Assembly (NCBI GenBank): GCA_030248295.1
Contig: JASANH010000135.1
Location: forward strand, 1-64,000
DNA from: Mesodorylaimus sp. YZB2_4
Lineage: Eukaryota; Nematoda; Enoplea; Dorylaimida; Dorylaimidae
DNA: 64,000 nucleotides
Reading direction: 5' to 3'
The notes beneath the pieces were generated by a model that saw only the letters and a list, made by a program, of their open reading frames with translations, was not told where the DNA came from and made no database searches. Position 1 is the stretch's first letter; each line of letters starts with the position of its first letter. Both the position numbers and the translations under genes were made by a program. Below are positions 1 through 64,000 of the stretch, piece by piece.

Positions 1-1984
1 TTCAATTCTTTTGCACTGCTGTCAACAAAAACCCTTACTTATAACCAGAATTTTTGTTGAGACGAATGCTAAATTCGATGTCTTGAATTAGCGACACATC
101 GTGAATGAATTTTGCCAATGTCACTTTGGCTTGTTCAACGCAAAGAGTGTCGTGTGGATCACTATGAATAGTTGACACGCTAGTGTTGTAAAATATTCTC
201 TTTTGGGCAATAGAAAACAAATTTTGGGTCGTTTAGTTCCAGAAGAACAATTTCCACCGAGGCCAAATCTCTGCCCCTGTAAGCGACTGGGGCTGCTGGC
301 GGTACTGAAACACATGGGATGCGAACTGTGCAAAAAAGGCTTCATTTTAGTAAATTACCTTTCGGGCACGTTTGTTGGCCGTATCTGACCATGAACCAGG
401 TGACGCTGTCATTTCGGGCCAGGGCTCGGCAAAGGGCTGGGTTGGCTCATCGGCTGGACAAAAGCGGCCTGGATATTTTTCGCTGGTGTCGAGATCGGCG
501 GGAGGTATATTTTGCTTCAAAATTTCGAACGCACAGCTCGGGCCAGCTCGTTCTTTCATTTTTGCGCCGCGCAGCTGGCCCATCTAAGCCCACATTTTAG
601 GACGCAGAACTGGGTTGTTTGTCGTGTGGTAAAACCGTTGCTATAGACGTGAGCACATATAGCCATGGGTGAAAGTGCCAGATGAAGAGAGTTTTATTTT
701 TCCACGACGTCTAAACTCGAATTGACATACGATAACTTTTACTACCAGAAGGTTCCGCAAGAAATAGAGAAAATGCGTTCAGTCCCATCCACGTATTAGT
801 TTAAAGTCTGTTATACGACGGACGAAAACCCATTTGATTTCTCAGAAGTTCCCCTTAAAAAGGCTGTACACAGTCCCTGTGTGATTTCACGCCTGCCCCT
901 GCAATATGAGGGAAAAAGACAAGTACCCGGAAGATGATGGGCTTATGAGAAAACCTGTGATTCACGTTTCTTTAGCAGGTGTCATTTTTGCATATTCTAT
1001 TAGCAAAGAGTAGCTAGAAATACAACTTCGTCAACAAATCAAAAAAGACGGCGCATACGGCGTGGTGTACGATATTCTAAGTCCCTAAACTCCAGGCATC
1101 TGGACCTCGCCCATACATGCTCCCGCGCTTGCTCATGTTGTTCAGCTAAGGTTCAGGTCGAATGATGGTGATCCCCAATTTGTGTGGTGGTGATGTGTGT
1201 GATGGTGATCCCCAATTTTATCGTGAACTGTTCACAATTTCGCAGATTGATCATGCTGCCGTTAAGTGAAATAGATTATGAGCGCACTCATAAAAACCCG
1301 GCTGTGGATGCAGCAGCAGGTCATGTGTAGGCTAAACAACGGAAAAGGCATATTGAGCATATTGAATTTTTAAACTGCATCTGATATTGTATTGTACTAA
1401 TGTATTCAAAGGGCGAATGTCTGAAAAATACGTCACGGTATTAAATTTCTTCGACTTCGGTAGTTCTCCATCATTTTTTACAAAGTTCACATTTAGCACA
1501 CTTTAATTTTAAGCGCGCCTTCTATGGCGCTTCATCAAAACTCAAAAAAAGGTAAGGAGTACAGGGCCTTTGCTTGAAAAATTACATTCTACCCGCTAGG
1601 CGCTCTATACCACTGGAAAAGAAAGTCCCTCCATCCCTACAGGCTGCAGCCCCATACGCCACATGCCATTCCCGGGCTGGCCCAGCTTCGGTCACTAAAA
1701 TGACCGCGCAGCCGCCCCATCCGCGCAGCAATAATAAGTCGGCAGCAGATGGCCCAGCTGAGCGCCCAAAATGGGAGCGCCGTATTCCTGGGCACATGCT
1801 TGAGATGGGCTGTACTTATCCAGATGTGATATATCTACAGTACGTTCAGGTTGCGTTCAGTGCAAGGCTCATAATCGTGGCATGAAATGTTTCATTCTGT
1901 TTCTATTTGAGAAAGTTAGGCAGGCGAAGTCAAAAAAGCTTGATCGGTTGAGAGTACTTCAGCTTGGCATGAAGGCAGGAAGTA
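1..1984. other. No gene recognised
   Basis: Only short, overlapping open frames without family resemblance are present, and none links through splice sites. The segment around 395-600 is GC-richer and has degenerate GCTCGG-type words like those in the foldback element at 62.8-64 kb, but the match is too loose to call a copy. Confidence 0.5.
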
Positions 1985-2160
1985 AAAGTTTCATTTCCCA
2001 ATGGGCCCCCTTTGCAATCAAGATTTTTTAAATTTCTTGCATAAGTGTTGGAGGCCAAGAATTTTCTTTCTTTTATAATACGTAGGTGCCAAATGTGAAT
2101 ATCATATTCTTTTTTCAATATTCCGACATCGATTTTAGTGCGTACTCCGTCTGTAAATGA
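1985..2160. repeat. MITE family C, half copy
   Basis: The part from about 2095 to 2155 (CCGACATCGATTTTAGTGCG and flanks) matches the right arm of the palindromic element at 30100-30390. The stretch near 2001-2035 (GGGCCCCCTTTGCAATCAAG) matches, inverted, the internal part of the related copy at 46085-46398. The opposite terminal arm is not seen, so this is a truncated or eroded copy. No coding capacity. Confidence 0.6.
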
Positions 2161-2860
2161 TATGTTTTTTTCCGCGCATAACCGAAATATCTACAAGTTA
2201 TGAGTTAACCTACACGTACCTCTCCAAATAATCTGTGGTATGGCGGTCTGTTGAGCAAAGACTGGATTTCTGTGATGCCTGTTATGATGAAATAGTAATT
2301 AGTAATTAGTGAAAATGTGTAATGGAATGAATGTATTATGTAAAATAATATGCGAGATTTTAGTTTAGTTTAAATTTTAGAGTAAAATAAACTCTCTGGT
2401 CTCATGTCACACATGTTTGCACTCGGGCACCCATCGAGAGCCTCAGTACAAAGTGACGCATTACAGTACATTGCTACTTTTATAGTTAGTCTAAAGCTTT
2501 CTTCAGTGAACACGAGGATTTAATTTCCACGTTGGTCATCATTTTTCCGTCATCGAGGTCATCAAGTTTTATTTAAAGGCGTTAGCGATTCTCTTCAATT
2601 TTTAAGCCCTTTTAGGTTCCTCATCGATTTATCACATACTTTTGTTCTTTGTCTTGCCGTTTTTTGTGCTGCTCGACAGCCGGTTCTGCTTGCATGTTTG
2701 CGCAGATAAGTTTTATGTTCCGCTGATACTGCCAGGAGTCGATTGGATGCTCGACGGACTGAAGGCCTCCAACATTTCGACATCAAAAATCCTCGTTTGT
2801 AAAACCTGCTGGTGTCCGCGTAGACGGATTCACTCTGTGCATTGTCTACTTACTTTCTTT

Positions 2861-2902
2861 GGGAATGTGCACGCGGCACTCGCGACGGGCGTGCGCATTC
2901 CC
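2861..2902. repeat. Short imperfect hairpin, dispersed
   Basis: Two 14-nt arms with one mismatch (GGGAATGTGCACGC and its partner) enclose a 14-nt loop. Related text lies at 3355-3402 and at about 58490-58540, so this is a small dispersed hairpin repeat rather than a one-off. Confidence 0.5.
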
Positions 2903-3500
2903 GAAGGAAACAGGTTTATAGCATATGTTTATCGGATATATCCCCTAAATGCACTGCCGCTCACTTGACTGGTCTTTTCTTATCAGTATTTGCACAACAG
3001 GGCAGACAACCGACGTCTTTTTGTGTCGCGTGCTCCTGAGGCTTGATTCCAAACAAGGGGCGCATGACGGGTGGCACATTCTCAACATTTGGATATTAGA
3101 TTATTAAAATGTCACAACGATGGTCTCGAATGACAGAAAAGAAAAATATGAATTTTATTCCAAGCGTGGATTGCAATTGAAAAAAAGTTGAGTTTAGCGA
3201 TTTGGAAGCGGTTGATAAACTCTGTCGAGATGTTCACTTCGAAGTGGGTTATCATAATTTAGTCCTGTATTACAAAGTTGCGCCTGAACATTGGCACATT
3301 GTTTTAGATTAGAATGGACAGGTTTGTAACTAGTTTATAGTCTGCTTTATTTGAGAACATACACGCCCTTCACGCGCCGCATAGTGCCCCGTGTACATTC
3401 CTAAGATAGTATGCCTTTCGTGCTTACGTAGTCTTGTGAGCGATGTATTTCCTTGATGCCTTTTCCTGCGCTTCTCCAGCAAGTTGAACTGGTAATCCAA
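2903..3500. other. No gene recognised
   Basis: AT-rich sequence with no convincing coding frame. A second, weaker copy of the dispersed hairpin repeat lies at about 3355-3402. Confidence 0.4.
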
Positions 3501-3575
3501 GAATTTATGATACGATCGAGCGTGTCCAGGATTACTGGTCGGATGGAAGCGCGGGTTCGAGTCCCGCTCAAGGTT
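3501..3575 (+). pseudogene. tRNA-like relic (T-arm only)
   Basis: Positions 3551-3567 form a perfect T-arm: a 5-bp stem GCGGG/CCCGC around the seven-base loop TTCGAGT, including a pol III B-box. No matching 5' acceptor strand or good D-arm lies upstream, so this is not a working tRNA. It is a tRNA fragment or the head of a tRNA-derived SINE. Confidence 0.35.
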
Positions 3576-3579
3576 CAAG

Positions 3580-4390
3580 TTTTTGTAAAATTTCATCGCA
3601 AATAACAAAGCCGTTTTCAATTTATGAGGCCACAGTTGTAGCAAAAGATTTTTGGAAAATGCCATGAAACTGCTCATACAGGCACTAACTTTGCGATAAA
3701 AAAGCCCATTAGGCTCCCCCAAAGGCACAAAACAGCATCGACGAGTCAAAACTTTGACCCCGCGCGGATTCCTGATTGCCCTGCAGGTTCAAGCTGGTTT
3801 CCAGAAAAATGTCTGGCTAATGGGATTTTAGTAACTGCTGTGCGAATTTTTTGCTGTGAACACACCCGAAAATATTGAGAATTGCAGTTTATTTATACTC
3901 GTACTGCACGAGTTCCCATTTTTTTAATTTATAGATTGCTTCCTGCCTCGGGCTCCTTAAAAGAAATATCGAAGATCTTTAGGTGATGAAATCAAATCAC
4001 TGCTACGAGCACACTATGAGCCTATTTTGTGGTAAGCAGCTGAAGCCTGCTGAGCAGCCGCGAAAATTAAAAACATCGACCTGTCTATGCATTTTTTGGG
4101 CCTTCAGACAAGCCTGGTGAAATTTTTTTGTATCCAAAGTTAGTGTGTGGGTACAATTTCAAGACATCTTTAACATTTTGGCTCCCCCAGCGACCCTCTA
4201 AATTCATCAGACTTTTCAGCTCGTCGAGCGATGAGCAGACGCTACCAAACATGCACTTTTTCCAGATTTTAGTGGTGACGCAATGCGCACAATCATCTTT
4301 CGAACGGTATTTGTTACGCTTATGTAGTCACTACGCGTGAATCCTCGGCGCGGAAAAGGGCTGACTGGTCCTTCTTATTTCCGGATTTTC
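3580..4390. other. No gene recognised
   Basis: No family-level similarity, no splice-linked frames and no clear repeat structure were found. Confidence 0.4.
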
Positions 4391-4395
4391 GCAAC

Positions 4396-4875
4396 ATGCC
4401 AGTAATGGCTACTTGCATTACTCAAGAAACCCTCCGAAAAAGATACAATATGCATGGGCAACACTGGCTGGAGAAGAGACACGGTCTTTACGGATTCTGC
4501 ACCAGGAAAACAACTGAAGCACTAGAAGTGCCTGTGGTTCCGGGATTCCCCATTGAACGTCTACGTCCAGATTTCATGGATCAGCTTCTGAAAAAAAAGA
4601 AATACAAACAAATATGGCACGCCTGGAAAGAAAGGAATTCGTCAAAGAATGGTGTTATCCTAAGGACAGCAAAATCGGAGACTCTGTTGTGGCCAGTGAA
4701 TGAAATCACTGGTCAATGCGTAAGGGCTATATCCGCTATGTGCAAGAATGTCTTTAAACTATTATGGCATGACAACCTACTTTACGCCGATAGCGATGAA
4801 GATTGCAGCGGCCTTGATGAAGGCCGTGTGCAAAGTTATTCTTACACGATGATTCATTTCTGTACATGCCTTTGA
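4396..4875 (+). CDS. Hypothetical open frame, 159 aa
   Basis: An uninterrupted frame of 159 codons starts at an ATG and encodes a basic first half with a Lys run near residues 64-68, then an acidic stretch DSDEDC. I recognise no family. It faces the Polinton relic at 5.1-7.5 kb head-to-head and has no visible partner exons. It may be a transposon-derived or chance frame. Confidence 0.2.
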   Translation: MPVMATCITQETLRKRYNMHGQHWLEKRHGLYGFCTRKTTEALEVPVVPGFPIERLRPDFMDQLLKKKKYKQIWHAWKERNSSKNGVILRTAKSETLLWPVNEITGQCVRAISAMCKNVFKLLWHDNLLYADSDEDCSGLDEGRVQSYSYTMIHFCTCL

Positions 4876-5107
4876 TGGCGGCTAAGAGGGAAAGCACTGG
4901 GGTTCTGCTATGAGCTAGGGGATGGAAATAACGGGAACTGAAATCAGGAATTGTAGCCCGATGGCGTTGGCCTATGCTAAATCATTGCCTGTTGAAAAGA
5001 TGATACTGTCCATGAATATTATCCTGTCTAATTGGGATTAAATAAGGGAATATGCTTTCTGGTTGAAGTCTAACTTCTAGGCCTTTTAAAGACTAATAGC
5101 GAACTAA

Positions 5108-7560
5108 TTAGCATAAATTCTGCCTCTTACCTTTCTTGCATTCCTCGATGTCAAATGCTTTTGGCATTGCTGACAAAGCTATAGGAATAAAATTTAGCGA
5201 GTCCTTGAATTTAATTCCGCCAACTTCCAAATACGTAATCCCTAATCCACGTGGAATTATCTGCCTTGGCTTCAGACCAACCCTGTAACAGTACTTCAGG
5301 ATGAATTGTCCATCGTAGCCCTTGGCATTATGAGCGATCGCAATTGCATTCTTGTTTTTCTTTGAAAAAAGCCATTCACAGAACTTGTCTAAGCAACCAT
5401 CTCCTGCGAAAATTTTGCGCTTAGCGCAAGACGAACAGCACTCCTGTAATGGCAAGTGGCAGCATTGCTCACAAACCTGAAATTTTAAATCAATTATGAA
5501 AATGTTTCTGCATAAACGAGATAAAAAAGATATGGCTACCTTGTGTGCGATGATCAGATTAGGGTGATGCAAGTTGATAGTTCCATTTTCATTTTCCCCT
5601 ACGGGTTCATCTTGACGGCACTCAAAATCGTAGAAAACAAAAGTGGTGTTATAGTTCTGTTGCGTAACCTTCTGTTTCTTTGCAGGTGGTGGCGCACAAT
5701 CTTCGTCATCATGGTCAGAAAATGTTTGAAACTCTTTCAAAGAGTCATTCTCTACCGTCATACCTTTCTTAATGTGTCGTTGAATGAAGCATTGGTGATC
5801 ACCATTAGCCACATCGAGCTTACAGGTAGAACAATGTCGGACACCGCACTGATGTCCTTTGCGAGTGTAATATTCCTTGCGGCAATTTTCACATCGTCGA
5901 ATTTGGTTGCAAATCGGTTGATTATTGGTGATTTTGCTTCTGACATTTGAGCCAGTTCGCAGATGATTTAAAAAGCACTGCTGATTATTAAAAAATCTGT
6001 GGCAACGATTGCACTTTGTAAGAGGTTGTTCGAGTTTGCACTTCCCAATACCAAAGCAGCAATGACAGCGAGCAGGACAGATTTGGTGATCAATGCGATT
6101 TTTGTAGGCTTTGTTAAACGACTCACAAAAATAACTCGCTTCAAAAAATGCCGCTGGAGATGTAATCACGTGAAAATGTCCATCGACTAATCATAAGTGC
6201 AGTATTTTGGGCGCTTCAGGACCCATATAAACCAAACCCTCGAACATGTCCTTATCAAAAATTTTTAGTTGATACTGATCGTGACCGAGAGCCATTTGCA
6301 AGGCCATCCATTCTTCGGGTCCACATCCTCCATGGTGATCGGACAGTCCTGCTGCAGTCATCAAAGTTTGCGCCCGAGTTTTCTGTAATGTGTATCGATT
6401 GCTGTCACCTTTGCGAACAGTTTCGTATCGATCTCCATCAATACGAGCTTTGGCCGTAACAATAGCTCTCGCGCAGCACAAATCGTCGTCATTCACGATT
6501 TGAACAATAGCTCTCTTTTTCTTTAGGTGTTTCTCAAGGTTTGTGCTGTACTTTCTTTCTATACGTCCGCTTTCACTTGGGCGTTTTATTCGAGTAAAAT
6601 ACACCGTCAATTTCTCATCAAAGGTCAGTTCTGTCTTGCTTTGTAGTACAGCGCAAATGGCGTCAACAATCAATTCTGCTGTCAGTTCACTTTGTCGACG
6701 AAGTGGCACGATGATGAGGATATCGAGGACTGGATGATGCAGGAAAAAACTAAGCAGATACCTTTCTTAATGTATCGTTGATTAAAACATTGGTGATCAC
6801 CAGTAGCCACATCGATCAGTGCCGTCTCTTTTGACCGTTTCAAAAACGTCAGTGAAAATCGCTAATAAGAATAATTCGATATCACTTACTTCCTCCATGT
6901 TTTTGAAAACTAAATCGTATTGTCCATAATCAGTAATGAATCTCTTGGTTGATTTCATGAACATGGGACGCAATGCATAATATTCGGAAGGGACAATTTC
7001 GATTGCATCGGCTCGGTCACGTTCTTCAACTGGTGAGTCTTGACGACCTGATGATGGAGAAGTATTGCCGTGACCCTCTTGCTGCACAACTTGACTTGGT
7101 CTACGATGGTCCTCTGAGAAGTTTTCACCGAGGATGCTATTCCAAAATTCGGTGGTGCCAAAATTAGTAGAGCGATGGCCGCGGGATAGCTGAAGATAAC
7201 GTTGGTAAAATTGATCCTGGAGAAGTGGTCGGCCACGCCAAATTTCGGGTTCGATGCATTCTTGCAATTGCTACAGGGTTATAGGAACAGAACTGCCAGG
7301 TTGATCATCAGCGCCGTCTGCCGTGAACCCATTCTGAACAGCATCCCAAAAGGCTAGTGTGCCAAAATTGGTTGAACGCCCAGCAGTCGAGAGCTCCAAA
7401 AAACGCAGAAAAATTTAATTGACTAAATCTTCACAGTCTTCCCAAACACCTGAATCAACAAGAAGTTGTAAGCTTTCCAAGGAATCACACTCCCTAGCTC
7501 CAAGGGATCACACCGGCTCCTCAATCTGCCGCTCAGTACAAAAGTTCGAGTTCGAGTAAG
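5108..7560 (-). pseudogene. Polinton/Maverick protein-primed DNA polymerase B, N-terminal half, broken
   Basis: From 6709 to 5108 one frame encodes the N-terminal and exonuclease part of a Polinton-type family B DNA polymerase. Visible are PLRRQSELT near the start, a CCARAIV block, the ITSPAAFF block, a Cys/His-rich zinc-binding stretch, the Exo I motif (FYDFEC) and the Exo II-like motif (AHNAKGYDGQF). A single in-frame TGA at 6191-6193 splits this frame. A 63-bp in-frame GT-AG intron fits 5477-5539 and restores the family spacing between HK and VCEQC. The frame ends at KKG beside a consensus donor (GTAAGA, near 5130), and no polymerase palm or fingers exon was found beyond it. Upstream exons are suggested at 6890-7267. 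There the peptide RSTNFGTTEFW and a second copy near 7340-7400 (RSTNFGTLAFWDAV) show a tandem module duplication. This is a dead, truncated mobile-element gene. Confidence 0.85.
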
Positions 7561-7647
7561 GTCGCGGCAACTAAGCCCTTCGCCTTCATGGGAGGGGACC
7601 CGCCCATTTGTTCGCTGATTGGACCGTTTGAAGAAACCGCTACTGAC

Positions 7648-7880
7648 CGCGATTCGGAAATATGCCAGTCTGAGTCATTGATCATGTGATTTTCAATAGA
7701 CGTGTCCAGACACGCCTGGTATCTATTTAGAAAGTTGGCATGAATCCCTGATCATGTGATTTGCAGTTTTAACGAGTCCAGACGCGTTCAACCTTCGTAT
7801 CTATTTCGAAACTTGACCCGAGTCACAGCTCAGCGTGGGGTTTTAGTTTTGTGTTGAGCGGTCGGTCGGTCAGTGCTTTT
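7648..7880. repeat. 230-bp direct repeat, copy 1
   Basis: Nearly identical to 8837-9066 in the same orientation, with only a few substitutions and single-base indels. Shared text includes TGATCATGTGATTTGCAG and GACCCGAGTCACAGCTCAG. Inverted CCAAT words (GATTGG) lie just before both copies, and GAATGGTTAC lies at or shortly after their ends. It sits immediately upstream of the minus-strand polymerase relic, so it may be an element terminus or promoter-bearing long repeat. Confidence 0.8.
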
Positions 7881-8016
7881 AAGAGTGAATAAGAGTGAAT
7901 GCAAATAAGAGTGAATGGTTACAACAGACCATATAAAGGCATAAATTATAGCTCATGAGTGAAATTCGATCAGCGCATGCAACTTCAGTCTACTTCATCA
8001 CGATAAATGCCATCAG

Positions 8017-8447
8017 TCAGAAGAGAACACATTTTCTCCAAAGCAGTATTGTAAGCATCCTTAGCGCGGTGACCTCAAAGGCTAAGAAATCCATATTGCG
8101 TGGATAATACACCAACAAATACATAAAAGGCAACGAGTGCAAGGCCAACATATTTTGACAAGCATACCATATGCTGCTATCGGGCTTCACATACCAGGTT
8201 TTATTGTCGCTCGCCAAATAGGAACTGTCCCGACCTTGCATGATTTCCATCACCGATTTTGGTTCCGCCTTCGGAATTTGATACTGTATACCGTCTTGAT
8301 CATCAACGGCCAACTTCCAGCATTCGAGGTAACCATCGCATCGATATGGCCGCTCAACATGGCGCAAACTGATAATTGAGACGGGGCATCTTCCAACGTG
8401 GCATTCACATTATGCTCGCTCTTCATCCAGCTTATGTACTGGTCCAA
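8017..8447 (-). pseudogene. PD-(D/E)XK-like nuclease relic
   Basis: Two overlapping minus frames (8447-8250, then 8367-8017) join by a frameshift near 8265-8300. The first contains GHIDAMV and then, 10-12 residues on, WPLMIKT. This recalls the RecB/Cas4-type motifs (GxxD, then [D/E]xK), with the acidic residue replaced. The second contains SSIWYACQNMLALHS followed by a hydrophobic strand (YLLVYYP), like the Gln motif region of these enzymes. The assignment rests on motif pattern only. The piece lies between the two 230-bp direct repeats and next to a Polinton relic, so it is probably mobile-element cargo. Frameshift and lost motif residue argue it is dead. Confidence 0.3.
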
Positions 8448-8836
8448 AATTTCCGTATGGAACGACTTGAATTCTGGTTTCGATTCGGTGCTTACTGTCT
8501 TCGAAAACGATCCTCTAAAATGCTGCTTTTGCAGAATTGGAACAGAGTCGGTGCGTTAGGCTTTAGCAGCAGGCGCATTGGTCTCTGAATATCGTTTACC
8601 ACGAAACATTCTGTCCAGAGTCCAGAGACGAACAAAATAAAGTAGTGATGGATGAGCCGAAAAAATGAGAGCCGACCGTCTAGCGAGGAAAAATAAAATC
8701 GAGTGATCGAACCAGCAAGAGCGCATAGCTCCTCTCCTTTTGGAGAACCACCCACAGCTCCTGATTGGCTAGAGTGTTGAAGGAGCCCGATCTGCTATTG
8801 GTTGGCTGCTACTGACATCATGAACAAAACATGACA

Positions 8837-9066
8837 CGCGATTCGGGAATATGCCAGCCTGAGTCACTGATCATGTGATTTTTAATAGACTTGTCCAGAC
8901 ACGCCTGGTATCTATTTAGAAAGTTGGCATGAATCACTGATCATGTGATTTGCAGTTTTAACGAGTCCTAGACGCGTTCAACCTTCGTATCTATTTCGAA
9001 ACTTGACCCGAGTCACAGCTCAGTGTGGGGTTTTAGTTTTGTGTTCAGCGGTCGGTCAGTGCTTTT
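8837..9066. repeat. 230-bp direct repeat, copy 2
   Basis: Second copy of the repeat at 7648-7880, same orientation, about 950 bp further on. Divergence between the copies is small. An ATG followed by a C2H2 finger begins 18 bp after this copy. Confidence 0.8.
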
Positions 9067-9083
9067 GCTCCTGTGTTTTTGGA

Positions 9084-9203
9084 ATGGTTACGAACTTGAG
9101 GTGCGAGAAATGTTTCCGCTATTTTCGTTCCCGCGATGCCTTGGTCAACCATGGAGCCTTCTTACAAAAGCAAAAAAACACGCACCTGCACTATTATGGC
9201 TAG
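9084..9203 (+). pseudogene. Single C2H2 zinc-finger open frame
   Basis: A 39-codon frame begins MVTNLRCEKCFRYF and contains one C-X2-C-X12-H finger core, then degrades without a second clear His. It starts just after the second direct repeat. Such lone N-terminal fingers are common in transposon proteins. It is probably a remnant of the same element as the flanking repeats. Confidence 0.35.
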
Positions 9204-9209
9204 ATTTTT

Positions 9210-9780
9210 ACTACAGTAGCAATTTTCTGGCCATTAACATCGAGCAGCGTTTAAGCTCAGCGACAGGCCTCAGCGACTTTTCCCATCTACTGCAGATAAG
9301 ACCGAGTCTTTATGCTTACGCTTAACATATAATGGTCACAGACATATAAGGCATTGTGTGATACTGCCGGGACTGTCTCGCCATTATGAATAAAATCTGA
9401 GCAAGCGAGTATATACAGTAAATATTTATCATTCAGTCTAGATGCACCGACTCCTTCTCGAGTTCGCCAATGCAACCGACTCAACAAAATCATCTTCCAT
9501 AACGGTTATCACTTCAACAAGCAGAACAACTGAATTGAAACTGATTATCCGCTCTGCTCGCGACATTGTCGGGAAGGTCAGACGACCTTTGATGAGGCAT
9601 TTAGAGGCAAGAGCGACAGTTGCTTGTGGATTGTGACACTAAATAGTGAACTGTATGTGGACGAGCAGCGACGTATAAATGGGACAGGTGATGGAGTGAT
9701 TTGACCAAAGACAACGGCTGCCAAGAAATCTTTTTAGTTCAGACGACATATATACTGGACAGTTGCTGAAGCTGTACTGA
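9210..9780. other. No gene recognised
   Basis: No supportable frame. It may contain the 5' end of the pogo-like relic that follows, but nothing recognisable is left. Confidence 0.35.
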
Positions 9781-10108
9781 GTGTTAAAATGGGATCTGCT
9801 AGCCCCAGAGGACGTCTGTGTTTCTCTGCCCCCTTTTTCTTCTAGTGATCAGCTGGAAAAGACGAGGATAGCTTATGCGTATGTCCGAACCATTGCTGCC
9901 CGATCTACACAGTTCTCTGTGGTGGCCTGCACTCATCAATTCTTGGAGAACCGTCCGCCTGCCTTTCGCAGGGTTTGGCTTCACACACAAGACAGATTGT
10001 GAGAGCAAACTCCAGATCGAGCAAGTGCCGAATAGCGGTACAAAAAGCAAAAAGTGGCAACGTGTTGCCGCCATTGTGACGAGGCGGTTTTAGAGAGCAA
10101 GGACCGAC

Positions 10109-10690
10109 ATGCTGCCTGTCTATGAAACCGACTTGCGACAGTGGGCAGTGGACGCAGCATCAACTGTCGGCTTATCATCACCAGTAAGCCGTCGGTGGGT
10201 CTCTTATTGGCAGAGACGGCACGATGTCTCTGTAAGAAAAGTCAGTAAAGTCTGGACAGCGTCAAAGTTACAAAAGGCGGCCAAAACTGAAGCAGCAGCA
10301 GCCGTGTTTTTATAGCGAGTGTTGGGTAAGCCGGGCCAATATGATCCAAACATGGTGCTTAACACCGATCAAAGTGGCTTTTAATACGAGTACCTTTTAC
10401 AGTACGCGCACCCTTTCACACAAGGGCGAACATGCGATATCAATCGCTATCAAGTCGATGGCCAAAACAATCCACTCTTACACAATAATGCCCACACTAA
10501 GCCTGACTGGCCAGCTACAGTCGCCATTGTTTTCGGTCGCCCAATAAGTCCGCGGGGATATGACACCGATGGTAAAGAAGACGTACTTCCGACCGACCAT
10601 CCAACCATCAGTTGCTTTCAGTCTGGAAAATGCAAAACTAGTCACATCGATTTCTACATCTCCAAAACAGCAACCCATCCCACCAACAAC
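10109..10690 (+). pseudogene. pogo/Tc5-like DDE_1 transposase relic
   Basis: Read across frameshifts, the plus strand gives a helix-turn-helix-like stretch (VSRRWVSYWQRRHDVSVRK, 10180-10245) and then NTDQSGF near 10360. TRTLSHKGE follows near 10410 and HSYTIMPTLSLTGQL near 10480. Motifs of the type NxDQSGF, RTLSxKGE and THSYTIxP are characteristic of pogo/Tc4/Tc5-like DDE_1 transposases. The Asp of the DQ motif would be the first catalytic residue. Several frame changes and an internal stop show the gene is dead. It ends at a poly-C run and a minisatellite near 10710. Confidence 0.65.
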
Positions 10691-10723
10691 AGAGAAAAGA
10701 AAAAAAACCAACCCCCCCCCCCG

Positions 10724-10867
10724 TAGTCATTATCTGAACCTTATCAGTATCTAGTCATTATCTGAACCTTATCAGTATCTAGTCATTAGCTGAACCTTAT
10801 CAGTATCTAGTCATAAGCTGAACCTTATCAGTATCCAGTCATTAGCTGAACCTTATCATCGACCAGT
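10724..10867. repeat. Minisatellite, 28-bp unit, about 5 copies
   Basis: A head-to-tail repeat of a 28-bp unit containing CTGAACCTTATCAGTATC runs about five times with few substitutions, directly after a poly-C tract at about 10711-10722. Confidence 0.9.
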
Positions 10868-11380
10868 CAGTAAGTTAAGCTCCAATCGCGCCACATGATC
10901 TTCTTATCATATCGCACGTGTTCAATCATCCATTGACGATCGATGATGAGTATTTCTGTGAAAAAGTGAAAAGTTTTGCGCCCGGTAAGAATCGAACCCG
11001 CCTTGCCTGATTGGAAGTTGGATTTTCTAACCAACCTAGGCGCGTACGCAGGGGGGTGCTTGGGGGCTCGGGCCCCCTACGACACTGAAAAGTAAGGTAA
11101 ACCTTTTTAAACTTCGTGCAATCCCGGCCATGCGTTTGGTTACATGTCTACTTCATACATTTTTGTGTTTTCGCAGTGCAAGATTGAAAATTTTTTCGCC
11201 TCTTGCGGGGCGGAGATAAAATCAGTGGCGAGCACAGCGGATGGAATCGCGGCCAACGTTCCCCTTCCAAACCAGAGAAGTGGGAGAGGGATTTGAGCCC
11301 CCGTGGAACCACTTTCCATCGGATCTTATGTCCAACGCCTTAACCACTCCAGGCGGCATTGCGACCTGGATTGAACCTTT

Positions 11381-11960
11381 CAAACCTTACATCTGAACTT
11401 TCAACGCCTTCTTGACTCTTTTGAACTTTCTTGACTTACACAATTTTCAAGCCTTTGGGTTAGGCAATGGTCCATCGTATTCCCAATCCGAGGCATCATC
11501 TTCTGACCCATCGTTTTCGATTTGGTACCATCCGACAACTACGAATTTCACGCTCGGAGGAATGGCGTTGATATGGCATTGATACTAATTTCGACTTTCG
11601 ATCCATTTTTCAAATTCCAAAAGTTGTTTTTAAATTAAACATTTGATTTCAAATTCGCTCACTTGTTTGCGCATCAAAGACTGATAACTGAAACAGCAAT
11701 TCTATGTTTTCATTCTAAATCTATTTGCACATCAACTTACGTGCACAATGGACAATCATATACCGGCGCATGTGTGGGCGATGGTTCGGCATTCTCCTTG
11801 TCGCTAGTGTGCGTCGTGGCATGCCGACGTAGAATATGCTGCGCGAGTAAATGTCTTGCGACATACATCGCATTGAAACGAGGGCGCAGTGTCGCGTGTC
11901 CGTAAGTGGCGTTGCATGTGACTCCTACTCACTTGGCGCGGGCAAACAGGGCACGCAGGA
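11381..11960. repeat. 580-bp inverted repeat, left arm
   Basis: Inverted and almost identical to 13321-13899. Both arms contain the end of a C2H2 reading frame that is read toward the outside of the pair, so the arm is a copy of a gene piece rather than a simple terminus. On the opposite strand it gives an 80-residue antisense frame without meaning. Confidence 0.9.
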
Positions 11961-12089
11961 CCCCACCCCATTCAGTCCAAGATTTATCCAACGAGGGAAG
12001 GAAGGTGCTAATCAACTGTCCGCCCTGTGACAATATACATGTATATATATATATATAAATTTTTTTTAAGGCTGATGGTACATAAAGTC

Positions 12090-12612
12090 GAGTTCGACGA
12101 TATCGTCTTGAAAGCTGCGGACTTGATCGAGCAGACGCTTGGCGATGCGCAACCGCCGGAACGCAACACTCAACGCAGGGTTGGGACGCAAAGGTCGTAT
12201 AAAGGCCAATGCAGGCGGCGGGCTCCTGTGGATGGACACTAAGAATAGACTCGGTGAAGAGAGGGTCGTATCTTTGTCCTATGCCCAATATTCTGTAAGT
12301 ACCTCCCAAGGTGGTCTGTGTTGCGATAACACAACTCGTTACCCTTGTAGGTTTTGAATCGCAAGGTACAGATGATCCGGGTCCGTCCAACTCGAAGAGG
12401 AGATAAAGACCACCAATACCGAGGCGCCCCCGACAGACGACAATAAGAGCACCCTAGCCGCAGAAACGAGGGACAAACGCAGCGGAAAACCCACCAAGCT
12501 CATTCACGGAAAAGCGAAGGCGGGCGGGGTCAGAGCCGAGGAAACCTCATCCGAGGACAGCTACATCGAGTCCTCTCAAACTGTCGCCTCGAAGAAAGCC
12601 CGTTGCAAGTGA
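12090..12612 (+). pseudogene. Unknown element protein, fragments
   Basis: Two coding-looking pieces lie in the core of the 4.2-kb element. The first (about 12085-12240) reads VEFDDIVLKAADLIEQTLGD. The second (about 12396-12612) is a hydrophilic tail ending SSQTVASKKARCK and a stop. Frame changes and intron-like text (ending CCCTTGTAG near 12350) separate them. I do not recognise the family. Position suggests it belongs to the same protein as the zinc-finger piece at 12961-13540. Confidence 0.3.
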
Positions 12613-12960
12613 CAACATCAGTCTACATACGCCACTCTTTTATTCGCCTCCTAGCGCTAGCTTTCACCTTTTTTATACGCATATCACTTATGTCTGCTCT
12701 GACGCGCGCATTTCTTTTTTGTTTTTAAGCCCTTTCTTTATTAACTCTCACCCGCTTTATGCTCGCGCGAGTAAAGCTTTTAGTTTGAAAGTGTTCATTA
12801 TGATCCAAGAAGGAGCGTTTATTCAAAATATCTCTTCTGTGCTCGTTATTTTTCCGGGCTCTGAACTCTCTCCATTTAAGCTTCTCAAGCATGGATCAAA
12901 CTCCAAAGAAAAATCGTGTTTAAAATATCTCAAAGACGTTGTCTGAAGTGCTCTTTTACA

Positions 12961-13540
12961 GGTCAAGTCGACGAGAACGAGTTGTTCAGCCGCCAAACGT
13001 TCAGTTGTGGCCAGTCCCAGCAGCGGTGCACCAAGACCCGACAATGCGCCCAAGCCGCGAATGGAGAGGACCGTTCGAAGAAAAATTATCACTCCAACGG
13101 TCGACGAACGTCCTGGTGAGTGTACTCTGCCCAGTGCTCATTGTTTGGTTCTTGCGCATGGATGTTTTATTATACTTCAGAACACGCTCCATCGGGAGCC
13201 AGCGCAACAGTTTAAACAAGACGCATGGTTGGACAACCGCCTGTTTCTCATGTTCTTTCATCCATGTGCATTCTTTACTGGGCTCGAATCAACAAATGAC
13301 ACGCGAATCGGCAGGAGACAAGGCTGCGTGCCCTGTTTGCCAGCGCCAAGTGACTAGGAGTCACATGCAACGCCACTTACGGACACGCGACACTGCGCCC
13401 TCGTTTCAATGCGATGTATGTCGCAAGACATTTACTCGCGCAGCATATTCTACGTCGGCATGCCACGACGCACACTAGCGACAAAGAGAATGCCCAACCA
13501 TCGCCCACGCATGCGCCGGTATATGATTGTCCATTGTGCA
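12961..13540 (+). pseudogene. C2H2 zinc-finger element protein, fragment
   Basis: A possible exon at about 12960-13114 ends at a consensus donor (CTG then GTGAGT, 13115). After intron-like sequence a frame gives CPVCQRQVTRSHMQRHL (finger 1). It continues with CDVCRKTFTRAAY (finger 2), whose His-containing half lies in another frame, a one-base insertion near 13445. The inverted left arm has the same insertion. The protein type matches DNA-binding domains of mobile elements, but the exact family is unclear. Confidence 0.5.
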
Positions 13541-13899
13541 CGTGAGTTAATGTGCAAATAGATTTAGAATGAAAACATAGAATTGCTGTTTCAGTTATCA
13601 GTCTTTGATGCGTAAACAAGTGAGCGAATTTGAAATCAAATGTTTAATTCAAAAACAACTTTTGGAATTTGAAAAATGGATCGAAAGTCGAAATTAGTAT
13701 CAATGCCATATCAACGCCATTCCTCCGAGCGTGAAATTCGGAGTTGTCGGATGGTACCAAATCGAAAACGATGGGTCAGAAGATGATGCCTCGGATTGGG
13801 AATACAATGGACTATTGCCTAACCTAGAGGCTTGAAAATTGTGTAAGTCAAGAAAGTTCAGAAGAGTCAAGGAGACATTGAAAGTTCAGATGTAAGGTT
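13321..13899. repeat. 580-bp inverted repeat, right arm
   Basis: Partner of 11381-11960. The near-identity over 580 bp implies a recent duplication-inversion or gene-conversion event between the arms. Confidence 0.9.
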
Positions 13900-14944
13900 T
13901 CGTCAGGTTTTGTCTTGGCAGATATAAAATTTGTCTGTTTGGTCGTCTCTGCTCTGCCAGTAACTGACAGTTGTACGTACTGCACCTGCGATAATGTGAA
14001 TTTTTGGACATTCTGTATGTTGTATTTTATCGGAAGGTATTGTATCGGCTAGCTCTCCGTATGAGTCGATTGTTTTTCGAATACACTTGGAAATATAACC
14101 AGAATCATAAACACGGTTACTAAAAATATTAGTTATTAATATCTTAACGAAATAAATTAATCTTCTTTGTCTTTGAACCCTAGCCAATAATTCTGTCATT
14201 TTGTGCAGGAATGGGTTACGACCAGCCGTCATGATCTGAAAAGAAGGGAAATGATGTTAGTTTATATACATTTATTGAAGTCATGATAAGATCTTAAATA
14301 TTTAAATTTTACAGCACTCGATGACGTATAACTCTTCTGACTAAAACACAATTCCGAAATTCCTCCCAACTTGTTGTCACCTCCAACTTGGCGCAACATA
14401 GCAGACCTAACGGACCATTTATGCAGCTACTCCCCCACCAAGAAGGAACTGCTCTTGTTACTAAATAAGCAAGTCTGAGCAGCTCTGAGTGCTCTGTTGT
14501 AGGTTTCGATGACATGTATGTCTGCGCGTTCTAATCATCCACTGTCTCCACTGTGCACACTCGTCACCGCTTCTCAAACTGTCCTCGTAGTACAGCGGTA
14601 TAGCGCCTCAGGATTTGAAGGTCGCAGAATTTGGGGCCGCAAGATTTGGGGATCGTGGGGTGCGGGGCGGGAAGAAATTTTTTAAAAATTAGCTTCTCGC
14701 AGACACACTTTTTCACAATTCTTTAAACAAATTTGCGGGAAATAACTTAGTTCAAGAAATCACTTTCTTTACCCCGCCAAAAACTCAAGCCACCTACCTG
14801 TCAAAAAGCTGAAGGCTTCTGCGTGGCTTCTGACCTTCCAAAATTTGTGCACAATCTTCCTGATCGTACAGAAGCAATGAGTGCCATCTTTATCAGCAAA
14901 CCGTACTCACCATATACAAGAAAAACCTTTAATGTTATCAACTA
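13900..14944. other. No gene recognised; interior of 4.2-kb element
   Basis: Lies between the right arms of the inner and outer inverted repeats. It has no counterpart of similar length on the left side, which suggests extra inserted DNA. A tRNA-like 5' half (TCCTCGTAGTACAGCGGT) occurs near 14581, without a convincing T-arm. Confidence 0.35.
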
Positions 14945-15537
14945 GGGGCTCACTCTGGTTTGGAAGGGGACCATAGCCGCAATGCCACCCGCTGTGCTCG
15001 CCACTGGGTTTATCTCCGCCCCGCTAAAGGCGAAAAAATTTTCAATCTTGCACTCCGAAAACACAAAAATGTATAAGTCGACATGCAACCAAACGCATGG
15101 CCGGGATTGAACGACCCTGAAAAGTAAGCTACCTATGCCCTTCTTTTTCAGGGTCGTAGGGGGCCCGAGCTCCCAAGCGCCCCCCCTCCCCTTGCGTACG
15201 CGCCTGTAGCGCCTGACTCTCAATTCGACAGCCCAGGTTCAGTTCTCATTGCATCCAAACTTTTCACTTTTCTGTTCCATGCTGGCGCTACGTAGCAGAC
15301 ATAACAGACCCTTTATGCGTGAAGGCGGGAGATTCAAAAAATCTTGCTGCGTCGCGTCTCTTGGATTTAAAATTTGAATTTGACATGTGTCAATCATGTA
15401 CGGTTTCCCAATATTTTTGATCCATAATGGTCAAAAATTAACAAAAGACTTACACGTGGTAGGATAACCCACGAAGCTTTAGGGATCGCTTTGAGGCTGG
15501 AACCCTAAACCAGCCACCCCGGAGGGCTCAGCTTTAG

Positions 15538-15628
15538 TGACGCTGCTCAGTGCAAATGTACCACGCCCATCAGGATTCGATCCCGCAAACTTCCGCTTGC
15601 GATCCTGATGTCGTACCACTGAGCTATC
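15538..15628 (-). repeat. tRNA-derived repeat (pseudo-tRNA)
   Basis: On the minus strand the sequence has a strong A-box (TAGCTCAGTGG) and B-box (GGATCGAATCC) at tRNA spacing. It cannot fold as a standard cloverleaf: the D-stem and acceptor do not pair. Instead CATCAGGAT and its inverse pair into a hairpin. It is best read as a tRNA-derived SINE or pseudogene. Confidence 0.5.
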
Positions 15629-15639
15629 AGGGCCACGAA

Positions 15640-16814
15640 AAGAGAAAAACTAGCTGCTCACTCAAACTTGGTCGAGTGTAAAGTGCAGCCCCTCCTTGCC
15701 TGAAGGAAGATCATCCCCCTTGCTCTCACTGCACACTGCTTCACCCGCTGACCAAGGCTGCGTGTTATCGCACGTGTGGCCTGATCAACTGAAATAACCA
15801 ACTAGGCCGGAAGTTGGATTTCCAGTGTTGAAAGAGTATTGGCGGAGTAACGCTGGATTGCTGTCACGAGCTTCACGGATTTTGTTTGACCAATCAGCAT
15901 TGTAAATTAAGTCAAGACCCGCTTATTATCGTCTGACCCTAATCTCCAGTCACCTGCTATGAGTTTGGAAAACGAGTCTATTTCGCTGATATTTCGAGGA
16001 AATTAGCCGAGTTGTGTTCTACCAATCGCTAGAATCGCAATGTTCTTCATGGATGCTGAGATCAGCTAGTAGCTCTATGCACGACTAGTCGTTCGTTTCG
16101 AATTTCGTTTTCTTATTGTAAGTTTTTTAGGTTGATTTCACTTGGCGAGGTGTCTTCATGCGAAACACGATTTTGGAATTGCTCGACATGGAAATTGACG
16201 ATCCAAGGCCAGCAATATTTTCAGTCCAGGACTGTCTTCCATGCTGTTCGAAATGGTTATTTGTATTTGCAGACAAGGTCACGTAATAAGTTACAGTATG
16301 GGACTGGATATTTTAGATGCACTGACTACAGGAAAAATACGCAATACGCAAACTTTTACGCATACTTTTTAGAGTATGCAATTCGTTTATGACGCAATAC
16401 GCATACGCATTCGAGAGACTTTGCGTATGCGCATTCAAATCAAGTAATTTTACTAACCGTAGTGCAAAGTAACTTCGATATATGGACTTTTTTTAGGGCT
16501 GTGGTCAACAAAAAATTTGGACACACAAACTGGTCAAAAGTACTGTAGTTTTGGAATTTCCCACTACTAGAATTTCAGAAACCTTTCCACACCCGTTCGA
16601 CTCCAGGATTTTCTGAGTTTGATTCATGCATGCATGAACATTCTGCGTAACTTCCAAGAATGTCAGATGAATTCCAAGATGTGACTGACCCAATTTTCTT
16701 TTTTTTAGTTTTTTTGGGTTGGGCGCCGTGCCGCCCCAGATCCCCACGGGACTTTCCTGCAATTTTGTCAATAGCCGGCCAGCAGTCTTGGTACGATAAG
16801 CATGCCGTGAGGTG
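15640..16814. other. No gene; TACGCA-rich stretch
   Basis: No supportable coding region. Positions 16325-16440 repeat the words ACGCAATACGCA and TACGCATACGC on both strands. Related words at 17985-18045 and near 58205-58235 suggest the ends of a decayed palindromic element. Confidence 0.4.
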
Positions 16815-17130
16815 AAAAGCTCTCACAGCAGTTCCCCTTTGTGTGTCTCCACTAGGAGCACCTCCACATTAGGGCATCTTGTGCCAGCACCAGCATCCCA
16901 GGATGATACTGGGCGAGAAGAGGGACCTTCCCGACTGGTGTTTTGGAACCAGTTTCCTGATTCTATACTCGTTCGGCATCCGAGTCGCCCAGAGCCAGGT
17001 GGCCAAGGCCAGCGACGGAATTACTAAACAGCCGTCCTCAGCCGCAACAGAACTGCGGCCTCCCGGTCAGGGTTGTTAGCCCAAGCAATGTGTGACCAAC
17101 GCCTTAACTAAGTGAGCCACCGCGGCTTTC
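16815..17130 (-). repeat. SINE family B, copy 1
   Basis: The left part (GTGTGTCTCCACTAGGAGCACC and flanks) matches 36268-36325. The right end, on the minus strand, begins GCCGCGGTGGCTCA, a tRNA-like A-box head like the heads of the copies at 36254-36600 and 59450-59745. The B-box is degraded. Confidence 0.6.
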
Positions 17131-18170
17131 TCGGACTAATTTCTGCGTAAGGGTCCATTTCTAAGTTCTTGGCAACTCTGCTTAATGGGTGGGGCTTGCC
17201 ATAGTCTGACCGTGACTTATGATCTGACCACTGATCTGACCCTGGGCCAGGGACAGGGTCACATCAGTGGATGCTAGCATTAGAGAACAGGTTTTAACTG
17301 TTTAAAAAGTCATAACCCTTACGTTCCTCCATCCGTAGTGAAGGAACTGACAGAAGCTGGTTTCCAGCACTACACAGTATGACTTTGTGGCCGTATCATG
17401 TGAGGACTATGTAAATGATATCGAAAACGAAATTGAAGCCCGCAAACCACTGCTCACAGAAATTTAAGCAGGCCATTCACACATTTTTACGTCTTTTACG
17501 AGGAAATAAAAATAACCAACTCAAATTTTAGCATTTATAAATTTTTGCCTGTAAAGCTTTGTGAGTTATCCTTCGACGGGTGAGTCTTTTGTTAATTTTT
17601 GACCATATGGATAAAAAATATTAGGAAACCTTGGGCATAAGTTAAAAATTGACGGATTCACTTATTTGAGGATTCTGTCGCAGCAAGTATCCAACTCCTG
17701 TACTCTCTGTTTTGCATCTGGTCATAAATTCTGATGGCGCCAGGTTTACTATACCGAAATCAGGATACGTACAAAGTTTTAAAAATTGTGAGAAGATGAC
17801 ACTATAACAAACTCAGACAAATATTGACTTGCAAGAAAGATTCTTTGGCTAACATTTTTTTAAATTTTTTGCTGAATTTAGAGGCAACAGCTGCCGAAAT
17901 AAAACGCTAGCCAAATATTCCACCTGCTAATTTGGCTTGTGGTGAGAAATTTCTTCTAAGTTTTTACGAGGCTCAAGCGGCTAATTAACGAACGCATTGT
18001 ATGTATTGCGTTCAAGCAAGTTTGCCAATTCGTATATGCGTACACATTCCGCCGCTTGCAAATCGTTAGGAGCTGTAGGCTTGACAGACCGTAAATGAAA
18101 TACTGAGGTGGAAAGTTTTCCATCGAGCCTCCCCAGCGACAAAATGGGTGATAGTAGCTGCTAGTTTTGC
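17131..18170. other. No gene recognised
   Basis: AT-rich DNA downstream of the giant degenerin gene. It contains part of a TACGCA-type palindromic repeat near 17985-18045. Confidence 0.4.
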
Positions 18171-18174
18171 TGCG

Positions 18175-18180
18175 TTTATT
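18175..18180 (-). terminator. Candidate polyadenylation signal
   Basis: AATAAA on the minus strand, about 280 nt downstream of the stop codon of the degenerin gene. Plausible position only; hexamers occur by chance in AT-rich DNA. Confidence 0.3.
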
Positions 18181-18459
18181 GCCATACATAGTTACTCGTG
18201 CGCACAGGGCCAAAATGCACAGCAAAAAACGTGCGCCAGCGACCTGAGCTGACTTGCAATGATTGCTTACTTGCACTTCTCAAAAAATAAAATTTGCAGC
18301 TGCATCCCACGGTTGTAAACTTTAAGTATGCAAACACACACCTTGTTGTTCTGTCAAGCAATATGCATAGGGTACATCCAATACAGTGAACAAATAGTTG
18401 GCTCTACCTTTTAAAACAGTCAATATACAGTGCTTTTCAGTCAAGCATCTTCAATGATT

Positions 18460-21400
18460 TCAAGCCATCAATTTCCTGTGGATCATCCCAATGAGTGTCG
18501 TACCGGGAAATATGATTATTTCGATGAACGATATCGCGCAGAATCCGAGCCAAAGCCCAACATTAGCGAATAAATCGGAAACTAGTGACCAGAGCTAAGA
18601 GACCAAGGTTATTGCATTGCATGCACCACTTCTTCGTTAGGGGCCAGGGATGACTCACACCAGTGAGTCAAATTGATGGTGGGCGCTCACTTACTGGATA
18701 TGCTGAAAATTCTTGCAAACTTCGGCCAACCATGGTGTTGAAATAGATGTCCACTCTGCTATAGTTACCCCTGAAAGGAAGGATCAATGCATTATTAAAT
18801 GGTAGCAGGCATTTGTCTCACACAATGGTGTGCTGTGAGATCACCTGCCACGACAGCTTATTCGTCAAGATGCTCTATCGTACAGCGTCCATTCGGTGAC
18901 TCCGCGAGGAAAGAAGTTTTTTCAATTTCGATTCGAAAAAGCTATTAAGCCAGCGAAGAGCAAATTTTTGAAAAAACTTGTTTTTAAATGCATTTGTTCA
19001 TGAACACTTGCACTTTGCGATTCTAACTTTTCAAGAATACTGTACTGCTCGCTTTAAGCATAGCAGAAAACTTATTCAGCATGGTAACAATTAATACTAA
19101 TTAATTGTAGGAAAAACGCAGTTTGTAATTGTGGGCTAAGAAACTATGTAACATAGGAAATTTTCAAAGAGTTATTTGTCAGAAAATGGTGGGTCTCGAC
19201 TGTGAAAATGGGAAGTCGAAAATAAAAGATTTTTTTTTCACACGAATTCCAAGTGATGCGGAAAAATTACTTGAAAAATTGTAAGTGCGTATAGGCACCC
19301 TCAAACAACATCAATGACAGATCCGAGATTTCACACTTTTATCTCCAATGTCCCTGCTAAAAATTCAAATTAATTAAAAGTAACGACTCTGTGTGACAAC
19401 CCAAGCAGCGGTCGCCATCGCGGCGCCGCGTGAAGCACAATAGGTACAGTACCTACAGCCTGCTTACACCCACCTAAATGCCTTTTTGCATGCTTCCAAA
19501 TCTTGTCCTTCCATATGTCGGCAATTTGATGGCTAAAATTTCAAGATACCTCCAAGATACAATCAGCTTTCCAACGGGCAGATTTCTACTTACTATGAAA
19601 CGATCATTTGGCCAGAAGGCTTTAGTTTGTGAGTATGGATGGTATTGCATCCTGGAATTAAAATACATTGGGTTCGAATAGGCCCAAGAAAAACGGAAGT
19701 TTTCATACCTGCAGGCAGGTTTGCAGCCACAGCTCGCTACTGAAATGTAATCGGTTGATTTTTCAGCTATTTTGTCCACGCACGTTTCTGAAATAGTATT
19801 CGCTTACTAGCCTATACTCAGAGGCCCAGAGGTCCATGCATGGTGCTAGGGTCAGCTGGCATCTCGTGCAAAATCGACAGCAAGCATCGTGAAATAGACT
19901 CTATACTCTGGTCTACTTGTGGGGTTTTGTGACGTGCTTGGTCCTAAGCTGAGGGTGCACACTAGTGGAAGTGTGGGACTGGCCGCCCTGTACATGGAAC
20001 GTCTCGGCTATCGGCTGCCATCGCTGGTTGGTCGACGCGCTCTCTAGGCGTCGCGGAAGCCCGTCGAGCTGGTGTCTCATTCCCATACGACTAGGAGTCA
20101 TGCCTGGAGTGTTTCGGACCATCTGCGGTTTCTTCTGCAACGTACATTTGGCCATCCAGCCATCCAGCCTGTTGCATCATGCTAAGAAAGGATTCTGCTC
20201 CGGTCTTCTAATTCGGTTTTGCAAGGTGTCTGTGTTCCTACCTTATGTAATACGACTGGGTCCGCTTTACTGGAGGGAGTGACCGGTGGAGCTTTTGCAC
20301 CACGTCAAAAACTACACTCTACACTAAGCTCAGCCTCTACACTAAGCTGAGGGTGCTGAGGGTGCTGGAAGTGCTGAAAAAACACAGTTCGTAACATACT
20401 TTGAGTAATATTGCAATATGACGGACCAGGCGGTAAGGGATAACGGGGGTCACCGCATCCACAACGATCCAGCATCAATTTTTGATAGCATGTACCCAGA
20501 CAAGTCTAGGAAGTAGAAAATAAAAATAAAAAATTTAAAATCAGTAAAAAAGCAGAATTTACATCAACTGAATACGAGCTGTTTTTGTAAAAATTTCCAG
20601 TGAGATCTTCCATGCAAGTTGAATATGGGTCGCCTAGTTTGGTCAGTTTTGACTAAAAATGAAAAAAACTGCTGCCAATTATGGCTTTGCGAACGTTAAA
20701 TTGACCCTTACTTTTTGGATCCCAAAAATATAATGGATACCAGCCGAACCCTTTATCCCAAGAGATTGTATCATCGGCTCCTCACTGGGTTGGTGGAAGA
20801 CCAGAGCAAATCCAGCAGGCAAAGTGAAAGGCAGATAATCGTCTGATGGAGTGTTAAAAATGAGTCGTAAACCCAATGTTTGGCCAGCTCTACTGGCCAA
20901 GTGTGAGCCGGGCTTCCAGTTGAAAGTGAAACAGTTCCCATATGTGGGATCGGAAAATGTTTTGACTTCTCTGCAAGTGGAGAAGTCTCGGGTCAGAGCA
21001 GAGTACCAGCATTAAATCCCGGGTACATGGTGCTGTGCACTGGCTTTGGTCATCTTTGCCAAGAGCAATGGGAAAAAAACAGAAACAAATCGTACTTAAA
21101 ACTTTTCAAAACTGAACTGAAACTGAACAAGCTTAAACTTCAACGAAACTTTTTTGATACAGCCTTCCGACAAGGGCAACCACAAAAGCTTGTTGCTGTC
21201 CACCTGAACGTCATTTCCTGCATCTCACTCTTAGTCCTGAAAACTCGTACCAGTGTCCTGAAATATCCCCATGAGCATAAAGTTCAAGACCCCTACTCTC
21301 CAAGTTCACATTTTTTGCCAGCGTATCGACACCAAAATATGAATTCGTTCAACTGATAGCTTATCTCCGATGCCAGCATTCCATCGGGATCATTGGCTTT

Positions 21401-24400
21401 TATCAAGTAGGCAAGAGCATCTTGCATTTGGCCTGACCATGCCAAAAGATCGTTATTTACTGATGGCTGAAAAGCATATAAGATAAGAAACCTTTGAAAG
21501 CTCCTAAATATTGTAGGTCTCACTGTAGGTATCGAATCAGTTAGGTTTTCTGCTGTAGTGGATCCACGGGTCTCTTTAGGCTGGGCAGCTGAGTGGAATT
21601 CCTGGTTTGGTGCTCTGGCTGTTTTTGTGTTTTCAGAGCTCGTAGTGAATACAGGTCTTTTAGAAACATCGTCTAATCTAGGTTGTGACTGGGCGCTTAT
21701 TTCTGGTAATGGGGCCTCACGATTATTTGTTTGCGGATTGCTAGGCTTCAAATTATTTTCATCAGGGGCAGCTGTGTTTGTATCGCCAGGGCTATCTGAG
21801 GTAAGTGGGGAGACCAAATCAGAGTTTCCTGGCCCTTTTGGATTTGCTTCCTGGACTCCAGGACCAGCTGCAGGTCCTTCTGCCGATTGCTCGTAGGTCG
21901 GAAGTCGATTAGCCGAATCTGTTTTTATTTTTTCAAAAGTGGCTTCAACTTGTTCAGGTGTTTTGTCATCATCAGGGGATACACCCAGCTTGGGGCCTAA
22001 GTCAGGACTTGGACCGTTTCTTGTGCCTGGTGGGCTGTCAGAGGAGTCGGGACCAACATTCTTGCTCCTTGGAGGCTGAATTGGACGTTGGGTCAGTGGG
22101 GACAGTGGCGCGCCTTGGTCGGATTTAGAAACAACTGAAGCCACTTTGCCAGGGCGAAAGTTGAGGTCAGATAAGTCTGACATATTGCCAGGAGGAGGTG
22201 GAGGTTGGGTTAGGTTATCTGTGATGGGCGGGCTGGAAGAACCTAGGCGTAGTGAATTGGGGGACTCGGGCAGCGAGCTTGCGGATTGGGCACTGGTGGT
22301 AATTTCAAAAAGGTGGTTAGATGCTTTGACTGCAGGTGACTGAGCGAAATTAGATCCAACTCCTTGCGAGAGGACTTGTGCGCTAGGAACTTGGAGAAGA
22401 TCTGCACCAAAGGGCTGAGGTCGATCTGCGATGGTAACCTGAGGAATGGAATCTGTGATTGAAGAAGCAGTAGCTTCGAGGTCCTGACGTCCAGGAGTTT
22501 TTAAGCCGCTCAATTTGGAAAGATAAACAAATTCGGTCGCCGATGGACTTTGTGCAACCCCTCTCATCGGGGCTTGCTGACCAAATGGAGGCAAAAACGG
22601 AAGCTGCTGGACGGAAAAATTTGGTGGAGCTTCAGTAACATCTGTAACCTCGCTGTTAGCCTGAAACGCTGGTTTTTCTGACAAGAACAGCAAAAAGTCC
22701 TGGAGGTGGTGTCTGTTTTACGACTAGCTGGAGGTAGTTCTGTGCCTGGGAAAGTCACTGATACAGATGTTTCGGACAGAGGTCTTTGAGCAAAAGCGAT
22801 TTGATCTAAAGACGAAGTTTTTGGAAATGTGGTGGGTGCGGCCTCCCAGGCTTTGGAGAGATCTGGAGCTGAGTCCTCAGTCACTGACATCTTACCTAGA
22901 GCCCCAGATAGGCTGGGCAACTCAAGGTTGGATGGCATACTGATTTTATGCTGCTCAATTTGCACAAGTTGTTGAACTGGTGCTAATAAATTTAATATCT
23001 TCCATTGTTCAGGATCTAGTTTACCGCTCATAAGTGGCTGAGACGTACTAGTCGGGTCGGTGCTGCTGCCGCCTACTGGGGAGATAATGGGAATCACTGG
23101 TTTCAGCTGCTTGCTAGGCATAATGAGTCCTCTCGATGACTGCGGACTCCATGTGGGTTGGGAACTGATGATTACAGGAAGAGGTGCGATTTCATTTGTA
23201 CCTATAGGTGCCTCATACACTGAGACTGATAAACGTGACGAAACTTCTTGACTTGGCTGAACACTCATGGAAGGCGAGAGCTGCGAAACGGTGGCTAGCA
23301 GTTGCAATACGGCTTGCTGTGCAAACGAAGTACTCGCAATTGTATTTGTAACCTGACCCGAAGGGAAGATTGGTGGTGGATATAACGTTAGACTTTTCGA
23401 GGGCGACCCAGTCACAGTCAAAGTCATGTCAGTGAGCGGGGCAATTGGTGGTGGAGATTGTGGGACATTTGTTTGTGATGAAAGTATTGGGTGCACTTGT
23501 GTATCCTTCCCTAATGCTCCTGTTGTGGTTGTGATGTCTTGGCTGTCCCTAGTCTCTGGCACTAGTGCGAAAGCAGCTGGTTCCGTATCGTCTTCACTCG
23601 ATTCTGATGCGCTCAGTCTATCAGAATAAGGCTGGCCAGGGCCTTGTGTCGCATATATTGTACCTGCATATGGGTCTTTTTTTGCAAGCTGCCCTGGTGT
23701 TGCATGACGCCACGCGCCGATAGCATTTTTGGAGGGAGTAGTCACTGTATCAGAATGTTCTGTGCTTAATAAATGGCTCTCATATAGTGGCTCAAGGGTC
23801 TGAGTATCTTTTTGCAACGTTTTTACTGTGGTGTCAACATCCCAGCCAGTCGTTGGATCTGTGGCCTTTATGGAAAGGATGGAGGTTTTTAAGTACAAAC
23901 TGTCAGAAGGTTGAAAAGACAACTTTTCTATCGCTGCTCGACTGGAAGTGCTTGTCGCAATTCCATCAACTACTTGGAGGTTTTGAATGCTTCCCGGGGT
24001 TGCTCTACGTCTAGTTGAGCCGTGTTTTGCAGTTGACGTGGTGGTCGTGATTGGTAACAGTGGACTAGGTGGAGGGGGTGTTTCTGTATTGGCTGTAACT
24101 GAGGTTGATACACCGCTAAGACCATCAGCAGCCTCGGAAAGAGCAGATTGAGTGCTAACTGTGGTTTCAGGAACATGTTCCAGAGATGTTGCAGCAACAG
24201 AAGAAGGAAAATTATCCATCAGTACTCGCATGTTGGTTGTGATGACACTTCCGTCAACAACTTGCAACTTCTGAATGGTGCCTGGCGTTGCTCTGCGCCA
24301 ATCACCGAGTTTTGCTCGAGTTGAGATTTCATAGGTTGATGCAGGTCCAATTGGAAACCGAGTGGTCAGGGTAAAGTATGGTGGCTGAGATGAACTTTTA

Positions 24401-27400
24401 GGGAAGGCAGTGTTTATGGTGCTTGTAAACTGAGCCGCTTTTGAAGTTGTGGACGGAATTGACGGTGTGCGACTATTGATCGATGCTATTGATCTTGTCA
24501 GTAATGAGCTCGAAACAGAAGCAACTGAAGGCCTGGAGGGATCTGAAGAAGGTGCTAGTGTCTGTGAGGTGGAAGTCTTCTCTGTAGTGCTTCCCGCAAG
24601 GCCTGTGACAGTGCTGGAAGTGCTGTCTCTTGAAACAGTTGTAACGGAAGGAGCCAGAAACTGTGAGGTTATTGAAGCTGATATCTGTTTTGAATAAGTC
24701 GCCAGGGTTGACACAGGCGTGCTGGAAGCTGGGTTCTTGTGCCTTGTTGAAGTTATGATGTCTGCCCCTGCTGTGCTGACTTGGCTGGTAACGCTTTCAC
24801 CAGTTCTTGTTTTTGGAGAAGTCATCTCGACGCTGCTGTGTGAAGCATCTGACAATGAGGTACTGGAGCTGATGGAGCTGGTGGTAGAAGTTGTGCCAGT
24901 GGATGTAGACCAAATCGTTAAGGAATTAGTGCTTGATACTGTTGGAGTTTTAGTCGAGGTACTTAAACTTGTTTGAACGAGGGAAGCTGGAGGAGGAAAT
25001 GTTGATACTGCTGTAGCGGACTGACTTGTGATTGTGGTTGAGCTGCTTTTGGTTGAAGTCATCGTTCTAGAAATGCTGAACGCTGAAGTCAGTTGCAACG
25101 ACAGTGTCGATGTGGTGATAGCATCAGAGCTTATAACGCTGGTCGCAGTGCCTGTCGATTGACTTCTGCTAGATTGATTCATGGTGCTGCTTACTCCCGT
25201 GCTTGTCCCTGCTGAAGTAAGGCCAACTATCGCTGTTAATGTTGCTGTGCTTGCATTTAGAGTTTGGGTGATGGATAGGTCTGTGTGAATGGATGTCTGG
25301 TCTGTGGCTACTGATTGGCTAGTGGGAACAGTTGTGACGGCAGGTGTACTTGTAGTCATAACGGACGATGGCGTCATCGATGATACTGGACTAGAAGAGA
25401 CTGCAGTTGATTCATCTGTAATCGAGCTAGTACTGGTTGACTCTGATGGTTGCACGGTGGATGTTACTGCAGGTGCCGTCGATGTTGTCGTGACTGCGGT
25501 CCAGTTAGCTGTCCCAGAAAACGATTCTGTCGAGTATGATGTAGCCTGAGTTGACACAACGGTAGGCGTTGCCATGGTGGGTGTCATAGCGCTTGGGGCT
25601 GCTGTTGTGGGAGCACTGCTAGCAGAGTTACCTGTAACTGAGCTTTTAATGGTTGACTCTGATGATAATATGGTGGTGATATTTGATACAGCTGTGGATG
25701 CCATCGATGTTGTCGCGACCGTGGTCCAATGCCCAGAAAAGAATTGTGTTGAGTATGAAATGGCCTGAGTTGAAAAACTGCTGGTTGCTATAGACGTCGT
25801 CGTACTGGGCGAATTGCTTGTCATGATGGAAGTCACAGCGGTAGGAGCTGATGTGGTTGTTGCAGAAACAGTGCTAGCGGGCTCAAAAGTGCCGGTGTCA
25901 GTGGCAGTGGTTTCTGCAGTTAAGGTTACAACTGAACTGCTAGCAGACAAGGCTGTAGCATTGATGGTATTGATAGTGGACTCAAGGGCAGGTGGCACTG
26001 TTGAAGAAACCGTTTCAGTTCTTGATGCCCAAACCGAAGTTCCATCAGAGCTTGACGGGAGAAACGTCTGTGATAATGTACCTGGTGCTAAGATTGTGCT
26101 AGCAGGTATACTTGTCCAAGTGGATTCGGCGGCCGTACTTGTGCTTTCGAGGGAAGATGTAGCGTGCGAAGAAACTTGGGTTGTTGTCGCAACTGTACTG
26201 ATAGGCGCGGTCGTCGTCTGAGAGGATTCGGCTACGGTTGTGCTTTTGCTTGTGGGGGCAGATGTCTCAGCCGTGCTGGTGGCCACAGGTGTCATTAGGG
26301 TAGACGTGCTTGCGCTTGTAACGAGGACATCAGTCGTCGCAGAGGAAGTGGATACTGACGCGGTTGTGGGGACTGTGGTCATCTCAGTCGATGTCGAAGA
26401 CGCGGTAGTAATTGTGGTTGAAGGTAGGGTAGTGGTCATTGCGGACGTCGTAGTCGTGGTCGACGTAGTTGTGGTGTAGTAAGCTGAAATGCAAGGTTAC
26501 TGTGGCCTCATGCAGACTTGTATGGTGTTTCCCCTACCGACAAAAATATCTTGTTGCACTTCTACAGTCACATTTGAGCATGCTCGGGTGATTGACCATG
26601 TTCGATAAACATATGTTTGGTTAACCGCTTGATCATTGTAGGTCCAGTTCCAAGCGATTTCTTGTCCAGAAGCGCATGCCTTGGTTTCCACTCTGGGCAC
26701 TCCCGTAAGACTCGCATCGGTCAAGTCGGAGGTGCTGTTCAAGTGGGCAGTCGGGGGTGCAGCGTATGTGTCTAATGGCAGGGTCAATGTGATAAGCTGT
26801 GTTAAATTATCTGCGATATTCCCACAGCCATCGATCAGCTTCCACAATCGGCTCACCACAGAGGAGCAGCCATTGCTGGATAAACTGACACTAACGTCAG
26901 AGTAGGCCAGCTTGTGAGGGACGCATCTTGGATCGACATAAGCTTCTGCCAAATCGGGTTCTGAGTTATTGACTGGAGCTGGCGCGACCGATAAGTCGCA
27001 GGATATCAAGTTGGAGTCTAGGACAGATATGACTGGTATGAGGGCTGCCAAATCTTCGTCAGTTCTTCCATCGCCATCATCGTCTTTGAAGTTGCGCAAC
27101 TCTTCATCTACCCACCCATCGCAGTCGTTGTCAATGCCGTCAGGTGGGTTCGTATCATCCGTCTGCGTGCAAAAGTAGGAGCCTTTGCCTAAACGTAATC
27201 CAGCCATGTAGGCGTACGAGATGTCTTGGCCGAACCCATACGCCGCAACGCTGAATAAAACGCTAACGTCTGAGTGCTCTATCTTGAAATCTTCCGCCAC
27301 ACTTCCACATTTTAACTTGTATTGGTAAGCGCTCAAAGTGGTGTTTGGGATTTTGTTGGGAGGCGTTAAGCCGAGAAATGACTGATTGTTGAGAAGAAGT

Positions 27401-30400
27401 CCGCCTGATTTGGTTTCTTCGATCACAATTGTCAGATGATGGCTGTAAAAGAGTGGATTGCACGACACGATGAAGAAAGTATTTGTGAATCCGTCCGTAG
27501 GTGGAACCATCAGTAGCGCTGGGTCGCTATCTGAAAATATATCTGCTGTAAGTCGGTATCAGCGATGAAGAACTGACTGATGGTCTTTGTCAAGCGGCCC
27601 CCCGGGTCAGGTATCTGTAGAGAAAAGCCAGCCCAGCCGTACGTTCAATTATACTTGCCACTATTGTTTTACTGCTTGCAGCAATGCAGCAATTTATCTA
27701 TCGATATGCTATTGCAAGTGGGAAGAATACAGTGCGTACAGTACTGCAGTGAATCGAGAAAAGTCGACTCCAACTGCATATTCTGATGCTTCAAGCATAA
27801 CCCATAGTCCTTTTCGGACTCACATGTAATAGGCGCGAATATCTTATTTGCACCTACAGTACATATTCATACTGATATGTATATATCTATAAATATTTAT
27901 ATATTTATTTATAATATATACTTGCTTAAATACATAGGTACATATATTTATTCAAAAATATATATGCTGTAAATATATTTATTTATTTATGTGTACAACA
28001 GATGCAGATAAAGCCGCGCCTATTGCACATATATTCTGCACACCAGTCACATTCCCTTACATGTTCCCTGGTACCCGGAGCCTTGCATGTACTGCGCCAC
28101 TTGCAACGGGCCATTGGCGATCAAGTAGGAATACTCTGATTGCAACGTGAACACGTTTCTCCATTCTCTGGCCTTCAGTGTGAACGTTTCACTCGAGACA
28201 GTTCCAATGCGAGTCACATTTAGATTAGTATAGGCGACGACCTTGAAGATTTCATAGCAAGCTGCGCAAAACGTGACATTGAAGCAGCAGGTTGGTTGCC
28301 GCGTACACGAGTGGCTGAATGGCGTCAGTGCAAAGCGCATGCCCCAAGTGAAAGTTGGTGTGAGCTGAAAAGCAAAGTACGTATACTGTGTGCCGTTGAC
28401 TGACGCTTGTTTCTGAAGGTTAGTTTGCCAAATTTGGCGAAGCAGCCATTCCAGTACGCGTCGGACAACCAAGGGCTGGTCCCCTATTAGGGGTTTAAAG
28501 TTTGTACTGAGGTGCAACACAATAACGATTGTTCTTCATTTACTGTATTTCTTGCCTGCACGCAGCCAACAAAACAGCTTCCCAACCGCTCCCATTCGCT
28601 GCGCATCTTCACAGTTGCATCGGCGGCGCCTATGTTTTTATGTGGTGTGACCTCCTTCTAGCATATTCGTGCACAGCCACTTCTCTTACAGTCAGTGAGG
28701 CCTCCGCCTCATACTATCAGTACCTATGTTACCGTAGGTTTCCTCACAGAGAAGAGCACGCTGGTTACCCATGTGAACTTCAAATTAGCTGTGACCTGTG
28801 ACTCGAAAATAGGCTTATTCAGCTGATGCGAAACGCGAGTTAGTGCTGTTTGATCTATTTGCAATTGCAGCACTATAAGTGGTCTTGTGGTTGTCCTTGA
28901 CTTACCTGCTCGACCATATGGTCACAGCAACAACAAGGTTTGGGATAATTAGCGCATGCAGCACTGGTAATCACAGCCACTGGCTTTGTGGCTGTGATCT
29001 TGGCGCCGGACATGTGCGGCTTGTTGGACAAGAAGATGACATCCATTTCGTCGGCGTCGTAATTTTCGACCAGACCCGACGGATACACGACAGTAATAGA
29101 TGTGTTTGGTGTCGTGGCAACGATGTGGATATTGTTACCAGTGTCTTCGATTCCAGCCACGATATATTCGGTGCCAAGAACATCGGTTGGCAGGACTAAG
29201 AATCCATCGGATGTAGCTGGATAATAATTCATGCTGTAGACAACGAATTCGTAGTCAGCTATTAGCTTGATTCCTATGGATGGGCTCGAGGTAACATTCA
29301 CCACGCGCACTTGCTTATTGTCGATGGGTTGAATTCTGGTAAAACTGTTATCTCGGGTCGTGATGGTCACATCGAACGTCTTACCAACTGTCGTTGCTAG
29401 CATCAATTGAAAAGTATGAGTGGCGAAATTCGGTGGAAAGGTCGCATAGAAAAGGGTTCCAACATGGTCGGGTGTATCTGCTTAAAAATAGATATTAGGT
29501 TTGTGCAATTGTCTAGCGAGGCGCATAGAAATATTATAGAGATCTCGTGAAAATTGTTCTTGCAAAAGGTGCCTAACGTCATCACCCAGCAGGCCAGTAC
29601 TAGGGTATACAATAAAACATGGAAGACACCCCATTGATTCAACATGACGGTGCGAAGGCAAAAAGTTTTGAAAAAAGTTGGTTTCTGACCGGGACCAAGG
29701 AGAAGAATTTCTTGAATGATGGGCGTGGTGCCATAATCGACCCGTGCTTCTTACGTAATAGGCGCCCCAGCGTACTCTTTTAGCATTGAGCATCTAACGG
29801 GCACTTAGATCAGCAGAAATTTCAAAATATAAGCCGCCTTTATTGCCGTGAATCTTCACATCCCCCCCCCCCCCCCACTCATACCCCTGTTATGTTTAGC
29901 TGTAATAACGTATATTTTCGAGGTAGGTATGCAGCACATAATGTTCAGCTGAAAGACACATGGATTTAAAAAACTCGAATTGCGCGTCTTGCATACTGCA
30001 TGTTTTCATCAAACATCACGGAGGAGTAAAAACAAAAAATTTTCTTCACCTGTCTTTTATGTACTGTAAGACGTCTTTTGTATCTAGTTTGAGACAAAGT
30101 ACAGACTAGAATCGATGTCGGAATATTTTTTAAAAAATGATATTCTGATTCAGTACCCACGTTTAATGGGGTAGCCAAAATTCTGGACCTTCAGCACCTA
30201 TCTAAAAAGAGTCGAAATTCTTTATTGCAATAAAGGACCGTTGGAAAATAAAAATTTCGTCTTCTTGAATAATGAAGGCACGGGTCCAGAATTCTGGCCG
30301 CCAGAATACGTGGGTGATAAATCTCAATATCATACCCTTTTTTCAGTATTCCGACGTCGATTCCAGAGTGTCTTCGTCTGTATATCTGCTAGTCTAATGC

Positions 30401-31635
30401 TGGTGGTATATCATACTCATACTCATAGTTTACTCGTGCCTAAACGCGAATCGCCTAATGAAAATTTCACTTAAGAAATTGAGTCTCGGGCGACAGAACA
30501 TCAATGTCAACAGGAATAGGCTGACAAGATGTAAAACAAGTTTAAGTGCAATGTCTTTGTGGCGGTAATGAGATCTGTTTTGTAAGCACTTACTCTGTAA
30601 GAAGAGAAGATTCCGACGTCGTCTCACCATTGATCCATCTTTCAAGGTCTTCTTGTCATTGTCTTCTTTGTCATTGTGGAGGGGAACGATCAGATTTTCA
30701 GATTCTTTTGCTACATTTGTTTGACGTTTCTGGCGAGCGTTGTCCTCGGCAATAATGCTTGCGCTGTATTCTTGCAACTAAAACATAAGATTTTGACATC
30801 TAGAAACAGCTCATGTTCATCATGTTCATGTTTTACCACATCACCAAACGCGTATGCGCACTCGAGGGTGAAGGGACACATTTTACACGAAATGATTTAC
30901 CGGCCCGCGAGTCGAACACTCGCCCGTAACTGCGCACCTGGCGTGAGAGGCAGACGCCTAACCCACCAGGCAACGAGGCCGGTGGGTTAGCTCACAATCA
31001 GTTCGGTGCTGGTTACCAAGCCAAAAGTACAAGATCGTTAAAATTATGTAGCCAAGATACAATTTTCAAGATTCAATTCTTGGCTAATATGCAAGGTATT
31101 GGCCAAGATACAATTTTTTTGCTCCTGTCCTCACCTAACTGTGAAAATTCCTACCCTGACGGGCAATAGAACATTAAAATTAAAAGTAGTTTTCTGCCGA
31201 TCACAACGTTGATTTTCTGGTTTTATCAAAAAATGATAAAGAGGATCAAGCAATACCGCGACTATAAAGCACAAAAGCACTACATACCGCACGATAAACT
31301 CCTGGTGCTTTCTGCTTCAAGGCGGAGACCTTGTATGGATTCAGATTGCAGGCAGAAACCGAAGGGAACTCCAACGGTCCACTTTCGAGCTATATGAAAG
31401 ATAATTTTACACAAGACGGCGAAGTCTGATGACACTCAGAGCTAACCTTAGTCCAAGTTCCGATCGGATATTGGAAAAAGAAAATCACCGACTGTGCAAC
31501 AAACCCCATAAACACGGCGAGGCATGCCAGAAGTGTGACTGCCCACGCAACCTTTGCGGATGTCTTGACTGCGTAAGCTGGCGAGAAAATTGTCCTGAGC
31601 GAACTGTGAGAGAACTCCGCTTTCAGGTCTTCCAT
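18460..31635 (-). CDS. DEG/ENaC channel with IgGFc-binding and mucin-like ectodomain, 2781 aa
   Basis: Sixteen exons join with matching phases: 31635-31447, 30777-30594, 29684-29586, 29477-28906, 28364-28061, 27530-26538, 26483-22722, 22677-21297, 20970-20712, 20652-20563, 20505-20400, 19787-19709, 19651-19594, 19532-19474, 18770-18695 and 18594-18460. The sum is 8346 nt, ending in TGA. An in-frame TGA precedes the ATG. Domains: short cytosolic N-terminus; TM1 about 30-54; IgGFc-binding type beta domain about 155-560 (GTLFYATFPPNF, DPALLMVPP, QDISYAYMAGLRL); Asp-rich patch 575-610; mucin-like Ser/Thr region about 780-1700; Pro-rich part to about 2440; then DEG/ENaC ectodomain 2450-2740. Channel signatures include NEFIFWCRYAGKKC, YGNCFTFN, AGFALVFHQP, DPYSTC, CYQKLMLDRCGCGDPRYP, CGCKPAC and a late W-P. 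TM2 is 2748-2775 (NVGLWLGFCAISFIE). Likely a plasma-membrane cation-channel subunit with a giant extracellular tether. Weak points: the link from TM1 to the IgGFc part through exons 2-3, and the choice of the 30594 donor over one at about 30630. Confidence 0.85.
20200..20399. other. Intronic short direct repeats
   Basis: Within an intron of the degenerin gene, CTAAGCTGAGGGTGCTG-like words repeat several times (20320-20375) and recur at about 19945. Local slippage-type repetition; no coding sense. Confidence 0.4.
22722..26483 (-). other. Mucin-like exon of the degenerin gene (1254 codons)
   Basis: One 3762-bp exon encodes a Ser/Thr-dominated chain with almost no charged residues in its first ~700 residues and no cysteine that I can see, a typical substrate for dense O-glycosylation. 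Acidic and basic residues increase later. It is bounded by a 54-bp intron (26484-26537, donor GTAGGGG) and a 44-bp intron (22678-22721, donor GTAAAAC). Both keep phase with the IgGFc exon before and the Pro-rich/channel exon after, so the mucin lies inside the channel protein. The long Val-rich frames on the plus strand here are antisense artefacts of the ACX/TCX codons. Confidence 0.85.
23673..24303 (-). repeat. Repeated peptide motif in the mucin exon
   Basis: The exon encodes WRRATPGTIQKLQVVDG (24251-24303), RRRATPGSIQNLQVVDG (23962-24013) and a shorter WRHATPGQLAKKD (about 23673-23715). Spacing is about 290 bp. These are more conserved than the surrounding Ser/Thr-rich text, so they are functional motifs or remnants of a longer internal repeat. 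Confidence 0.75.
26538..29477 (-). other. IgGFc-binding-type domain exons of the degenerin gene
   Basis: Three exons (29477-28906, 28364-28061, 27530-26538) encode a fold known from the N-termini of Fc-gamma-binding protein and related secreted invertebrate proteins. Landmarks are Phe-Tyr-Ala-Thr-Phe at the start, EYIVAG, a Cys-Cys-Cys-Cys knot (PKPCCCCDHMVEQ), TFTWGMRF, EYSYLIANGPLQVAQY and the DPALLMVPP block. Glycosylation sequons (NVT, NTS, NTT) are frequent. The last exon continues with DNDCDGWVDEE and DDDGDGRTDED, resembling Asp-rich Ca-binding loops, and then a Cys-containing region ending in QDIFVG before the mucin exon. Confidence 0.8.
27870..27995. repeat. AT-rich low-complexity tract in intron
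   Basis: Irregular (TATATAT/TTATT)n sequence within the intron between 28061 and 27530. No unit is perfectly conserved. Confidence 0.7.
30100..30390. repeat. MITE family C, complete palindromic copy
   Basis: Left half (AATCGATGTCGGAATA, then GTACCCACG, then CAAAATTCTGGACC) and right half are inverted copies over roughly 90 bp each, separated by about 90 bp. It lies in an intron of the degenerin gene. Other copies are at 46085-46398 and, as a half, 1985-2160. No coding capacity. Confidence 0.8.
30855..30983 (-). repeat. SINE family A, copy 1 (tRNA-like head)
   Basis: On the minus strand 30983-30899 folds with a perfect 7-bp acceptor (ACCGGCC/GGCCGGT), a GCCT/AGGC D-stem and a B-box GTGTTCGACTC. 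The anticodon region reads CTCTCAC like tRNA-Glu but pairs poorly. The body (AAATCATTTCGTGTAAAATG, then CTCGAG) follows. It lies in the intron between the first two degenerin exons. Confidence 0.75.
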
Positions 31636-31639
31636 CTTT

Positions 31640-32137
31640 GAGTGACCTCAAGCAAGCCCAAGCGCTCGTGGGGCTCCAATTACTTCTTTGACGGCAGTTT
31701 TCAACGCAGTAAGTATTTCTAGGGGCAGATGACCCTTGCAGTTTAATTCAACTGACAGTGAGTTACCTGGGCAATTCCATCAAAAGGTACTATTGTTTGT
31801 TTCCTCTTTCAATTCGCCAAACGCACAAGGACATACATCGTATTCGCTGCAGGTGATCGACTTCAGCACCTTTGCTCCTCAATAGCTAGGAAACCATTCT
31901 AGGCTTTTTTGGCCTCATACCAACGAGCGTGGGAGCAAACTACTATGCAGTTCATACTTCATACTTCATACTTCATACTTTACTGTATTCATACTCAAGC
32001 ACCACGGGCGCACTCAGGGAGTATAAAACACATAAATACAATAAGTTTCGAACAGCTTTGCGATGCTCGACAGCGTCTGAAACTTGGCCGTTTTGTTAAC
32101 TTGTCGAAGCATCGTCGGGAGCGCTTTTTTTCTACGC
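31640..32137. other. Upstream of degenerin gene; no gene recognised
   Basis: Would contain the promoter and 5' UTR of the degenerin gene, but no reliable core element was identified. A short CTTCATACT repeat lies at about 31948-31982. Confidence 0.35.
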
Positions 32138-32245
32138 AGTGCCTTGTCATGTCATGTCATATTTTATCCATAGCCAAGCGCTATACAGCGCACTCGAGGG
32201 CTGAGGAGCACATATTTCACAATCATTTTGTACCGAGGCGGGCAT
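32138..32245 (-). repeat. SINE family A, copy 2 (truncated)
   Basis: Matches, inverted, the end of the tRNA head (GCCTCGGTA) and body (CCCTCGAGTGCGCTGTATAG, GCTTGGCTATGGATAAA) of the copy at 60243-60412. The 5' part of the head is lost. Confidence 0.65.
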
Positions 32246-32735
32246 GAATATGATGGCGCTCTTGGACAAGAATGGTTACTTTGGCGCTATGTTTTTCATA
32301 TATTTTCAGACTTGAAGAACTATTCGGTTTTATTCACAAATAAAACCGTTTTGCTTCCAACTAGAATTCTCCGCAATGAATCGTCTCTCAGTGAAATGTC
32401 AGCGCTCTTGGCCTTTGTAACCCCTTGGTATTTAAAATATGAAGTTTTGATGGCTATTTCTAAGGTTAAATTGTATGATAGCTGGTCACCCACTCTATTT
32501 TTTAAAGTTGACTGCTCCGCTCTCTTTCAAGGGCATTGGCCCCAATTTATAGGCACCGGATCGAGCCGGGTTCAACCCGTCGCTGAAAGGTCCTGACCCG
32601 ACATTGGATTGGGTTGACCCGAATGTGTTATTATTTCCAAAAAAGTCTGTTATGACAGACTCGAAACTTTCAGACCACCCAATGCACAGAGTGGAACCAG
32701 GGCTTAGGATGGCTGGTCTACTCGGCCACAAGGAA
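32230..32735. repeat. Inverted-repeat block, left side
   Basis: Two segments have inverted partners downstream. 32240-32360 pairs with about 33945-34060, and 32642-32735 pairs with 33291-33375 (AACCAGGGCTTAGGATGGCTGG shared in part). Translated, the first segment and its partner both read HEYD, ALGQE, LLW, DLKNY. This suggests either a coding origin or recent common ancestry. Confidence 0.65.
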
Positions 32736-33039
32736 AGGAAAGGTGGCCCGACATGCCAGGCACTGCACACAGCGTGTAATCGATCGCACATAAATGTTTG
32801 CATTGAGATGTCACCATCGAAGCCACAAAGCTTGTGTTCTGAGAACTGCTGATGTTCAGACAGGTTCCCCAAACGATCCCAGATGTGCTGTTTCACATGA
32901 GCAAACTAAATACGCCAAAGCTGTAGCGCTGCGAGTAAAGTGATATGGCTTATCGTTACATGCCTTCGCCTCGAGGAACACTGAAAAATCTTTCCCTGTT
33001 TCCAACTTTATGATCAAGGTCATCGTTTACCATATCAGT

Positions 33040-33105
33040 AATGACACGCTCGAGGATAAAGGGACACGTAACACAAAATGATTTACCTTTGCCGCGAGTC
33101 GCCAT
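33040..33105 (-). repeat. SINE family A, copy 3 (fragment)
   Basis: Contains CTCGAG-like text, GGGACACGTAACACAAAATG and ATTTACC, followed by GCGAGTCG. This corresponds to the body and B-box end of family A in minus orientation. About 65 bp remain. Confidence 0.5.
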
Positions 33106-33290
33106 CGCCTAATAATAAGATCAAGCGCTTCTACGAATAGCCCGAGAGCTTGACACTCCTATCCCACTACGTGGACCACGAGCGCAGGATTGCATGGTCC
33201 TCTGCTCGTTGCCAGGATTAGTCGTCCTGTTTATAGTCATGCAGGAAAACCAGCTTCTGTTCAGATATTTTTTCCCAAACCGTGGTTGCT

Positions 33291-34060
33291 TAGCACTGGC
33301 CGAATAGACCAGCCATCCTAAGCCCTGGTTCCACTGTGTGCATTGGCTGGTCGAAAAGCTTCGAGTCTGTTGTAACAGAGGCAAACTCTTTCCACATCAT
33401 TTATATTCGTTCAAATATTCTCAATTTCTGATCGGAAAATTTATTGGTGTGCACCAAACCCATCTTCGTTAGAGCCCGCTGAGCCTAGCCAATTAATGGC
33501 GCTGCACTCAACCCGTTCAGTTGATGTTTCTAAACACAGTGCCGAAAACGAAAAAACAGAAACACCAGCGCCAGCTACAACGCATCCTTCAACGCCTTTA
33601 GCTCGCGGCTGCGGATATCCCATATACATAGGTAGATAACCCCTAATCGCTTTTCGCCACTTCGCCCGTCGCAAGAACAGCAAAATGCGTGTTCTTGCGA
33701 TACAGGCGCCTTTTTTCCATTGCACAGAAGCACGACCTCACAGAAGCACAGAAGCGTCCTCTTTCACCATGGCTATACTATATGTGATAAATCACTGGCT
33801 CGCACCGACGCGGGCGCCCCCTATATGTGATTTATCACATATAGTATAGCCATGTCTTTCACGATGCGCACCTTTGCGGGCAAAATTTTTGCGGGAAATC
33901 AAAAGCAAAAAATTTTTTACCCTGCAAATAATTTTCGCCCTTGCTCTGTAAATAAAACCAGTAGTTCTTCAAGTCTGGAAATAAATAAAAGACATTGTGC
34001 CAAAGTAGGCATTCTTGTCCAAGAGCGCAATCATACTCATGCGATGGGGCAGCCGCAAGC
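33291..34060. repeat. Inverted-repeat block, right side
   Basis: Inverted partners of 32642-32735 and 32240-32360 lie at 33291-33375 and about 33945-34060. The spacer differs between the two pairs, so other DNA has been inserted or lost since the inversion. Confidence 0.6.
33768..33854. repeat. Perfect 28-bp inverted repeat
   Basis: Arms 33768-33795 and 33827-33854 are exactly complementary over 28 bp (starting CATGGCTATACTATATGTGA) around a 31-nt GC-rich loop. No coding frame is involved. It could be a tiny foldback element, a recombination product or an RNA hairpin. Confidence 0.95.
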
Positions 34061-34089
34061 GCAAAATAAAGCATAATGAAGTGGCGTCA

Positions 34090-36253
34090 GACAACTGTAA
34101 GGGCGAAAATTATTCGCAGGGTAAGAATTCGGTTGCGGATGATCCGCATCCGCATCTAAAAAGGATACCCGCAGTCAGGAGATGAAGCGCTGTAGGATTT
34201 TGAACAAAAGCGGGCAAGGGTAGTAGTGGGGTCAGCAAAGAGAGGACGTCCTCTTCAAAGCTCCTGCCTGCAACTTTTCTGCGCGACAGAGCACCGGACA
34301 CTAGGCTAATGTGCATGGGTGCCCAGTTACTTCCACCAATCTGCAAGTGAGCCCTGGAGAGCATAACCCTTGGGAGCTGACCCTGAAGTGCATTCTCGGC
34401 TCGGCCTGTCCCACAGCAAACCAGGGGTGAACGGTAGCAGAGTACCTAAGGCAGAAAAGGCCCAGCGTGAGCAAGTCGCAGATAACCCGTGTTATAGGCA
34501 TGGATTACGCACGTACAACGCTCTCTGGCCTTCCGGTACTCTGGTTCGGGAAGCCGATCTCTCTGCCCTAATCCATGCCCATTACACCTGCAAAATGATG
34601 TTCGAAAGCATCGTAGTGCTAGCAAGTCACTGCAATTCGTCTTCCCGCGCAAAATCGGTGGGTCTTTGGTTCAGTTGCGCTTTCGTGCTGTGTCCACTAT
34701 GCGGAAAAATAAAGGATATAACGAGGAGGGGGTTGACAAGTTGAAAAAGAAGTCTGGACGTCCTCTATGGGAAGCCCTAAAATGCTACGGCGTGACTGCC
34801 CTAGTACTCGACCTTTCCTGGAAAAAATTTGTCTATTTCGGACATTTTTTCTTAGACCGCGAAATAGGTTTCCCGCTAGTTTACAGTAGTTCTATTCAAC
34901 ATCAATTTATCCAGGCGTGTAGCAGTCATCACAGTTTGTATGCCCCCTTTTCTGTCCACAATATCGCTTAGCGCCGGAGAGGGGATGAGGAGAGCTAGTG
35001 TACTGTACATTGAAGCCACCCATAGCACTCCGGACCGAGTGAATGATTTTTTCCTGGTGCTTAAGTACCGGCATTCAGTGAGAGTGAAACATAAACATGA
35101 AGAATGAGTCTCAATACGGTGAGTCCACATACCCTTAAACACTTTGTTAAATCATAAATCTTTCTCCGCGTTAAAACCCGCACGATTACACGTAAGAAAA
35201 TGTAGACCACAGAATCTTGGTCATTACTAACGTTATATGCAGTATTTTACTACACGATATTTTCTGTTGTGAATCATACAGTATTAACGTTATTTAATAA
35301 GAATTTTCTGAATGCGTAGCACAGTGAACAAAGAAAACAATCTCAGAGAGAATCGTCTGTATTCAAGAGCAATGAGCGCTATGGCTCGGAAAAGCACAAA
35401 ATAAAAATGTGGATAATTATGAAAAAAGCTCGCAATGAAAAGAGGAGAGTTCGCATTGAAAAAGCACAATTACTTGTAGTCGAAAAAAGAAATAGCTGAT
35501 CACAGGCGGGCGTGTGCAGTTTTCCCTTCCATTTTTCGCCCATTCCATGCAATAATTTTATTAAGTCCCGCCGAGTTTCAAATTCCACTTGAGAAAACTC
35601 AGATAAATCGAATTTGCAACTATAGAGTGAAGCGTTTGCCACGCAGTTCACAAAGCATGCGTGCTCCCTAAGAAGAAAAAAGTTTTACATGGAACCATCC
35701 GTAAAACTGCTGTATTTATAGATGCAGCTGCCTGGTGTTCTTCTGCCCTGCTGCAGCTGTTTCAAGTTTCGAACAGCTTTCGCAGTTCTTGGAACAAACC
35801 CATAAAAATTTACTACCCACCAATGACAGTGCACAGTCTTATGCTAATGACTGACAACATTCTCAACCAAAGTCGACAACTAAACTTTGTCTCCAGAGCA
35901 ACTATAACATCTTGGCTGGCACACTGGCGATGATGATGGGGGAAAAACTAGAGCACAAAAAAAGAAGGAAAACAGGCGGGCCATAACGGTGCCAAATTAG
36001 CCCCAGTCACATGGGGGCAATTTACAGTAAAGATTTTCAGTGTAAGACCTGCACCGTTTTGAACTAAGAATTTTTGTCGACATGCCAGTAACTGGCGAGC
36101 TTATAACGGTTAAAAGTATAAATAGAACAGAAAAATTTATGTTCAAAAGAATCTACATAAACGACATAATTACATTTTTTACAAAAATTTTTGTGGGCCG
36201 AAGCCCGTTTTTGCCTCAAGCCAGCCAGCAGTCAAACCTTATAAGCAAAGCTG
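34090..36253. other. No gene recognised
   Basis: Short frames only, none with family resemblance or splice continuity. Confidence 0.4.
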
Positions 36254-36600
36254 TGCGGGGCCCGGCACACACAGCAGCTTCCCTCTGCGTGTCTCCGCTA
36301 GGAGCACCACCACGCGAGGGCATCCTGGACCACACATCGACTTCCTTGGACGATGGCGGGCAGGCTTAAACCCTGTCGGTGGTTCGACAGCCGAAAGTGT
36401 CTACTCGTTTGGCTTCCGTCTCTCCACTCGGAGCATCTCGGCGGTACCAGGTGAGTCCTGGCGTGCAAGGTCTGCGAGCGTTTGTGGTTCGCAAACCGAC
36501 CTCCATCACTGGGGATCGAACCCGGGATGAGTCCAGCCACTCGCTCCAGCAATACGGAGAGACGAATGCCGAACCGCTGCACCACCGCGGCCGCCACGAC
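36254..36600 (-). repeat. SINE family B, copy 2
   Basis: On the minus strand the element begins with a tRNA-like head (GGTGGTGCAGCGGTTCGGCA as A-box region, GGGTTCGATCCC as B-box), followed by a body conserved with 59450-59745 (GGCTTCCGTCTCTCCACTCG on the plus strand) and 16815-17130. This is the best-preserved copy. Confidence 0.8.
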
Positions 36601-37001
36601 ATAATTAGATGGTGATCCCAGCTATAGTATACGCACGCATCTCGATGCTGTCGGGTAAAAGTGACTGATGACGTTGCAACAGCCTGACCATGGCTCTTCA
36701 AAAAAGTTTGCCGGGGTAAAAATCGCTGCAGGTCAAAGAGTTATATTTGAATTGACCTTCGTGAAAAAAGGGTCAGGATCCATCTTACTTTACTCTACAG
36801 TACATATATCTATCTGGAACATCGTCCTTTTCCAGCAAGGCTGCCGTATTATGAAGTTTTTCCCAAGGGATTTTCGTTAAAAGCCCCACAGCATGATACT
36901 GTGAAAACGATCCCGTACGGTATGTGTCAAAAGAAGCAGCACTTTAAAAATTTGTGCACTTTCATGCACCTCCTACAAAAATGAAGAACTGCAGCGTTTG
37001 C
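36601..37001. other. No gene recognised
   Basis: Nothing recognisable. It may hold the 3' UTR or a further exon of the minus-strand gene at 37002-37485. Confidence 0.35.
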
Positions 37002-37485
37002 TTACTTGCAAAATTTTTCGAGCAATGTCTCAGCCCTTGACGCTTTCTTGTCATCGCCAGCGACCCAGGATCTCAGTACATAGCCCATTTCCGAATATTC
37101 TTCATGATGCAACTCTGGTACCGCTGCGCATGTAATGGCTTCGCAATTGTTTTGCATGTCTGCGCACTGCGCTGATACGCATTCCTCGCTGGCTTGATCG
37201 ACCGCTGAAACAGAAGCCGTGCATAGTTGCATAGTTTGCTGTTCAGGCCTCGTTTCTTCTTCAAGTACTTTTTGAAATCATAGATAGCTGGACACACAGC
37301 GATTTCGAGTCCATGTCGTAAAAGGCTACCTCAAATTCTTTCAAAGAGGGATCGAATGCGCAATTATCGACGATGCATTGGCGATCGCGCTTATACTCTG
37401 CACATAATTTTTTTAGCAGAGTTTTATTGTTAAAGCCGCAAATCATGTGCGGCAGCCTATAAGTACAGGGTTTATGCTTTCCATT
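37002..37485 (-). CDS. Small Cys-rich secreted-type protein, paralogue 1 (partial)
   Basis: Two exons (37485-37269 and 37204-37002) flank a 64-bp intron with phase 1. An acceptor (TTATTCAG) opens the first exon, so at least one 5' exon, probably with a signal peptide, is missing. The encoded part has Cys in the pattern LCAEYKRDRQCIVDNC ... FYDMDSKSLCVQL, then EECVSAQCADMQNNCEAITC ... RSWVAGDD ... EKFC. This matches the gene at 55888-56623 residue for residue at the Cys positions and in the SWVAG block. The pattern is reminiscent of nematode DUF19-type secreted proteins, but I am not certain. The TAA at 37002-37004 overlaps a donor-like GTAAGC, so the gene may continue. No function can be assigned. 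Confidence 0.6.
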
Positions 37486-37489
37486 CTGA

Positions 37490-38361
37490 ATAAGTCAAAG
37501 AAAGAATTGGGATTACGATAAAATGGCACGGTGTACTCGAGAGGCTCGGCTAGTAATCGATTCTATGGATGCAGCCAGCAGCTGGTGCCAGGGTGATGTT
37601 TCAGCCATAGACTAGGACGAAACTTTGTTGGCCCCAGGTTTTGGCCTGGTGCAAGCTGCATTGGTTTTCCCTCCAGTAACGCTGTAGTAGGCGGGATAGC
37701 ACTACATGGGAGAAGACACCGCGGGGAGCGGACGGTCTAAAAAGCTCTCCAGGCAGGTCTCCTAATTGTAGGAGCCAGAGACATCAATCTGGTGGGTTTC
37801 AGTCTCACCTCTGGAGGAGCGTATCGAGCGGCCAACGCTGGCAACTGGCACGCTGCGTGCGATAGCCAGTCAAGGCGACTATACACTATCTTCTCCACAG
37901 GCAAAACACACCTAGTACTTCAACATGGACCCAGACGTATAACTGTAATGCAATAATGTGGAAACATGGAGGCTATCAAGGGAGCATCGCCAGCCGCCAA
38001 GCCTGACTTACACAAAAAACCTGGGAGTATTTTCGACGCTGACCACTCGGTTGGCCAGCCGGGCCCAGTATTGCGCAGACAACATTCTATTGCAGTGGAA
38101 CAAATCACAATCATTGATTATGGAATGTTTGACTTAAAGGCTGCCGATGTTCCCTTGTGAGTGGGAATCGAGCTACCTAAACTGGGTATATACTCTCCCT
38201 CTCCGCCAACGTAATTTCAGCAGGGCGGACCACTGTTGATAGTTGTTCCAAGAGAAATTTCAAACATCGCCTAGACTTTTACATTTCCCCGACAGAACAT
38301 GGTAGGGTAGGGGCCCAGAGTGAGAAGGCAGTTTTTTAACTAAAAATAGCACGGTGCCTAA
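37490..38361. other. No gene recognised
   Basis: Possible location of the missing 5' exon of the Cys-rich gene (37002-37485), but no signal-peptide-like frame with a matching donor was identified. Confidence 0.35.
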
Positions 38362-38855
38362 TGTAGCCAGCACCTCTAGCGGTTGTAAGTAATCGATACG
38401 CTCCCCTGGCTGGGACGTGAACCTCTTCGGTTGATGTTTCTCGGGCAAAGGGCCTTCTTCGGATGTAAGCCCATTCTGGACTAGTGGGAGAGTTCTTGTG
38501 GTAGGGGTGAATGGCGCGTCTTGCGCTTGCTGTGGCCCGGGGTTCCCTGCAGGTGTACTCCCTATCAGACTTCGGTCTGGGTTGCCTCCACTGAGGCACC
38601 AGGGACCAGCGAGCGAAACCTGATCCGATTGGAGAAGGTTCGGCGAGCGTTTTAGTGAGCCTTGTAGCGCGACGGTGAGAACACCTAGCGCTGATAAGGC
38701 ACCATCACTGGAGCTGGTTCCCCCAGTTGCAGAATGGCGGGGACGCCATTTTTCCAACGGTGGGAGGAATGTAGCCGGCAACCCTAGCGGCTGGGAGTAA
38801 TCGATACGCTCCCCTGGCTGGAACGTCAACCTCTTCGGTTGATGTTTCTAGGGCA
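38362..38855. repeat. 90-bp direct repeat, two copies 410 bp apart
   Basis: 38362-38455 and 38769-38855 share CGATACGCTCCCCTGGCTGG and CCTCTTCGGTTGATGTTTCT. ACTTCGGTCT follows both. A minus frame of 189 codons spans both copies and thus repeats its peptide (SQPGERIDY). I do not recognise it; it looks like part of a decayed repeat element. Confidence 0.7.
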
Positions 38856-38925
38856 GGTATAGTCGCGAGACTTGCCCTCCAATTGGAGATTTTTGCCAAG
38901 AGACTTCGGTCTCGACTAACCCCCG

Positions 38926-40240
38926 CCGCCTGGGTGCGCTGGTTACACTAAGCACGATGTGGCTATCAGAGAAAAACTTGATTGATCGATCAGACATGCG
39001 TCCATCTATTTCGTGGACTTATGAACCCTCTACTTCGTGGATCTGAACAGCAATTACTGATCGATCTGTGCTACAACAATTGCTTTCAGGTCGTTCTATT
39101 AAAAATTTACTCTGAATTTTGCTTTCAAAACTGCCGCCAGAGTCTGGCGGTGTCAAAAAAGATGAAAGGAAAGTCAAAATTCCGAGTTTGTTGTTCCCGC
39201 TGATCATGAATCGATTGACTTGGACTGGTCGGAAGTTTTTTCGAAGACTTACCGTGCAAGAGAGTCTTTTTGGCATTCCGCGGAGCAGTTGCTAACATCC
39301 ATCGCGTTCGATGGGATAACCGAAATACCTACAACTGTGTGACTGTAGAAGTCATTAATAGTTATCGATCTATCTCAGAGGAAAACTATTCATCGATCAG
39401 ACGTGCCGATCGCGTCCTTATACTTCGTGGATTTCAGTTAGCAATCAACGATGCAAAAAATTCGCAACAGTGGCGATTCTATCAACTACTAGAACTCTAC
39501 ATAGGACATCACTTTCACAGCATTTTATGGTGATTACTGCTGAACATAAAGCAAGGAGCCTACATAAGAGGGAAAAAATGCATTCGGAAAATGTTTTTTC
39601 ATGGTTTCCCTCTGCAATTGTGGGTTTTCCTTTTGCACTTACTTAAACATTTGAAAATCATCACCAGCCGAAGCGTAAGCGATGGATTAGTTTGCATGGC
39701 GACGACTCATAGGTACCGTATATTATGTCCTAACCACCTGTAATAGTTTTCCCAGCCACTCGAATTCTCGCCTGAACACGAGATTGATAAGTGCGAAAAA
39801 ATGGTAAATCAGCGCAAAAAGGCTTCTTTCAAGCAGCCATTAAATTTCCAGACAGGTTCGGACCATTGATTTCAAGCTAGCTAGAAGGCTTGAAAGTGCA
39901 GGAGGGGCAGTATACTACCCAAGGTGTTGAATTGCTGCCACGTAACCACCAATCAAGTCTTTTAAACTTGCTGTAAATCAAAGGAATTACATTTCGTTAC
40001 TGAATGAAGTGTATCTCATGGTTCGCATACAGCAATGGGCGGCTACGTTTGCCGGTTTAGCTATCCGCTACCTAGCCTATCGACCGGAATACATGTAAGC
40101 CGGCTGCTCGTCCAAGCGCTGTATCGGCAAAACTTCTATTGGTTGTTCAAACTTGGTGAGTGACGTGGCAAAACGTGCAACCTGTTCAAAGTCCAAGAAG
40201 CTAAGCAATTCGCCCGCCTGACTCACAATCAGCTTGGTCA
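38926..40240. other. No gene; weak 80-bp direct repeat
   Basis: About 38970-39040 and 39365-39440 share ATCGATCAGAC and TTCGTGGA words in order. No coding gene is supported. Confidence 0.35.
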
Positions 40241-40279
40241 GTGTACCTAAAATATACTGTACGTATATGTTAGGTACAC
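40241..40279. repeat. Hairpin, about 16-bp stem
   Basis: GTGTACCTAA ... TTAGGTACAC with a further ATATAC/GTATAT pairing encloses a five-base loop (TGTAC). Part of the hairpin is repeated imperfectly just downstream (TATATGTTCGGTACA). Confidence 0.85.
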
Positions 40280-41435
40280 TAGCCAAGTTACGAACAGTAT
40301 ATGTTCGGTACAGTGGCGAAAGCTCTGTAAAAAATCGTTTCCACCTTTTTTTTACCAATGTTTCTGAAAATTGCAGCGGTTACAGTAATCTGCTATTCTG
40401 CGCATCACAGGCAAAAGCGCGTGAAGTGCGTCCGATTTTTTCCAATAATTCGATTTTTGCATTCTTCTTCTTTTGCGTTCAAAACGGGGATCACGGCAAA
40501 CGGAGTGTGCCAGCCTTCATCCTCCATGGAGACTACACAACACAGCATACTCACTTTCTTCAAGTTTTTCCCCCGTACTGCTGTATCTTCGAAGTGTTGA
40601 TTTTTCCGCCGAATTTGACCCTAGAGCCATTGAGAGGGCTTGTTTCGCCCTTATCAATGTCCTCCTGCTTCGCTTCGCCATTCGTCAACAATCTATAATA
40701 ACACAGTGAAAGCCTACTGTTTGTCTGTGACTTCCTTTTAACACAAGAAAACAATTTTTAACCGATTCTCTCAAAATTTCCAATTACAAATACTCGAGAA
40801 CAGCATACTAGTTGTAGAGAATTTCGAGCTCTACATGGACACCGCTTAACCGTTTTCTACTCTGCTAATTGTTTCAATTCGCCACTCGGAAATTATGGCC
40901 AAGGTTTCCATGGCCAACGTGCAACAAAACTGCAAAAAATAATCTACCTGAAAATATTGGAAAATTCAAGCCAGCCTGATGCAAGTGTCATGGCCGCATT
41001 TGGCTGGATCTCTTGAGCCTGCCCCACACCTTTCATGCCTGCTTTGTCTGTCTGATCCGGTTTCTGTGCCATGAACTGACCCGTATATAACAGGCAGGTG
41101 TGTCTGTCTAAGGGCAGTTCCTCGAAGTAAAGAGGTGAAGAAGAGACGTGCGAAAAATACCTAAGTGACGGGCTTGGCTAGTCAAGCATTGTTTTTCACG
41201 TCTGCCACGTTGCGTCGTTGCCACGTCGATTACTTTTCCTGCCTCGTCGATTGCTGATCGGTCCGCCTCGTCCGGTTTACTCATCGTTCGCCGACCAAAG
41301 TCGACAGCGTCCTCGTTCAGTCCTTCACTGTTCGGTTCACTGTGAAGCTGAAGGATCAAGGTTTACTGTGAAGGAGTGTTCACTGTCCGCAGTGTTCGTT
41401 CCCAGGAGCTGACCGCATTCTCGACACTTGGTCAG
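40280..41435. other. No gene; possible upstream part of gypsy relic
   Basis: No gag or protease motif is visible upstream of the reverse-transcriptase fragment at 41436. A GTATATAACAGGCAGG stretch near 41080-41100 is TATA-like, but no LTR pair was found. Confidence 0.35.
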
Positions 41436-43065
41436 CCATGGCAGTTCACTGTTATGCCATTTTGGTTTTCGTAATGCAAGCGCCACAGCGCAAAGACTCT
41501 TGCAAATGGTTTTGTCAGGATTGCATTGGACTCAAGCTTTAGTGTACATTGACGACACACCTATTTTCTACATTGACGACATACAAGTCATCATCTGCTG
41601 CGTTCGATGATCATCTGCTTCACATTGGAAATGTCTTGAGCCGCTTGACATGACATTTTGTCGGTTTGAGCTTGAGCTGCTCAAGCTCAAACCGACAAAA
41701 TGTCATGTCGCGTTGAAGCAAGTCTCTTTTCTGGGACATATTGTCTCCAACGAGGGTGTTAGAGCCGACCCGACAAAGCTCGAGGCGGCCGCGAGGTACG
41801 CAGTACCAAAAAACGCAAAAAGAACTTTGCGCGTTCATAGGCATGGTCACATTTCTGCATGAGTATGTACATCAGTTCGCGACCATCGCTGCTCCGTTGT
41901 ATGACTTGTTGAAGGAAAATCCTTACGTGTGGAAAAGTGCCAACGAAGACGCATTTTTGCAATCGAAATATTCCTTGATACAAGCTTCAGTCTTAATCTA
42001 TCCCGACTTCTCCAAACAATTTGTTTTACAAACCGACGCCTCGGACGTAGGTATAGGCGCAGTGTTGTATCAGGAAGTCGGTGGAAGAAAACGCATCATC
42101 GCGTATGCATCGCGTAAACTGACGAAAGCAAAGCAAAATTACTCCGCACTCGAAAAGGAAGGGTTAGCCATAGTATGCTTCGTGCAACACTTTTGTCCTT
42201 ATTTGTATGGTGTCAGATTTCTGCTACGAACTGATCACCAAACACTCAAGTGGATCTTCCAGCAGAAAGAACCCACTGGTAGGTTAGCACGCTGGGTGTA
42301 CATTCTGTCCGAGTATTCTTTCGAAATCGAGCATGTTCCTGGAAAACTGAACACAGTAGCTGATGCGTTATCACGCAACCCAGTTTGTCCTGTGTGTTCT
42401 GCACAATCAGCATGTGCTGCAATAGAGAAATCCACAGCGAAACCATCTGATTTTTAACTTATGTCGCTGAAGACAGCGAGGACTCCAAATGGGCATCTCT
42501 CATCACGTTCCTCGAGACTAAGGCATTATCCGCTGATGCTAGGGACGCGCGTCGACTAAAAATGATGTCTGAGCATATGTACTACTGTCTGAGGACGGTG
42601 TGCTGATGCAGGATATCCTTTGGGAGAGCCAAGCGACATGCAGATTCCATGCAGCTCGTCGTGCCAGAAAGTCTCACCCGTTCTGTGTTTGATGCATGTC
42701 ATACTGATTCCATGGCTGGCCATCTTGGATTTGCTAGAACATTCTTACGCGTCCGTAAACGTTACTATTGGCCAGGAATGCACAACATGATTTTCGGTTT
42801 GTGCAAAAGTTGTCTCGCATGTTCGCGAAATAAATCCTATGGATCACTTCTGAAGGCACCACTGAAGCCAATTTGTGTAGAAAATCCGTGCTAGGTCGTT
42901 GGTATCGACACCATGGGTCCCTTGCCCACATCTGAGGCTGGCAACAAGCATATCGTCATCATTAGCGATTATCTGGCAAAGTATATTGAGGTTTTTTGCA
43001 GTACCAGATATCACTGCCAGTACCATTGCTAGTCTGCTTGTTGAGTATTATTTGCCGGTGAGGAG
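41436..43065 (+). pseudogene. Ty3/gypsy retrotransposon pol relic
   Basis: In order, the plus strand holds a reverse-transcriptase piece (FGFRNASATAQRLL ... LVYIDD), then LGHIVSNEGVRADPTK. An RNase H domain follows (41741-42457: LQTDASDVGIGAVLYQE, ALEKEGLAIV, RTDHQTLKW, ADALSRNP). Last is the integrase zinc region (GHLGFARTF ... CLACSR) with the first catalytic stretch (IDTMGPLPTSEAGNKHIVI). The YIDD box is locally duplicated, a perfect snap-back palindrome interrupts 41647-41709, and there are several frameshifts and stops. Homology stops near 43065, where a different integrase begins. No LTRs were found. Dead. Confidence 0.9.
41647..41709. repeat. Perfect 30-bp inverted repeat in the gypsy relic
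   Basis: Arms 41647-41676 and 41680-41709 match exactly around the three-base loop CTG. The right arm is the native coding text (LKLKPTKCHV); the left arm is its inverted copy. This fits a template-switch (snap-back) event during replication or reverse transcription. Confidence 0.95.
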
Positions 43066-43084
43066 CACCTAGAAAAATTATTAC

Positions 43085-43830
43085 CGATCGTTGGACGAAT
43101 TTCGCGTCAGACCTCGTCAAAGACATGTATGAGATCGTTTTATTATGGTCTATCAAGATCATTTGACTAAGTTTGTTCAGCTACGTGCCTTAAAGACGAA
43201 GACAGCAGAAGTCACAAAGAAGCTGCGCAAGATATTCTCAGTTTTTGGCGCTCCTCATATCTTGCAGAGGTAAGAATAAGTCATCCAAAAAATAGGTAGT
43301 GGGATTTGAATGTTCTAGAATTTCGAAGGCTGTAAGAAAAAGGGTTATGTAAGAGTAATTTATGTGACAGCTGGTTGATGATTGGCCGTTTTAGCGACAA
43401 CGGCCGCGAGTTTGATAACAAAGTGATCAATGGACTAATCAGTGAGTGGAGTGAGTGCCGTCTCGTCCATGGAAAACCAAGACACAGTCAGTCCCAAGGC
43501 AGCGTCGAGCGAGCTAACCAAAACGTTCGCAACACGCTGATTTCTTGGATGAAAAGGAGCAGTTCCACAAAATGGTCCAAAGGATTGCAATCAGTTCAAT
43601 GCAACAAAAACCGATCTTTGCTCAAAGGCATAGGCTACTCTCCTAACGAAGCCATGTTTTGGGTGCAAGGCAAGAGTTGGAATATCTTTATCGGATCTGC
43701 CACAAGAAGTGCTCATGACTATCGAAAAAGCTTTGAATTCTTTGCATGGACAAAATAGCGTCAACGACGGTTTCGCCTCGTCCGATGAGGACTGTTCCAG
43801 GTTTGCTGTAGAGGACTCACAGGTACGAGT
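43085..43830 (+). pseudogene. Ginger/KRBA2-SCAND3-type integrase with intron
   Basis: The frame IMVYQDHLTKFVQLRALKTK ... IFSVFGAPHILQ runs to a donor at 43270 (AG then GTAAGA) and, after a 125-bp intron ending TTTTAG at 43394, resumes as SDNGREFDNKVI. The splice restores the Ser-Asp-Asn catalytic block exactly. It continues VHGKPRHSQSQGSVERANQNV (H..P..S.G..E, third catalytic residue present), SSTKWSKGL and SPNEAMFW. These blocks are typical of the integrase-like group related to KRBA2/SCAND3 and Ginger transposons, not of gypsy. A frameshift occurs near 43690, and a stop precedes the first block. It abuts the gypsy relic without a visible TIR. Confidence 0.75.
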
Positions 43831-46084
43831 ATCTTACATTGCCAGCCCCAGCCCCTATATATGCGCGACTTGTATCGCGACCGCGCACACGACTTCGCTG
43901 CCTTCACAAACAGTCGGTGCCTCTGGCGTTGGCGCGTGTCTGCCTCGCAGGGTACATATTCGAAATATGCTCACACAAGACGTCGTGTCTCGTTGGCACG
44001 CACAGGCCCCAGTTAGGTCCGTTTCAGTGTGTTATAAGCAGCAAATAAGTATAACAACTTGCAGTCCGCGAAACCGGGGAATTCAAATTCACAGTTTTAC
44101 CCCCCTCAGGTGGGTGTGCCCATACTTGCAGAATCGTGCGGGTCTAATTATTGTCGACCGCTCCCCAGTCGTACAACAGACAGGCGCATGTGCACCAAGC
44201 TCGCCGAGTTGCAGAGTTCACGCGAATGTTCTCGAAATTTTAGCGATAACCTAATTTGATATCAGTGACAATTTTGTAGAGAAAAATGTGCTCTGACAGA
44301 CAGATTTAATTTCGAGGCATGATTTTTCGATCTCAGGGTTTATGAAAGATTTTTCGTAAATTTTCGCAATTCAAATGGAAAAGATTGGTTTAAAGGTGAT
44401 TAAAGCTGTGGAAGCGAAACAAAGACAATCGGTCGATAAAGCATATTTGCTTCTACGAAATTGTCACTGACGTAAACCCTGATTATCGCTAAAAATTGCG
44501 AGAAAAATCGCCCGAAAGAGGCGAAGTCGCAAAAATGCGTTTCGTCAGGCGCGTGTGCACTCGACTATATTTTGGACCTGACAGTTGCTAGGTGTACTGT
44601 ATGAGTTTTGTGCAGTAGTGAACTCACCAAAAAGTGGCACTGTTTCACTTTTACTCCTGCTTGTGCCTACCATCGTGCTCTGTATCATTTTCAAGAGCAA
44701 AAATTTAAATGAAATGAACTCTACCTCTGCCTGAAATGAACGCAAAATTTCTCTACCTAATCGCAAGATATTTTGCAATTTGTCAATAACACATGATCAG
44801 AAGGTTGCAGTGGCATGGTCGTAGAAAAGCCTGCGGATATCCTGTGGAGCCATGAGTACAAGTACGGACTTCCAGAATAGCATCTGGCTGTAGACAGCTT
44901 ACAGTATATGGACAAGAGATCGCAGTGCTGGTTGGCTGAAAGAGGATATGGATGCTAAATAATAATGCGGCTCAAAGGGAAACTGTTGGGTACTGTAACG
45001 ATATTCTGCACGGATTTGAACGCAACAAAACTCGAAAACCATGAGTCCAAATGGCTTCAGTTTCATCCCCTCTGTTTATAAGGTTTGCGAATCAGGGCTG
45101 TCGACTAATTGATAACTTCACCCTACATGTCATCAAGGTGTGTTTCGATTCAACTTATGTACGTATAAGAGAGAACCACATAACTTGAATTCGGCTGCTT
45201 TATAAATAAAACATTATATGTACAAGACATCAACAATGTCTGCTAGCAGCGAAAGTTCGAGGGTTTGCAGAAGGCGTACGGCACTAGAGCCGTGGGTCAA
45301 TGCGTTTAAGCAAACCAAAATCTTATCGAAATCGCACGACGCAAAAACTCCTGCTCCAGACTGGCGATGGGATAAAGTCTGCGCACGTAAAGATAAGAAA
45401 CTTTCAGAAATGTCGAAATAAAAATCAACTAATGTCTTGCGGTGAGACATCTGACCTTTGATTAGCTGAAAGAAAATCCAGCAATAAATAACAAAAGCTG
45501 CTACTGAGTAGCCAGTCGGCCAAAATACCAGTTGCGCGATATGAACACAAATTTCTGGCTCCTGTTGCTCTTGAAGATAGTTTTGTCAAGTTCTCGAGAG
45601 CAAACTCTCACCGCATTTGCTCCACCGAATTGAACATTGGAAAATTCCGAATTTGCTCCATCGATATTTTCCAATGTTCAATTTGTTTTATCTACAGCTG
45701 TCCCTACGCGAGGTCTATTCGCGACACCACAGCTGGTGGTGCCACCATCAGCACCTCCTCAACGACTTACTTCCTCTGCCGCAAGCTACACGCTTGAATC
45801 CAACGGCTGCGGTGTCATTTGCGCAACCAGTGCATGCAGCAACGATGGGGATACTGAGCAACCAATTGTGACAAGGACAAATTTGACTGTGTTTGCTGAG
45901 GACAGCAACAGGTTCAATAAGTCAAGGATAATCACAGTGACTTCTCAAACTATTTCTGGCCACGATTTGAGCGATGGCCATTTTTTGCCATTCTAAACTA
46001 GATACTGTGCCAGCTGACAGTTTTACGGCCGGCGGGTGGATAACAGACGTGACTAACACTTGGTCTTGTAAAAATCGACTTGAA
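43831..46084. other. No gene recognised
   Basis: Includes a 120-codon plus frame (45637-45996), Pro/Ser-rich, of unknown nature, and a perfect 18-bp hairpin at 45628-45683. The frame at 43709-44254 extends from the integrase relic and then loses similarity. Confidence 0.4.
45628..45683. repeat. Perfect 18-bp inverted repeat
   Basis: AATTGAACATTGGAAAAT (45628-45645) and its exact inverse (45666-45683) surround a 20-nt loop. Confidence 0.95.
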
Positions 46085-46398
46085 GACGAAATGCACTCTA
46101 GAATCGATATCAGAATATCGGAAAGAGTTTGATATTTAGATTTAGCACCCACGTACTGCACCCGTACTTTAAGGGGGCTGCCAAAATCCTGTACCGCCAC
46201 CACCTATGGAAAAAAGTTAAAATTCTTGATTTCAAGGGGGACCATTAGGGAAATAAATATTTTGACTTCTCAAATAAATGGAATAGCGGTAAAAAATTGG
46301 CAATACCTTATACTATGTAAGTGAGCGCTGAATCTGAGTATCATATTTATATCTGTTTTCAATATGCCCACAGATTCTAGAGGGTACTTCGTCTTAAG
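46085..46398. repeat. MITE family C, second copy
   Basis: The left part (TAGAATCGATATCAGAATAT, then GCACCCACGTACTG, then GCCAAAATCCTG) corresponds block by block to 30105-30190. The right part ends in text inverse to the left start (GATTCTAGAGGGTAC). It is longer internally than the copy at 30100. Confidence 0.65.
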
Positions 46399-46499
46399 AT
46401 TTTTGACTGGAGCTGCACAACAAAACAAGGACTTGTCCCCACTTGAAAGTTTACTGGTACACCAGTGGGAACCGGACCGGAACGAAACGAAACATATAG

Positions 46500-46600
46500 A
46501 ACCAATAGAGCCGAGACAGGTCTGACAATGGGTTCGACCCAAATTTAACCCAAAAATTTTGATCGAATCCAACCGAAACCCATTTTTAAAAGTCAATCCA
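46500..46600. repeat. GGGTTGGGTTCGA-type repeat
   Basis: On the minus strand it aligns with 59361-59450 (AAAATGGGTTTxGGTTGG, TTCGA, AAAATTTT). A dispersed end of an unknown element that abuts the MITE at 46615. Confidence 0.5.
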
Positions 46601-46614
46601 TTTGCTAGTAAACC

Positions 46615-47700
46615 CATGGCTATATACTTAAGTAATCTAAGGCTCCCTGAACCCCTAGAAAACCGGTTCAGCATGCTCTGACGGGTCGGCCATCACGCTG
46701 AAATTCAAAAAAATGGGCTTCCAAGGCCTCTTTTTAAAATGATGTCGCAAAAATAGTCATTGCAAAAGGTTTTTAGCTACAAATGAGGAAGTGACGTCGA
46801 CCTCTCGCTTCATTGCCAAAAATGGGCAAAGTAATTTGAATTTGGCGCCTCACAGGTATTCTACCGCCAGCAATGCAATAAGGTGCGCGCTGGCGCGAGG
46901 CAGAAAAGGCGTGGAACAAGAAAGATTGAGGAGGGGAAAGTGGAAATGGTTGAGTAGCTGCCCTGCTTGGTTACGAAGTTTCTTAAGCTAAGTTGTGAAT
47001 GCAAAGGCAGGCACTAAGCGCAACTAAACACGAACACGAACATACTGTGTGCGCGAATGTTTTCTTGCCGATCAAACAGTGCCTTTTGTAAAAAAACCTA
47101 CAAATAAATTTTTTGTTGCATGTTGAATAGCTCAGGGTCTAACCTCAGCCGCTGTTTTGCTTCCTTCGAACATTGCCTTTCTCAGTGTGCCTCAGCCTCA
47201 GCCTCAGCGCTTTTTTCGCAGACTTCGTGCGATGCCAGAAAAAGTTCAAAGTCAGGGTAACTTCGCAGAGGCAGGAAAGCTCCAAAACGTTTACTCCTGC
47301 GTAGAGTGGAACCTGCGTCACTCAGCTGTGTAATCCGGCTCTGTACCTCTCCGCCTCCTCTCCGCTTTGTGTGTGGGTCTAGTGGGCGACACAATGACCG
47401 CCAGTTGTTACTTTAAATCCATTTCGCAAGTCGAACAGCCTTTTGTACCTGAGCATCACAACAAGTGCACCAAATTCAAATTGTTTTGCCCATGTTTGGG
47501 AATGAAGCGAAAAGTCGACGTCATTCCCTCATTTGTAGCTAAAAACCTTTTGGAATGACTATTTTTGCGACATCATTTCAAAAAGAGGCCTTGGAAGCCC
47601 ATTTTTTTGAATTTCAGCGTGATGGCCGACCCGTCGGAGCATGCTGAACCGGTGTTATAGGCGTTCAGGGAGGCATAGATTACTTAAGTATATAGCCATG
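46615..47700. mobile_element. MITE family D with about 190-bp TIRs
   Basis: 46615-46805 and 47512-47700 are inverted copies, with about 90 percent agreement by eye, beginning CATGGCTATATACTTAAG and containing GGTCGGCCATCACGCTGAAA. About 700 bp of interior shows no transposase. Target duplication is unclear. A nonautonomous DNA transposon is the simplest reading. Confidence 0.85.
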
Positions 47701-48377
47701 AGTGAACCCAAACCCAAGCCATAAAACCTATATTTTTTGGAAAAATTGACTAAAATCACAAAAAGCACCGTTTTCAGTGAAGTATAATATCAGTATGACG
47801 CACATTTTACACGTTTTTAATACATTTTGAGGAATTTCTATGTTCTACGACCTCAGAAAAACGCAATATTCGCAGTAGTTTAACTCGGAAGTCTCCTCTG
47901 AGAGAGGATGGTCGGTCAATGGAGGAGTCTCCCCTGGACTCACCAGGGGTCCAGGTATAACATTTTGACGCTGCACATAACCTCTGAGAATTGACCTTAC
48001 AGCAGTTGATGCCAGATGTAAGTTATGCAGCAGGTGATTAAAACTGCCATGATCTAATCTGGCCGTACATTCAAATTCGGTTTTCGGACTCCTTCTAAAA
48101 GAGATAGTCAACCTGAGACTTCCTGTTCGCATGTCAACCACCATTCCCCTTCCGAGCTCTAAGCTTCGAATAACATGACCCTGACATATTTTCATACCTT
48201 TTTACCAAACGAAACCAAAACCGCTATCTTAAAAACAAATTCTCATCCTAAAGTTGTCAAAAAAATGTTCACGAGGCAAATATGAACTACTCAGTATCAT
48301 TACTTATCACTAAACAAATCGCTTATCAAATCCAATATTTTTCCTCATTTATAGATACCATAGTACACAAGATCGTA
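47701..48377. other. Downstream of ACADVL; unknown 116-codon frame
   Basis: A minus frame (48195-47845) of 116 codons has no recognised family and no start context that stands out. It may be part of the ACADVL 3' flank or a repeat. Confidence 0.25.
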
Positions 48378-51300
48378 TTACATGCCTAACGGGTGCTGGT
48401 GCAATAAGCCTTGATGCTTGCACGCCTCAAGGGCTAATTGCGTCATGGCTTCGAAATCTTTCTTGTCTTTTGACGATTTCAAGACGGCTAAATTAGCTTT
48501 CACTCGATCCGCAGCCTGTAAAAAGAAATTGAAGCAGGTAAATACCGGCGAATGAACATACAGTACATACATCAACACATTGAAAAACAAAGCCCCGGAT
48601 GGGATTCGAACTCTCGCCCCTAGATTGCTGTCTGATGTCAAGTACTAGCTACTGCACCAGAATGAACTCCACACCGCCTTCAAGACCTGTTCTTATGAGG
48701 ATTGAATAAAGAGAGGTAACTCCATGAATTTTTCAAAGTTTCCATGTCTTTGTCATCCCGCCAAGGATATCTCTTCCATACACGGCGATTTTAACCCGAG
48801 AACCACAAATTTTGCTCACCTGGCTACATAAGACGCGAACAATCAATTTCTCGTGTTCAGCTGACGGAGCGCCTTGAGCGATCGATCGACTGGCTCGGGC
48901 CAACACAGTCACCATTGAGTAAATGTCGATAGTCGCGTTGGCCAATCGACTCAACAAATATTGTTCGTCAATAATACCTTTGCCATATTTGATCAACAAA
49001 GCCTCCACGCTAGATCCAAACAATTCTACCGATTCGCTGGCCTAAAAATCATTTATTCTTAAAATTTCAAAAAAAAAACTATACTTAAAATTATCTTACC
49101 AATTTAGCAGAATCGCTTAAACTCGAGTGCACATTCTTGCCGAGGTCTACATTTCCAGTTCGCAGTCCTGCAATCCTAAAAAAACATGAGCGATGAAAAA
49201 CCAAAAAAGTGAAAACTCGTTTTTGCAATTTATGTAAATGCTCACCGTTGCAAACGCTTGCTAGCTTCGCTAAAAATGACAGCAACATTCGCAGATTTCA
49301 TTTGTTCGAGCGTTTCTTTCAGATGACTTCCAGCGTACTGAAACAGAATTTCTCATATCATCATGTATTCGCAAGGTCTGCATGCTTAGGATAAGATAAT
49401 AAGCACAGATGCTAATTTCCTCATTTTCAAATCCAACTTTCTGGCGAACAAAGTGTGTTTCTAGCTGGTTTTCTACAAAAGACAAGCTCAATAATTAAAA
49501 ACTCCACTATCTACGAAATGGCGAGTGAACAAAAATTTTTATGAGAATTATGAGGGGTAGGAGGGGACATTTTCACCAGATGCAGAAAGTAGGCGTTTTC
49601 CTACGCATTCCTCGGAGCACTCTACCAAAATCCCTGTTGGACCAGGCTGGCCTGGCACAACGAAATCCCAAACGCCGTGTCCCACTGAACCCGCCAATGA
49701 CATAAGAGCGTAGAGCTTGGGTACAAACCTGGGCTGTCTTGCACCAAACATAATATCATACCTGAATTCCACTTAGTGCAACAAATAAACGTAAAATATC
49801 ATTCGTGCCTTCAAAAATACGGAAAATACGTAAATCGCGCATAACTCGTTCCAATCCAGTCTCCTACAAGAAATTAAATTATTCTGGGTCTTGGCTGAGA
49901 ATCATAAATAATTTTTTACTTTCATGTATCCCATGCCTCCTAAAACTTGGATGGCTTCATCGCAAACGTACCAAGCCGATTCCTGCAAAAAAAACTAAGT
50001 CTTTATCATCATGATCAGTTTCCGAATGTTTCATCAAGCCGTGGGTCCACTTCGTGCAAAAACTAATAGTAAGTGCCAGCAAGCAAGAGAACTCGAAGAA
50101 TACCCAAAAAAGTGAGCTTGTCGACCTTGGATCAGGTTTTTTGAGAAAGCTCGCAAGAAAAAACGACCAGTGCCAGGCCAGAAGCCAAAATACACATACC
50201 GATCCGTAAACTTTGCCAATAGCTGCTTCCAATTGATAATCCTTCGATCCCTTATCCATCACGCCGCTAATCATGTAAGCCATTGACTAAAAACCAAAAA
50301 TTTCTCTCATTTTTCGCAGAGTAAGCCACGAAAAGAGCTTACCTCAGTCACATATTGTCTCAAAATCATACTGGCTAATTTTTCTTGAATTGATCCAAAA
50401 TCTTGAATCTTACGACCGAATTGTGTGCGAGTTGATGCGTGTTCAAGCTGAAAAGGCACCAGAAAATCAGTGATAAACTAATAAAAATCTGTTTTACCCC
50501 GACCCAAAGAAACCAGTCAGAAAAAAAATAAATTAGTGGCGATAAAACAAGGATATCAGGGTTCATCACATAAGAAACGGAAAATGATTTTCTTCGACAT
50601 TTGCAACTTTTTCAGACAAATTTGATTCTTTTTGATCATTTTCAAATTATCCTAATGTAGACCAAACCTATTTCACCTGGTTTCCAGCAAGATCATCGAA
50701 TACGCAGGAAACGCGGGAGATTTAAAATTTGAAGCCTTTAGGAGATTGCGCGGGAGATTTGACTGTAGTCTGTCACACAAAGTTGATGATTTTACCCCAA
50801 AAATTCCCATTTTCCCAGGTTTTTGAGGCACTTTCGGGATTCCCAGACTTTTTAGGTTTTCCAGCCTCGCATGAACCCTAACTATTGCAAAAACTCACAG
50901 CTTTCTGTATGCAAGCCCTTTGCGTTCCAGCCAAAGCTGCAGCCATACCGAATCGACCACTATTCAAGATTTCCATGGCAATTTTGAATCCTTCGCCTTC
51001 CTCTTAAAGACAAAGTTTAGTCACGAAAGTTTCCAAAATTCACTAAGCTTACTTCCTAGCAAATTTTCTTTTGGTATTTTGACGTTATCAAAATGTACTT
51101 CGGCCGTATTCGATGCCTTGATGCCCATTTTCTTTTCGGGTGGACCGCTAGTTATTCCGCCAAAACTACGTTCCACGATGAAAGCGGACACTTTTTCTTT
51201 GACAACTCCATCGGGACCTTTGACTGGAGTCTGCAAAATAGAATTGCATCTGAATCTAAAACTGAAGCAATGAATTTTTTGCATACCTGCGCAAAAACAG

Positions 51301-52367
51301 TAAAAATTTCGGATATACCACCATTACTGATCCAAATTTTGCTGCCGTTCAAAATGTAATGCTTGCCATCGGGAGATAGTTCAGCGTGCGATCGAATAGA
51401 CTACAAATAATCTTTTTGTTTAACATTATATTCGAATAACGAGTAATTTTAACTCACATTTGCATCCGATCCACTGCTCGGTTCAGTTAAACTGAACGCA
51501 GCGAAATTTTTACCCGAAGCCAAATTCGGAAGATATTTTTTCTTTTGTGCCGGATTGCCAAACAACAAAATGCCTTTGAAACCGATCGACTGAAAAATGA
51601 AATTACAAACATTCACGGAACGAAATACAGGTGCAAGTTACCTGATGGGCACCCAAAGCGATACCGACGCCCAAGTCATGGGCGCCGACGATTTCCACCA
51701 AACGTGCATATTGCGTATTGGTCAGTCCAAGACCACCGTGCTCAGTCGGGACTTGCAATCCGAAAGCACCTAAATCTTTTAAACCTTGCAAAGCTTTTGG
51801 TTCGACCGATTCCAATGAATCGTTTTTCGCAGCGTCATTGACTTCCTAAACATAAATTTTTCAATGAAAAATTGCGTTTTCAGGATTTGGATTAACCCAA
51901 AAAAAATTCTCGCATACTCTAGGGCAGATTGTGGTCACGACACGTCTGGTCAACTCACCTCGAAAAATTTTTGGGTAGGTCCAACCAGCATCCGCAATGT
52001 TTCTTTCGTGTCATCGGTCAAAACATCGGGATAAGGGAATACGTCGACGGTCTCAGCACGACCACGGAAAATGTTCATGACAAAAGAGTTTGAATCCTAA
52101 ACACACTTTTCTTTTTAAAATAAACTGTCTGATCACAGTTTTCAATTACTTTTTTCTTTTTATCCAGTGATTTTTCATGCGTCTCTTTAACCGCTTTAGC
52201 TGGTTTTGCGCTCGTTTGTTGCGGTTGCGGCGCAGTTGCAGTAGCAAACTGTTTTCTGAAAAAGATGACAGGGATTTCAGGGATGATGAAATTTCAAATA
52301 GTATGATAGCGTACCGCATAAACCCGTTCCGAGCCAGAAGCAAAACGGCAGCTTTCTTTGATGCCAT
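48378..52367 (-). CDS. ACADVL: Very-long-chain acyl-CoA dehydrogenase, mitochondrial, 637 aa
   Basis: Sixteen exons with GT-AG introns and consistent phases: 52367-52315, 52255-52150, 52096-51959, 51845-51642, 51589-51458, 51400-51287, 51230-51053, 51002-50899, 50447-50343, 50286-50200, 49982-49920, 49863-49762, 49337-49246, 49175-49100, 49041-48820 and 48515-48378. They total 1914 nt. The product should catalyse the first, FAD-dependent step of mitochondrial beta-oxidation of long-chain acyl-CoA. A basic N-terminus ([16 protein letters not shown]) suits mitochondrial import. Family blocks: [44 protein letters not shown] (flavin/substrate site), [52 protein letters not shown] and [19 protein letters not shown]. 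The Glu of FEGTND (about residue 446) is the expected catalytic base. A C-terminal extension of ~170 residues typical of VLCAD (membrane association) is present. ACAD9 is the closest alternative. The gene looks intact. Confidence 0.95.
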
Positions 52368-53227
52368 GTTTCCTTATTTTCGAAATTATGAACGGAGAAT
52401 TGCTAGAAAAGTAATATTTCGTGTATAAAATGCGAAATCAGATAATGGAATAATGAAATGAGCTTTTGCGCTTCGAAAGATTTCCAACGGACTAAGCGTA
52501 ACAAATCTCAATTTTAACCCAAGATGCACGGAATGTATGTAGTGGCTAATCAAAGTGCGAAGTTCAAAAACTAACCTACCTTTTAAATTTTTTTTCCGCA
52601 CGTCCAAAATCGGAACAAAACACCACGTGCGAGAACACGACCAACCACGCGACGACCCTCGATCAAAACAGATAGAAGCCAGGCTGTGCGAGAAAGATAG
52701 TGCCAACAGCAGGCACTTTACACTTTGCACTTTGCACACGATGCACGTCACTCGTCGCTAGGCCTGTCGACGTCAGACGAAAATGCTTGCGAGAGCGAGC
52801 GTTGAATGCTTGGCCTAGTTTCCCGCCACGTAAATCGCACCTGCTGAAAGCAAATTCTTGCCAGACTTGAAAATTTATAAAGCAGGAACCGGTTTTAACG
52901 AAATTAATTACATATGTCATAGTGTTGAGAAGAGACGTCAGCGTTTCTTATATCTAAACTGCTAAAATGTAAATTAAGGCAGTGCGGTTTAGTTGTCGAC
53001 TTCACCAGCCTTTGATGCTCAGGTTTTGGTCACAGTTTTAAAACTAGCGGAAATTTCAAAAATCTGAGTATAGGTGTGCTGTTTGCCACTAGTTACTAAC
53101 GATCAGGGAAGTTCTTGTTTGCGCAAGAAGAAGTCTCCAAATTCAAAAAATCATGTCCTAGCCAATGTAGCCGTAACATAGCATCAGAAATCAGAGAAGC
53201 TCCTCAAAACGCAGAAACATTTACGTC
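52368..53227. other. Upstream of ACADVL; no gene recognised
   Basis: Expected to hold the ACADVL promoter. No definite core element was identified. A CRE-like word (CGACGTCAG) lies at about 52770. Confidence 0.35.
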
Positions 53228-54150
53228 TCATATTCTGCTATCACAAGTATGATTACGTAATTCAATATTTTTTAATTCCATAGGCTGATGCACTGGTTCA
53301 GTGAAATTTGCCACAATCACTAAAATATTTTTGTTTCTTGGACGTTTATGACGGTTTTCTATTGAATCTGAAACCAAAGGAAAGTGAAGTGACTGCTTGG
53401 AAAAATTATGGTCCATCTCAACAAACTTGGGAAACAACTTTAACTTTACTTTGCAAGCAATAAAAATAAGATCGACTAGTTGTCCGATTAAGATGAAAAA
53501 TGCAGCAGGAAACGAGTATTCACACGAATTATTGGTGGGGGAGGATGGCTCGCGATTTGTTTCATCACAGACCGAAGTATTTAATTTAAGGTGCCTTGCT
53601 GCAGCGACTTCATGAAGTACTTTCATCAGAAACCGTGCGTCCTCTCTTTTCTTGAGATAAAATTCTTCCATGCCGTATCCACATTTTTCTGACAGAAGCT
53701 TGTCGTTGCAAGCGTATCTGAGACTGTACTCCCTAAATATATATTAGGTAAATTTTAATTATTGATTCATTCATATTTTACTCAGTTAAAATCCTGTATA
53801 TGCACTTTACGTGTATGAGACATATTAGAGAAAATAAATCGAAGAGGGAAGAAGGAGCGTGGCATGGTTATCCTAGAAATATATTTCTAGACACTGTATG
53901 CACGTCCCCATGCTTGTAAAAATCTGTCGTCGATCGCATATGTAAAAGTTTCTATATGAAAGGACCGCCCCTTTGCAATGTTTACTGTATTCTGTTTTTT
54001 TGGAAGACACCCGCAATAGGGTATATCCGGCATTATGAACATGCGACTGCAATCAGTGCCTGACGTGGCACCTTGACAAGTACTCCCCGCTCCTCCAGAA
54101 TACACCCATTGCCTCGGAGTACATATTGTATATGTTTCGACATAGTGTTG
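53228..54150 (-). CDS. Possible Cys-rich secreted protein (exons uncertain)
   Basis: Two coding-looking pieces share the minus strand. The upstream one (about 54150-53986) reads TICTPRQWVYSGGAGSTC ... SGTDCSR ... DIPYCGCLPKK and ends at a donor (GTAAAC). The downstream one (53732-53228) opens after an acceptor (ATATTTAG) and reads EYSLRYACNDKLLSEKCGYG followed by a Lys/Glu-rich helix. The first piece recalls trypsin-inhibitor-like Cys-rich domains only loosely. The two pieces do not join in phase as I have drawn them, so they may be different genes or a further exon is missing. Function unknown. Confidence 0.3.
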
Positions 54151-54360
54151 ATATGAACTTGAAAAAAGATATAGATGAGATTTAGATATCTATATCCTAC
54201 AAAAATATAGATGCGATTATGACTATTCTAATCATATCCAGCCTTGATACAGTTAAATGAAACTGAAATTGAATCTTTTTAGAATCAGTTAGATTCAGTT
54301 TTCAAATGCCGCGTTATATATAATTAGTGATCTGGTTCCGGCTGTCTGTTCAGATCTTTC

Positions 54361-55109
54361 AGAGAAACGAAATTCAGCGAAGACGATCGCAGGTTCATCG
54401 AATGGTTGTCCAAAAAATCCAGCAATAGTGCTCGGCATGCATTCGATCATCGATAAAAATCAATCGGCCGTTGCCATTCTACGCCATGCACCCACAAACC
54501 ATGGCATTACCACCACCGAATTTGACTGTCCCACGGGTGCAGCTACCGTGTACGCTTCACCTGCCTTCCACCACTCTTTGATTGGACCATCTGATGACAC
54601 AAGATTGAATTTCGACTCGTCTGACAACAAGATCTTTCTCCAATACTCTAAGGACTTGTTCCTGTTTTCCAGGGCAAACGTAGACGGCCTTTCATGTGCC
54701 GGTCGGAAAGGAATGGTTTTTTGCGGTCAGTGTGTGATCGGAATTCAGCCTCATGCAGACGTCGACAAATAGTTTTTGGCGAAATCGTGATGTTCTTGGA
54801 TTGTTGGAGTTGGCTGGCCGCTTGGACGGCCGATCTCCGCCGATTCGCCTTGACTTTGTTGACTATTTTGTGATCGATTCTGGATGCCGTCTTGCGTTTT
54901 TGCCCACAACCAGGCAAATCTTCAACTGTCTTGGAGATTTTCGACTTTTTGATGATTGAGAAGATATTAGAGCCTTTGAGGTCAGTAGCCTCGGCGAGTT
55001 GTCCATAGTAGATTGACCTCGATTCTTGAGATCGAACATTAATGACCATTCTCCAATACTCAGATAAGATTCTCGAGTCGCCACTTCGATGGTAGAAAGA
55101 AGGAGACAT
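54361..55109 (-). pseudogene. Tc1/mariner transposase relic
   Basis: The first 150 codons (55109-54648) are open and read as the bipartite HTH region of Tc1-like transposases (FSIIKKSKISKTVEDLPGCG, then ISPKTICRRLHEAEFRS and RKKPFLSDRH). Below 54650, frames alternate: LLSDESKFN (second catalytic Asp region of DD34E), a GT.KFGGG..MV.GC block, NGNGRLIFID and MHAEHYC. At least two frameshifts are needed. No TIRs were identified. Confidence 0.8.
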
Positions 55110-55887
55110 TTATATCCTATGCCGGAGGCACCTCTTTTTATACTGTCAGACCAGGAGCAAACCAAGACATAAATGGGCTTGGACAACAAAGGAAAACCAG
55201 AAAATCTGTAGCTGTGCGATTACTTTTGTCCCAGAAATATATTTTCGGGCCACTTGTCTTCTCCCTCGATTCACTGATCAACGGTAAAAGATAACTGAAT
55301 TCTGATTGATGGGCTTTGTTAAGCAAAAAATTCTCTATCCATCCATATCTTACTTATTGCTCTCTGTTGCACACATGAGGAAAAATTCACAGAAAAGCGC
55401 TGATACCCAACTTTGTGTAGGTGTCCGATTTCTTGTCCCCAACTGCATCCATATCAACACTACTTCAAGCATAGCTTCGAAGTACGCAGTACGTGTACGT
55501 ATACATACTGTAGTTTCATAGGATACGTCGACTAATCGTAAGCCCGCGATGTGACGTTTCAGGCACTTTTTTACATTGGCAGTTCACACAATCGTCGCGT
55601 CGCACGACTATTTGATGCAAACTATTCTGTGTTTTCTTGGCAGTTTTTCGAATCTTTAAAAAGGGTTGACGAGCAGAACTTTGGTGCGCCGGCCTTATTA
55701 GCAGACAAAAAGGAATCCCCTGTCTGCTCCGCGAGGGAGAATTCATTGCTTTATCCATCAACACGTCGTCTAGGCTGCTGTACACCCCCTCGAAACATTG
55801 TCTACGCGGTCCCGTCAAAGAGCTACTGGTCATCCGCAAAAGCATATTTTGAAGCTAAAAGCGTCAGAAAGATTTGTGATAACCTCA
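55110..55887. other. No gene recognised
   Basis: Open frames on both strands at 55516-55967 are mutual shadows, and the part above 55888 is the 3' end of the Cys-rich gene on the minus strand. Confidence 0.35.
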
Positions 55888-56623
55888 TTACCAGCAAGAC
55901 AAAGAGAGATATTCTTCAATTTCAGTTATATCATCGCTCTCGCCAGCGACCCAAGCGCTCATTTTAGCGTAACCTTGTTTGCCATCGGCTGTTAAGGAAT
56001 ATTTTGTTTGGCATGTGGTAGTGATATTTCCGCACCAATTTGCTATGCACTCTGCAGTTTTCTCATCGTGTCCTGAAAAAACACCTCGTGAGCTAACCGT
56101 GAAGATTAGCAGTAAAGCTATGAAGCTTGACTAGTCGTACTATCGTGAAAAGCAAATCATTATTAAGATAAAGAAAATACAGTATTGCCTTGCGACCTTT
56201 CTGAGCAATGAGGCCTCCCTTTTTCGACCGTCTCGAGCAGCATTGTCTCGGCTTAAAATCTAGCGCACGTCTAGTAAACCTACAGCATTTTATCGGTCTT
56301 TTAAATTTGATTTGTGATTGATTTTTAAGAGAGTTATCGCTTACCTGCGCGTCCCTTGATGTATCTGAGTTGTGTGCAAAACGCTGCATATTTCATGTCC
56401 CAATAAGCCAGTTCGAATTTTTTTGTCGCTGAATCGTTTAGGCAAGGAATCAGGCAATCTCGTACAGCGTTGTAGTAGTCGCATAGTTTCGTTAAGTGAA
56501 CGACTCTACTTTGAATGCATACGGCACCTGAGCCATCAACTATGCCGCTTGTCATTTTTTTGCATTCACCAACGCATATTTTTTCTTGATCGGCCTCAGA
56601 ATCGTTGGCTTTACAAAAGGATG
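55888..56623 (-). CDS. Small Cys-rich secreted-type protein, paralogue 2 (partial)
   Basis: Exon 56623-56345 and exon 56072-55888 are separated by a 272-bp intron in phase 1 (donor GTAAGCG, acceptor TTTTTTCAG). The first exon may begin at a CTTAG acceptor near 56624 or include a signal-peptide-like stretch (AFCLASFCKA). The chain reads KICVGECKK ... AVCIQSR ... KLCDYYNAVRDCLIPC ... YWDMKYAAFCTQL, then AECIANWCGNITTTC ... SAWVAGESDD ... SLSC. Cys spacing and the SWVAG/AWVAG block equal those of 37002-37485, and the intron sits at the same place and phase. TGC TGG TAA ends the frame beside a donor-like GTAATG, as in the paralogue, so both may have one more exon. Function unknown; probably extracellular. 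Confidence 0.6.
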
Positions 56624-56657
56624 CTAAGCAAAAGGCAATTTATAGAAAAAATTGAGT

Positions 56658-56706
56658 AACCTCGATTGAGGCGGTTATTACGGTGACAACCGCCTAAATC
56701 GAGGTT
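56658..56706. repeat. 19-bp hairpin, one mismatch
   Basis: AACCTCGATTGAGGCGGTT and its inverse at 56688-56706 differ at one position and enclose an 11-nt loop. Lies just upstream of the second Cys-rich gene. Confidence 0.9.
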
Positions 56707-56832
56707 TAAAGCTTACTGCTGAAACCCATTCAGCCGCGAGGTATAAAAAAACAAGTCCCAACCAGCAACTGGTTCATGTTTTGCTATCGTTGCGACGCTG
56801 CTTTAAAAGCAGTGGCATAAATGCCCCACGAT

Positions 56833-57972
56833 CCAGGGTCGACCGTACTACCGCACCGGCCGTACCGTACCGCCGTACCAGGGGGTTGGTACGGTACGGT
56901 GCGGTTACGGCACTGAAAATAGGCCGGTACGGCCGTACCAAGTTTTGTAATATTTTGTGTGTAATTTAACGCTCGGGTACATTCCTTCGCTTCAAAGCGG
57001 CTAATTTTTATGAGGAGAAAATGAGTCTACCATCTGTTGGTTTATAACCTTGAACTATTTTTGGGTAACAGATCTCAAAAAGTCACCAAAGTTTTAAGCA
57101 TTTATTCGCAGAGTATCTTATCTCATAATCCTGATGCTCGTTGGCTGACTTAGGAGCTGTGACTCTGATGAATTCTACTCCACTCACTCTTCAGTGCTGC
57201 TAAAAAATGCTGCCTTCTTGAATTGAAATGTGGTCATTCATGGAGTCTCTGTTGCTGAATTTGAGGCGCCTGCTTTGCTACAGCTTGTCCATGAAGGACT
57301 GAATTCCTTGCCTTCAATTTTTCGAGGAGATGTGTGGGAGCCCGAATGTTGATTGAATTTCAACAGATGTTTTCTGTAAGGTTCTCTCATCCATCTTATT
57401 CAAAAATTTTGCTGGCATATATGTGCAAGACATGGAAACAGGTGGCTTCTGGATCTCCAGTATCAGCATAGATCACCGGGCGTCGCGGCACAGATTTACA
57501 TCACGGTCATCATTACATTTCTCATGTCATTGCAGTTGTAAGATCATAAGTTTATATCTAGTCTTTGAGCCTATAGGTACAGTAGCATGATGGAGCCAAA
57601 GGATTTCTGGTAATCTGCGATATCAAAGGAGTGGAGACCGCTTTGAAGTCAAGGACTTTGGTATCTCCTGCATACTTCATTGCTGTTCTTGGATTCAATA
57701 TCTTGCAACCCGACGATCGGATCAAACTGTTTACAGCGAAGAAGTAGATTAATATAATAGGCATGACAATGTTTGAGATGCACACATGAGTTAGAAAGCC
57801 TGACATATCTATAAAATCTTTTGAAAAACATTTTCAAATTTCTTTGGCTGTCTAGATGGAGTTTTTCATGAGTACGGTACGATACGGTACGGCGAGGCCG
57901 GTACGGTACGGTACGGCCGTACCAGGCCCCCGGTACGGGTACGGTCAAAAAAGTCGGTACGGTCGACCCTGG
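56833..57972. mobile_element. hAT-like MITE with GTACCGTACC arrays
   Basis: The termini CCAGGGTCGACCGTAC and its inverse are followed on each side by clustered GGTACGG/CCGTACC words. Flanking octamers CCCACGAT and CCCACAAT agree in 7 of 8 bases, fitting the 8-bp target duplication of hAT elements, whose ends often start CAGGG. The 1140-bp body has no transposase. Terminal words are so repetitive that the two ends can form many alternative pairings. Confidence 0.8.
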
Positions 57973-57980
57973 CCCACAAT

Positions 57981-59280
57981 GCAAAGCGTTGCGATGAGCT
58001 GATTCGCGAAATTGATACATAACTGATGTGACTCATTCTTTGCACTACAGTCGTACAGTGCAGCCGGCCTCGGATAATAGCACCATTTTGGGGCGCAGAA
58101 AGCAGTTGCAATAAGCAAGGTTCATGAGCATTCGCTGAAATACAAGCTGCAATTCTGCTTTGGGGTGACGCCGACAGATATGTCAACACTAGAGCTGGTT
58201 GAGTTCGAAATACGCGCAATACGCAAAGTTTGCGTTAGAAGACCCAAAGGAGTGAAAGGATCTGTATTTGATGCCTTCCGCGAAGTGACTCACTGGTCAC
58301 TCACTCACTTGACCCATTTGCTCAAGGTTGCTCAATAAAGATCCTCCCATAGCGAGACTTCGTACCGTATCGTACTGTGTGAGGTACAGTACATATTTAT
58401 CTTTTTTCACATATTTGGCCAAGCAAGTCAGTGAGTTCGCACTGATACCTTACGATAGCAGGTCGACGACTATGCCTCTTTTTCTTGGTAATATAAACGC
58501 CCCTCACGTGCCGCGTAGTGCTGCATGCACGTTTCCGGCCAGGCAGGGCAGTCGGTGAACAGCTATATTGGGCCAGACGGGATAGCGCCCTCTTCCCGGC
58601 TTGAAGTTTATCATTATGCTAACGGTAAGTTGGGTAGCAATTGACTTGCAGTACACTCCAGTTTTGATGTTCCTGGTCGAAACCAGCTAGCTCTGAATAG
58701 ACTATCATGGCCTTTCGAACAAAGCTGATGCGTTACTGATCGTTTAAAAAATGACATGTATTTCACATAATTTGATCCGAAGCATCCGATCCGATCCGAA
58801 ATTTATCTGATCCGTTCCGACCGATCCGACAAACCCTCAAACAGTTCGGCCGTGATCTGGGTGGACAGGACGACTTCTCAATCTTGTTCAGCCGTCCTTC
58901 TGGGCTTACACTGTTTTTGAAGGAGTCCAAAAACCCGAATTTGAAAGTCGGTCAGATTAGCTCATGCCAGTTTATCATCTGCTAGACAAGTTGCTTCTGG
59001 TAATATCTCTGGAGATCGTTAGGAAGGAAGATGAAGATGCGAATCGTCTGCTCAAAAATGTATTCATCGTACGGTCAAGTTTTAGGGTTTTGTGCACTGT
59101 CGAAATTTGCTGCCCGGAGCCCTTGGGAGGCCGGGGAATACTCTTCCACTGATCTCCCAACCTCTTTCTCAGGGGAGACTTTCGAGTAAAGCCACTATGC
59201 CAAGATTGCTTTCCGTCAGGTCGCTTAGTAAAGAATGCAAGCATTTTCACAGAAATGTGCGTCATATTGATAATATACTT
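57981..59280. other. No gene; degraded repeat pieces
   Basis: Contains a third copy of the small hairpin repeat (about 58490-58540) and a TACGCA-type stretch near 58205. No coding region is supported. Confidence 0.4.
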
Positions 59281-59360
59281 CACAGAATAAAAGCGGTTTT
59301 CTGGGTTTTAGTCATTTTTTAAAAAAATATGGGTTTTTTCGGGCTGGGCTAACTTGCAAA

Positions 59361-59450
59361 TGGGTTGGGTTTGACTTTTTCAAAATGGGTTTGGGTTGGG
59401 TTCGACTTCAAAATTTTCGGGATGGGTGTGGGTCAAACTGTCAGGGCATC
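59361..59450. repeat. GGGTTGGGTTCGA-type repeat, second copy
   Basis: Aligns with the minus strand of 46500-46600. It directly abuts a SINE-B copy. Confidence 0.5.
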
Positions 59451-59745
59451 CTGTGAGGTCATCCTGAACTGCACACCGACTTTCATGGACGACGGCCTGT
59501 GGGCTGTGAACCCTGCCAGTGTTCGAAAGCCAAAACTGTCTCCTCGCTTGGCTTCCGTCTCTCCACTCGGAGCACCTCGACGGTACCGGGTGAGTCCCCG
59601 GCCTGACGTGCGAGGTCAGCGAGGTTTTATGGTTCGCAAACCGACCTCCATCATCGGGGATCGAACCCAGCGCGAGTCCAGCTGCTCGCTCCCAAGCTAA
59701 GTATGCGAAGAGACGAATGCCGAAACGCTGCACCACCGCGGTGTG
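59450..59745 (-). repeat. SINE family B, copy 3
   Basis: Matches 36254-36600 over most of its length, including TTGGCTTCCGTCTCTCCACT, the B-box region and the head CCGCGGTGGTGCAGCG on the minus strand. Confidence 0.8.
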
Positions 59746-60242
59746 TAAATCGACTCGGAATTGGTAGCGTGCGCAGGACACGGCTGCGAGTAACAAAATA
59801 CATTCACACGCAACCTCTAAGAAAAATTTAATCGATCGCTTTTTCGCCGTCAATTGCCTTTTTTGCTCTTTCGCGCATTTTCTTTCTTTTCCTGCCACCC
59901 CTTGCTCAAACTCTTTGTCGCGGGTTCCCCCTCCCCTCTCAAACCCCCCCCCCCCCGCCAGAGTTGATATGGATGCAAAATCGCACACTGGCAGGCATCA
60001 AACATAGCCAGCTTAAAATTTATGGCTAAAAACATGCTTTATTCGCCCGTTTGGGCCGAAAAAGTATTTAAGACTTTGAGAAGAGAAGATAATAATGTTC
60101 AGCTAGATAAAAGCTTAGGACGAGTATCGTTGGGGCGAGTCGAATCAAGGTCTTTCGCATTGTATCAGTATCTTTAAATCCCCAGTACACCACCTTCATG
60201 CAGTCGGCATGTGTGATCGACGCAGTGGAATACTGTAAGTGT
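59746..60242. other. No gene recognised
   Basis: Includes a poly-C run at about 59945-59957. No coding region is supported. Confidence 0.4.
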
Positions 60243-60412
60243 ACCGGGGTCGTGGCCTAGCGGGTTAAAGCGTCTGCCTCTCACGCTGGGTACGCACTAA
60301 CAGGGGAGGGTTCGACTCCCGCCTCGGTAGAACATGATTGTCGTTTATTGCGTTCCTTAGCCCTCGAGTGCGCTGTATAGTGCTTGGCTATGGATAAAGT
60401 GTGACATAACAT
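60243..60412 (+). repeat. SINE family A, best copy
   Basis: The tRNA-like head 60243-60328 has a 7-bp acceptor (ACCGGGG/CCTCGGT with one G-U), an A-box GTGGCCTAGCGGG and a B-box GGTTCGACTCC. The CTCTCAC anticodon-loop text is the same as in 30899-30983. The body (CCCTCGAGTGCGCTGTATAG, GCTATGGATAAA) continues to about 60412. Confidence 0.8.
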
Positions 60413-60954
60413 GACACGAGTGTACTCGTAGTTCTTTTCGTGGTATCACATTTCGTGGTTGGACTAAATCCGCGTAAAGTAGTATTCGCGAATATAAATC
60501 GCGTTTCTTACTGCCTTCTTGCAATGTAATTTCTACCATTTTTTTACAGCTGCGGCTTGCGCCGTATTAGCGGAAAGTGATGGACTTAGCGGAACATATT
60601 GAATTGGAATCTTTTCTTTTCCTGGTGTAGTAACAAATCGATGCATTTTTTATTAAACCAGTACACATCAAATCGTTAAGAAAAAAACGTGCGAAAAATC
60701 GGTATGGTTGACTGCTTGGAAAATGTGCATGCAAACCAAAAATTTGGCTTGCTTAATAAAAGCTGCTTATGCCAGGTGTTCATCATGGAACCGCGAAATG
60801 CAGTACCCGCGAATGGGCCAAACCACGAAATAAGATACCCGCGAAAAGTAATACATTTACAGTAGTATAGGGAAACAAGAGAGTTCTAGCCTTGGAGGTG
60901 GACAGTCGCCGATGTGGTGTTCAGTACATAAAACGTACAACTTTCTTTCTTCAG
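60413..60954. other. No gene recognised
   Basis: Nothing recognisable. Confidence 0.4.
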
Positions 60955-61829
60955 CCGAACACATGGTCCCAGTGGGGGGACGATTCCCGCAACTGTGTCG
61001 TTTCCCCCACCTCGTCTGGTGGGGGGACTCGACTCACTGTGACATGGCGACGTTTCCCCCACTGTGACCATTCCCCCATCGGGTCGTTTCCCCCACCATA
61101 ATTTTCTCCTGATATGCAGGTAGGTACGACTTGGGTTGCAAAAGGCAGCACGTGTGTGATAGGATGCGTGTGGTAACACGATAGGCTTGGCTTGTAGGGT
61201 GTGACCAGTGTAAAGTACAAGTTTGCTGTTGCAGCTCGACGTGCAAGGTATAAAGGCTACGAACTTTTTGAACTCCCAGCTTATTGCAGAGGAAATGATT
61301 TACACGCTGCCAATACGAAATGTATGTAAGACCAGACCAGTTTCCTGTGCCAATAAAGGCATGTTTCAAATCCAAATGTAGAACTACCTCATTGTAAAAA
61401 AAACATGAGACATAAATTTGGCAGTGGGACTTGGGTGAATTCACCAGTACGACAGCTGCAGATTTTGGCAAAGCAGTTTGCTCATTTACGATACATTAGT
61501 CTCGTCTTCTTTGTCCTTGAACCAGGCAAGCGTTGTCCAAGGAGCGAACGCGAATCAAGCATTAGGCCCTATCACAAACGTGGCTTTTGTAGCATGGCAG
61601 TCGAATGATGATTCAACAAAATCGTCGAGTATTTGAGGCATATTTTATGTTTTCTAGGATAAGCTACAGTATGAAGATTTGTGCAGGAGTACTTATTCCT
61701 ATACGGGCTCAAAATTTAAATAGCCGCAGTTTCTTAACACTGATGGTGGGGGAATCGTCTCATTGTCAATAAGGAAGTCGCATATCAGTGAGTCGATTGC
61801 CCCACCAGACACAGTGGGGGAAACGACAC
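60955..61829. repeat. Element with repeated GTCGTTTCCCCCAC ends
   Basis: 60970-61105 carries several TTCCCCCAC/GTGGGGG words (GTCGTTTCCCCCAC twice). Their inverses occur at 61745-61830 (GTGGGGGAATCGTCTCA, GTGGGGGAAACGACACAG). This is a pair of sub-repeated inverted termini around about 640 bp with no transposase. Confidence 0.65.
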
Positions 61830-62277
61830 AGTGTGGAAATCGTCTTACAAGGAAACATCGCCAACCGTTAAGTCAAATTTTGGAAAAACAAAAATTGTAA
61901 TATGTTCCTAGGTGTAAAAGAAAGCTCTATGTAAAATATTAGAGGCGTCTGGCCAACTGGTCAGTTGTGGTCACCGTGTAGAGTACAGTGAAATTTTCCA
62001 AATTCTACTGGATTTTTTGGGTTTTTTTAGGAAAAAACGCCAAACCCGAGCGAGTGTAGGAAGCTCAAACGCGAAACTCCGAACCCCAAAACCTAGTTTG
62101 GAAAGAACTCTGCGTGTTTTTCTCGGGACTTCAGACGCTGACCACAACTGACCAGTAGGCCAGACGCCTCTGATATTTTGCACAGAGCTTTATGTTACAC
62201 CTAGGAACATATTAAAATTTTTGGTTTCTTGAAGTTCGACTTAACTGTTGGCGATGCTCCCTTGTTAGTGGGGAAAA
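61830..62277. repeat. Foldback element, about 140-bp arms
   Basis: 61830-61972 and about 62135-62277 are inverted copies (AATATGTTCCTAGGTGTAA, GAGGCGTCTGGCC, CTGGTCAGTTGTGGTCA) around a 160-bp spacer. The left arm overlaps the right end of the preceding CCCCCAC element. Confidence 0.85.
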
Positions 62278-62779
62278 CGTTTCACAATCGAACACACAAC
62301 GAGGCAACAAAAGCAAGAACACAACTGTACTGGACCAACCCGAAGAAGTAAGTGACGATGAAAACACACCAACGCTATCCTCTTTAACCTGTCCTGTCTG
62401 GATGTGGAGGGAGACCAGACAGAAAAAAGGTCAAACTCTCCTAACGTTAAGACCATCTGGAACCAAAACCATGCAGAAACTGAGCACTAGAAAAACTGGC
62501 ATGCATACTACTTTAATCGCTACAACATGATATCCCGGCGATTCTTGTGGCGCGCCGCAGGATGATTATTATAATGTGCGCGAAAAAACGCTACTATAAG
62601 TCGGATTACTCAGGCTAAAGGCACTACGATGCACGGCGCCAGACTGGCGGGGCGGCCCATGGCCGCGCGAAACACAAAACTAGTAACGAGCGCGCGCCTG
62701 AAAATAGGTTTCTTGTATGCTAGGGGCGGGAGAGTCGGGGTGGCTTTTGTGGTAGCATGGCTTTAGTGACTGTAGGGCC
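62278..62779. other. No gene recognised
   Basis: Short frames only. Confidence 0.4.
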
Positions 62780-64000
62780 GTCCACATTGCACCTCGGCTG
62801 CCGAGCCCACCGAGCTGAGCCAGCCGCGAGCCGAGCCAGCCGAGCTTGTCAGCTGAGGTGTCGTTCACATTGCGACTATCAGCTGAGCCAGCTCAGCCCG
62901 CGGTCGGCTCGGCTTGCGGCTGGCTCGGTTTGTGGCTTGCGGTTGGCTCGGCTTGGCTGGCTCGGCTGGACTGTTCACATTCAGCTCGGTCTGCGGCTCA
63001 GGCGCTCGGCCAGCTCGGCTGGAAAAGTTGAAAATTTTTTAACTTTTCTAGCCAAGCCAGCCGAGCTTGGAACAATCGTTCTGGAGTTATCAACAGGAAA
63101 GTAGCCAATCTCGATAAAAATATGGATTATGATTAAATTATTCAATTATTGAGAACTAATGAAACGGTTTGTCGGTTCTAGCTGCTAGAAATCTCGAGAA
63201 CTTCAAGGTTTAAACCTGGGAACTTGGTAAAAAAAGCGGATAGTCTAATGCGAGTCGGCATCATTTGTGTGCTGAGGGAACGTGCGGGACTGAGGTGTCA
63301 AATTTGGCATTGTAATCCAAAACGGGATTAGAGAAATGGTCCCGAGGAAGTCCGCTAAATAGTGCGATTACAGATTTACAGAAGGCACGCTAATTGAATT
63401 TAGAAACGAGCAACTACAGTAGAGTTGCCCAACCCAGCCCTATAGCCCAGTCCAGCCAGGAGTTGCCCAGCATATGCATCAATGAGGGTATTACTAAAAA
63501 TGGCAGTAGGTGAACCGATTCTAGCAAACCTGTTAACTACTGAAGGTGGTTCAATTACTGTTCCTCCTCATTCTGATCATTATAGATAGAACTGTTGAAC
63601 TGATACCCCATGTGTCTACTGATTTAAAAAATATGCTCGTTCGTCAGTGCACGTATGCGTGGTTGGTATGTCTGAGATGCAAAAGGTAAGTTGATGCAAC
63701 ACGTTGTGCATAGGTCATATACTGCTCTTCCGTTCAGCAGACCAATAGCAGCCATATTTTAGTTTCATTCTTTTGATTTTGACGATGATTATTCTCTGCA
63801 ATAGTCGTGCTCCTGGGGAAACTTTCCGCGAGCCGAGCAAACCGAGCTCCTCAGCCGAGCCCGCCGAAAAGCAGACAGAATGTTTCAATCGGCGTCGCGG
63901 CATCAAATGTGAACGACCCAGCCGAGCTGAGATGACCGCAAGCCGCAAACTGAGCCAACCGAGGCATGCAATGTGAACGCACGTCAGCTCAGCTGACAGC
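62780..64000. mobile_element. Foldback element with AGCCGAGC-rich termini, runs to window end
   Basis: 62780-63075 is built of AGCCGAGC/GCTCGGCT words punctuated by GTTCACATT. 63825-64000 is the inverse (CAGCCGAGC ... AATGTGAACG ... GTCAGCTCAGCTGACA). The interior (about 63080-63820) has no coding frame. The right end is likely cut by the window. Confidence 0.75.

Follow-up and report, generated by a model that had tools for sequence, protein, structure and literature searches.

The minus-strand interval 31635-18460 of the window, the whole stretch of 64,000 nucleotides from the nematode Mesodorylaimus sp. YZB2_4 that was analysed here, is a single predicted gene for one DEG/ENaC-family subunit of about 2,764 aa, in which TM1 is followed by an IgGFc_binding block, a mucin-type stretch, a Cys-rich channel core and TM2, with consistent exon phases. 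The order of these parts, their frame and their recurrence in a gene family are read directly from the sequence. Three relatives in the same genome that were modelled in full (2,746, 2,954 and 2,809 aa) share the order of parts and the intron phases, which agree with those of the window copy at 15 of 15 comparable introns. The reading that is tentatively favoured here, with a little less than an even chance of being right, is that the product may be a furin-cut DEG/ENaC subunit whose arm, an IgGFc head on a mucin stalk, would tether or gate the channel, with a membrane-anchor reading nearly equal to it. The paired furin-type sites, the changed pore and His-Gly (HG) motifs, the MopE/HYR-like part and the gene family go beyond the first-pass annotation.

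Gene model and channel part

The first-pass annotation had described 16 exons on one strand, joined with consistent phases into 2781 codons. When these exons were rebuilt, the single strand and the phases held, with GT-AG borders in 15 of 15 introns and a product of 2,783 aa plus stop, while the counts did not, and a model of 17 exons and 2,764 aa, with a 57-nt intron taken out of the exon at 22677-21297, is likelier. By hydropathy the protein has only two membrane segments (aa 29-47 and 2732-2750), one at each end, and the modelled copies likewise have two, one per end, those of C79 barely exceeding the hydropathy threshold. The ectodomain between them comprises about 2,680 aa, of which about 2,260 form an insert in the outer (finger) part. 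Scans of the 64-kb window with Rfam (gathering scores) and for tRNAs gave no matches, and neither did a search for SL1, whose control was likewise without a match.

The start codon, the cytosolic N-terminus and TM1 (about 31551-31495) lie in E1 (31447-31635), and the first ectodomain strand, with the motif FPSVSACNLNPYK, lies in E2 (31288-31389), which is sub-threshold for ASC (PF00858) alone and falls within the match of the joined query. Beyond the insert, the channel core starts in E8b (21297-21466; QMQDALAYLIK...NEFIFWCRYAGKKC, placed by alignments) and continues through E9 (20712-20970; YGNCFTFN, ASC 2.5e-12), E10 (20563-20652), the Cys-rich thumb in E11 (20400-20505; ASC 3.6e-5, slightly below cut-off) and E12 (19709-19787; CGCKPAC), E13 (19594-19651), E14 (19474-19532), which holds a Cys pair common to the four copies, and E15 (18695-18770), the pre-TM2 palm. 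TM2 (about 18561-18505) and the stop codon are in E16 (18460-18594). E10 and E12 to E15 are supported by the rebuilt exons and the relatives, and E16 by ASC and the relatives. From the stop codon to 17500, the sole AATAAA/ATTAAA on this strand is an AATAAA at 18175-18180.

Membership of the family is indicated by a match to ASC positions 20-455 of 455 (E = 1.6e-62), obtained with a joined query of E1, E2, the first nine residues of E3 and the channel part from within E8, which omits the insert and most of E3 and includes 18 residues now read as intron. Exon by exon, the matches are weak or sub-threshold, E9 excepted, and it takes the TM1 exons and the downstream core together to fill the profile. 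The closest PDB matches of the channel part are ENaC gamma and beta, and in alignments to ENaC beta/gamma and the three relatives, judged by eye, the cysteines conserved in finger and thumb are present, except that among the relatives C1 is without one thumb Cys.

Two motifs of the channel part are altered in all four modelled copies. The position of the usual His-Gly before TM1 is occupied by HS (31608-31603 in the window copy), QS, HS and CS, and the G/S-x-S position of the pore by GFC (18546-18538), GCC, GIC and GCC. A motif search found the pore filter in seven other distinct channel places, and in all seven it reads GxS; by eye, HG precedes TM1 in several other channels of the genome (e.g. 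L001, L006, L041, L047, L052 and L053). Because both motifs are altered in 4 of 4 copies, normal ion conduction by the predicted product is doubtful. As a general matter, G/S-x-S is widely conserved within DEG/ENaC, yet it does not define the family.

The same single gene could encode a protein whose channel part serves chiefly to anchor it in the membrane as a trimer, displaying a mucin-type coat or a pathogen-facing head with little or no conduction of its own, a serious possibility to which roughly a third of our belief attaches. The altered motifs speak for it, being a pair that contact each other in ASIC1 according to an excerpt of PMC10424705, as does the expansion of the family, in which C233 carries a tandem array. 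While these observations would suit an anchor, the core and TM2 are 58-72% identical across copies, with a core pN/pS of 0.22-0.32 (synonymous sites near saturation), which is beyond what an anchor would apparently need.

Composition of the insert

The insert is preceded by E3 (30594-30777), a linker that ends in phase 1 and carries the furin-type sites RQKR (30735-30724) and RRRR (30624-30613). Exactly two R-X-K/R-R sites are found per protein in 4 of 4 modelled copies, both in E3 just before the IgGFc block, and at least two such sites occur in 0.6-2.0% of shuffled ectodomains. RQKR lies 35-38 residues past a conserved Cys.

The block itself spans E4 (28906-29480; profile 1-118, 3.7e-19), E5 (28061-28364; profile 113-202, 1.1e-8) and a part of E6 (26538-27530), in which it ends, and as a typed E4-E6 query it matches IgGFc_binding (PF17517) over positions 1-279 of 297 (E = 2.2e-43; 149 bits against a cut-off of 25.6). 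A search with both profiles, which had been proposed as a check, thus gave a match to each (1.6e-62 for ASC and 2.2e-43 for IgGFc_binding, both with typed partial queries). IgGFc_binding is used here as a domain name, derived from a vertebrate protein, and should not be taken as proof of IgG binding. E6 also contains a MopE-like acidic motif (27153-27103) and an HYR_4C-like part (26730-26605), each sub-threshold alone, with 18.7 and 19.5 bits respectively against curated cut-offs of 27 and 27; MopE is sub-threshold in four relatives also, HYR_4C is unlisted in those at E 0.01, and DNDCDG occurs four times in L018. Structure prediction of E6 alone gave a mean pLDDT of 30.9, too low to carry any information.

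The Ser/Thr-rich exon of 1254 codons that had been described earlier was recovered as E7 (22722-26483; 3,762 nt, S+T 40%, Cys 0), and the stalk continues as Pro/Ser-rich sequence in E8a (21524-22677), which the rebuilt exon and the relatives support. Together E7 and E8a form a mucin-type stalk of 1,638 aa (S+T 36%, P 9%, Cys 0), for which we infer O-glycosylation. Stalk length is kept among the copies, at 1,584-1,812 aa, despite pairwise identity of 19-30%.

Recurrence in the genome and doubtful joins

The claim that one DEG/ENaC ectodomain contains a giant mucin-type stretch as well as an IgGFc-binding-like block is supported by the recurrence of this order on the same strand. In 12 of the 20 IgGFc loci, the domain lies between a TM1-type exon on its upstream side and a channel core on its downstream side, 11 of these loci having a core of their own, where roughly 0.1 loci with a core would be expected by chance given 100 evenly spread channel places. 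Seven of the 20 are without a nearby channel piece, and one C233 channel copy (TM1 at 49499, core at 40693) has no IgGFc match in between. The IgGFc block is under constraint similar to that of the core (pN/pS 0.23-0.35, synonymous sites again near saturation), and both parts put the modelled copies C114 and C79 closest. The genome ASC search gives a lower bound, 93 of 1,086 candidates having been scored and the window's own exons being unlisted, and one bacterial control (Thermotoga maritima) matched. The models of the relatives were built in windows narrowed by homology, with GC donors permitted (C1 apparently uses one), and E3 was initially found in them by a search that imposed the phase of the window copy; some splice scores are poor (-4.0 for E12 of C114), and the start of E8b in C114, which gives about 13 aa more than in the other copies, is uncertain. 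Inserts lying within one open frame in several other channel genes were ruled out, the DNA there having shorter separate frames. A full-length protein search of a 5.8-billion set, suspected to be poor in animal proteins, returned five matches, all with IgGFc_binding and none with ASC listed. Among the matches listed in a literature search on IgGFc-binding with ENaC, degenerin or nematode, consisting of partial texts, no such fusion was found, which does not establish its absence from print.

The strongest join had been placed inside the single exon 22677-21297, a view that was not borne out, as a likely in-frame 57-nt intron at 21467-21523 (ACA/GTGAGA ... TATATGCTTTTCAG/CCAT; donor 5.2) parts the Pro/Ser-rich text from the core. 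Because the three modelled relatives all have introns at this place, of 44, 68 and 94 nt, none divisible by three, the join from Pro/Ser-rich sequence to channel does not lie within one exon, and it was dropped as proof of the fusion.

A second doubtful join is the 44-nt intron at 22678-22721, whose donor is the weakest of the rebuilt model (2.5, against 5.5-10.9 for the other 14 introns) and which is missing in the three relatives, where the corresponding stretch is one open frame. If it were not removed, the frame of the window copy would end at 22564, short of the core, with an AATAAA at 21929. The fusion family may be real and the window copy a member of it that has decayed or is alternatively spliced, with a product truncated at 22564, a reading that we consider improbable: while the weak and unshared intron is what suggests it, the coding signal changes frame at about 22700 to 22670, coinciding with the predicted intron, and both sides of the intron are still constrained against the relatives. 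A same-phase alternative donor at 22896 outscores that of the 44-nt intron, but the stretch that it would remove appears coding.

That a channel gene holds an independent IgGFc-mucin gene nested in a large E3-to-E8 intron has very little probability: E3, E6 and E7 each end in phase 1, so that E3 could splice to E7 or E8a and omit the insert, the E7/E8a donor is weak, and an ATTAAA at 22996 joins the AATAAA at 21929, but no exon upstream of E4 makes a convincing start that has both a signal peptide and a good right-phase donor, the arrangement is repeated in 12 of 20 loci, and in the three relatives that were modelled the gap from stalk to core is only 44-94 nt. A separate IgGFc gene from about 29.65 kb was rejected, its reading frame having no donor of the needed phase past the hydrophobic stretch. 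Among 15 other phase-compatible start-to-donor pairs in the E3-E4 intron, none has a good donor together with strong hydrophobicity (at best a donor of 5.6 with peak hydropathy 1.19, hydropathy of 1.89-1.94 occurring solely with donors of -0.8 to -0.5).

Tethered-channel reading and known systems

On the favoured reading of a furin-cut, tethered channel, a furin-type protease would cut at one of the two sites that directly precede the head, or at both, and the head would then be a free end held via the stalk alone, while the channel fold, probably aided by a conserved Cys pair flanking the insertion, would keep the TM1 piece in place. The IgGFc_binding head, with its MopE/HYR-like parts, is followed by the stalk, which rejoins the channel core; the head may bind a polymer outside the cell (of cuticle, mucus or a microbial surface), and binding or pull via the stalk could anchor the channel or alter its opening. 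A broader and rather unlikely proposal is that nematode DEG/ENaC subunits have radiated around such a device: furin would free the IgGFc head, a mucin stalk several hundred nanometres long would pass its binding or pull on to the finger, and the gating HG motif and the GxS belt would have been remodelled together, to xS and GxC, for this use. Such a subunit would be a channel that carries an extracellular tether of its own.

The action of extracellular tethers on the DEG/ENaC channels of touch is a long-standing problem, and in C. elegans the matrix links concerned, MEC-1, MEC-5 and MEC-9, are proteins separate from the channel. In the subunit predicted here, a candidate tether lies within the channel chain and has a defined attachment in the finger domain, so that length and head could be altered in one gene.

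Like FCGBP-type IgGFc-binding proteins, the predicted subunit has an IgGFc_binding domain far above cut-off, but FCGBP is a secreted mucus protein and here the domain lies within a channel. Transmembrane mucins share the long Ser/Thr/Pro-rich, Cys-poor stalk of a membrane protein, whereas here channel sequence bounds the insert on both sides and glycosylation is only predicted. C. elegans EGAS-1 to -4 (EGF + ASC) are likewise nematode DEG/ENaC proteins with additional extracellular domains, EGF in their case and IgGFc plus mucin here, where the pieces put through a Pfam scan had no EGF family among their listed matches; an excerpt of PMC10424705 reports that EGAS subunits gave no significant currents in oocytes.

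With ENaC alpha and gamma (GRIP domain), the subunit shares the DEG/ENaC fold and two furin-type finger sites past the first ectodomain strand, but a short tract is excised there while here the second site is followed by about 2,260 aa, and GxS and HG are altered in the nematode copies. The spacing of RQKR from the conserved Cys is close to the furin spacing of gamma ENaC, at what we take to be its position. The paired furin-type sites in this nematode may represent a separate instance of the double-cut finger, a feature tied to vertebrate ENaC.

Gene structure of the window copy

The chain of 16 exons (E1-E16) with consistent phases proposed by the first-pass annotation could be rebuilt from the DNA on the minus strand, 31635-18460, where 15 of 15 introns are GT-AG and the predicted product is 2,783 aa plus stop. 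Its parts follow in the order that had been described, all on the minus strand: TM1 and the first ectodomain strand (FPSVSACNLNPYK) in E1-E2, an IgGFc_binding block in E4-E6, a Ser/Thr-rich exon of 1,254 codons (E7), a Pro/Ser-rich part continuing into the channel core (E8), and the rest of the Cys-rich ectodomain with TM2 in E9-E16; two membrane-like segments are seen, one at each end. Both expected profiles match parts of the product, where the TM1 part plus channel part, a query leaving out the insert and most of E3, matched the DEG/ENaC profile ASC over 20-455 of 455 (E = 1.6e-62) and the E4-E6 block matched IgGFc_binding over 1-279 of 297 (E = 2.2e-43). The solved structures most similar to the channel part are those of ENaC gamma (2.1e-39) and ENaC beta (1.5e-38), with ASICs and FMRFamide-gated channels ranking behind. 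By profile and topology, the predicted product is a DEG/ENaC member, one lacking two usual motifs.

The join that had been regarded as strongest, within exon 22677-21297, appears to be an ordinary splice like the others, since an in-frame, stop-free stretch of 57 nt in this exon (ACA/GTGAGA ... TATATGCTTTTCAG/CCAT; donor score 5.2) is likely an intron separating two halves, E8a and E8b. An intron is present at this position in 3/3 fully modelled relatives from the same genome (on contigs C114, C79 and C1), with lengths (44, 68 and 94 nt) that are in no case divisible by three. Read in this way, the gene likely has 17 exons and encodes 2,764 aa. The E7/E8a intron (44 nt) has the weakest donor (score 2.5), and the coding signal switches from the E7 to the E8 frame at this intron, between about 22700 and 22670, where the relatives have a single open frame. 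This intron may be new in the window copy, which would end at 22564 if it stays unspliced. AATAAA/ATTAAA signals on the gene's strand are found once after the stop codon (18180) and three times within predicted coding exons (25650, 22996 and 21929), the others being intronic. The E4-E6 block and E7 both start and finish in phase 1, as would be expected of exon shuffling, and could drop out by in-frame skipping. Elsewhere in the window are a fragment of a type B DNA polymerase (5108-6190), Polinton-like in kind, a fragment of a retrotransposon RNase H (41717-42457) and a Tc3-type transposase HTH (54648-55109).

Recurrence and probable shared history in the genome

Profile searches covered the whole genome (145 Mb, 1,067 contigs), where the cuticle-collagen N-terminal and Srx chemoreceptor families, to our knowledge nematode-specific, gave 133 and 146 matches, so that the genome resembles that of a nematode. 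At least 114 exon-level ASC matches were obtained, a lower bound that leaves aside the window's own exons, and 42 IgGFc_binding matches were grouped into 20 loci. Of these loci, 12/20 are preceded by a TM1-type exon and followed by a channel core, all on one strand, and 11/20 have a core of their own, the nearest core to C233:64223 being its neighbour's; with 100 channel places evenly spread, chance would be expected to put a core in this way at about 0.1 locus. The C11 locus has a core with no TM1 exon found, no channel piece was found near 7/20 loci, and one channel copy on C233 has a TM1 exon and core with no IgGFc match between them. In a tandem array on C233 (about 3900-94250, minus strand), six IgGFc loci are accompanied by about six channel cores, and L018 on C11 (1819-3672) carries at least four MopE-type repeats after its IgGFc block, with a core 12.6 kb downstream. 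The top-scoring channel outside the IgGFc-linked contigs, L006/L050 on C30 (33% identity), carries ahead of its core a stretch rich in Ser/Thr and Gly that includes RPRR and may represent a precursor of the insertion.

The proteins predicted for the relatives on C114, C79 and C1 have 2,746, 2,954 and 2,809 aa and show an unchanged order of parts, and intron phase is equal at 15/15 comparable junctions across the four copies. Identity to the window copy is 0.60-0.62 in the IgGFc block, 0.58-0.63 in the core and 0.21-0.29 in the Ser/Thr/Pro-rich stalk (1,584-1,812 aa), whose length and composition are kept and whose sequence is little kept. C114 and C79 form the closest pair in both the IgGFc block (0.76) and the core (0.72), and pN/pS is 0.23-0.35 and 0.22-0.32, respectively, with synonymous sites near saturation; block and core therefore seem to have a common history and to be similarly constrained. 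This pair is not singled out in the TM1 part (E1-E3; 0.56 vs 0.59 for C79 with the window copy). In the stalk of the window copy, between 24300 and 23620, an ATPG-containing motif occurs at aa 1512, 1607 and 1708, two of the three copies as RRATPG/RRRATPG with LQVVDG, and the same pattern search did not find it in the three relatives.

Furin-type sites and altered channel motifs

Exactly two R-X-K/R-R furin-type sites per protein are present in 4/4 copies (RQKR/RRRR, RKKR/RRRR, RKKR/RHRR and RQKR/RRRR), both in E3 directly before the IgGFc block, a number reached or exceeded in 0.6-2.0% of shuffled ectodomains. Cleavage of ENaC alpha and gamma takes place in the corresponding region; ENaC activation is stated to require two cuts within one subunit, and the GRIP domain is described as ENaC-only (PMC8791634). 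Exactly two sites without an IgGFc block were also found in 4/23 other N-terminal channel exons examined, so that the putative double-cut finger extends beyond the IgGFc-linked family and may be common in this nematode. These exons belong to L045 and L046 (C64, the latter with two) and L054 (C102), with the sites in the finger region.

The pore motif reads GFC, GCC, GIC and GCC in the four copies, and GxS in 7/7 other distinct channel places where the motif search found a filter (returned in 9/28 channel loci given, two of which duplicate places already counted). The His-Gly position reads HS, QS, HS and CS. In ASIC1, the two motifs touch and both influence gating and selectivity (PMC10424705); their joint change in the predicted proteins suggests altered or lost conduction.

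Proposed mechanism and known systems

A furin-type protease would cut in E3 and free the head (the IgGFc block with MopE/HYR-like parts) at its N-terminal end, while a Cys pair flanking the insertion, equivalent to the C94-C183 pair of ASIC1, would staple the insertion's ends. Head and stalk would then hang on the finger domain by the stalk's C-terminal end and, in an extended and glycosylated state, would reach a length of hundreds of nanometres; binding or pull through them could gate or anchor the channel. Nearly as likely is a weakly or non-conducting membrane anchor for surface mucin, given that all four copies have GxC rather than GxS in the pore and a replaced His-Gly motif. No report of an IgGFc_binding and DEG/ENaC fusion was found in a literature search judged by titles and abstract openings. 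The EGAS subunits of C. elegans, described as giving no significant currents in oocytes (PMC10424705), are the nearest known nematode case of DEG/ENaC subunits with extra domains.
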